From a virus, in IMG/VR virus record IMGVR_UViG_3300031974_002728, positions 1 through 33,656 of that record: 33,656 bases of DNA. One strand, written 5' to 3'. Below, in pieces: positions 1-33,656 of the stretch; position 1 is the first letter of the stretch, and every line of letters begins with the position of its first letter. The notes below the pieces were generated by a model. That model saw only the letters and a program-made list of their open reading frames with translations, made no database searches and had not been told where the DNA came from. The translations under genes and the position numbers were made by a program.

Positions 1-8
1 ACGCAAAC
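1..8. repeat. Left copy of 8-bp terminal direct repeat, possible cos overhang
   Basis: The first eight bases, ACGCAAAC, are identical to the last eight bases of the window. A GpA-type terminase normally makes cohesive ends, and filling in a 5' overhang before sequencing would leave the overhang sequence at both ends. The same octamer also occurs internally near 4977-4984, so chance is possible. Confidence 0.35.
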
Positions 9-27
9 TCACAACTTTCATATTGGC

Positions 28-672
28 TTATAATAGATTTCTTTTTGATTTTGGAAAAAGTTTTTCAAGATCATGCGTGGCAATAAGCTTTGAGCGTCTC
101 TTGTACGGGCGAACCTCAATGCCATGTTCTTCAATCATTGCCCATAATGTTGTGCGGGTCACATCATAGCGTTTAAGTATTTGTCCAATGGTGATGAAGC
201 CTTTAGGTGGCACCACTTCCATTGAATATGTCTTGGTTTCAATCAGTAAGTTATCAATTGACACGCCAAGTTGTTCGCTCAAATCCCTTGCAAGTTTGTC
301 AATATATTGATGCGAACATTGAAAGTGTTTGGCGATTGCCCTCAATGATGTAATGGGTTTGCCTTTGTCATCTTCAATGTGGGCATGGTAACCTAATGCC
401 CGCAACACACAAAAGCCATGAAGTGAATGTGACATTTTGTTTGTGAACTTATAAATAAATTCTCGCATCCCAAGTCTTATTTGCTCATCAACCCAAGTTT
501 CAATTGTGGCAATGGTTTCTTCGGGCAATTCTAATTCCTCGCATAATTCCTTGAACGCATCTTGGTCAAATGAATCATGCGTTTCGGGTGCGTGTTGCGA
601 TGTGTAGTCAATCGCGGGGTTGAATCGTTGGGGTCGGTGCCCGTGCGGTAGTTTAAGTGTTCCTTTGCCCAT
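28..672 (-). CDS. DNA-binding protein with two helix-turn-helix segments
   Basis: This 214-residue protein has two helix-turn-helix-like stretches. The middle one is around SLRAIAKHFQCSHQYIDKL. The C-terminal one, around ITIGQILKRYDVTRTTLWAM, is followed by a basic turn (RPYKRRSKL) and a short helix, as in excisionase/MerR-type DNA readers. I chose the ATG at 672; the reading frame extends to a TTG at 681. It overlaps the preceding nuclease gene by 20 bp and is the last gene of the early operon. If the genome circularises it lies immediately upstream of the terminase genes, the place where lambdoid phages keep late regulators. A regulator of late transcription is therefore plausible, but that is inference from position. 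No enzyme motif is visible, and a role in replication or packaging cannot be excluded. Confidence 0.8.
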   Translation of the reverse strand: MGKGTLKLPHGHRPQRFNPAIDYTSQHAPETHDSFDQDAFKELCEELELPEETIATIETWVDEQIRLGMREFIYKFTNKMSHSLHGFCVLRALGYHAHIEDDKGKPITSLRAIAKHFQCSHQYIDKLARDLSEQLGVSIDNLLIETKTYSMEVVPPKGFITIGQILKRYDVTRTTLWAMIEEHGIEVRPYKRRSKLIATHDLEKLFPKSKRNLL

Positions 673-1111
673 GTTTGCCAATCTGTTTCATTATACGCAT
701 TGGGAAATGAACGCATGGTTCAATGTCGTTTGGGTCGCCCCTATCCAATCGCCCGTTGTGTTTCACATACCCATTCCCCCACATTTGGTCGGGTTTCACC
801 ATATAGTCACCATTGATGAACCGCACCACAAACACCCAATCAAGATTTGTTTGTTGTTTGAGCATTTGCCCCCAAACAAATTTTTTCATGCCAAGAAAAT
901 ATTCCCCGTTTTCTTCCCATGCCATCTTGCGTTGTTTAGTTTCAAGAAACCCAACCAATTTTCCTTCCTTATATACTGACCAATCTAACCCGTAATGATA
1001 AGGATTTTTTAAAGTCATCACCCCCCATGCTTCCATAAGTTTGCGGGCAAGGGCACATTCGTTTGCCCGATCAAGTGCCGATTCATAAATTGGGCTAATT
1101 ATCTTTGCCAT
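653..1111 (-). CDS. Putative PD-(D/E)XK-type nuclease
   Basis: A 152-residue protein containing an early helix with a glutamate (ANECALARKLMEAWG), then GLDWSV, then FLETKQR. That spacing of E, D and E-x-K on predicted beta strands resembles the PD-(D/E)XK nuclease core (VRR-NUC or resolvase-like). A later hydrophobic strand (DWVFVVRFINGDY) fits the same fold. The ATG at 1111 follows the RusA stop by one base (TAATATG); longer starts would run into RusA. It sits in a recombination/replication operon between RusA and a DNA-binding protein, so a role in DNA end or junction processing is likely. The family assignment rests on a short motif only and needs a profile search. Confidence 0.7.
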   Translation of the reverse strand: MAKIISPIYESALDRANECALARKLMEAWGVMTLKNPYHYGLDWSVYKEGKLVGFLETKQRKMAWEENGEYFLGMKKFVWGQMLKQQTNLDWVFVVRFINGDYMVKPDQMWGNGYVKHNGRLDRGDPNDIEPCVHFPMRIMKQIGKHGQRNT

Positions 1112-1112
1112 A

Positions 1113-1586
1113 TTATGACCACTTCCATTCATCCAAAGCGGGTTTGTTTCCGTTTGGGTCAAATGTTATTGTTTTTAACTTCACTTCAATTCCCGTGCGG
1201 TCACTCCAACATTTGGACACTCGCAAATCATAAATCAATGAATCATCTAACATGAAGCCCGCTTTTGCCATTGCATCAATGCAACCTTTGGCAAGATTGT
1301 CGGCATCGGGTCGGGTGGTCATTGGCATTAATCCGCACAATCGGTTTTTCTTTGGTTCGTTCTTTCTCCACGGAAAATGAAAACGCAATTGAAGTTGAAT
1401 TGGTTGTGCCGTTGGTTTTTGCGGTCTAAATAGGCTAAAAAGCGTTACAAGTTCATTTTGGACATCTTGCCCGCGTTTAGTCTTTCCCACAAAATAACGA
1501 CCCGCCTTGGTCTTCATTATTTGGGTTGATGATTGGTGCGTTGTGCGTGGTGGCGTGCATTCAATGAAAAATTCACGAATTGCCAT
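1113..1586 (-). CDS. rusA: RusA-like Holliday junction resolvase
   Basis: A 157-residue protein of the RusA family, which cleaves Holliday junctions as a dimer using conserved aspartates. The signature region TTRPDADNLAKGCIDAM is present, followed by the second acidic cluster GFMLDDSLIYDLRVSK and the C-terminal strand GIEVKLKTI. Upstream, an FPWRKNEPKK stretch resembles the basic DNA-contacting part. I chose the ATG at 1586, preceded by GGGAATCGGGACA, rather than an upstream in-frame ATG. It overlaps the end of the preceding small gene by 14 bp and is followed after one base by a putative nuclease. RusA is typical of lambdoid-type replication regions, where it resolves branched DNA before packaging. 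Confidence 0.93.
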   Translation of the reverse strand: MAIREFFIECTPPRTTHQSSTQIMKTKAGRYFVGKTKRGQDVQNELVTLFSLFRPQKPTAQPIQLQLRFHFPWRKNEPKKNRLCGLMPMTTRPDADNLAKGCIDAMAKAGFMLDDSLIYDLRVSKCWSDRTGIEVKLKTITFDPNGNKPALDEWKWS

Positions 1587-1818
1587 TGTCCCGATTCCCA
1601 TCGTTGTTTTTGTCATCGTCTAAAATTGATTTTATAAATTCACGAAGATTGTTGTTTGGTAACACGAAGCAACCAACCGCATATGTTGAGACGGGCGGGG
1701 GTTGTGAATACCCCCTTTTTCGCCAAAAATACCGCCACCCGTCATCAATGCTTGTTTTTCGCCAATGCGTTTTTGCCGATCCGTGTTGCTTCCAAGGTCG
1801 TTTTTGCTTTCCCCTCAT
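1573..1818 (-). CDS. Small basic protein of unknown function
   Basis: An 81-residue protein I do not recognise. The N-terminal half is very basic and aromatic (KQKRPWKQ, THWRKT, GWRYFWRKRGY), which suggests nucleic acid contact. The C-terminal tail is acidic and asparagine-rich (DDDKNNDGNRDNGN). The start at 1818 is chosen because it forms an ATGA overlap with the helicase loader stop (1815-1818), the usual coupling in this operon. The gene fills a 200-bp gap that is otherwise unexplained between the helicase loader and rusA. Its context suggests an accessory replication factor, but there is no direct evidence. Confidence 0.65.
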   Translation of the reverse strand: MRGKQKRPWKQHGSAKTHWRKTSIDDGWRYFWRKRGYSQPPPVSTYAVGCFVLPNNNLREFIKSILDDDKNNDGNRDNGNS

Positions 1819-2405
1819 TGGAACGCTATGCACAAGGAACTTTCCTTGATTCTTCGGGCTAATGCTTCGCCCGTTTCGCGTTGATTAAATCTTGCAATCA
1901 ATGTCGTTGGTGAAAAATTTGTTGTGTATATGGTCGGCAACTTTTGGTCATGCCGTTCTCTTACCACTTCAAAAATTGCACTTTCCGCGGTTGGGGTCAT
2001 TCGTTCTTTGCCTAAATCATCAAGCAAAAGCAACCGCACCGAACACACTTGATTCATCAAGGTTGGTTCTTTTATGACCCGCCTTGTGAAGGTTTCGGCA
2101 CCAATTGCAAAAGGTCGCCCGCCATTGGTCAAATATCGCAATTTTATGGTTTCCCATGCAATGCGTGTTTTTCCAACGCCCGTTGCACCCGCCAAGCAAA
2201 TGTTCAGCTTTGATTCTTGGGGATTATTAGCCCACGCCAACGCTTCCGCAAGTTCATTGACAGGCAAACGCTTTTGTTCCGTTTCTTTAAAAGCGGGCGG
2301 GGTGATGACTTGCAAGGTTTGGTTTCTTTCCGCTTGTTGGTGGCGTTGCCTTCGCAACGCAACTTGTTCATCGGTTGGAAATTCTATTTTTGCCCATTCC
2401 ATCAT
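1815..2405 (-). CDS. DnaC-like helicase loader ATPase
   Basis: A 196-residue AAA+ ATPase with Walker A GATGVGKT (residues 73-80), Walker B LLLLDDLGKE (about 125-134), a sensor-like asparagine in IYTTNF, and a C-terminal RRIKES arginine patch. Its size and layout match the DnaC/IstB/phage P family, which loads replicative helicase DnaB onto the origin. It directly follows the replication initiator gene with an ATGA overlap (2402-2405), the standard initiator-loader pair of lambdoid phages (O-P in lambda). The partner is presumably host DnaB, because no phage helicase is visible here. Confidence 0.92.
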   Translation of the reverse strand: MMEWAKIEFPTDEQVALRRQRHQQAERNQTLQVITPPAFKETEQKRLPVNELAEALAWANNPQESKLNICLAGATGVGKTRIAWETIKLRYLTNGGRPFAIGAETFTRRVIKEPTLMNQVCSVRLLLLDDLGKERMTPTAESAIFEVVRERHDQKLPTIYTTNFSPTTLIARFNQRETGEALARRIKESSLCIAFQ

Positions 2406-3109
2406 TTTTCACCCCCGTTCCATTCATCGAATGTTGTTGTGTTGCCTATGGTGACCACATCCCAAGCCCCTTCTTCAATCTTGGCGAACTTATCAAGCTT
2501 GGTGGTGTAATCAAAATCTGCACGCCACCCGCGTTCATTTTCGCCCATTAAAAACGGAATGGTTTTGACCTTGGCAAAAACACTTTCGATTTGTCCAATT
2601 GTGTATTCCTTGCAAAGTGCCCGAATTTGGGTTTTCCGCTTATCATGCAATTTGGTCACCTTCGGTTCGCAATGAAGATTCCAAAGATCAACCACCTTTT
2701 GAAAAGGTGTTGTTTCTCTTTTCTTTTCTTCTCTTTTCTTATCTAGTGACGCGGTTTTAACGCTTGAAGCGTTACCACCTTTATTTCTGAAGCGTTCTTG
2801 GCGTTGTTGACCCATTGCCCGTTTCTTTGCCGTTGACCCATTGTGCTTGTCAAAGTTGGGCAATCTGATTGTTCCATTTTCACATGAAAGCCAACCCACT
2901 TCTTGCATTGCATCCGCAAACGCGGGGCGGGTGAGTTCGTCAATCATTGTGCAACACCCTTCAATTTCCCCATCTTCGGAATTTTGGTCAAACCATGCCC
3001 AAACGGAAACCAAATGCCCAACCACTTCAGCCCTAAACAAACCAAGGCTTGAAGCAATCTTGAACACTTCGGGTTTGCTTGATAATTGTGTGTCAATCTT
3101 GATCCACAT
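2402..3109 (-). CDS. Replication initiator (O-like, winged-helix N-terminus)
   Basis: A 235-residue protein. The N-terminal part (MWIKIDTQLSSKPEVFKIA, then GHLVSVWAWFDQN and RPAFADAMQEVGWL) has the pattern of the winged-helix domain of phage replication initiators/replisome organisers. A basic linker (KKREEKKRE) leads to a C-terminal helical region (VVDLWNLHCEPKVTKLHDKRKTQIRAL), which typically contacts the helicase loader. I chose the ATG at 3109 because GGGG lies just upstream; an in-frame upstream ATG is at 3121. A DnaC-like loader follows immediately. In this family the origin is often inside the initiator gene; a 15-bp palindrome near 2759 within this gene is a candidate. Confidence 0.85.
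   Translation of the reverse strand: MWIKIDTQLSSKPEVFKIASSLGLFRAEVVGHLVSVWAWFDQNSEDGEIEGCCTMIDELTRPAFADAMQEVGWLSCENGTIRLPNFDKHNGSTAKKRAMGQQRQERFRNKGGNASSVKTASLDKKREEKKRETTPFQKVVDLWNLHCEPKVTKLHDKRKTQIRALCKEYTIGQIESVFAKVKTIPFLMGENERGWRADFDYTTKLDKFAKIEEGAWDVVTIGNTTTFDEWNGGEK
2759..2773. other. Perfect 15-bp palindrome within initiator gene, possible origin element
   Basis: AACGCTT and AAGCGTT are perfect inverted arms around a single G. The site lies inside the initiator coding region, where lambdoid origins commonly reside. It resembles two weaker dyads at 4913-4924 and 4960-4974. No array of further iterons was seen, so the origin role is speculative. Confidence 0.3.
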
Positions 3110-3183
3110 TTTCACCCCCACTTGTTAAAATTACCAAAAGTGCAACCATCGACCAATTGAACACAAACAAGACAAGACACGCT

Positions 3184-3471
3184 TCACTTGGATTCAAAAA
3201 TGTCATCATCTTCTCCCCCTTCCCATGTGCGGTGTGAATACATTAAACCAAGCCTGTCTGCCATGCCTTCCCAAGTGGTGGCAATGTGATTTCTACCAAC
3301 TTGATGGATCACGCGACCCCCTTTTGTTCTTTCTTCAATTTGCCATGTCCAAACTTCCGCGTGTTTGTTAAGCACGCAAGAAATTGACACCACCTTGCCA
3401 TATTTCACCCCGTCATCATGTGCAAAAAACACCATTGTTTCGGGCTTGAATGGTAAATTCTCAATTATCAT
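3184..3471 (-). CDS. Hypothetical early protein
   Basis: A 95-residue protein that I do not recognise. It appears to be a small soluble alpha/beta protein: beta-rich at the start (MVFFAHDDGVKYGKVVSISCVL), with WTWQIEERTKGGRVIHQVGRNHIATTWEGMADRLGL in the second half and an acidic tail (GGEDDDIFESK). I chose the ATG at 3471 because AGGGGGG lies nine bases upstream; the frame extends to a GTG at 3492. It sits between the annealing protein and the replication initiator in the early operon. The acidic tail could be a protein-interaction tip, but the function is unknown. Confidence 0.75.
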   Translation of the reverse strand: MIIENLPFKPETMVFFAHDDGVKYGKVVSISCVLNKHAEVWTWQIEERTKGGRVIHQVGRNHIATTWEGMADRLGLMYSHRTWEGGEDDDIFESK

Positions 3472-3549
3472 CAAAATTCCCCCCTTTTCCACGCGGTTGC
3501 TTTATCATATCTTTTGATTGCTCGCATATTTCTTGAGTGGCTCAATTGT

Positions 3550-4314
3550 TCAGAATGGGACATCGTCTCCATCTTCTTCATCTGCACCCATTGTTCCCGT
3601 TCCCGTGTCCTCATTTTTTTTTAATTCCTCAACGGATTCTTCGGTTGGGGCTTGATCTTGCGTGCCGTTCTTGATTGCTTCCGTTGCCTGTCGGCAAGCC
3701 TCTTTGAAAGTTTCGCTTTTGAACTCAAACTTGCCCCCCATCAAATAGCCAACAATGTATTCGGGGTCTTCAATGCTTACTTCACCCAAGGTTTGATTGA
3801 TATACTTGCCGAACTTGATTGGGAAATTTCTCCAATCGTCAACCGAACCTTGCATTTTGGAAGCTTGCCTCCCGTTTTGCAAGGTTGGCGGGTTGTCTAA
3901 ACTTGCTTGCGTGGGTATGTCTTCACCCGCGAAACAACAAATTCCAAGCCCCGTGAATGTCGCAATTGCCTTTGCGGTTGCCCTTTGGCAAGCGGTGTTA
4001 ATTTCGCAAGCGTTTGGGTGTTCAATTGCGTTGAATGTGTTATTCATTACGGGAAAGAAAATGCTTGGCGTGCGTTCACTCCCATCGGTCAAATATGGTT
4101 GCACGAAAGCAAACCCATTGTGTGTAAACACGGGTGACCCATCTGCATTTTTTTCAAATGCAATGGAAAGTTTTGGGTGGTTCTCTTTTAGTAAGATTTG
4201 GGCATTTACCCAACTTACATAATCCGCTTGACCCCATCCCGTCTTGCGTTGTTCAATCTTATCAGAAACATCAAGTTTTCGGTTTCTGTTGTATTCTTCA
4301 TCAGTTATCAACAT
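3550..4314 (-). CDS. Single-strand annealing protein, Sak3/DUF1071-like, with ExoX-like tail domain
   Basis: A 254-residue protein. Residues about 30-135 (YVSWVNAQILLKENHP, then PSIFFPVMNNTFNAIEHP, then CQRATAKAIATFTGLG) match the pattern of DUF1071/Sak3 annealing proteins, which pair complementary single strands in phage recombination. Residues about 166-192 (KFGKYINQTLGEV, DPEYIVGYL) look like the small domain appended to exonuclease X-type proteins. The acidic C-terminus ends DGDDVPF, very close to the conserved tip of bacterial SSB. The gene is first behind a TTGACA promoter about 125 bp upstream. It probably takes part in replication-linked recombination together with RusA. Confidence 0.85.
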   Translation of the reverse strand: MLITDEEYNRNRKLDVSDKIEQRKTGWGQADYVSWVNAQILLKENHPKLSIAFEKNADGSPVFTHNGFAFVQPYLTDGSERTPSIFFPVMNNTFNAIEHPNACEINTACQRATAKAIATFTGLGICCFAGEDIPTQASLDNPPTLQNGRQASKMQGSVDDWRNFPIKFGKYINQTLGEVSIEDPEYIVGYLMGGKFEFKSETFKEACRQATEAIKNGTQDQAPTEESVEELKKNEDTGTGTMGADEEDGDDVPF

Positions 4315-4440
4315 TGGTCTTTTCCTTAGTTGCGGAAAAGATCAAGCAAGAGTTATTGAGGTTATTTCGCCAAATCATAATATAATGTATATTGTGCGAA
4401 CCATAAATCCCGCTATTACTTTCCCTTGGTTCATTTTTGT

Positions 4441-4470
4441 TTATTACGAAATTGCACTTTGTCTTGTCAA
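4441..4470 (-). promoter_or_regulatory. Sigma-70-type promoter for the annealing/replication operon
   Basis: On the minus strand a perfect -35 TTGACA (4465-4470) is followed after 18 bp by TAATAA (4441-4446). The 18-bp spacer equals that of the three other phage promoters described here, but the CATAA-N4-TTATG dyad is absent. It lies in the roughly 175-bp gap between a hypothetical gene and the annealing protein and reads into the latter. Confidence 0.6.
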
Positions 4471-4489
4471 CTCCGTAATGTTCATAAAA

Positions 4490-4930
4490 TTATTTCTTGT
4501 CATTTTTTTCAAATTTTATTTTGTTTTCCCTTCGCTTTTTTAAGCCTAATAAACGCAAATTGTTGTAATATTCTGAGTCACCCCTTCTTTTAGATTCACC
4601 CGTGCCATTGCTCCCGCCAATCTGCCCAAGCACTTGTCCCGCGTGGCTTGTTGAACCAATAAGGTCAAAGCATTCCCAAAAAATACGCTTGTTGCACGAA
4701 GTAACGCTTGAACCAATCCACCAATCCGATGTGATTTGGTCGGCATCACGAAACATCAATAAAACATCCATTTTCAAAACTTGTTTCACGCGGTCGGGAA
4801 ACCTTGTTTTCATGTGGTGCAAAGAGTGAGCAAACACCGAAAATGTTTTTGTGCCATATTTCACTTTGATTTTGTAGCGAAACACTTTTTTTAATCTTTT
4901 CTTTTTAGGCATAACGCTTGCGTTAATCAT
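4490..4930 (-). CDS. Hypothetical basic protein
   Basis: A 146-residue protein without recognised homology. The N-terminus is strongly basic (MPKKKRLKKVFRYKIKVKYG) and the C-terminus is again lysine-rich (GLKKRRENKIKFEKNDKK). The middle has DVLLMFRDADQITSDWWIGSS and a glycine-rich stretch. The first ATG is at 4930, and a second in-frame ATG at 4912 (MPKKKR) is also possible; neither has a strong ribosome binding site. The gene is flanked by its own upstream dyads (4913-4974) and by a promoter for the next gene downstream. Nucleic acid binding is plausible from charge alone. Confidence 0.6.
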   Translation of the reverse strand: MINASVMPKKKRLKKVFRYKIKVKYGTKTFSVFAHSLHHMKTRFPDRVKQVLKMDVLLMFRDADQITSDWWIGSSVTSCNKRIFWECFDLIGSTSHAGQVLGQIGGSNGTGESKRRGDSEYYNNLRLLGLKKRRENKIKFEKNDKK

Positions 4931-4974
4931 AAGGTGTTACAATGTCAACCATATTAGGTAACGCTTAGGGCGTT
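4913..4974. promoter_or_regulatory. Paired AACGC...GCGTT dyads at start of a hypothetical gene, possible operators
   Basis: Two inverted repeats of the same half-sites lie 35 bp apart: AACGC-TT-GCGTT at 4913-4924, overlapping the first codons, and AACGC-TTAGG-GCGTT at 4960-4974. A -10-like TAATAT lies on the minus strand at 4951-4956 but without a convincing -35. The arrangement suggests a repressor-controlled start region. Confidence 0.35.
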
Positions 4975-4991
4975 TTACGCAAACGATTGGG

Positions 4992-5228
4992 TCACCTTCC
5001 AATTGAAAGCGTTTTTATTTCACCATTTTCAAAATACGCCATTGCAATGATTGAATCATATTCGTTCAACCAAGTGTCATCATCATCTATTGAACCTTGT
5101 TCAAGATAGTTTTTGCAAGCAAGCAACGCATCCTTTTTGCTCACTCTAATGTGGTGCCCATAACCTTCCCCAACATGAATTGTAGTTTCAATTCTCTTTG
5201 CTCTTTTGATTGCTTCTTTAAGTGTCAT
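4992..5228 (-). CDS. Hypothetical small early protein
   Basis: A 78-residue protein not recognised. It begins with a basic helix (MTLKEAIKRAKRIETTI), continues with HVGEGYGHHIRVSKKDALLACKNYL, and has an acidic run (SIDDDDTWL). The helix-strand-helix pattern resembles very small phage regulatory or anti-host proteins. I chose the ATG at 5228 because it has an excellent ribosome binding site (CGGAGAGCAAGAAA before ATG); a longer reading would overlap the upstream gene heavily. It belongs to a run of three small genes behind the 6017-6046 promoter. Confidence 0.75.
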   Translation of the reverse strand: MTLKEAIKRAKRIETTIHVGEGYGHHIRVSKKDALLACKNYLEQGSIDDDDTWLNEYDSIIAMAYFENGEIKTLSIGR

Positions 5229-5250
5229 TTTCTTGCTCTCCGTTTGGTAA

Positions 5251-5736
5251 TTATGAAAAATTGCGTGCCATGTGTTCCGCGGTTTTGGCAAGGTTGCCAA
5301 GCTTTTCATGGGCTTGGTCAAGGTTTGCTAAAAGGTAAAGTTCTTCCGCAAGTTCACGAAAGTTTGCTTGGTCTTCGGTGCGGTCAGATGTGAATTGGTT
5401 TATTATAAACAATAATTCGCCTTTTGTTTCTATAAGCGTGCCGACAAGTTTCAAGAAAGCACCACGCCTTTTTGCTTGGTCAACCATTAAACCAAATTCA
5501 ATCGCATCGTTAAAAGCCAAAAGGTCGTTGTCTTCAACTAAAGAAAGAAGTTCTTTTTTGTCGCCCGAAAATGCTTGTTTCCACCATGCCACAAACATCT
5601 TGTTTAAATAAATCAATTTATCTTCCCAAAGCTTGCCCACCAAGTGGCGGGTTTCTTGCAATACCCTTCTTGATTGGTCAAGGGTCATGTGGCGTTCTTC
5701 GATGATGTTTGTGTTGATGTCTGAATTTATTCTCAT
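5251..5736 (-). CDS. Hypothetical helical early protein
   Basis: A 161-residue protein that is almost wholly helical by composition, with two tryptophan-containing helices (LVGKLWEDKLIYLNKMFVAWWKQAF) and several charged amphipathic stretches (LLSLVEDNDLLAFNDAIEFGLMVDQAKRRGAFLKLVGTL). No catalytic or metal-binding motif is visible and I do not recognise the family. The start at 5736 is supported by CGGAGAACC ten to twenty bases upstream, the same leader seen at the cassette genes near 27-28 kb. It is the second gene behind the 6017-6046 promoter. Confidence 0.78.
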   Translation of the reverse strand: MRINSDINTNIIEERHMTLDQSRRVLQETRHLVGKLWEDKLIYLNKMFVAWWKQAFSGDKKELLSLVEDNDLLAFNDAIEFGLMVDQAKRRGAFLKLVGTLIETKGELLFIINQFTSDRTEDQANFRELAEELYLLANLDQAHEKLGNLAKTAEHMARNFS

Positions 5737-5766
5737 TGTGTTGGTTCTCCGTTTGGTTGGTTTGGT

Positions 5767-5973
5767 TTAGTTGAAAGGTGAAACTTCAGCCTTCATTTTG
5801 AAATTTGGGTAACTTTCTTTGATTTCTGAAAGGGCATCAATGTAATCCCCGCGGGTGTTCAATCTTACTTTAAAAGTTCTCATTGCATCTTTGGCGGTGT
5901 TCGCTTCAGTTTGCATGAAGCAAGCAATGATCAATTCGTTGTTTTCGTAAAAGTTGAGATTATAGAGATTCAT
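5767..5973 (-). CDS. Hypothetical small early protein, first gene after operator-promoter
   Basis: A 68-residue protein not recognised. The pattern is strand (MNLYNLNFYENNELIIACFMQT), helix (ANTAKDAMRTFKVRLN), helix (YIDALSEIKESYPN), then a strand. That compact alpha/beta layout is common among small phage anti-host or regulatory proteins. It is the promoter-proximal gene of the left operon, 44 bp downstream of the -10 box at 6017-6022. Its leader (AGAAAGAACC before ATG) is a weaker variant of the CGGAGAACC leader used nearby. Confidence 0.75.
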   Translation of the reverse strand: MNLYNLNFYENNELIIACFMQTEANTAKDAMRTFKVRLNTRGDYIDALSEIKESYPNFKMKAEVSPFN

Positions 5974-6016
5974 TTTTGGTTCTTTCTTTTGGTGGTTGAA
6001 ATTAAATTATGATTAA

Positions 6017-6046
6017 AGAATACAACATAACCGCTTATGTTGTCAA
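6017..6046 (-). promoter_or_regulatory. Early promoter with palindromic operator in the spacer
   Basis: On the minus strand -35 TTGACA (6041-6046) and -10 TATTCT (6017-6022) are separated by 18 bp. The spacer contains a perfect dyad with 9-bp arms ACAACATAA and TTATGTTGT around CCGC (6022-6043), overlapping the edges of both boxes. A repressor bound here would block polymerase. The core CATAA-N4-TTATG recurs at two other promoters in this window. Confidence 0.7.
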
Positions 6047-6075
6047 ATATATTGAACACTTTTTTTTCAAGACAC

Positions 6076-6110
6076 AAAAAAGCCCGCAATCCCAATAAGA
6101 AAGCGGGCTT
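6076..6110 (-). terminator. Rho-independent terminator closing the late operon
   Basis: On the minus strand an 8-bp stem AAGCCCGC/GCGGGCTT (arms 6103-6110 and 6080-6087) with a 15-nt loop runs into a T tract (6081-6076). It follows the last membrane protein gene and lies just before the left early promoter, so it separates late from early transcription. Confidence 0.75.
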
Positions 6111-6146
6111 GGTCATGTCCTACCCCAAGACACAAACAAATTTATT

Positions 6147-6296
6147 TCATTTTTTTTTCCATTCTTTTCGGAATTTCCAAATCAAATAGACCAATGTCAC
6201 AAGCCCGCACATGATGCCTAATGCGTCATTGATGTTGCCAAGCGACCACGAACCGAAAGTTCCACCCAAACCCACAAGTGGCGTTTTATCGTTCAC
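6147..6296 (-). CDS. Small membrane protein, holin candidate
   Basis: A 49-residue protein starting with GTG at 6296, which overlaps the previous stop as GTGA. After a polar N-terminus (NDKTPLVGLGGTFGSWS) comes one hydrophobic segment (ALGIMCGLVTLVYLIW) and a strongly basic tail (KFRKEWKKK). The pattern of short length, a single transmembrane helix and a positive C-terminus recalls small class II/III-type phage holins. It is the last gene before the late terminator and follows a spanin-like lipoprotein, the expected neighbourhood for a holin. Function is inferred from topology and position only. Confidence 0.6.
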   Translation of the reverse strand: MNDKTPLVGLGGTFGSWSLGNINDALGIMCGLVTLVYLIWKFRKEWKKK

Positions 6297-6400
6297 GCTA
6301 AAAGGTCAATTAAAATAATCACCCCAAGAGTAATCCCAAAGAGAATGAGCATTTGGCGTTTTCGTTCTTGTTTTTTAAATTTTTGAATCAAGTTTGTCAT
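6293..6400 (-). CDS. Tiny single-pass membrane protein
   Basis: A 35-residue peptide with a basic N-terminus (NLIQKFKKQERKRQ) followed by one hydrophobic helix (MLILFGITLGVIILIDLLA) running to the C-terminus. The start at 6400 lies inside the end of the upstream lipoprotein gene, and the stop overlaps the GTG start of the next gene. Two adjacent tiny membrane proteins next to a spanin-like gene suggest a holin/antiholin arrangement. Which one, if either, forms the lesion cannot be told from sequence. Confidence 0.5.
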   Translation of the reverse strand: MTNLIQKFKKQERKRQMLILFGITLGVIILIDLLA

Positions 6401-6770
6401 TGATAGATTTTGTGCATTTGCGGGTCATAAAATATGGTAAGGTCAAATAAATGCCCAAGCCAACGGCAACCCACATGATTATTTTTTTCAAGTCTTGCAT
6501 AAATTGAGCCAAACCGCTTTTGTGTTCACTCATTTGGCTTGCGACAATTTGGGCAATTTCGGCATTTGTGTGACCCGTTGGGGTTTCAGTCGTTCCCCAA
6601 TCATACACAACACCCGCACCATATCCAACGGAAGAACCAACAACCGCACCACCGATGCCACCGACCGCACCACCCGCACCCGCACCAACCGCGGAGCCAA
6701 CGAACGGAGCGACCTTTGATTTGCTACACCCCGAAAGGCACAACACAAGTGCCAAGAACGGGGCTTTCAT
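6375..6770 (-). CDS. Lipoprotein with C-terminal membrane helix, unimolecular spanin candidate
   Basis: A 131-residue protein with a short signal peptide and lipobox (LALVLCLSGC, lipidated Cys at about residue 15). A glycine-zipper region of about 40 residues follows (GAGAGGAVGGIGGAVVG and onwards), then an amphipathic helix and a transmembrane helix near the C-terminus (IIMWVAVGLGIYLTLPYF). An outer-membrane lipid anchor plus a C-terminal inner-membrane helix is the known topology of unimolecular spanins such as T1 gp11, and the length is right. The two tiny membrane genes downstream support a lysis cassette. A glycine-zipper lipoprotein acting in superinfection exclusion is the main alternative. 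Confidence 0.65.
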   Translation of the reverse strand: MKAPFLALVLCLSGCSKSKVAPFVGSAVGAGAGGAVGGIGGAVVGSSVGYGAGVVYDWGTTETPTGHTNAEIAQIVASQMSEHKSGLAQFMQDLKKIIMWVAVGLGIYLTLPYFMTRKCTKSINDKLDSKI

Positions 6771-6773
6771 TCA

Positions 6774-7112
6774 TCAAGCGATTGAAAGGGCTGAACCCGT
6801 GGTCACAACATCGGAATCACCAACCGCGTTGCTTGCGGAAACTCCAAAAAAGTAATTTCCTGCAACGGATTCTTCATAAGTCAAAACAAATGTTTCACCC
6901 GTGGTTGTTGAGTCGCCACTATTGGTTGAAGTTAATGCAACACTTGGGGCACTTCCTGTTGTGGCTTCACTTGCCGACCATGCACCACCCGAAAGGGTCA
7001 CATTAGCAATGTGAGTGCTTGCGGAAGAAAGCGGGCTTGTTGAGCCTTTATAAACTTTGAACGCGGTTTCATTATTCGCGTTGTCTTGCCATGATATTTG
7101 TACAATTGCCAT
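6774..7112 (-). CDS. Fibronectin type III-domain virion protein
   Basis: A 112-residue protein that is essentially one fibronectin III-like beta sandwich. It opens with VQISWQDNANNETAFKVYKGST, has a central strand pattern, and ends with YEESVAGNYFFGVSASNAVGDSD, the typical F/G strand signature. Such domains decorate phage surfaces and tail fibres and may bind carbohydrate weakly. It follows the giant fibre gene, is preceded by the TAGACA element (7128-7133), and is likely a virion or fibre-tip protein. Confidence 0.75.
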   Translation of the reverse strand: MAIVQISWQDNANNETAFKVYKGSTSPLSSASTHIANVTLSGGAWSASEATTGSAPSVALTSTNSGDSTTTGETFVLTYEESVAGNYFFGVSASNAVGDSDVVTTGSALSIA

Positions 7113-7120
7113 GACTAAAC

Positions 7121-7135
7121 GCGGGCTTGTCTACT
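7121..7135 (-). promoter_or_regulatory. TAGACA start-proximal element upstream of the Fn3 gene
   Basis: The minus strand carries AGTAGACA followed by AGCCCGC, with 15 bases between TAGACA and the ATG at 7112. There is no Shine-Dalgarno sequence. One of seven similar elements before virion genes. Confidence 0.5.
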
Positions 7136-10100
7136 CAACTAAAATTTGTGTCATAGATGGTGCCATCAAATCCAATCGTTTCAAAATTGTTTTCCCCACC
7201 CGAATAACTATTTGAAAAAGGAACTTGATTGCCTTTGATGACAATTTGCCCCGTTCTTCCTTCTTGATTTCGACCGACAACAAGCAAGTTGTATTGACTC
7301 CAAGGTTGTTCCGCGGTGGTGGTGGTGGGGTCAAAAGTTTGAATTGATAAAATCTTACAAATTGCACCCGCTGAAATATAATTTGCGGTGTTCATTGTTG
7401 AAGTCTTCGCGTTGGTCAAAATATATTTCCCAACCCATGATTGTTCGGGGTCACTTCGGTATTTGTCCCACGGGTCGGAATAGTTGGATTTTTGATCCAC
7501 AATGACCAAATCTTGAAAGCTAATATTCCATTTAGATGTGACATGATAAAACGGGCGAGCGGGCACCACTTGAGTGTTGGGCAAATCTTTTGCGGGTATC
7601 AACTCCCCTTCCCCACCAACTTGCACCCAATTGGGTGGCACGGGTGGAAAGCTTGAAACATTTGCCCCGCCAAAATACTTGACTCGATTGACCCCCCATT
7701 TGGGGTGAAAATCGGGCAAAGGATTGCCTTTTGCAATGGTTGTGACCCGCAAGCCTATGTCATCCCCTAAATCGTTTTGAATGTTATCAAAAGCGGGTTC
7801 AACACATTGCCAATGATTCAATGCAATTTGGAAGTTGTAGCCCGAAACTTGAGAGTATCTTGCGTCAAAAGATATTCTTGAATCACGCAAGGTGAAATGA
7901 TTGCCAATTGAATTTCTCACAATTCTTTCAACCTTCATTGATGAATTGCTTTCAATGTATTCAATCACCCGATCAATGGGTGAATAAATGTGGGCATTTG
8001 GGTGGGGGTTCTTGTACCCGCCAAACTCCTTCAATGCAATTGTCCAATTTTCAGTTGGGTTCACCAACGAATCGGGCACATGGGTGTATTTGTATTGTTG
8101 CAAGCTTCCAACCCCACCATGTTTTGCGAACAAGCCCGCGTGGTATTGAGTTAAAAACCCGCGTGTGTGTGTGTCGTTGTTTTGGTACGAATCCCGCAAT
8201 GAATTTTGTGCAATGTAGTTGTCAATGTATTCGGGAGCGTCAAAAGTGTAAGGCTTGCCCCGCATCAATGTTTGGCTCCCCTTCCCCAAGAATGGCAACA
8301 TTAGTTGTGGCAATCTTTTGATGATATTTTGACCATTTGCGTTTTTCTCAACAATTGAGTTGGTTTTGCCAAGTTCTTCAAAAGACAAATAAAATTCACC
8401 CCGCTTGTTGGCTTCTTGCCATAAACCATTCACAACCTTAAAAACTTCAACTTTGATGCCTTCGGTGGTTTGTATCAATCCACCTTGTGAGGTGGTCAAA
8501 ATGGTACCATCTGAAAGTTTGATTTTTTTATCTTGGGCAAATTGCCAAGCATTCAATGTCAATTTAATATAATTGTAAGCACCCGTGGAAATGTTGATTG
8601 AATATGGTGCCATTACCGCTTTGAATTTTTCTACATCAAAGTTGTTGTCCCAAGTCGGCAAATAAAATTCAATTAGTTCACTTGGATGGGTTGTTACCCC
8701 GCCATAATTTACTAAACCTTCTTCAAGTATTTCATAATTTTGAAATTCACTAATATTGGCAAACAATTGTCTTTGTTTGTGGAAATTGTGCCCAATATTA
8801 AAACCCCAAACCCATTCTGAACCTTCACCCGTGCGGGCGGGTTGAACTACACCTTTCCAATCAGTATATGCACCGCGGGCAATGAATTTTTCGGTTAAAT
8901 CTACATCATCCAAATAAACTTTTTCCATTGTCAATGAATAGTCAAATTCACTTGGGAAAGTTGCCGAAATAGTGCTTGCGGTTAAGTTGCTTGGTGGAAT
9001 TTGTGGTTTGATGTCACCAAGTTCAATTTGGCTTGGTTCTTTAAGTGTAGAAAAGCACAAAAAGTTTGTGGTTGATGCACCTGAACGACACTTCAATTGA
9101 AAAGCCCAATCCGAACCGATGGGGTTTAAATTAAACTTGTTTAGGTCGCCCGCAAATCCCGCGTCATCGCGGTCTAAATCTGCACCATTTGCCCAAACAT
9201 AGTTTGATTCCCACCAATTGAAAGACCCTTGTTGCTCGCGACTCCACAAATTGTTGGATATTACCGAAGAAGAAAAATTTGTGACATCGTAATATTGAGA
9301 AAGCTTTTTAATATTAAAACTTCCATTATAAAGCGTCAGTTCAAATTCAAATTCATAATGACCACCCGCCACAATTTCATTGATTCCAACAAGTTCAATT
9401 TTGTACATCGGGTCATAATCGGTTTGCTTATAAAAATAACCATTTGCATATTCTACCCTCGATGTGGTTGGTTCATAAACTTGCCCAATGGTGTCAAAAC
9501 TTATCCAATTATTCAACGGGCAATGCCTGTAATCTCCCCGCCATTCATGGTCACGAAAAAAGCCTCTTGGCAACATCAATTCAATTCTTGGATTTAATCC
9601 AAAATTAAAATTTCTTGAACTTACCTTAAATTGATAATTGAACCCTGTTTCAAGTTCAGTTCGCCACCTTAGTGTTTTCCTATATCCAAGCTTGGTGTCT
9701 ATTTCATCGGGGGCGTTGGTTTTAATGTCATATACATTGTAAGTTTCATTTCCAATGCCAAGGGACGATTCTTGGTGGTTTGCATCAAAATTTGTTGGTG
9801 TTATCCAAGTGAAGGTTTTGTTGTAAGTTCCCGTGGTTGAATCATTATTTAAAACAATCTCAAACACATTTGAATTGCCTTGGGAATCTGTTGCCAAAAG
9901 CTTGATTTTGAAAGTGTCTTTGTGGTAAAAATCTTGATTTGCTGAAAGTGTAAATTCATCAATTTGTGACCCAACAATGTTTGAAACACTTGCATTGATT
10001 CTTGAATCAACGCTTTGAATCGACCATGTCACATCAAGCGGGCTTCCGTTGCCATCTAAACATGATAAGTTTGCAACTATGTCATCGGCAAAAGTTTGAA

Positions 10101-12681
10101 TGTCTACTTGGTCAACATCTCCGCTTATATTGGTTCCTAAATAGTCCCCATATCTCCAAAAATAACGATCATAAGGTTGATTAATGTTGAATATTTTTGA
10201 AACTAAAGTTTGCCCCGAATAATCAAAAACAATGTAAGGAATTTCTTCGGCATCAATAAGGCTTGGGGTGTTCGGGTATGAAACCGCTTCAACATCGCTT
10301 GGCGGGTACCCTAAAAGACCCGCAACGGGCGTTTGTGGGGCAATTGGCGGGGTGTTTGCTGAAACCTCAAGTGGGGGCAACACAAATGGATCAAGTGGCA
10401 CCACTTCATCAATATTGGTGGGGTGTTTGTATTTGTATGGGTGGCTTGCGTCTAAAATATTGGTCAAGCCCCACTTGTGGGCAAGGTAACCTTCGACCTT
10501 TTGCCTTTTGTCCAATTCAAGCTTGTTCTTGAAAAAGACCATTTCGGCAAGATACATTTTTTGCGAATACGGGGCATTATTCCAACCCCCGAATCTTATA
10601 TATTCAGTATTAAGTTTTAGATCATAACCTTTTGAAGCGGTTTCAAGCCCGTTCACATACAACTTGAGTTCATTCAAAAGATTTGATGCAACAAAACTCA
10701 AAAGATAAAAATTTTCAATTTGTAGATTCACCGAAGATTGCACCCGTGCGGGGTTTGAGCTTCCCGCATCAAAAATGAATTGCCCACCCGTGTGTGGTGC
10801 ATGGCAAGTAAACCTTTGACTTGTCCCACCCGCGTTCACAAATAAGTGGGAATTTTGATAGGTCAAAGGCTGAAAAACCACAAACATTTCAATTTCACCA
10901 CCTTCGGGGGTAATACTTCGCCCAAACACATTTCCGCTAATATTGTAGCAAGTTAGACCCGTGCTGAAGTCATACAACGGCAACCCGTTTTGCGTTAAAT
11001 CTGCAAAATAAGTTGGGTTTCCTTGCGGGGTCACTTCGTGGCTTGTGCCCGCGTGGTTGGTTAAGTTCACAAACTCTTCACTTTCTTGGCTTGCATCAAT
11101 CCAAAGGCTTGGGGAATATCTTGCCACATCCCATTCAAATATGACCGCGTCAATGTTGCTTGGCGTTGCACTTGGCAAAACCATTTCTTCCGCTTCAACA
11201 AGGCTTGGGGCAATTTGGGGTTTTTGAATGACCCGATCTGACACAAATGGCAAAAGCTTTATTTGGTTGTCATAATATGAAACAAATTCCCCCCCATAAT
11301 CTTTCAAACCCAATCGACCAATTTGGTTGTAATTGACGAAACTTTTGTTGGTAAAAAAACTAAAATCAACACCACTTATTTGGTTGCCGTTTGCGTCCAA
11401 AGATGGGTTTGCGTAATCATAGGCAAAATGCAAGTTGCACCGCAAAATCAAAGAATCCGAAAGGTTGCCATCATGGTTGCCCTTGAATGTTTTCCCTTCA
11501 GTTGCCCAAGTCGGCATGAAATATTGAACCCCATTGAATGTGTGGGAAGATGTTTGCCCAAATTCTGAAAATTCAAGGGCAATATCTTCGTCTGTTGTGA
11601 GCGGATAAAACCCATCAATTGAAAGAAAGTTGCCAACTATTTCAAAAGAAATGCTTTCCGTGTTTGTTGGGTTATCAAGATTGGGGGAATTGAAAGCGTT
11701 TGTTGTGTTTCGGGTGTATATTGGAAACCCGTTGGGGTCGCGTTGAAAACCATAACTTTTTGAAACACCCGTGCCATTGTAGACAAAAGGAATTTCTTTA
11801 TCATTTTGCAATTGCCCGTTTGGCAAAGAAAACTCTTCCAAATCCAATTGCAAGAACCGATGGGCTTGATTTTTTTGCTTGTAGTTTGTTACCTCAAAAG
11901 ATGTGACCGACTCAACCGAAACGGGGTCAACCACCCGCACCGCAAAAACATATTCAACGGGTTGTGGTGGGAAAAACTTTTCTTCCGAACTTACAAGGTC
12001 GGGTTCGTTCGGGGCATCCCGCAATCTTCTATTAACCCAAAAAACTTGTCTTGGCTTTTGTGGGACAATGCTTGATTCAACCAAGCTTGGTTCACCAAAT
12101 GGGGGCACGCTAAAATTTCCCGCCCGCACATTGGTTGGGGCAAAACTAAATTTTCCAAGCTGAACATTTCTTGGGTTTTGGGGCGTAGAAATTGCCGAAA
12201 GTTCAATTGGGGGTGATGGGGCAATGATCAGTTCAGAATCAACCACAAGCGGTGTATTTGGGGCATCAAGTTCAATCTCAATTGATTCACCAATGCGGTT
12301 GTAAAGCTTCAAGCTTTGTTGGACAAGCGTGCGTGAAAAGTCGGTTGCGGTTATTTGAATTTCCAATTGCGTGGAACGCGACAACGAACCAACAAGAAAA
12401 GTTGCAATTTCGGGTTGGTCTAAATCTAAATTAAACACCCAATTGCCGTTCACCAAAGTTCCTTGAACGGGGGAAAGCAATTGCCCTTGCTCAAATGTGC
12501 CAATGGTCAAATCAAGTGACAAGTTTTGATAATTTTTCCATGTTGGCGTTTCTAATAGTTCAACCTCAAAGTTGAAGTTGTCTTTGTAGAAAAAAGGCAA
12601 AAGCCCTTCCCTCAATCGAATTTCGGGTGATTTTATGACCGCACGGGTGGCGGGCTGAAATGGGTCAATGTATATTTTCAA
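7135..12681 (-). CDS. Giant tail fibre/receptor-binding protein with lectin-like domain
   Basis: An 1848-residue protein. Residues 1 to about 132 resemble the whole upstream 136-residue protein (a beta-rich domain ending in a strand-helix like RTLVQQSLKLYNRIG). Residues about 135-250 and 485-513 are proline-rich linkers with units such as GEPSLVESSIVPQ and APSLVEAEEMVLP. Residues about 514-750 are a LamG/concanavalin A-like domain ending KVEGYLAHKWGL...HPYKYKHP. Another linker follows (about 755-825), then an immunoglobulin-like region (about 850-950) and a long beta-rich C-terminal half with no recognised domain. The start is TTG at 12681, overlapping the previous stop as TTGA; no ATG fits. 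Its position after the tail-tip genes and its size mark it as the main host-recognition fibre. Confidence 0.85.
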   Translation of the reverse strand: MKIYIDPFQPATRAVIKSPEIRLREGLLPFFYKDNFNFEVELLETPTWKNYQNLSLDLTIGTFEQGQLLSPVQGTLVNGNWVFNLDLDQPEIATFLVGSLSRSTQLEIQITATDFSRTLVQQSLKLYNRIGESIEIELDAPNTPLVVDSELIIAPSPPIELSAISTPQNPRNVQLGKFSFAPTNVRAGNFSVPPFGEPSLVESSIVPQKPRQVFWVNRRLRDAPNEPDLVSSEEKFFPPQPVEYVFAVRVVDPVSVESVTSFEVTNYKQKNQAHRFLQLDLEEFSLPNGQLQNDKEIPFVYNGTGVSKSYGFQRDPNGFPIYTRNTTNAFNSPNLDNPTNTESISFEIVGNFLSIDGFYPLTTDEDIALEFSEFGQTSSHTFNGVQYFMPTWATEGKTFKGNHDGNLSDSLILRCNLHFAYDYANPSLDANGNQISGVDFSFFTNKSFVNYNQIGRLGLKDYGGEFVSYYDNQIKLLPFVSDRVIQKPQIAPSLVEAEEMVLPSATPSNIDAVIFEWDVARYSPSLWIDASQESEEFVNLTNHAGTSHEVTPQGNPTYFADLTQNGLPLYDFSTGLTCYNISGNVFGRSITPEGGEIEMFVVFQPLTYQNSHLFVNAGGTSQRFTCHAPHTGGQFIFDAGSSNPARVQSSVNLQIENFYLLSFVASNLLNELKLYVNGLETASKGYDLKLNTEYIRFGGWNNAPYSQKMYLAEMVFFKNKLELDKRQKVEGYLAHKWGLTNILDASHPYKYKHPTNIDEVVPLDPFVLPPLEVSANTPPIAPQTPVAGLLGYPPSDVEAVSYPNTPSLIDAEEIPYIVFDYSGQTLVSKIFNINQPYDRYFWRYGDYLGTNISGDVDQVDIQTFADDIVANLSCLDGNGSPLDVTWSIQSVDSRINASVSNIVGSQIDEFTLSANQDFYHKDTFKIKLLATDSQGNSNVFEIVLNNDSTTGTYNKTFTWITPTNFDANHQESSLGIGNETYNVYDIKTNAPDEIDTKLGYRKTLRWRTELETGFNYQFKVSSRNFNFGLNPRIELMLPRGFFRDHEWRGDYRHCPLNNWISFDTIGQVYEPTTSRVEYANGYFYKQTDYDPMYKIELVGINEIVAGGHYEFEFELTLYNGSFNIKKLSQYYDVTNFSSSVISNNLWSREQQGSFNWWESNYVWANGADLDRDDAGFAGDLNKFNLNPIGSDWAFQLKCRSGASTTNFLCFSTLKEPSQIELGDIKPQIPPSNLTASTISATFPSEFDYSLTMEKVYLDDVDLTEKFIARGAYTDWKGVVQPARTGEGSEWVWGFNIGHNFHKQRQLFANISEFQNYEILEEGLVNYGGVTTHPSELIEFYLPTWDNNFDVEKFKAVMAPYSINISTGAYNYIKLTLNAWQFAQDKKIKLSDGTILTTSQGGLIQTTEGIKVEVFKVVNGLWQEANKRGEFYLSFEELGKTNSIVEKNANGQNIIKRLPQLMLPFLGKGSQTLMRGKPYTFDAPEYIDNYIAQNSLRDSYQNNDTHTRGFLTQYHAGLFAKHGGVGSLQQYKYTHVPDSLVNPTENWTIALKEFGGYKNPHPNAHIYSPIDRVIEYIESNSSMKVERIVRNSIGNHFTLRDSRISFDARYSQVSGYNFQIALNHWQCVEPAFDNIQNDLGDDIGLRVTTIAKGNPLPDFHPKWGVNRVKYFGGANVSSFPPVPPNWVQVGGEGELIPAKDLPNTQVVPARPFYHVTSKWNISFQDLVIVDQKSNYSDPWDKYRSDPEQSWVGKYILTNAKTSTMNTANYISAGAICKILSIQTFDPTTTTAEQPWSQYNLLVVGRNQEGRTGQIVIKGNQVPFSNSYSGGENNFETIGFDGTIYDTNFS
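11932..12264 (-). repeat. Proline-rich linker repeats in the fibre gene
   Basis: The coding sequence holds consecutive 12-15-residue units built as proline, small residues, then a short hydrophobic strand. Examples are SPPIELSAISTP, FGEPSLVESSIVP and APNEPDLVSSEEKFFP. At DNA level related units appear on the plus strand as copies of AAGGCTTGGGG at about 10258 and 11205. Confidence 0.6.
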
Positions 12682-13088
12682 GACAATAGTTGGTTTGCTA
12701 TTGTGGTGCGTGTCTGTAAAAGCGTCTTAGCAAAGCTTGGATAAGTTTGCACATTGACTTCAAAATAAAGCGACCTTGAAGAAGATGAACCAAGATAAGC
12801 GACCAATTCCGTGGTGTTTAAATTAAAATTTTCACGATATGCGTTGTCAGAAAATTGCAAAGTTTGTTGGGAAAATAAATCACCACTTGTGGGTAATCCA
12901 AGGGCAATTTGAATGATGGTTCCCGCGTGCCCGAACCAAAATGGTTTGTTCAATCCATCGACAAAATCCAAGGAAATATTAAAACGATCCCCCAAAACAA
13001 ATGATGGGATGCGTGCCGTTCTTAAATCTTCAGCACTTCGCATCAAACTTTTGGTTGGATCGGTTGCGGTGTTAATTATCAAATTCAT
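12678..13088 (-). CDS. Tail-tip protein paralogous to the fibre N-terminus
   Basis: A 136-residue beta-rich protein. Its pattern of a short N-terminal peptide with TRA/RTA, a domain start (GDRFNISLDFVDG), then ELVAYLGSSSSRSLYFEVNVQ and ending FAKTLLQTRTTIANQ lines up with the first 130 residues of the downstream 1848-residue fibre (DNFNFEVELLE, ATFLVGSLSRSTQLEIQIT, FSRTLVQQSLKLYNR). It looks like a duplicated attachment domain, free in one copy and fused to the fibre in the other. It is coupled to both neighbours (ATGA overlap upstream, TTGA downstream). It is probably an adaptor between the tail tip and the fibre. Confidence 0.78.
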   Translation of the reverse strand: MNLIINTATDPTKSLMRSAEDLRTARIPSFVLGDRFNISLDFVDGLNKPFWFGHAGTIIQIALGLPTSGDLFSQQTLQFSDNAYRENFNLNTTELVAYLGSSSSRSLYFEVNVQTYPSFAKTLLQTRTTIANQLLS

Positions 13089-13285
13089 TTTTTATAAGGG
13101 AAAATTTCGTTCAATTTGGCTTGGCGTTTTTTACACCCGCCACATGGTTGAATGCCTATTGCCTTGGTCATTTTTGCGATGGTGTCGCCCAAGCCTTTTG
13201 ACTTGTGGTTGTTGCCATGAATTAGCTTTTGTTCTTCTTCCCAAGTTTTCATTGGGTTGGAATTTCTTTCTTTGAATTTATTCAT
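13085..13285 (-). CDS. Small Cys-motif protein of the tail-tip cluster
   Basis: A 66-residue protein with a conserved-looking C-terminus: KGLGDTIAKMTKAIGIQPCGGCKKRQAKLNEIFPY. I recognise this pattern from many environmental phage tail clusters, but no function is established. The CGGC plus histidines may bind metal. I chose the ATG at 13285, which overlaps the upstream stop as ATGA and follows AAGAAG; in-frame ATGs at 13300 and 13309 would extend it. Confidence 0.75.
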   Translation of the reverse strand: MNKFKERNSNPMKTWEEEQKLIHGNNHKSKGLGDTIAKMTKAIGIQPCGGCKKRQAKLNEIFPYKK

Positions 13286-14103
13286 CTTCTTGGGGGGCAT
13301 TTTGACCATTTGATTTCATTTGGAAAAAGTGGCTTAATAAGTTTAACAATCCCACCACCCAACAATGTATTGTCCAAGCCCGTCATTGAGGTCGAATAAT
13401 TAGTCCACGCAAATGTTCCAACACTTCCACGCCAAATGCCCCCCACCCTATTGCATCCCGTTGGCACATAAATACCTTCATATTCGCTTGATTCCTCAAA
13501 ACCTTCCCACGGGGTAAGTGCCTCTAGGGTGCCATAACTTCCCCCGCCCTCATAACCCCCGAAAGAATTTCCCCCACATGGTATAGGTTCGCCTTCGTCA
13601 TCAAGTATGGTTTGCGAAAAACTTGTTCCTTTGTTTAAATCAACGAAGTAACCAATGTAATATGCGGGCTCACTTTGTTTTAAACCTAAAGAATTGAAGT
13701 ATGTTTGTCGCCATCTTTCCGTTGCGGGAACAACTTCACCACGCCCATCGGGAAATTGACCAATTGACCACCCATATTTGTGTTCAGTTTCATCAATGTC
13801 GGGCGTGCTTGGGTCATCTTGGTCGTTCTCACAGCCTGTTGCTTGGAATCTGTATTCCTCAATGGTTGGGGGTGTGATTACACTTGGGCACGCCCTGCAA
13901 ATTTCTATGATTTCACAATCGTCATTGCACAAACAATCATGGCAACAATTCTCGTTTTGATCTTTTGCAAATCCAATAAACCCGTCAAAAAATTGTGATT
14001 TAGGGTCATTTTGCAACCACCATGAATAGGACAAAGGCAATTCTCTTTCTTCGTCTTCTTCCGTTGGTGCGGGGCGGGTTTCATAGTGGTGCCTTCGTTT
14101 CAT
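13282..14103 (-). CDS. Cysteine-rich tail-tip protein
   Basis: A 273-residue protein with no recognised family. Residues about 50-75 hold a dense cysteine cluster (CCHDCLCNDDCEIIEICRAC), suggesting metal binding or disulfides. The rest is glycine- and aromatic-rich (CGGNSFGGYEGGGSYG, NRVGGIWRGSVGTFAWTNYS), typical of virion surface proteins. The ATG at 14103 overlaps the upstream stop (TGATG); the frame also reaches a TTG at 14106. It is coupled to the neighbouring tail-tip genes, so a structural role is likely. Confidence 0.72.
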   Translation of the reverse strand: MKRRHHYETRPAPTEEDEERELPLSYSWWLQNDPKSQFFDGFIGFAKDQNENCCHDCLCNDDCEIIEICRACPSVITPPTIEEYRFQATGCENDQDDPSTPDIDETEHKYGWSIGQFPDGRGEVVPATERWRQTYFNSLGLKQSEPAYYIGYFVDLNKGTSFSQTILDDEGEPIPCGGNSFGGYEGGGSYGTLEALTPWEGFEESSEYEGIYVPTGCNRVGGIWRGSVGTFAWTNYSTSMTGLDNTLLGGGIVKLIKPLFPNEIKWSKCPPRR

Positions 14104-14450
14104 CAATCAAAATTGTCCCCATATTCTTCCGCTACATCATAAGGTTCATCAAGGTGAAGAATGTGACCCGCTCCCCCGCAATAACGAATGTGTTTAGTTC
14201 TTCCCGAAAGAATTATTTCTTGGGTGTCATCGGGCTTGTTCCGCAAGTACAATGGGGGACGCACCAAAATATCTTTTTTCTTTCTTGTCTCTAATTCAAT
14301 GACCCGCCCAAGCAAGTCTTGTATGATGCCCTCATAAGAACCAAGTTGAACTTGTAATGCGTTTATTGCGTCAATTAGTTCGTTGCCTTTTGACGCTTCA
14401 AGAAGAGTGGGGACACCACCCTTGACCAATCTTTGTATTTGTCCGCCCAT
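14103..14450 (-). CDS. Small tail-associated protein
   Basis: A 115-residue protein. The N-terminus (IQRLVKGGVPTLLEASKGNELIDAINALQ) is a helical motif I have seen in small proteins near tail-tip genes of environmental phages. A helical segment follows (YEGIIQDLLGRVIELETRKKK), then a beta-rich C-terminus with CGGAGHILHLDEP. No enzymatic motif is visible. It starts two bases after the preceding stop and overlaps the next gene by one base. Confidence 0.72.
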   Translation of the reverse strand: MGGQIQRLVKGGVPTLLEASKGNELIDAINALQVQLGSYEGIIQDLLGRVIELETRKKKDILVRPPLYLRNKPDDTQEIILSGRTKHIRYCGGAGHILHLDEPYDVAEEYGDNFD

Positions 14451-14452
14451 GA

Positions 14453-15334
14453 TTATTCAAATCTGCAAAAATAATTTGTGACCCGCCACAACGCCCCAAA
14501 CATATTTTCAACACGGGTGGGAAATGGCACCATGTCGAACTTTCCAATTTTTTCCTTATACCATCCCATATTTGGCTTTGAATTTTCGGTAATATATTTT
14601 ACTTCGTGCGACCCTTGGGCGTAAGTTGGCAAGGTTGGCATCTTATAACCTTTTGTATTTGGGTGGGCTTTTTGCCGATAAAACTTGTCAATTTCGTTTT
14701 TAAATTGTTTGTTAAAAGCTTCTTCAACGATGAATTGAGTGTAAGCTTTTGGGGAACCATCAAAGTTCAAGGTGTTTGCGTATGAATAATTATTGGTGCG
14801 GGTGTTTGTGGTGCTTTCAATTACATTTTGGTTAGAGATGTAAAACTTGGTTTCAATCTTACACAACGCGGGCTTGGTAAATGGTTGACGAACAACAATG
14901 CCTTTTGTGACTAAATCTCGCGTGTTGTCTACCTTTTTAATTTTTATTCTAACTTCATCGGTGTCGGGGTCGGTTTCTTGTATTCGCGTCAAATACTCAT
15001 AAGTTTCAACAATGGTTTGTTCGTTTATTTTAATCCCCGCAAATTGAACTTGCTCAATTGCCATTTCTTTGTGCGTTCCGCTTATTTTGGCGAATGTGCA
15101 TGGAATCACATACATATCACCACCGCGGGTTTGCAAACCTTCGTGGTCAACTAGTAGATAGCCCGTCATCGTTGGGTGGGCTTCTTTGACCTTTGGAATG
15201 TACCCCTTGTCATCAACAAGCATATCTTGTTTCAATATCGCCAAACCATCCCAATATTTGTAAGGATAAGTGATTGATTGGGCACCAATTCCCGTGAAAT
15301 TGGATGCGGGGGCATCTGTTATGATATTTGTCAT
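14453..15334 (-). CDS. Tail-tip structural protein of unknown family
   Basis: A 293-residue protein with no family I can name. The N-terminal two thirds are beta-rich (SITYPYKYWDGLAILKQDMLVDD, MYVIPCTFAKISGTHKEMAIEQVQFAGIKI), and the C-terminus contains aromatic-rich segments (NMGWYKEKIGKFDMVPFPTRVENMFGALW). It lies in the coupled set of genes between the tape measure and the fibre, where distal tail and hub proteins normally lie. It overlaps the previous gene as ATGA at 15331-15334. Confidence 0.72.
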   Translation of the reverse strand: MTNIITDAPASNFTGIGAQSITYPYKYWDGLAILKQDMLVDDKGYIPKVKEAHPTMTGYLLVDHEGLQTRGGDMYVIPCTFAKISGTHKEMAIEQVQFAGIKINEQTIVETYEYLTRIQETDPDTDEVRIKIKKVDNTRDLVTKGIVVRQPFTKPALCKIETKFYISNQNVIESTTNTRTNNYSYANTLNFDGSPKAYTQFIVEEAFNKQFKNEIDKFYRQKAHPNTKGYKMPTLPTYAQGSHEVKYITENSKPNMGWYKEKIGKFDMVPFPTRVENMFGALWRVTNYFCRFE

Positions 15335-15933
15335 TTTGCAATAATTTTTTGCATTTTAGCCAATGCAACTTTGGCTTTTCTTATGTTTTGAATCAAAGGC
15401 TGAATTTTGCTTTGTTCAAAATCATGCAACCGATATATAAAATTCTTGTATTTTTTATCAACAGAGGATTTGGAATCAATTATCGAATAAAATGGTGGGT
15501 CAAAGTAAGTAAAATAACCTTGGCGGGCTTTTGATTGTGCCCGCAAATTGATATACTGAATATCTTTTTCGTATTTTTTTATCAAACCCCGTAGATATTG
15601 TAATTCTTTTTGCCCGTCTTTTGTGTTTTTTCTTTTCAAGCCTGTTTTAGAATCAGTTTCGTTTAATCTTTTAATGATTTGTTGATATTCGCTTGATGTT
15701 TTATACCACATATCTTTGAAAGTATTGGCGTTTTGGATCATAACCCTAGTTGAAAGTAAAATTTTTTTTACTTCTGCCACTAATGACTTGATGCGTTCTT
15801 TTAGATTTTTGATGAAATCATATATTTTGGGGTCTATTTCCTTGTCTTGTTTTTTTCCATCTTTGCCAACAATTGCCACCGCGGTCGGGTGGTTTGATGT
15901 TACAGATTTGACTTGAAAAAGTGTTGACTTCAT
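15331..15933 (-). CDS. Coiled-coil protein downstream of tape measure
   Basis: A 200-residue, lysine-rich, mostly helical protein. Long heptad-like stretches (IYDFIKNLKERIKSLVAEVKKILL, ELQYLRGLIKKYEKDIQYINLRAQ) suggest a coiled coil. A short aromatic region (GYFTYFDPPFYSIID) lies near the C-terminus. The start overlaps the tape measure stop as ATGA (15930-15933). Its position suggests a tail-tip or tape-measure-associated structural protein; no catalytic motif is seen. Confidence 0.75.
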   Translation of the reverse strand: MKSTLFQVKSVTSNHPTAVAIVGKDGKKQDKEIDPKIYDFIKNLKERIKSLVAEVKKILLSTRVMIQNANTFKDMWYKTSSEYQQIIKRLNETDSKTGLKRKNTKDGQKELQYLRGLIKKYEKDIQYINLRAQSKARQGYFTYFDPPFYSIIDSKSSVDKKYKNFIYRLHDFEQSKIQPLIQNIRKAKVALAKMQKIIAK

Positions 15934-18900
15934 TGGTTGATAAATTTGCCCGCGATATGACCCAAAATGCTTCTTTGGGTTTGTTCTTTCAATTCGCTTT
16001 CAATGACAATGTTGATGTTGTTGGCAACAATCGGTGGTGCGGGGTCTTGAACTGAAATAGGTGGGGTGTTATAACTTCCCATTGTTTGACCCAAGCTTGA
16101 AACCGCTGAAAGAATTGCTTGTTGGGTTGATTCTTTTAATTCACTTTCAATCACCACATTGACTTCATTTGAAACAATCGGTGGGGGTGGTGGCGTTGGG
16201 TCAATCGGGGTTCCATTGTCGCCCTTTGCCTCACTACTTAAAGAACTAATTGCCGAAAGAATTGATTGTTGCGTTGATTCTTTTAGTTCGGAATCAATGT
16301 CAACATTGATGTTGTTTGAGACAATGGGAGCGTCAACATTGATGTTGTTCTCAATGTTTGGTGCAGATGCGGGGGATTGTTGTTGCAATTGAGTGATTGC
16401 CTTTGCCACTTCTTGGATTGCATCCGCTGAATTGTCGCTTGATGCTTTGTTGTACAAGTCGGTCAAAAGCTTTTTGTTTTCTTCGGAAAAATCCCTCAAA
16501 ATGTCTTCAACATCTGAAAGGTTTTGATCTACATTTACGAGCGTTTCTTTGTCGGGGCTTGATTTAGTGTTTGCCGTTTTAAGTTCGGTAAGAATTGCTT
16601 CTTGGGTGTATTCTTTTAGTTCGTTTTCAACTTTAACTTCAACCGCGGGTTCCTTGATGGCATCAAGCTTTTGTTTGAACCCTTGCCCTAGTTTTTCAAA
16701 TGCTTGCTTGCCCCCGTCAATAACCCCTTGAACCACCCCTTTTTGTTCGGCACCCGCTTGGGCAATTTCCGCTTGTATGATGCGGGCATCATTGTCGGCT
16801 TGTTGTTGTTTCTGTTGAATGTTTTGAAGGGCTAAGTTCAAAGCATCCATTTGGGCACCATGTCGGTTGTCTAATTCTACCTTTTTGTCATCAATGGCAT
16901 CAAGTTGGTTCTTGGTTTCGTCATCAATTACAAATTCAAGTTTGCGGTTCCTAATTTGTTGCAATTTTTCAATTTCATTTTGTGCCCGCTCACCACCTTC
17001 TTTTTGTAATTCAGCTATTCTTCGGTCGATTGCTTCAACATCTTTGCTTGCCCGAATCCGTTGTTTGTCTTTTCGGTCAATCGCGTTTTTCAAGTCGCGG
17101 TTGGCATTAAGCTTGACCGCGTTGTTGATTATTTCTTGCCTGTTTTCCTCAAGTTGTTTTTGGGCAACTTGGTTGCGTAGTTTTATTTCTTCTCGTTTTT
17201 GGTCGCCCGCTTTTCCCGCGTTGACTTCTTGCAAGTCCATGATTGCAAGAATGTCTTTTTCAATTCGCAACTTTTCTTCAAGCTTCATCGCTTGGTCATC
17301 CATGCCTTGGGCTTGTAGTCTTAAAATATCAAGGTTGGCTTGTGCCACTTCTTTGTTCGCTTCAAGCCTTCTTTTTTCTTCAACCGCCCGTTCAAGTTTT
17401 GCCTTTTGCTTTGCAAGTGCGTCACCATCAAGTTTGTTCAATCCTTCCTTGGCTTCTTTGATGTCTTCAAGTGCTTGCTTTTCTTGGTCTTGTGCTTCGG
17501 CAAGCTTGGTTGCGTGTTGCATTGCTTGTTCAAAGGTCATTGCCCCATCTTTCATCAAGGCAACAATCTTGTCTTCAAGTTTGTGGCGGGCTTCAACCAC
17601 CTTCAAGCCTTCTTCACCTTGGGTTCTTAATGCCTTTGCCCTTTCGGTTGCCCGCTCAAGTTCCACAACTTCTTTGTTTCGGTCTTCAAGTAAATCTTCT
17701 AAGCCCGCTTTCCGTGCATCTTCTTGGTCTTTTAAAACGCGGGTGCCTTCAACTAATTCACCAACAATTTGTTTTTGTGTTTGTTGGGCGTTGAGAACCT
17801 CAAGTTCTCTTTTCGCAAGTTCGGCTTGGTGTTCGGCAAGAATTTCTTTTTGTTCGGCAATTTTAATTGCGGAAGCTTTTTCTTCTTCCAATTCTTTGAC
17901 ATAGTCGGTTTGCATTTGAACCAATTCTGCCATGTCTTCTTGTCTTCTTTTGCCTTCTTTTATGATGCCCTCAATTGCAATCTTTTCTTTTTCCAAAATT
18001 GCTAATTGCTCGCGACTTGCAACCTTGGGTTCTTCGACCCCTTGCAACTCTTTTTTAAGCTCAGAAATGGCAACCTTGACTTGTGTGGTTGACTCATTGA
18101 GTTTCACAATTTCCGCGTTGCTTTTTTCAATCTTGCGTGCGGTTATTTCTTCAAGTTCTTGCTTATAGTTTTGCGTGCGGTTTATCAGTTTGTCAAAAAG
18201 TGGAACAAGTAACATTGCCCCCGTCACCAATATGCCCAACGGGTTGGCTTTTGTTGCTACATTTAACGCACCCACCGCAAGAGTCGTTCCCTTAATTGCC
18301 GTTGCAAGACCGATAAAGCCCCCAATTATGACTTTCAAACCACCAAGAACCTTGATGGTCGCCCAATATGTTGCAATTGCTTTTCCCGCAAGTATGAGTT
18401 CACCTTTGAATTTTCCAACTTCGGTGAATACTTCCCGCAAAAATGCAATCAGTTGTTTAAACTTTTCAAATAGTGGGGGAAAGTTTTTTGCCCCGAATAC
18501 TTTTAATTCACGCCCAAGCTTTTCAAGTTCCCCACTCGCGTCTTGCAAGGCTTTAACATTCTTGTTGGATAAAATAAAACCAAGGTCTTCCGCTTGATCG
18601 CCAAAGGCTTTCATTGCGTCACTTCCCCCGTTCATAAATTGAGTCAATGCAAGACCACTTCGACCCATTAAATCAAACGCAACCTTGACCCGCTTGCCAT
18701 CATCGTCAATGCCCTTCAATCCATCCGCGAGGTCATACATGACTTGTTCAACGCTTTTGATGGTGCCATCTGTATTTTTGAAAGTCACATTGGCTTGTTC
18801 AAAACCACGCACCGCGGTGGAAAGCCCGTCTTTTGCATCACCAATTGATTTTGCAAGCCTTGAAATTGCCTTGTTTGCTTCTTCCGCACTTGCCCCATTT

Positions 18901-19157
18901 TGTTCCGCGGAAAATTGCATCTTTTGCAAAAATTCAGCCGACACCCCAACGCGGTCAGACAAGTCACCAATGGACGCACCAAAGTCAATAATTTGTTGCG
19001 ATGCACGGGCAATGACAGCGGTTCCTATTGCACCAACAAAAGTTGACTTGAAGTTTGCACCAAATTTTTGTGCTTTCATTTGGGCACGCCCAAGCCCGTC
19101 ATTAAAACCTTTTGAGTCAAGCCCAAGTCTTACTTTTACATGGTCACCAAATGCCAT
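15930..19157 (-). CDS. Tail tape measure protein
   Basis: A 1075-residue protein with the composition of a tape measure. The N-terminal region has GDHVKVRLGLDSKGFNDGLGRAQ and GASIGDLSDRVGVSAEFLQKMQFSAEQ; hydrophobic segments (about 265-320) follow, including VIIGGFIGLATAIKG and GILVTGAMLLVPLF. A very long coiled coil fills about 325-800. The C-terminus carries four repeats built around ELKESTQQSILSAISSL separated by proline-rich spacers. No lysozyme or peptidase motif is visible. At the usual 1.5 angstrom per residue this predicts a tail of about 160 nm. It starts after a TAGACA element, 30 bp behind the chaperone-like gene. Confidence 0.95.
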   Translation of the reverse strand: MAFGDHVKVRLGLDSKGFNDGLGRAQMKAQKFGANFKSTFVGAIGTAVIARASQQIIDFGASIGDLSDRVGVSAEFLQKMQFSAEQNGASAEEANKAISRLAKSIGDAKDGLSTAVRGFEQANVTFKNTDGTIKSVEQVMYDLADGLKGIDDDGKRVKVAFDLMGRSGLALTQFMNGGSDAMKAFGDQAEDLGFILSNKNVKALQDASGELEKLGRELKVFGAKNFPPLFEKFKQLIAFLREVFTEVGKFKGELILAGKAIATYWATIKVLGGLKVIIGGFIGLATAIKGTTLAVGALNVATKANPLGILVTGAMLLVPLFDKLINRTQNYKQELEEITARKIEKSNAEIVKLNESTTQVKVAISELKKELQGVEEPKVASREQLAILEKEKIAIEGIIKEGKRRQEDMAELVQMQTDYVKELEEEKASAIKIAEQKEILAEHQAELAKRELEVLNAQQTQKQIVGELVEGTRVLKDQEDARKAGLEDLLEDRNKEVVELERATERAKALRTQGEEGLKVVEARHKLEDKIVALMKDGAMTFEQAMQHATKLAEAQDQEKQALEDIKEAKEGLNKLDGDALAKQKAKLERAVEEKRRLEANKEVAQANLDILRLQAQGMDDQAMKLEEKLRIEKDILAIMDLQEVNAGKAGDQKREEIKLRNQVAQKQLEENRQEIINNAVKLNANRDLKNAIDRKDKQRIRASKDVEAIDRRIAELQKEGGERAQNEIEKLQQIRNRKLEFVIDDETKNQLDAIDDKKVELDNRHGAQMDALNLALQNIQQKQQQADNDARIIQAEIAQAGAEQKGVVQGVIDGGKQAFEKLGQGFKQKLDAIKEPAVEVKVENELKEYTQEAILTELKTANTKSSPDKETLVNVDQNLSDVEDILRDFSEENKKLLTDLYNKASSDNSADAIQEVAKAITQLQQQSPASAPNIENNINVDAPIVSNNINVDIDSELKESTQQSILSAISSLSSEAKGDNGTPIDPTPPPPPIVSNEVNVVIESELKESTQQAILSAVSSLGQTMGSYNTPPISVQDPAPPIVANNINIVIESELKEQTQRSILGHIAGKFINQ
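15983..16640 (-). repeat. Four imperfect repeats at the C-terminus of the tape measure gene
   Basis: The unit reads roughly INV-I-SELKE-TQQ-ILSAISSL and is encoded near 15983-16030, 16128-16178, 16272-16325 and 16600-16640. The first three units are spaced about 145 bp apart. Proline-rich spacers (DPTPPPPPIVSNEV, DPAPPIVANNI) separate the last three units. Confidence 0.75.
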
Positions 19158-19164
19158 GATAAAA

Positions 19165-19180
19165 GCGGGGGTTGTCTAGT
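19165..19180 (-). promoter_or_regulatory. TAGACA start-proximal element upstream of the tape measure gene
   Basis: The minus strand carries ACTAGACA followed by ACCCCCGC, with 15 bases between TAGACA and the ATG at 19157, and no Shine-Dalgarno sequence. Here the upstream stop codon is a separate TAA, so the TAG is not needed as a stop. Confidence 0.5.
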
Positions 19181-19187
19181 TTACTTT

Positions 19188-19760
19188 TTAATTCTTTGAA
19201 TTAGCAAAGAAATGCTCGTAACTTTTTGATTCAATTGCCCGCATTTTGTAATAATCTTTTCCCGCTTGTTGGGCGTATCTATATTGAATTACGGAGTTCA
19301 GTTGGATAATTCTTTTAATGCTTAAACCCAAGATGTATTCAATTGTCCAACCATATTCTTTTGCAAAAACATCAATTTGGATTGCTAAAAAATGGGCATA
19401 TTGAAAAGGCTTTTCGTTATCAATTGTGGTGTCTGCTTCGGCAAATTGTTCTTGCAACCACAATTCAATTTCATTCTTGGCGGGCACAAGTTTGACCCCA
19501 ATGATTTTCTTTTGAAATTCTTCTTTTTCTTTTGGGTCTGTTGAAAAATCTTCCGAAACTATCCAAAGAAATATGCCAAAATCTTCGGGCAAAATTTGAT
19601 TGCCCAAGATAAAAGGGGATTCAATTTCCTTTAATAGAAAATATTTTTCAAGACTAAGGTCTTTGACCTTTACGCCACACAATTCAAATGGATCATTGAG
19701 CCACGCGGTTGCCCGCCACTCTTCCGTTTGTGCCTTGAGTTTTTCAAGGCTTATGCCCAT
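19188..19760 (-). CDS. Tail assembly chaperone-like protein
   Basis: A 190-residue protein directly upstream of the tape measure gene, the position of tail assembly chaperones. The central pattern KYFLLKEIESPFILGN followed by EDFGIFLWIVSEDF is like the helical core of such proteins in other siphoviruses. The rest is helical and charged. No slippery frameshift site linking a second product was identified. The gene begins one base after the preceding stop. Assignment is from position plus a weak sequence pattern. Confidence 0.65.
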   Translation of the reverse strand: MGISLEKLKAQTEEWRATAWLNDPFELCGVKVKDLSLEKYFLLKEIESPFILGNQILPEDFGIFLWIVSEDFSTDPKEKEEFQKKIIGVKLVPAKNEIELWLQEQFAEADTTIDNEKPFQYAHFLAIQIDVFAKEYGWTIEYILGLSIKRIIQLNSVIQYRYAQQAGKDYYKMRAIESKSYEHFFANSKN

Positions 19761-19761
19761 T

Positions 19762-20097
19762 TTAATTCAGCTTTTCGCGAGCGGAAAAACTTTGTGTGGC
19801 AAATGCTCCGTTTGACCTTGAAACAGATGTTTCGGTGACAAGGTAGGTTGTGCCATCATGGGAAAATTCGTCACCCTGTGAAAGTTTCCCGCTACCATCT
19901 GAAACAGATGTGCCCGAAATTTCTTTTGGTCTTGCAATGAAGGCTTGGGCGATTGCTTGCCCTTGGTCGCCATCTAATTCAACCACATTGGTTGATTCCG
20001 AAGTGGTAAAATCTTGAAAAAGAAATTCTGTGCCATTGATGGTGACCTTGATGCCCCCAAATTCTTGCCCGCTTGCGTCTAAAGTTACATTAGTCAT
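19762..20097 (-). CDS. Small tail protein, tail tube candidate
   Basis: A 111-residue beta-rich protein. It begins with VTLDASGQEFGGIKVTINGTEFLFQDFTTSES, is serine/threonine/glycine rich, and ends with VTETSVSRSNGAFATQSFSAREKLN. It has no hydrophobic segment and no catalytic motif. Its place two genes before the tape measure, and its own TAGACA start element, suggest a virion protein made in quantity; a small tail tube subunit is the best guess. It might instead be a head-tail completion protein. Confidence 0.65.
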   Translation of the reverse strand: MTNVTLDASGQEFGGIKVTINGTEFLFQDFTTSESTNVVELDGDQGQAIAQAFIARPKEISGTSVSDGSGKLSQGDEFSHDGTTYLVTETSVSRSNGAFATQSFSAREKLN

Positions 20098-20111
20098 ACC
20101 CTAGTGGTGCC

Positions 20112-20120
20112 TGTCTACTA
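20112..20120 (-). promoter_or_regulatory. TAGACA start-proximal element upstream of the small tail protein
   Basis: The minus strand carries AGTAGACA followed by GGCACC, then CTAGGGT immediately before the ATG at 20097. The TAG coincides with the stop region of the upstream winged-helix gene. Confidence 0.45.
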
Positions 20121-20378
20121 TTTTGGTCTGTACCAAACGCAACGAATCTTTTTGCCATCTGCCCGTTTCTTTGTCCCGTTGTGTTGTTCAAGCTTTCCTT
20201 CTTCAAATAATGCACGAATGTATCGGTTGCCACGAACAACACCCAAATTGTATTTCTTGAAAATTTCTTTTGCGGTCATCCAACCTTTGCCTTTGGGTTC
20301 GGTCGATTCATTTTGTTGGGCTTGCTCAAGTGCTTTTGCCCAATTTAGATCAAAATCATTTTTTCGATTACTTGCCAT
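20118..20378 (-). CDS. Small winged-helix DNA-binding protein
   Basis: An 86-residue protein. The second half (GWMTAKEIFKKYNLGVVRGNRYIRALFEEGKLEQHNGTKKRADGKKIRCVWYRP) reads as a winged helix-turn-helix with a basic wing, so it probably binds DNA. I chose the ATG at 20378 because AAAGGGGGG precedes it; the frame extends to 20417 inside the phosphoesterase gene. A regulator-like gene within the tail operon, next to a metallophosphoesterase, looks like part of a small accessory insertion. Confidence 0.75.
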   Translation of the reverse strand: MASNRKNDFDLNWAKALEQAQQNESTEPKGKGWMTAKEIFKKYNLGVVRGNRYIRALFEEGKLEQHNGTKKRADGKKIRCVWYRPK

Positions 20379-21079
20379 TGACCCCCCTTTCCTTTTCGGG
20401 CTTGATACACTTCCCAATCATTGCCATTGACCCAACCATACGCGAACCCGTGGGCGTGCGTGATTCGGTTTGGTTGCATCACATTATATTCCATGTCTAA
20501 TTGAGCCAAGCAACCAACGCCCCGCCCTTCCCCGCCACCAACTCTTTGAATGGTTGCGTGATGAATTGCGTGGGTGTGACCATGCAAAACTATTCCCCCT
20601 TGGGGTGAATAGATTTCAGCGTGCTTCTTTGTCGCCATAATGCCCGCACAATACCCGTGAACCATACGCACTTTGCCAAGGTCAAAAAAACCCGTGTCGC
20701 TTTTGTATGGGATTATTTTGCAACGATTCTTTCGGCATCGCTTTTCAATATCTTTGACACCTTGTTTGGCGTAATCTGAAACAATCCCATTTTCGTGAAA
20801 CCTTGCAACATCCCACAACCTCTTGTCATGGTTTCCTAAAAGAAAAACATTTGGTTGGAAGTTTCCAAGAAATTCCAAACCCGCTTCAACATCCGCTTCC
20901 ATTGACATTTGCTTTTCATTCGCACCCGCGTTTCTTCGGATGTTCCGAAAGTCAAAAAGATCACCACCAAAAACCCGAACATCGGGTTGCCATATTTCGC
21001 AAAATTTTAAAAGTTTCTCAACCGCATCGGGGTCGTTCATGTCCCCATGAAGGTCGCTTGCAAAAATGAATTTTTTCAT
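20345..21079 (-). CDS. Calcineurin-like metallophosphoesterase
   Basis: A 244-residue enzyme with the full set of metallophosphoesterase motifs: DLH (residues 9-11), GGDLFD (38-43), GNHD (82-85), VHGY (140-143) and GHTH (167-170). These bind two metal ions and hydrolyse phosphodiesters or phosphomonoesters. The substrate is unknown; candidates are nucleotides, nucleic acid 3' ends or signalling nucleotides. The gene overlaps the preceding tail gene as ATGA and is followed by a winged-helix gene. A cytoplasmic enzyme inside the tail operon is out of place and looks like an accessory gene expressed late. Confidence 0.93.
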   Translation of the reverse strand: MKKFIFASDLHGDMNDPDAVEKLLKFCEIWQPDVRVFGGDLFDFRNIRRNAGANEKQMSMEADVEAGLEFLGNFQPNVFLLGNHDKRLWDVARFHENGIVSDYAKQGVKDIEKRCRKNRCKIIPYKSDTGFFDLGKVRMVHGYCAGIMATKKHAEIYSPQGGIVLHGHTHAIHHATIQRVGGGEGRGVGCLAQLDMEYNVMQPNRITHAHGFAYGWVNGNDWEVYQARKGKGGQWQVIEKMILI

Positions 21080-21510
21080 TCATCGGGGGTTGGCAAGGTG
21101 AATCTAAATTTGATTGAAAAATCAAGTTGTGATTGGTCATGGTTTGTCTCTTCAAATTCCATGTGCGTTGCCCCCGTTGGTTGAATGTCAAAAACATGGT
21201 AAGAATCAATCCCGTGGGTGTGGTTTAATAGCAAAGAACGAACTTTCCCAATTCTTTGGTGGTGGGTTTCTTCTTCTTGTCGGTAAGTATTCACGAACAC
21301 TTGCAAAACACCCTCGTGGGAATTGTATTCATGCTTGCCGTTTATGACTTGGCGGGTGTCATCCAATGCACCCGTGTAATTAAAAACAAGTTGAATATTA
21401 TCAACCCCCAAATCTTGAAGCGTGCGAGTGCGGAATGATTCAAGTTTGTTTTCTGCAAAGCATTCAACAAGGTCTTGTTCAATGTTCTTTTCGTATTCAA
21501 AAACGCTCAT
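21076..21510 (-). CDS. Tail terminator/completion protein candidate
   Basis: A 144-residue protein. The core GVLQVFVNTYRQEEETHHQRIGKVRSLLL and the final strand LDFSIKFRFTLPTP follow the pattern of gpU/gpZ-like tail terminators, which have a strand-helix fold and cap the tail tube at the neck. Its place directly after the head-tail joining fusion agrees. The ATG overlaps the upstream stop as ATGA (21507-21510). Confidence 0.65.
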   Translation of the reverse strand: MSVFEYEKNIEQDLVECFAENKLESFRTRTLQDLGVDNIQLVFNYTGALDDTRQVINGKHEYNSHEGVLQVFVNTYRQEEETHHQRIGKVRSLLLNHTHGIDSYHVFDIQPTGATHMEFEETNHDQSQLDFSIKFRFTLPTPDE

Positions 21511-23654
21511 GGGGTGTAATACTTATATGGGTGAGATGTTGGAAGATCAGAAAGCAAGCCCCACTTGCGGGTTAAATATCCCTCAATTTTGTCGCTTTGG
21601 TCTTGGGTTATGTTTTCCGTTAGTATTAACTCACCCCAATCTGAATCGGCAATGTTTGTGTATTTGTTCAACCTTGTTTGCATGGTTGTAATTTTATTCA
21701 ATACACTATTTGAAACATTGGTGTTGTATGCCGTACCATTCAACCAAGTTGAAGCCCGCAAGTTTGGTATGTCCCACTCAACCGCAAGCATTACCCATTG
21801 GTTCAATATGTTTGTGCTTGTTGGTGATAAATGCGTTCCCGTGTGAACATACCATTCGCCCGTGAAGACACCCGCACCACCCGTGCGATTGAAAAGAATC
21901 AATTGCAACCCATTTCCTTGTGCCAAAAAAAGCGTGTCATGGGCATCAAATTGAATGACCCTTGCAACAAAAAACCACTTGTGGCGTGCGGTTGAATCGA
22001 ATGCAATATTTGTCACATTTGTTGCATCAACATTTCCATTGAATCGGAAAATGTTTTTTCCGTTCTGCACATTTGTGATTGACCTAATTGATGACCCGCT
22101 TGATGGGGTGTATTGGTAACCATTCCCCGACTTGTCATTGATTGTGGTGACGGGTTCATTCCAACTTGTTCCCGTGATTCCATGACTTGTGCGGTCATCC
22201 ATGTCAAGCCACACAAGTGTTGTCATGGTTGATGGTTCAAACTCCGTGCTTGTGGGGGCGGTGTTGGTAACGGCACGAACCATTGCAACGCCCGCATCTT
22301 CGCCCGCGTCATACATATTGGGGGCACTCAAATGAACATCTGAATAAGTGCCATCATGGTGGTCACTTGCCTTGATGAAGTCATAAAAAGATTGCTCGCG
22401 TGCCAATGTGTTGAACGCATCATTCACCACCATGTCATTGCCGTTTTGATCCGCGGGGGCAACAAAGGTTGCGGGCATATTAGTCAAACCAAGCTTGGTT
22501 TCTATTTCGGAAAGTAAGGTTTCAAGGTGTCCTTGATATGTGGTGGGGTCATTGCCCCCGTTGGACTCGCCTTGGTACCATAAGAAGCCTTTCCAATTAA
22601 CATTCAGCCCAAGGGCTTCAAACTTGGTTTTTGCGTCATCAATCGCATTGACAAGCCCGCCCCAAGCTTCGGTTGTTTTGGTGGTGTCCCAATCGGTGAA
22701 ACTTGCGTTGTCATCAATAGTGCTTGCCCCAACCGCATATTTTACAACACCAACTTTGTTGCTTGTGGTGTAATCCGTTTTAATCTTTTTTGCAAAACCC
22801 CATTCAATGCCAAATTGGGTTGCATTTAAAGTTGTGCTTGTTCCTTCACCGCGTGTTTTTCCAAGTTCCATTGAATCGGAAATGCCCGTGAAGTATTGTT
22901 GGTCTGTTGCGTCACTTGTGCTTGGTGCGTGCCAAGAAGTGTGAAAATAAAAATCTTCAATTTCGGTTGATTGGGTGGTTGTCAAATCCGCAATTGCTGA
23001 ATGCCCGTGGGCGTTGCTTTGTCCCGCAATCAAAAACAAATCAACAAATTCAACCTTTGCATCAACAAGGCTTGGGGGTTGTGCTTCAAGTAAACCTTCA
23101 ACAAGGCTTGGGGCATCGGGCAAGGCTTGCCCCAAAACCTCACTTGGTGCCGTTGGCAAAACTCCACTTGTCAAATCTTGTGGGTTTGCGGGCGTGCATT
23201 CAGCGACCAACAAAGAAGGTAAGTTTGCCAATAAGCCCGAAATTACATTGACGGGGCGTTGTGCTTGAATGCTTTGCAAGTCTTCGCTTGCAACATCACT
23301 TGGCGGGGTCGGTGAATAGAATGGGTGCTTTGCTTCAAACTTCGGCAAACATTCAATCGTCAAAAGAAAACCTGCATCATTTTCAAAACTTTGAACTTCA
23401 TGCACTCGCCAAACTTTATTGCGTAGTTCCAAAGTGTCGTTGGCACGGGGTCGCTTCCCCAAGTCGAAACTTTCATTTGATTGAATTGTGATTTGGCATG
23501 ATTCATTTTTGAAAAAGCCCACATCATCCATGCCCGCACTTTGAGTAATTGCCCCCACAAGTGCTTTTGTCTTCTTCTCACCATACCAACAAAGTTCCCC
23601 TAATGTTTCGCACTCAACATCATTGAAACCCGCCAATGCTTTTGCCCAATCCAT
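21507..23654 (-). CDS. Head-tail joining-like protein fused to carbohydrate esterase and lectin-like domain
   Basis: A 715-residue protein of four parts. Residues 1 to about 108 have the length and strand pattern of lambda gpFII-type head-tail joining proteins (LVGAITQS, then RANDTLELRNKVWRVHEVQ...GFLLTIECLP). Residues about 116-203 are 11-14-residue proline linkers (APSEVLGQALPD, APSLVEGLLEAQ). Residues about 205-465 are a sialate O-acetylesterase/CE6-like SGNH hydrolase with GQSN (211-214, Ser213), WYQGESN (359-365) and SDVHL (438-442, Asp439 and His441). Residues about 478-715 are a LamG-like domain ending KIEGYLTRKWGL...HPYKYYTP, closely like the fibre's. Its gene position matches gpFII. 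It could form neck appendages that deacetylate surface polysaccharide. Confidence 0.88.
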   Translation of the reverse strand: MDWAKALAGFNDVECETLGELCWYGEKKTKALVGAITQSAGMDDVGFFKNESCQITIQSNESFDLGKRPRANDTLELRNKVWRVHEVQSFENDAGFLLTIECLPKFEAKHPFYSPTPPSDVASEDLQSIQAQRPVNVISGLLANLPSLLVAECTPANPQDLTSGVLPTAPSEVLGQALPDAPSLVEGLLEAQPPSLVDAKVEFVDLFLIAGQSNAHGHSAIADLTTTQSTEIEDFYFHTSWHAPSTSDATDQQYFTGISDSMELGKTRGEGTSTTLNATQFGIEWGFAKKIKTDYTTSNKVGVVKYAVGASTIDDNASFTDWDTTKTTEAWGGLVNAIDDAKTKFEALGLNVNWKGFLWYQGESNGGNDPTTYQGHLETLLSEIETKLGLTNMPATFVAPADQNGNDMVVNDAFNTLAREQSFYDFIKASDHHDGTYSDVHLSAPNMYDAGEDAGVAMVRAVTNTAPTSTEFEPSTMTTLVWLDMDDRTSHGITGTSWNEPVTTINDKSGNGYQYTPSSGSSIRSITNVQNGKNIFRFNGNVDATNVTNIAFDSTARHKWFFVARVIQFDAHDTLFLAQGNGLQLILFNRTGGAGVFTGEWYVHTGTHLSPTSTNILNQWVMLAVEWDIPNLRASTWLNGTAYNTNVSNSVLNKITTMQTRLNKYTNIADSDWGELILTENITQDQSDKIEGYLTRKWGLLSDLPTSHPYKYYTP
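23046..23309 (-). repeat. Proline-rich linker repeats between head-tail and esterase domains
   Basis: About seven consecutive units of 11-14 residues are encoded, for example APSEVLGQALPD, APSLVEGLLEAQ and PPSLVDAKVEF. On the plus strand CAACAAGGCTTGGGG occurs twice here (near 23063 and 23100), and similar copies lie in the fibre gene. Confidence 0.7.
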
Positions 23655-23669
23655 CGGGCGTTTGAGGCT

Positions 23670-24701
23670 TTACGCCTCAGCCTTCAAGTCAACCGAACCG
23701 ATTGTGTAGGTTGCTTGGATGGTAAAAGTTTGTCGCATATCTTGGGAATTTTGAACCAAACTTTTCAAGCCACGCGAAACAACAAAGTTGTCGGGTGCGT
23801 CTGTTAGTTGGTCATATACATCGGAAGCTTTGTTGATGATTCCCCAAAGAAGTTTTCTGCCATCATTTATTTCGTCAGCGGTTAGGTCATGCAAATCACT
23901 TTGTTTGATGCAAAGATAAGTTTCATTTCCTTCAAGATCACCCGCGGAAGAATCGGCACCATTCGCAAGTGAAGTTTCAGCAAGCAAACTCACAAGGTTT
24001 GAATTTGTGTTTGCAATAGTCAAAGAAACCAAATCTTGAATGTCTTGGCTTGCACTTCCAAAAGCGGTAAGAACTTGTCCTTGGGTATAATTGGCAATAG
24101 TTACCGCGGGAACGCTTGGCACTTCATCACTTCCACCCGAAAGGGCTTCATTAGTCAAAAGAATAGACAAGGCACCCAACGCATCCGCAACCGAAATGTC
24201 AAACACATCGGTAACGCTTGTTGGTGCGTTTGCAAATAATGTTTCAATGTCGCCTTGGGTTTTGTTACCAATCACATCGTCAAGGTCAATGACAAGGCTT
24301 GTTCCCGAAACGCTGATTGCGTCACTTGCTTGGCTTTCGTTGATGGTTACATCAAGACCCGAATTGGCACCCGCAACAACCGCGGTGTATGTTACCCCGT
24401 CCGATGTCAAGGAGTCCGCGGTAGCGGGAACGCTTGGCACTTCATCCGCGGTTTCCGCGGTCAAGGTAATCTTTTGATCTGCCAAGGCAAATGAAAGCCC
24501 GCTTGCGTTATTGTCGCCAAGAATTTCAACGCTTATCAAATTGCCTTCTTCGCCCGTTGCTTGTGCGGTAAAGGTCAACCCGTCATGGGTCAAGTTGGCT
24601 TGAACCGCATTTGCCCCAACGACTTCTTGAAGGTCGCCCAAGGCATCCGTTGCAATGAACTTTGCGGATGGGAAAATTGCGGTTGTGTTTAATGTTGCCA
24701 T
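23670..24701 (-). CDS. Repeat-containing virion protein next to major capsid
   Basis: A 343-residue, acidic, beta-rich protein with internal repetition. LTHDGLTFTAQATGEEGN and LTSDGVTYTAVVAGANSG are parallel segments, and EVPSVPA occurs twice as a linker (around residues 87 and 192). The C-terminal 90 residues form a different, more helical domain (DEINDGRKLLWGIINKASDVYDQL) ending in strands. It is the first gene after the capsid and has its own AGGGGG ribosome binding site. It may be a capsid decoration, head completion or tail tube protein; I cannot choose between these. The EVPSVPA linkers recall the PSLVEA linkers of the next gene. Confidence 0.8.
   Translation of the reverse strand: MATLNTTAIFPSAKFIATDALGDLQEVVGANAVQANLTHDGLTFTAQATGEEGNLISVEILGDNNASGLSFALADQKITLTAETADEVPSVPATADSLTSDGVTYTAVVAGANSGLDVTINESQASDAISVSGTSLVIDLDDVIGNKTQGDIETLFANAPTSVTDVFDISVADALGALSILLTNEALSGGSDEVPSVPAVTIANYTQGQVLTAFGSASQDIQDLVSLTIANTNSNLVSLLAETSLANGADSSAGDLEGNETYLCIKQSDLHDLTADEINDGRKLLWGIINKASDVYDQLTDAPDNFVVSRGLKSLVQNSQDMRQTFTIQATYTIGSVDLKAEA
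24106..24128. repeat. 23-bp direct repeat, copy 1
   Basis: The plus-strand segment beginning GCGGGAACGCTTGGCACTTC is identical to 24424-24446. It encodes the EVPSVPA linker in the capsid-adjacent protein, and shows recent duplication of a linker-plus-domain unit. Confidence 0.85.
24424..24446. repeat. 23-bp direct repeat, copy 2
   Basis: Identical to 24106-24128, 318 bp away, in the same reading frame (318 is divisible by three), so recombination between copies would delete or add 106 residues in frame. Confidence 0.85.
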
Positions 24702-24720
24702 GTCTTTAACCCCCTAGTGA

Positions 24721-25596
24721 TTAGGAAGAACGCTTGATTGTGTCGATGTTGGTTGGCTTAATAACCTTTACACCAAAATTGGTTGTGAACGCACCGAAGT
24801 GGTCGCCCTTGCTTGCATCATAATATCTGCGGTATGCACATTGGATGCCCAACCCGTCAATGGTGAATGGGGTGTATTCTTCAAGAGTTGCCCCACCCGA
24901 AACATCGGGTTGCCTGTTGACGATTACGATTGCATCGGAAGAACAAGCAAAAGAGTGAACCTTGCCAACCGCGGTGTTGTTCGCTGAACACACATGGGTT
25001 TGCATTCCGTAAAGTTGACCGAACCGACCACCTTGGACGGGGGAAGCTCCAAGCGTTTCAATTGTGCTTGGTAACAAGTTGGTGTTTGCAGAAGTGGAAA
25101 GAATTAAGTGGCGATCAAATGGGGCACCCGCACCATCAAGGTTGCCCGCCAAATTTTTGATGTCAGAAATGGCAACGCTTGCAACATTCTTGCCCGTGGA
25201 TGAAACCGCGGATGAAGCAACTTCGGCATCAATAACACCATAAACTAAATTCATCAAATAGCGTCCAAACTCATGGGCGTTTTGCTTTGCATAACTTTGA
25301 AGAGTTATGGGGCTTTTATTCATGTCATTGTCAAGCAAGTGAAATGGCTTGATGTGTTCGGCAATGTCAACTTGCACAAGTGAAACATCTGTTTCAGCAC
25401 TTTGGTTGTACCCTGTTGCATAAGCGTATGGGCGTGCGGTGTCATCGGTGTCGATGACGGGAACTTTGACGCTTGCTTGTCTTCCAACAACTTCGCTAGT
25501 GATGTTCTTGGTAAATGCGTTCATTGGGGCGAGTAATTCGCCAAGCACGGAAACCGCGGTGGAAATAGTAAGTTCGGAAGTAACAGAATTAGCCAT
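24721..25596 (-). CDS. Major capsid protein
   Basis: A 291-residue protein with the features of a major coat protein. The N-terminal helix region (TISTAVSVLGELLAPMNAFTKNITSEVVGRQASVKVPVID) leads into a long spine-like segment (SPITLQSYAKQNAHEFGRYLMNLVYGVIDAEVASSA). An A-domain-like region follows (DRHLILSTSANTNLLPSTIETLGASPVQGGRFGQLYGMQTHVC), then a C-terminal strand set (FTIDGLGIQCAYRRYYDASKG). Position right after the protease-scaffold gene confirms the role. It should form the HK97-fold icosahedral shell. A TAGACA element lies 34 bases upstream of the ATG. Confidence 0.9.
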   Translation of the reverse strand: MANSVTSELTISTAVSVLGELLAPMNAFTKNITSEVVGRQASVKVPVIDTDDTARPYAYATGYNQSAETDVSLVQVDIAEHIKPFHLLDNDMNKSPITLQSYAKQNAHEFGRYLMNLVYGVIDAEVASSAVSSTGKNVASVAISDIKNLAGNLDGAGAPFDRHLILSTSANTNLLPSTIETLGASPVQGGRFGQLYGMQTHVCSANNTAVGKVHSFACSSDAIVIVNRQPDVSGGATLEEYTPFTIDGLGIQCAYRRYYDASKGDHFGAFTTNFGVKVIKPTNIDTIKRSS

Positions 25597-25623
25597 GATT
25601 GAATTGAGTTAAGTTAAAATAAT

Positions 25624-25637
25624 GCGGGCGTGTCTAC
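25624..25637 (-). promoter_or_regulatory. TAGACA start-proximal element upstream of the capsid gene
   Basis: The minus strand carries AGTAGACA followed by CGCCCGC. TAG is also the protease stop codon. The distance from TAGACA to the ATG at 25596 is 34 bases, the longest of the set, through an AT-rich leader. Confidence 0.5.
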
Positions 25638-26584
25638 TTCGCCCAATTTGGATTTTGAGAAAGGGCGACCATATTTGCTTCAAAGAGTTTGCTTTTTTCA
25701 GCCCAAGTTTTGCATTGGGAAAGTTGCTCTTCAAAAGTTAATGGTTGAGATTCGGCAACAAAGTCAACGGGGTCGCTTCCCATTTCCGCAACTTGGCGGG
25801 CAAACTTCGCTTGCCATTCTTGAAGTTCAGCTTTTAGCCCTTCAACCTCTTTTGCCTTTTCTTCAACTTGTGTTTCACCTTCGGCAATTTTTGCTTCAAG
25901 TTCTTCTACCTGTTTTGCCAATGATGCGTTCAAGTCTTGGGAAAGTTTCAATTCGGAATTTACCCCGTCAAGTTCTTCTTGAGTCTTGGTCAAATTGAAG
26001 GAAAGAAATTCTTCAACATCAACTTCGTCATCTTCAACCTCTTTGGGTTGTGAGAATAAACCCGTTGGGTTGGCACTTGGTTGGGCGACAATTGAAAAAG
26101 CGTTGACCTCAATGGCACGGGCAAACACATCTTCGCTTTCCCCGTCCCATTCTATTTCTTCACCATCTTCGGAATACATCACACGCTTGGCGAAAAATTC
26201 AGCCGATACCCCAAATGCTTCGGGTGCTTTTTCTGCTAGTTCAAAGAGTGCATCGAATCGGTCGGGGTGGTGTTGCTTCCAAGATTCCAACGCTTTAAAA
26301 TCCGCGGTCAACTTGGTGTATTCACCATCTTCGACAATCTCAAAATTTTCCCATAACCCGATTGAATCAAGTGCTTCGTTGTCATCATCGTGGGTGTAAT
26401 ACGCTTTAATTGATTTATCTTTTACACCTTCGTAAAAACTTTCAATTGTTCCGCGGTCAATCTTTATCCCGTGCCCTTTTGCTTCGGGGGTTGAGATTAA
26501 AGACACGCCAAGAATCAAGCCTTGTTCTTTGTTTACTTCACCCGTGCGGGTGGGTTCGGGTTGTGCAAATTTGAATTCGTCCAT
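25634..26584 (-). CDS. Prohead protease with C-terminal scaffold domain
   Basis: A 316-residue protein. Residues 20-175 resemble phage prohead serine proteases: GLILGVSLISTPEAKGHG, YYTHDDD with candidate catalytic His65, and AFGVSAEFFAKRV with candidate Ser127, followed by VNAFSIVAQPSANPTGLF. Residues about 180-260 are an acidic coiled coil (TQEELDGVNSELKLSQDLNASLAKQVEELEAKI) typical of scaffold, and the last 45 residues are a short tail that could bind coat protein. Protease and scaffold on one chain is known from several phage families. It precedes the capsid gene and starts after a TAGACA element. Confidence 0.85.
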   Translation of the reverse strand: MDEFKFAQPEPTRTGEVNKEQGLILGVSLISTPEAKGHGIKIDRGTIESFYEGVKDKSIKAYYTHDDDNEALDSIGLWENFEIVEDGEYTKLTADFKALESWKQHHPDRFDALFELAEKAPEAFGVSAEFFAKRVMYSEDGEEIEWDGESEDVFARAIEVNAFSIVAQPSANPTGLFSQPKEVEDDEVDVEEFLSFNLTKTQEELDGVNSELKLSQDLNASLAKQVEELEAKIAEGETQVEEKAKEVEGLKAELQEWQAKFARQVAEMGSDPVDFVAESQPLTFEEQLSQCKTWAEKSKLFEANMVALSQNPNWAK

Positions 26585-26590
26585 GTGACA

Positions 26591-26607
26591 CGCGGTGCGT
26601 GTCTACT
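26591..26607 (-). promoter_or_regulatory. TAGACA start-proximal element upstream of the protease gene
   Basis: The minus strand carries AGTAGACA followed by CGCACCGCG, with 15 bases between TAGACA and the ATG at 26584. TAG is also the stop of the upstream small zinc-motif gene. Confidence 0.5.
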
Positions 26608-26770
26608 TGTTTGACTTGGCTTGGTCGCGGGCAAGCTTATTGCGTTGGCGTGTTGCTTGCATCTTTGCTTGTTGTTCGGGGGTGATCTTCCGTTTGGAAG
26701 ATCGACCACCCTTGGCACTCATTTCTTTGTGTGGGTCGGGAATGTTGCACCCGCAATTTGGACATTTCAT
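26603..26770 (-). CDS. Small zinc-ribbon-like basic protein
   Basis: A 55-residue protein starting MKCPNCGCNIPDPHKEMSAKGG. The CPNCGC motif plus a histidine suggests half of a zinc ribbon, and the remainder is a basic helix (KITPEQQAKMQATRQRNKLARDQ). It probably binds nucleic acid or a protein partner; the function is unknown. The ATG at 26770 overlaps the upstream stop as ATGA (26767-26770). It is the last gene of the small-gene cassette before the protease gene. Confidence 0.7.
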   Translation of the reverse strand: MKCPNCGCNIPDPHKEMSAKGGRSSKRKITPEQQAKMQATRQRNKLARDQAKSNK

Positions 26771-27033
26771 TGGTTGTTTCGTTTGTCGCTTTCGTTGGCA
26801 ATGTCAATCAATCGTTGACCCAACACGCGGGCTTCATTTATGTCATCAAACCAAATGAACGCATCGTTGGAATTGTCACCAACTTTGATGTGGGTGATCT
26901 TGTTTTGCAACCCGCCAAATGATGTTTGGTGGTCATGTGCCCCCATTGGTATTTCGGCAAGGGTGACCCCCGACCAAATACCAAATTCTTCGGAATGCTT
27001 GGTTCGTGATTTGTGGCGTTTTACTATTTTCAT
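26767..27033 (-). CDS. Hypothetical cassette protein
   Basis: An 88-residue protein not recognised. It is basic at the N-terminus (MKIVKRHKSRTKHSEEF), then beta-rich (GVTLAEIPMGAHDHQTSFGGLQNKITHIKVGDN), and ends in a helix (DINEARVLGQRLIDIANESDKRNNQ). The start at 27033 follows an exact CGGAGAACC ribosome binding site leader. It belongs to the small-gene cassette between portal and protease. Confidence 0.75.
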   Translation of the reverse strand: MKIVKRHKSRTKHSEEFGIWSGVTLAEIPMGAHDHQTSFGGLQNKITHIKVGDNSNDAFIWFDDINEARVLGQRLIDIANESDKRNNQ

Positions 27034-27059
27034 TATTTGTGGTTCTCCGTGTTGTTGGG

Positions 27060-27230
27060 TTATATTTGGTTAAATATCTCAATTGAAACATTGAAGCTTT
27101 TTGCATATTTCAAAGCTTCACTTTTATGGTTAAATTCTTTTTCGCGTAATGAATACCCCCCATTGTCGTGTTCTTGCACAACCCACATTAAGTTTGATTC
27201 GCGGTAAAAAATAAAAATTGTTTCAGTCAT
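27060..27230 (-). CDS. Small hypothetical cassette protein, DUF2188-like pattern
   Basis: A 56-residue protein starting MTETIFIFYRESNLMWVVQEHD and continuing GGYSLREKEFNHKSEALKYAKSF. The strand-strand-helix order with a central aromatic valine strand and a late EALKYAKSF helix resembles DUF2188-type small proteins, whose role is unknown. The start at 27230 is well supported by a CGGAGAACC leader. The gene is short enough to be missed by automatic calling. Confidence 0.7.
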   Translation of the reverse strand: MTETIFIFYRESNLMWVVQEHDNGGYSLREKEFNHKSEALKYAKSFNVSIEIFNQI

Positions 27231-27253
27231 GGTTTTGGTTCTCCGTGTTGTAA

Positions 27254-27499
27254 TTAAAGTTGTTCGACATTTTTGATTTTCAAAATTTCTTCCAAAATAT
27301 GTGACTCAATTGAGCCTCCCCCAATTTCTAGAATCCAATCTTGCGTGCCTTCAATCTTTTCAAAAGATTCTTCCCAAAATTCTTGCACAAAACCTAGTGA
27401 ATCTTTTTCAAGTATTTTAAAAATGCGAGTGTATGCCCCATGAAATTGGTTGTTATATCTTGGGGTAAAATCTTTGTGGTTTTTAATTTTGAATTTCAT
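27254..27499 (-). CDS. Hypothetical cassette protein
   Basis: An 81-residue protein not recognised. It starts MKFKIKNHKDFTPRYNNQFHGAYTRIFKILEK and ends with an acidic helix (SIESHILEEILKIKNVEQL). I chose the ATG at 27499 because CGGAGAACC lies just upstream; the frame reaches 27544 inside the promoter repeat. It is the first gene behind the second cassette promoter (27543-27572). Confidence 0.75.
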   Translation of the reverse strand: MKFKIKNHKDFTPRYNNQFHGAYTRIFKILEKDSLGFVQEFWEESFEKIEGTQDWILEIGGGSIESHILEEILKIKNVEQL

Positions 27500-27505
27500 T
27501 TTGGT

Positions 27506-27572
27506 GGTTCTCCGTGGTTTGGTGTTAATTAAGTATGAAACCACATTACTTCATAACCGCTTATGATGTCAA
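27506..27572. repeat. Promoter-leader direct repeat, copy 1
   Basis: About 66 bp nearly identical to 28447-28512, covering ribosome binding site, leader, -10 box, operator and -35 box. Differences are one inserted T in the leader and a few bases around the operator core (CCGC here, GCGG there). Confidence 0.85.
27543..27572 (-). promoter_or_regulatory. Cassette promoter 2 with operator dyad
   Basis: On the minus strand TTGACA (27567-27572), an 18-bp spacer and TAATGT (27543-27548). The spacer holds CATAA-CCGC-TTATG (27552-27565 on the plus strand), the same dyad core as at 6026-6039. It directs transcription of the 81-residue protein gene and those after it. Confidence 0.65.
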
Positions 27573-27590
27573 CACCATATCAATCTTTTT

Positions 27591-28052
27591 TTACGATTGT
27601 TTTAATTTCAACATATTGCGTTCCTCTGAATAAACCGAAAAGCATTCTTCTTTGATCCATTGATCGGGTTGGTGGCGAACAATCACAATCAAAAGTTCGC
27701 GACCCCTATAGTCTTGCGTTTGCATTTTGCGTTGAATGTCGCCCAATGCCTTTTCGATTGTTGGAAAATATTTGACCCCGTTGCGGGTTTCACACATTGA
27801 AAAACAACTTTCAAAATCATGGTGCTTGGGGTTGTTGCGTCTTAACATTGCAAACATATCTTCAAGGGTGTCGCGGGTGAAGATGTCGGCAATGGTTGTT
27901 GTGGTTTTCAATCCGTGTTCCTTGTCTTTGTTTTTTATTATCTCAAGGGTCTTGAATCCATCGTTTTGAGTGAGTGTGACTTGCACCGAAATTTCCAAGG
28001 TGCCTTTGCCCGCAATTGGTTTTCTTGTTGTGGTTTGTTTTAAAATGTTCAT
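27591..28052 (-). CDS. Hypothetical cassette protein
   Basis: A 153-residue protein without recognised homology. The first part is beta-rich (KGTLEISVQVTLTQNDGFKTLEIIKNKD). The middle has DIFTRDTLEDMFAMLRRNNPKHHDFESCFSMCE, and a later strand reads YRGRELLIVIVRHQ. I chose the ATG at 28052 with AGAGGAAC upstream; the frame extends further but would cross the preceding gene's stop. It lies between the two cassette promoters, second behind the first of them. Confidence 0.75.
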   Translation of the reverse strand: MNILKQTTTRKPIAGKGTLEISVQVTLTQNDGFKTLEIIKNKDKEHGLKTTTTIADIFTRDTLEDMFAMLRRNNPKHHDFESCFSMCETRNGVKYFPTIEKALGDIQRKMQTQDYRGRELLIVIVRHQPDQWIKEECFSVYSEERNMLKLKQS

Positions 28053-28077
28053 TGCGTGTTCCTCTGTTTTGTTGGGT

Positions 28078-28440
28078 TTAGTTTGATGCGTATTGGTTCG
28101 CGTAAAAATTCCATTCACCTTTTTCATTGATTTGCAAGAACCCGTAATTCCCTTCATATCTTGAACCGCATGAATCGTTGTGGACAATCAAAAGGTCATC
28201 TTGTGATCTGATTGAATAGCAACCACCTTCCCAATCTTCACCATTCATAGAAAGTGAAAAATGGATGGTTTGGAAGTTGTCCCATTTTTCAACATGGGTT
28301 TCGTTTTCCATTACTTCAAAAGTTTGGGGATTTTTTTCGGTCATCTTCTTGGCGACCACTTGGGCGATTGCATTTGCATGACCATTAAAGTCGATTGTGT
28401 CGGTGATGCTTGGGAATTGGTATGGTGCTTTAGTTATCAT
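28078..28440 (-). CDS. Hypothetical cassette protein, first gene of the cassette
   Basis: A 120-residue protein not recognised. A helical segment (ITDTIDFNGHANAIAQVVAKKMTEKNP) is followed by a beta-rich part (WDNFQTIHFSLSMNGEDWEGGCYSIRSQDDLLIVHND, then GNYGFLQINEKGEWNFYANQY). It starts at 28440 after a perfect CGGAGAACC leader and is driven by the promoter at 28483-28512. An antihost or regulatory role is possible from context, with no motif to support it. Confidence 0.78.
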   Translation of the reverse strand: MITKAPYQFPSITDTIDFNGHANAIAQVVAKKMTEKNPQTFEVMENETHVEKWDNFQTIHFSLSMNGEDWEGGCYSIRSQDDLLIVHNDSCGSRYEGNYGFLQINEKGEWNFYANQYASN

Positions 28441-28446
28441 TTTTTT

Positions 28447-28512
28447 GGTTCTCCGTGGTTGGTGTTAATTAAGTATGAAACCACATTACAACATAAGCGG
28501 TTATGATGTCAA
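28447..28512. repeat. Promoter-leader direct repeat, copy 2
   Basis: Near-identical to 27506-27572; see that entry. The two copies flank a two-gene segment of about 0.9 kb (28078-28440 and 27591-28052), so recombination between them would delete both genes cleanly. Confidence 0.85.
28483..28512 (-). promoter_or_regulatory. Cassette promoter 1 with operator dyad
   Basis: On the minus strand TTGACA (28507-28512), an 18-bp spacer and TAATGT (28483-28488). The spacer holds CATAA-GCGG-TTATG (28492-28505 on the plus strand). It lies just downstream of the terminator and reads into the cassette. Confidence 0.65.
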
Positions 28513-28549
28513 ACAAATAGCAAAAAAAAATGAAAATAATTTTGGGCAC

Positions 28550-28576
28550 AAAAAAACCCCCCTATTTCTAGGGGGG
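28550..28576 (-). terminator. Strong rho-independent terminator after portal gene
   Basis: On the minus strand CCCCCCTA-GAAA-TAGGGGGG forms an 8-bp stem with a GAAA tetraloop, followed by seven T. It lies 53 bp after the portal stop and just upstream of cassette promoter 1, so transcription from the packaging genes should end here unless it is antiterminated. Confidence 0.85.
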
Positions 28577-28628
28577 CATTCCATGCGAACCACCGCACGG
28601 AGAACCAAGAGAAAATTAAAATTGAAAC

Positions 28629-30296
28629 TTACTTTTTGTCAATTGACTTCAGTTTGCGGATTGCCCAATTGATGCCCGAAGTTCCACCCCAAGCATCCCA
28701 CATCAAGCCACCGCATCCCTTATCATAAGGAACATCTTTGTTTTGTTGGTGGCGTTTAAACGATGCCATGCGGGCGATTGTATCCCGTGAAATTTTTTCA
28801 CCCTTGGCAAGTTGGTTTGCCCGTGCCCACCCAACGGGTGTTCCGCACTTGGGGTTGTTTTCTTCTTTGTACTTCAACGCACGCTTGGCGTTGTTTGATG
28901 CACTTTTTGGGTAATCGTTGTAAGTTTCCGCAAGGCTTAATTCTTCCGCTTGTTCTTCTTCAGTCCCAACCTTCATTGCTTCGGCTAAGAGTTTGCGGTC
29001 GCGGGCAATCTTTTTGACTTCAGTTGCAAAATCCAAGCCATTGTTGGCAAAGATGGTTGATGGGCTTGCTAGCCCCGACTCCATCAATAAAGCATCGGTT
29101 TGAGCGTCTTGCCTTCGATCAAGTGTGGGTGAACCCGTCCATTGAAAATTGAATTCTTCGCGGGTTGATTCATCCATTGCGGGCAACTCTTCGTTGTTTT
29201 CCCATTTGTATTGTCTCCATCGGCAAAGCCTACGCAAAAATTGGTTTTCCATATCATCGCGAATTTGACCGAACCGATGGTTGGTGACCGCTCGCGTTGC
29301 CTTGGAAGAACTGAAACTTGCATTTGACCAACCAACCAAATTTTCCATTGTGATGCCGACCGATGAACACGCAAAAGAAATGAGGGAAACCAAGAACTTG
29401 TCAACCCCGTCAATCGCACCCCCTTGAATGGTTTGCACCGACTCGCCTTGTTCCAATAAAAGCAAGCTCCCCGAATAAAGTTTTTTATATGTTGAACGCA
29501 ATGGTTCTTCCGAAAATTCTGAACCATCCCATCTTGCCGAAGTTGGTGCATTGGATGTGATAAAACCCGTTAAGGCACTTGAAGTTTTTACCTTTGCCGT
29601 GAATGCACTTTGAACTTCGTGAATGTCTTCCAAAGTCTTGAACGCGGGGGCAAGCATTGGCGTGCCCCGTAGTTGCCCAATACGGGTGCGGTGGGCAATG
29701 TGTATTACATCACGGGCGGGAATGTATGAACCCGCGGTGTAATCAACAACCCCATCTTTTAAGCCCGCAACGCGGTAGGCAATGGGCATTCCAAATTTGT
29801 TCAACACCAAACCTTCAATTTCGTTTTCGCGTTTGTCATCGGAATACATACCCGACCCAATGCGTTCACTTGGCAAAAGTTGAATTGACCCGCCCTTGGT
29901 TAAGATCACAAAAACTTCACCCGCAAGCAACAAATCGGAAATGATGCACGCAAGAACCCGTTGCATTCCTTGTCCCGTGATTTCACAATTTTTGAAATAT
30001 TTGCCAAAAGCTTTTTCGCGTTGTTCGTCCAAAGGTTTGTTTTCGGTCGATGCGTTGAATGTACAATTGCCAAGGTTGGAAACAAACACTTGAACAATCG
30101 CCCGACAAATTGGGTTGTTGCGTTCAAGGTCACGAAGGTTTGAAAGAAGTTCTAAACGACTTCCATGATCCAAAACCTTTTCTTCGGATTCAACAATCCG
30201 CGAGCGTTCTTGGATTGCGTCATGGGTTCTTCTCCAATGGGGCTTTGCTCCCCCATATCCAAATTGCACGGGGTTTCCAAATTCATCCAAGATCAT
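28629..30296 (-). CDS. Portal protein (lambda B-like) with C-terminal extra domain
   Basis: A 555-residue portal of the lambda gpB type. It forms the dodecameric ring at the capsid vertex through which DNA passes. Residues about 20-430 carry the family pattern: LLSNLRDLERNNPICRAIVQVFVSNLGN, then DLLLAGEVFVIL, then LLPSERIGSG, then YIPARDVIHIAHRTRIGQLRGTPMLAPAFKTLEDIHEVQ. The last 95 or so residues form a separate small domain (ASNNAKRALKYKEEN, CGTPVGWARANQLAKGEKISRDTIARMASFKRH, WDAWGGTSGINWAIRK) that I have seen appended to other phage head proteins. The start overlaps the upstream stop as ATGA. Confidence 0.93.
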   Translation of the reverse strand: MILDEFGNPVQFGYGGAKPHWRRTHDAIQERSRIVESEEKVLDHGSRLELLSNLRDLERNNPICRAIVQVFVSNLGNCTFNASTENKPLDEQREKAFGKYFKNCEITGQGMQRVLACIISDLLLAGEVFVILTKGGSIQLLPSERIGSGMYSDDKRENEIEGLVLNKFGMPIAYRVAGLKDGVVDYTAGSYIPARDVIHIAHRTRIGQLRGTPMLAPAFKTLEDIHEVQSAFTAKVKTSSALTGFITSNAPTSARWDGSEFSEEPLRSTYKKLYSGSLLLLEQGESVQTIQGGAIDGVDKFLVSLISFACSSVGITMENLVGWSNASFSSSKATRAVTNHRFGQIRDDMENQFLRRLCRWRQYKWENNEELPAMDESTREEFNFQWTGSPTLDRRQDAQTDALLMESGLASPSTIFANNGLDFATEVKKIARDRKLLAEAMKVGTEEEQAEELSLAETYNDYPKSASNNAKRALKYKEENNPKCGTPVGWARANQLAKGEKISRDTIARMASFKRHQQNKDVPYDKGCGGLMWDAWGGTSGINWAIRKLKSIDKK

Positions 30297-30559
30297 AGCT
30301 TTGATGTCACCACAATGGTGCGTTTGAAGGTTGGGTCAATTGGTTCACCTTGGACACGGGCATTGATTATCGACCATTCTTGTTCAGCCCGTTCAAGTTC
30401 TTGCCTTATCTCTTCTTGCATTCGGAAAGTTTTTGAATTTCCCGAAGAAGAAACCGAAACCATGCCCAACGATTCCAAGCGTTCAAGCGTCTTCTCAAGT
30501 CGGTCAATTCGCTTGGAAAGAAATGTCAATTTGTCTTGGTCGGATCGGTAAGCACTCAC
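30293..30559 (-). CDS. gpW-like head-tail connector
   Basis: An 88-residue protein starting with GTG at 30559. A coiled-coil helix (FLSKRIDRLEKTLERLESLG) leads to a short hairpin (MVSVSSSGNSKTFRM) and a second helix (QEEIRQELERAEQEW). This helix-hairpin-helix order, and the position between terminase and portal genes, match lambda gpW, the protein that binds the portal after packaging and builds the neck. A TAGACA element precedes it. The assignment is by pattern and position. Confidence 0.75.
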   Translation of the reverse strand: MSAYRSDQDKLTFLSKRIDRLEKTLERLESLGMVSVSSSGNSKTFRMQEEIRQELERAEQEWSIINARVQGEPIDPTFKRTIVVTSKL

Positions 30560-30565
30560 AATTTG

Positions 30566-30581
30566 GCGGGCTTTGTCTACT
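30566..30581 (-). promoter_or_regulatory. TAGACA start-proximal element upstream of the gpW-like gene
   Basis: The minus strand carries AGTAGACA followed by AAGCCCGC, with 14 bases between TAGACA and the GTG start. TAG is also the upstream stop codon. Confidence 0.5.
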
Positions 30582-31293
30582 TGAATAAAAGTGGGTAGCT
30601 TTTCGGCATGAATGTTTTCATGTCCTTGACCAACTCTTTTTTGACCGCTCGTTGAAAAAACTTTTCGCGTGCTTTGGTGGCAATCATCAAAACCCGTTGG
30701 GCGTTTGTCCTGCCTGACATTTTAAACCCACTTGATGCCATTGTGATTTGATATGATTTGCCAACGGCACCCTTGTGGGGTGCCAAGAACCTTTTTAAAA
30801 TTTTGAAGTTCTTTGGGTTCATAATGTATTTTGGGGGGAACTTTGCCAATTTGATATTCAGCAAAACCGACATCCAATAAAATTGTGAAGCACTCAAGCC
30901 CCGTCTTAAAATTCTTTGAATTGTTTTTTCTTTTTGTTCGGCAACCCACTTTCCCCATCGGTCGCGAGAACCCCCCTTTTTGTTCATCCAATAAGTGTAA
31001 GGTTTTTTGAATCGACCATTGTTGCCAAGCACGGGTTCACCAACATGATAGTGTTTCCCTTCGTCAAATGTTACAATTCTGCCACCGACCCCGCCACGAA
31101 AAGAATGACCTTCGGGCATTGTTCGTTTGACAATTTTTTTTGCTGTTGCCTTTGGGGTCATTCTTATTGCCCCCGCCAAAATCATTCCTGTTTCAGCTTC
31201 CAAAACTTCTTTGAATGATTTGCCCGTAATTTTTTGCAAGCCTTGAACAACTTGTTTAAAACCGCTTATGTCAATGAAAGTGTTTGGTTTCAC
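30577..31293 (-). CDS. gp10/gpZ-like virion protein candidate
   Basis: A 238-residue basic protein starting with GTG at 31293, which overlaps the terminase stop as GTGA. The N-terminal part (FIDISGFKQVVQGLQKITGKSFKEVLEAETGMILAGAIRMTPKAT) is like the first helix region of HK97 gp10/gpZ-type neck and tail completion proteins. The rest is lysine- and arginine-rich. Such genes usually lie after the capsid gene, so its place between terminase and portal is unusual and the assignment is tentative. Confidence 0.65.
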   Translation of the reverse strand: MKPNTFIDISGFKQVVQGLQKITGKSFKEVLEAETGMILAGAIRMTPKATAKKIVKRTMPEGHSFRGGVGGRIVTFDEGKHYHVGEPVLGNNGRFKKPYTYWMNKKGGSRDRWGKWVAEQKEKTIQRILRRGLSASQFYWMSVLLNIKLAKFPPKYIMNPKNFKILKRFLAPHKGAVGKSYQITMASSGFKMSGRTNAQRVLMIATKAREKFFQRAVKKELVKDMKTFMPKSYPLLFK

Positions 31294-33098
31294 ATTTCTT
31301 CGGGCTTCACTTGTTCAGATAAAGGAACACGCTTTTGATTTTCGGGTTGCTCATACATATTGCGGGGGTTGTCCACTCTTTCAAAAGTTCGGGTTTTCTG
31401 AAAGAAGTGGCGAAGGGCAAGGGCATAGTTTAAGCAATCGAACCAATGGTTCTCGCGGTCAACTTGTTTGAACTCATAAACCAATCGCCCATTGCGGTCT
31501 TTCTTTTCAACTTCAACTTCGGCAAGCAAGTGACGATAGAGTAACACATCCGCGTTTTGATATATTGAAAGACCCGCCAAGCTTTGGTTGCGTAAACGAA
31601 CCAAGATGCGTTTGAAGTGCGTGTTGTTAATGTCGAAACGGGTGACGCTTGCTTGTTGGTCGGTTCGTCCATCCGTGGGGTTGACTTGTACAATATTCAA
31701 TTGCCCTTGGAATGATTCAACCCCGCGAAGTGCAAACCACTTCTTGCCCAACCTTTGAATGTTACTTAATACGAACGCGGTGTTGTACGCACTATCAACG
31801 CCCGCATAATCGCAATTGAATTTTTTAAATATTTGCTCTAAGTCTCCAAAGTTGTCGGCACGCCCGTGGTCGATGATGTATGAAGTGCCAAGGTGGTCAT
31901 GTGCGGATGCCATCCAATAAAATTCATATTTTTGGACATCACAAGTGAGCAAGACAAATGCGTTGGGTGGAACTTCACCGCGGGCAAATTCCCCTTCAAG
32001 TTCTTTCATTCGGATGATGTCGGGCAATTCTTCGGTGTCATGTCGCCAAGGCAACGCTTGAAATGAATTGCGGAAGTCTTGCAATTGGTTTGTTTCCTTG
32101 GCTTCAAGGAACATCTTGCAAGCGTCACGAATGGAAATGTAAGACGAATAAAGTGAATTTAGATGGTAGCCTTGGTGTGATTCATCCGCGAGCGGGTTTG
32201 TTGCTTCCCACTTCGCCCGATCATCTGAAACCATTTTGTTCTTTGTCGCGTCATCGGTCACCGCGTGCCCACAATACGGGCAAACCAATCTTGCCGAATT
32301 TGCGGTTGCTGAAATGTCGGTGACCCCACCAACTTCGACTTTGTCCCATTCAACCGAAAACTTTTCTTCATCTTTTGAAAATCCAATTTCCGCAAGTTCG
32401 CCACATTCTAAGCATGGCACGCGGTAAGTTTTGAATGTGCTTTGCTTCAAGTGGTGGGTGATCGTTTCTGCACCATCATCAATTGTTGGGGTCGATGCCA
32501 AAACAAAAAGCTTAGATGACCCATAAGCCTTAATTCTGTTTGATGCCAATTGGATGGCACCCGCTTCATTCTTGTTGCGAACTTCGGCTTTGTCACATTC
32601 GTCAAAGCAAACAACCGCACAAGGAAAGCTTGCAAGCTTGGAAGCACTTCCCGCACCACCCAAATGAACATTGGTTGTTTTTAATTGGTAAGATAAAATG
32701 GAAAAGTTGTCGGGGTTGTCGGGAAGAATCTTTGCAACTTCAGATGATGCCCGCATCATTGGTTGAATCCTTTCTTTGCTGATTTGCCTTGCCGATGAAT
32801 CACTTGGCATCAAGTACAACACGGGCTTGGGTGTTTTGGTCACCACGAACAACAACCCAATGTGCATCAAAGTTGTTTTGCCCGTTTGGGACGCGAAACA
32901 AATTGTCAATCGGTTGGTTCTCTTTTCCCCAAATTGGTTCATGGGTTCGACAAGATATTTATTGAAGCCCGCCCGAAAATAACCCGCGTATGGGGTCACC
33001 TCTTTGGGAATATACACAAACCTTTCAGCCCATTCAGAAACACTTAATGTTTCGGGGGGTGCAAAAACTTCACACGCGAAATTCTGAAGTTTGTTCAT
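31290..33098 (-). CDS. Terminase large subunit, GpA family
   Basis: A 602-residue packaging motor and nuclease of the lambda GpA family. The N-terminus includes LSVSEWAERFVYIPKEVTPYAGYF. The Walker A variant SQTGKTT is at residues 70-76 and Walker B VVCFDE at about 162-167. A zinc-ribbon-like pair CLEC (229-232) and CPYC (273-276) follows. The nuclease half shows acidic residues in LLTCDVQKYEF and YAGVDSAYN. GpA-type terminases normally cut cos sites to give cohesive ends. It overlaps the small subunit gene by 29 bp. Confidence 0.96.
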   Translation of the reverse strand: MNKLQNFACEVFAPPETLSVSEWAERFVYIPKEVTPYAGYFRAGFNKYLVEPMNQFGEKRTNRLTICFASQTGKTTLMHIGLLFVVTKTPKPVLYLMPSDSSARQISKERIQPMMRASSEVAKILPDNPDNFSILSYQLKTTNVHLGGAGSASKLASFPCAVVCFDECDKAEVRNKNEAGAIQLASNRIKAYGSSKLFVLASTPTIDDGAETITHHLKQSTFKTYRVPCLECGELAEIGFSKDEEKFSVEWDKVEVGGVTDISATANSARLVCPYCGHAVTDDATKNKMVSDDRAKWEATNPLADESHQGYHLNSLYSSYISIRDACKMFLEAKETNQLQDFRNSFQALPWRHDTEELPDIIRMKELEGEFARGEVPPNAFVLLTCDVQKYEFYWMASAHDHLGTSYIIDHGRADNFGDLEQIFKKFNCDYAGVDSAYNTAFVLSNIQRLGKKWFALRGVESFQGQLNIVQVNPTDGRTDQQASVTRFDINNTHFKRILVRLRNQSLAGLSIYQNADVLLYRHLLAEVEVEKKDRNGRLVYEFKQVDRENHWFDCLNYALALRHFFQKTRTFERVDNPRNMYEQPENQKRVPLSEQVKPEEM

Positions 33099-33579
33099 TT
33101 GATTTTAATGACTTCACAAGGTCGGCATATATGTTGTGAAGTTCTTGCATCATTATAGTTTCGGCACGGGCGGGGTCTTGTGGGTTTACCGCACCCGCTA
33201 TGTTTTCGGGCATTTGATCTAGTGCCTTGCGAAGTGGGATAAGGATTTGCCCAAGGGTGTTTGTTAATTCTTCCGCGGGCAAAAGTTGCCCTTCCCTTTC
33301 CAAGACATTCAACCTTTCAATTCGGTTTTTGAGGTTTACATTTTCCGCTTGCCCTTCCAACAAGTTGGCACGCAAGTCAATGATGTCTTGTGCGGTGTAT
33401 CGCTTCCCGTGAACTATCACCCCTTCAGCTTCTCGCCCAACGGGTTGCAAGTTTTGCCTAAGTGCCAACCAATCTTTTGCCTTGGCTATTTCTTCGGGCA
33501 TTCCAAGTTTTTTAAATTTGAAATAAGTTGAACGGGCAATGCCAAGTTCATCCCAAATTGTTTTGTTAATAGTTCCCAT
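33070..33579 (-). CDS. Terminase small subunit (Nu1-like)
   Basis: A 169-residue protein. The N-terminus (NKTIWDELGIARSTYFKFKKLGMPEEIAKAKDWL) is a helix-turn-helix for recognising the packaging site. The centre is a coiled coil (LRANLLEGQAENVNLKNRIERLNVLE), and the C-terminal half (LPAEELTNTLGQILIPLRKALDQMPENIAG) matches the helical GpA-interacting part of related small subunits. It is the first gene of the genome as read, begins 77 bp from the window end, and overlaps the large subunit gene. Confidence 0.9.
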   Translation of the reverse strand: MGTINKTIWDELGIARSTYFKFKKLGMPEEIAKAKDWLALRQNLQPVGREAEGVIVHGKRYTAQDIIDLRANLLEGQAENVNLKNRIERLNVLEREGQLLPAEELTNTLGQILIPLRKALDQMPENIAGAVNPQDPARAETIMMQELHNIYADLVKSLKSNEQTSEFRV

Positions 33580-33591
33580 TCAATAACTTGC

Positions 33592-33604
33592 GTGATTGTC
33601 TACA
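33592..33604 (-). promoter_or_regulatory. TAGACA start-proximal element upstream of terminase
   Basis: The minus strand carries TGTAGACA followed by ATCACGC, with 17 bases between TAGACA and the ATG at 33579. No gene ends here in the window, which shows that the TAG is conserved for some reason other than being a stop codon. Confidence 0.45.
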
Positions 33605-33648
33605 AAGTCCACAATTCTAATTTTTTTGGTAATCACAAAAAACCGCGG

Positions 33649-33656
33649 ACGCAAAC
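33649..33656. repeat. Right copy of 8-bp terminal direct repeat, possible cos overhang
   Basis: ACGCAAAC, identical to bases 1-8. It lies 70 bp upstream of the small terminase start, where cosN lies in lambda-like phages. Confidence 0.35.

What the first reader, a model, noticed from the sequence alone, without database searches (positions are those of the whole stretch)
21507..23654. Neck-position protein fused to a carbohydrate esterase and a lectin-like domain
The N-terminal 108 residues look like a gpFII-type head-tail joining protein, and the gene lies exactly where that gene lies in lambda-like phages. The same chain then carries proline linkers, an SGNH/CE6-like esterase with GQSN, WYQGESN and SDVH motifs, and a LamG-like domain. 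If the fusion is real, six or so copies would ring the neck as enzymatic appendages that deacetylate host surface polysaccharide, rather than sitting at the tail tip. I know of neck and head fibres in other phages but not of this fusion.
Basis: partly seen in the sequence, partly recalled or inferred. Interest (0 to 1): 0.85.

Follow-up and report, generated by a model that had tools for sequence, protein, structure and literature searches.

The report
Phage neck ring carrying sugar-cutting arms
In an uncultured long-tailed virus of bacteria, the small protein that plugs the junction between head and tail appears to be fused to a stalk, a deacetylase-type sugar esterase and a lectin-like domain, so the neck itself probably carries arms that handle the host's surface sugars, a job usually done by fibres at the tip of the tail.

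Summary
In detail: one intact 715-aa ORF (21507-23654, minus strand). Residues 1-108 give an AlphaFold model whose best PDB matches are the lambda neck chain of gpFII length and the R4C stopper, then almost entirely other phage neck chains. This domain occurs once per genome, between capsid and terminator/tube genes. In two relatives it is a bare 106-aa protein; in four it is fused to a stalk and LamG; in three (window, L014/L015, L016) to a stalk and esterase, with LamG in the two complete ones. So the fusion is not an assembly error. The stalk is made of 12-residue repeats, also found in tail-tip proteins. The esterase is SASA/CE6-type with Ser213, QGE and His441 intact; related esterase-LamG cassettes in about 25 other viral contigs sit on fibre-like proteins. 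Best reading: a gpFII-like stopper ring, probably hexameric, bears neck arms that bind and deacetylate host or matrix polysaccharide. Location, copy number and enzyme activity remain inferred. Neck appendages, and stoppers with an extra domain, are known; I found no report of an enzyme fused to a stopper. New variant of a known kind.

The parts
23331..23654 (-). Residues 1-108: gpFII-like stopper (head-closure) domain: N-terminal helix 3-18, beta-sandwich, long inserted hairpin
   Evidence: AlphaFold pLDDT 78.6, pTM 0.69; Foldseek PDB top hits lambda neck chain f and R4C stopper; standalone homologues of 106 aa in L011 and L012
23040..23330 (-). Residues 109-205: stalk of 12-residue repeats (PxxPSxL/V type)
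   Evidence: Pro-Pro spacing of 12 at z 4.7 in the window; 6.4-9.7 in L004, L005, L006, L013
22260..23039 (-). Residues 206-465: SASA/CE6-type SGNH carbohydrate esterase; S213 (GQSN), QGE 361-363, H441 (SDVH)
   Evidence: Pfam PF03629 E 2.5e-21; PDB profile hits 2apj, 9h4u, 1zmb; motif positions
21510..22259 (-). Residues 466-715: LamG / concanavalin-A-like domain ending in the IEGYL..KWGL..HPYK motif
   Evidence: 5 of 7 aligned members hit PF13385, best 1.4e-4; second copy in the tail-tip protein
21076..21510 (-). Putative tail terminator (gpU position), overlapping the fusion gene by ATGA
   Evidence: Conserved position in 8 genomes; weak PHROG 176 tail-terminator hit in one member, E 0.023
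19762..20097 (-). Putative tail tube protein (gpV position), 111 aa
   Evidence: Model pLDDT 76.9; Foldseek hits to tube, baseplate and Dit proteins, lambda neck chain only at rank 43
24721..25596 (-). Major capsid protein
   Evidence: PHROG 283 major head protein, E 3.9e-5
30293..30559 (-). Candidate gpW-like adaptor (88 aa, upstream of the portal gene)
   Evidence: Position only; PHROG 118 head-tail adaptor at E 0.7, not significant

Best explanation
The gene makes the phage's only stopper (head-completion) protein with a host-surface device fused to its C-terminus. Residues 1-108 assemble, like lambda gpFII, into a ring (six copies by analogy) between adaptor and tail terminator and close the filled head. 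From each subunit a stalk of 12-residue repeats carries an SGNH/SASA-type O-acetylesterase and a LamG lectin-like domain outward. The arms bind acetylated surface or matrix polysaccharide and remove acetyl groups, which holds or loosens the particle in the polysaccharide layer while the tail tip finds the receptor. Shown: the single intact chain, the domain identities, the single copy and conserved neck gene position, the recurrence of the fusion in relatives, and conserved catalytic motifs. Inferred: hexamer, outward exposure, activity, substrate and role in adsorption.
For: N-domain fold: AlphaFold from nine sequences; Foldseek PDB ranks 1-2 are 8xow_f (lambda virion portal/neck entry, 114 residues) E 4.2e-4 and 8gtf_M (R4C stopper-terminator entry, 102 residues) E 7.5e-4, then Chi, Pam3, SaPI1, GTA, XM1, Sf14, Pa193, NF5 and Bas63 neck or connector chains. 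Helix, sandwich and inserted hairpin match the published gpFII anatomy and hexamer (PMC10721106), and the N-terminal helix that contacts the adaptor in R4C (PMC10276861). Bare 106-aa versions in L011/L012 at the same place; one copy per genome. Purifying selection across the chain in L005/L006 (dN/dS 0.09 N-domain, 0.20 stalk, 0.11 LamG). Esterase: PF03629 E 2.5e-21, with the SASA signature of Gln beside the Ser and the QGE block (PMC9487903). The same esterase-LamG cassette is on fibre-like proteins in other phages, with Mtd_N in several.
Against: Fold similarity only: hhalign against lambda FII is not significant and the PF05354 hit is E 0.22, below cut-off. Stopper, terminator, tube and Dit folds are related, so a fold match alone is not unique. 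Two N-domain members weakly hit a PHROG named 'minor tail protein', E 0.0025. L015's esterase has NNVH where the window has SDVH, though EcNanS also lacks that Asp (PMC9487903). No virion data.
Confidence: 0.7

Rival explanations
1. Binding only: the neck arms are adhesins (LamG plus a non-catalytic or barely catalytic SGNH domain) that add avidity, and deacetylation plays no part.
For: Four relatives have stopper + stalk + LamG and no esterase. Tail-tip proteins of L015's and L004's records carry an SGNH-like domain that lacks GQSN in front of LamG. L015's neck esterase lacks the Block V Asp.
Against: Ser, the QGE motif and His are kept in both complete neck esterases at 54% identity, against 34% for the N-domain and LamG of the same pair. 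That is what one expects of a constrained enzyme, or of recent exchange of the cassette.
Confidence: 0.2
2. The N-domain is a stopper-like beta-sandwich recruited as a tail or tail-tip adaptor, so the esterase sits at the tip as usual.
For: Related folds occur throughout tails; weak 'minor tail protein' PHROG hit; related cassettes elsewhere sit on fibre-like proteins.
Against: The PDB fold hits are almost all neck chains; the gene lies between capsid and terminator/tube genes in all relatives; a bare copy exists and no other stopper candidate was found.
Confidence: 0.07
3. The chain is processed: the stopper domain is cut off and the esterase-LamG part is released as a free enzyme or decoy.
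For: The stalk is long and is the least conserved part.
Against: No processing signal was seen; stalk repeats and domains are retained and under purifying selection in L005/L006. Processing was not directly tested.
Confidence: 0.06
4. The fusion is a sequencing or assembly artefact.
For: None found.
Against: The same architecture occurs in separate metagenomes (L014/L015, L016) and a related one in L004, L005, L006, L013.
Confidence: 0.01

Closest known systems
Lambda gpFII / head closure Hc1 (stopper)
   Same: N-terminal helix, beta-sandwich, inserted hairpin, ~110 residues, gene between capsid and terminator genes; best-ranked fold hit comes from the lambda neck
   Different: gpFII ends at residue 117; here the chain continues for about 600 residues. 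No significant sequence similarity
Staphylococcus phage 812 stopper (external beta-sandwich) with stopper decoration proteins
   Same: A stopper with an extra external domain, and stopper termini that reach decoration proteins on the outside of the neck (PMC12886913)
   Different: The 812 decorations are separate proteins; no enzyme or lectin is described in the passages read
Lactococcal 936/TP901-1 neck passage structure (NPS)
   Same: Neck-level arms: ring domain, stalk, carbohydrate-binding domain; some NPS C-termini resemble the binding module of carbohydrate esterases (PMC6669499)
   Different: The NPS anchor is BppU-like and the collar non-essential, not the stopper; no catalytic SASA domain is described in the passages read
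Fibre-like phage proteins with SASA + LamG (e.g. L032, L042, L050, L057)
   Same: The same esterase-LamG cassette (29-54% identity over the esterase)
   Different: Anchored by Mtd_N or other fibre-type N-termini, not by a stopper domain
SASA/CE6 esterases (EcNanS, At4g34215, CAC0529)
   Same: SGNH fold family, GQSN and QGE blocks, catalytic His
   Different: Stand-alone or glycosidase-linked cellular enzymes

Membership tests
gpFII-type stopper (head closure protein) | Fold: N-terminal helix, beta-sandwich, inserted hairpin | tested here: met
gpFII-type stopper (head closure protein) | Sequence match to PF05354 or lambda FII | tested here: not met
   PF05354 12.5 bits against a cut-off of 26; hhalign not significant
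gpFII-type stopper (head closure protein) | Gene between capsid and terminator/tube genes, one copy | tested here: met
gpFII-type stopper (head closure protein) | Hexameric ring at the neck that retains DNA | not testable with these tools
   No virion or oligomer data; by analogy with PMC10721106 and PMC10276861
SASA/CE6 carbohydrate esterase (PF03629) | Profile match above curated cut-off | tested here: met
   76.8 bits against 24.8
SASA/CE6 carbohydrate esterase (PF03629) | Block I GQSN, Block III QGE, Block V His | tested here: met
   Residues 211-214, 361-363, 441
SASA/CE6 carbohydrate esterase (PF03629) | Acetylesterase activity | not testable with these tools
   Needs a bench assay
Laminin G / concanavalin-A-like domain (PF13385) | Profile match | tested here: inconclusive
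   5 of 7 homologous domains match (best 1.4e-4), the window's own domain does not
Neck passage structure (NPS) | BppU-like N-terminal ring domain | tested here: not met
   The N-domain's fold hits are stoppers and neck proteins; no entry described as BppU among the top 50

The most novel reading that the evidence does not exclude
A head-completion protein of this phage group has become an exchangeable platform for host-surface enzymes and lectins: the stopper ring carries a repeat stalk onto which LamG alone or esterase plus LamG is loaded, exchanged with the tail tip and fibres, and in L011/L012 replaced by an extension on the neighbouring terminator. The neck is thus a second adsorption organ.
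Probability: 0.5. Interest if true: 0.75.

Novelty: new variant of a known kind. Interest (0 to 1): 0.62.

Why it matters
Stoppers are small, essential valves that seal the filled head. If they can be fused to enzymes and lectins, the neck becomes a fixed, low-copy place to display host-surface functions away from the tail tip. It gives a way to predict neck arms from sequence (a gpFII-like N-domain followed by 12-residue repeats), and it makes the open question of what neck appendages do testable with a catalytic domain whose activity can be assayed.

Tried and rejected
Search for close relatives with the whole protein: none. N-domain against 50,697 phage records by tblastn: none. Relatives in genome contigs by MCP and by tube protein: none confirmed. 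hhalign of N-domain, terminator and tube alignments against lambda FII, U and V: not significant. 19762-20097 as a rival stopper (weak PF05354 hit, E 0.15): folded and compared; tube/baseplate/Dit-like, lambda neck chain only at rank 43. MCP tree: mostly unresolved. The concatenated tree puts window and L015 on different sides of one supported split (95/96), suggesting cassette exchange, but eight rows are few. Literature searches for an enzyme fused to a stopper found none; the library is open-access only.

Full report
What is there. The window is an entire IMG/VR virus record of 33,656 bases. Genes relevant here run on the minus strand in a siphovirus order: terminase, portal, capsid protein, then the neck and tail genes and a tape measure. 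The ORF in question, 23654 to 21507, is 715 aa, has no internal stop and overlaps the next gene by ATGA. I saw no clear Shine-Dalgarno sequence upstream of its ATG.

N-terminal domain. Sequence searches with the window protein alone say little: the only Pfam hit of the domain is PF05354 (Phage_attach, the gpFII family) at E 0.22, below cut-off, and hhalign with lambda FII is not significant. An AlphaFold model from nine family members has mean pLDDT 78.6 and pTM 0.69, with helix 3-18, a beta-sandwich and a long inserted hairpin. Against the PDB its first two matches are chain f of the lambda virion portal entry 8xow (114 residues, the length of the resolved part of gpFII) and chain M of the R4C stopper-terminator complex, followed by neck or connector chains of Chi, Pam3, SaPI1, GTA, XM1, Sf14, Pa193, NF5 and Bas63. 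The published anatomy of assembled gpFII is helix 4-24, sandwich 25-41 and 63-107, hairpin 46-62, C-terminal loop 108-117, six copies (PMC10721106). The model has the same order of elements and the fusion begins where gpFII's C-terminal loop begins. In R4C the N-terminal helix of the stopper contacts the adaptor (PMC10276861).

Relatives. Capsid-protein searches gave the relatives used here. The N-domain occurs once in each genome searched, always between capsid and terminator/tube genes. L011 and L012 have it as a bare 106-aa gene. L004, L005, L006 and L013 have N-domain + stalk + LamG (444-532 aa). L014/L015 (678 aa, one virus) match the window: N-domain + stalk + esterase + LamG. L016 reaches the esterase at its contig end. 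A more distant group (L051, L052, L053, L058) has a homologue of the window's 343-aa protein followed by a bare 104-aa protein in the stopper position, weakly alignable to the N-domain (hhalign E 0.0017 for that one pair). So the domain is a complete protein in its own right and the fusion recurs. In L005/L006 dN/dS is 0.09, 0.20 and 0.11 for N-domain, stalk and LamG, similar to capsid (0.11) and terminator (0.07).

Stalk. Between N-domain and catalytic domain lie 12-residue repeats of the kind PLAPSNLVLDTT; Pro-Pro spacing of 12 exceeds shuffles at z 4.7 in the window and up to 9.7 in L013, and the number of repeats varies. In L015 and L016 the stretch is short and the signal weaker (z 2.3 and 3.8). 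Similar repeats occur in the window's 1848-aa tail protein (z 3.1 for spacing 12 in one stretch) and are seen by eye in relatives' tail proteins.

Esterase and LamG. SASA PF03629 covers 205-453 at E 2.5e-21; profile hits in the PDB are 2apj, 9h4u and 1zmb. SASA enzymes are marked by a Gln beside the catalytic Ser and a QGE block, and EcNanS lacks the Block V Asp (PMC9487903). The window has GQSN 211-214, WYQGESN 359-365 and SDVH 438-441; L015 keeps all but the Asp. LamG: 5 of 7 aligned domains hit PF13385. Esterase relatives in 33 viral loci show the same cassette mostly on fibre-like proteins; Pfam Mtd_N was confirmed in L032 and L057 and is just below cut-off in L050. The module is thus a known kind of host-surface module found here on a new anchor.

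Rival stopper. The 111-aa protein 19762-20097 had a weak PF05354 hit (E 0.15). Its model matches Mu tube-length chains, baseplate and Dit proteins first; the lambda neck chain is at rank 43. By position and conservation it is the likely tube protein. PF05354 finds nothing in the genome by six-frame search. The terminator assignment of 21076-21510 rests on position and one weak PHROG hit.

Mechanism. By analogy with gpFII the N-domains should form a six-membered ring between adaptor and terminator. In phage 812 the stopper has an external beta-sandwich and its termini contact decoration proteins outside the neck (PMC12886913), so an outward C-terminus is plausible. The stalks would then hold esterase and LamG around the neck. 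Neck arms with carbohydrate-binding ends are known in lactococcal phages (NPS; PMC6669499), but on a BppU-like anchor. I infer that the arms here bind acetylated surface or matrix polysaccharide and remove acetyl groups. Whether that helps adsorption or release from polysaccharide is open.

Novelty. I found no paper describing an enzyme or lectin fused to a stopper, within an open-access library. Neck appendages, extended stoppers and fibre esterases are each known; the combination on the stopper is a new variant. Location, copy number, activity and substrate are untested.

Noticed in passing
window 7135-12681 (-): 1848-aa tail protein carries a second LamG domain (residues ~527-755) and stretches of the same 12-residue repeat stalk as the neck protein.
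   Followed up: partly
L026:4161-6263 (+) and L027:4581-7163 (-): Tail-region proteins of relatives carry an SGNH-like domain without the GQSN motif in front of LamG, possibly a pseudo-esterase used for binding; a PF03629 match (E 2.3e-5) was found only for the first.
   Followed up: partly
L012:7829-8569 (+), L011:5706-6230 (+): Where the stopper is bare, the neighbouring terminator-like protein has a C-terminal extension with the same PSN-type repeats (in L012 plus a domain of about 75 residues).
   Followed up: partly
L052:2588-11539 (+); L054:3605-8487 (+): In more distant phages the esterase-LamG genes lie inside the head-tail connector gene block rather than after the tape measure gene, which may hint at neck attachment there too.
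   Followed up: partly
window 23670-24701 (-): 343-aa protein between capsid and stopper, 229-466 aa in relatives and missing at that place in L011/L012; no function assigned.
   Followed up: partly
window 20345-21079 (-): Metallophosphatase-like gene inserted between terminator and tube genes in the window, L011 and L012 but not seen there in the other relatives.
   Followed up: no
window 6774-7112 (-); L052:9000-9329 (+): FN3-like small protein shared between the window and the distant L052 lineage, next to tail-protein/fibre genes in both.
   Followed up: no
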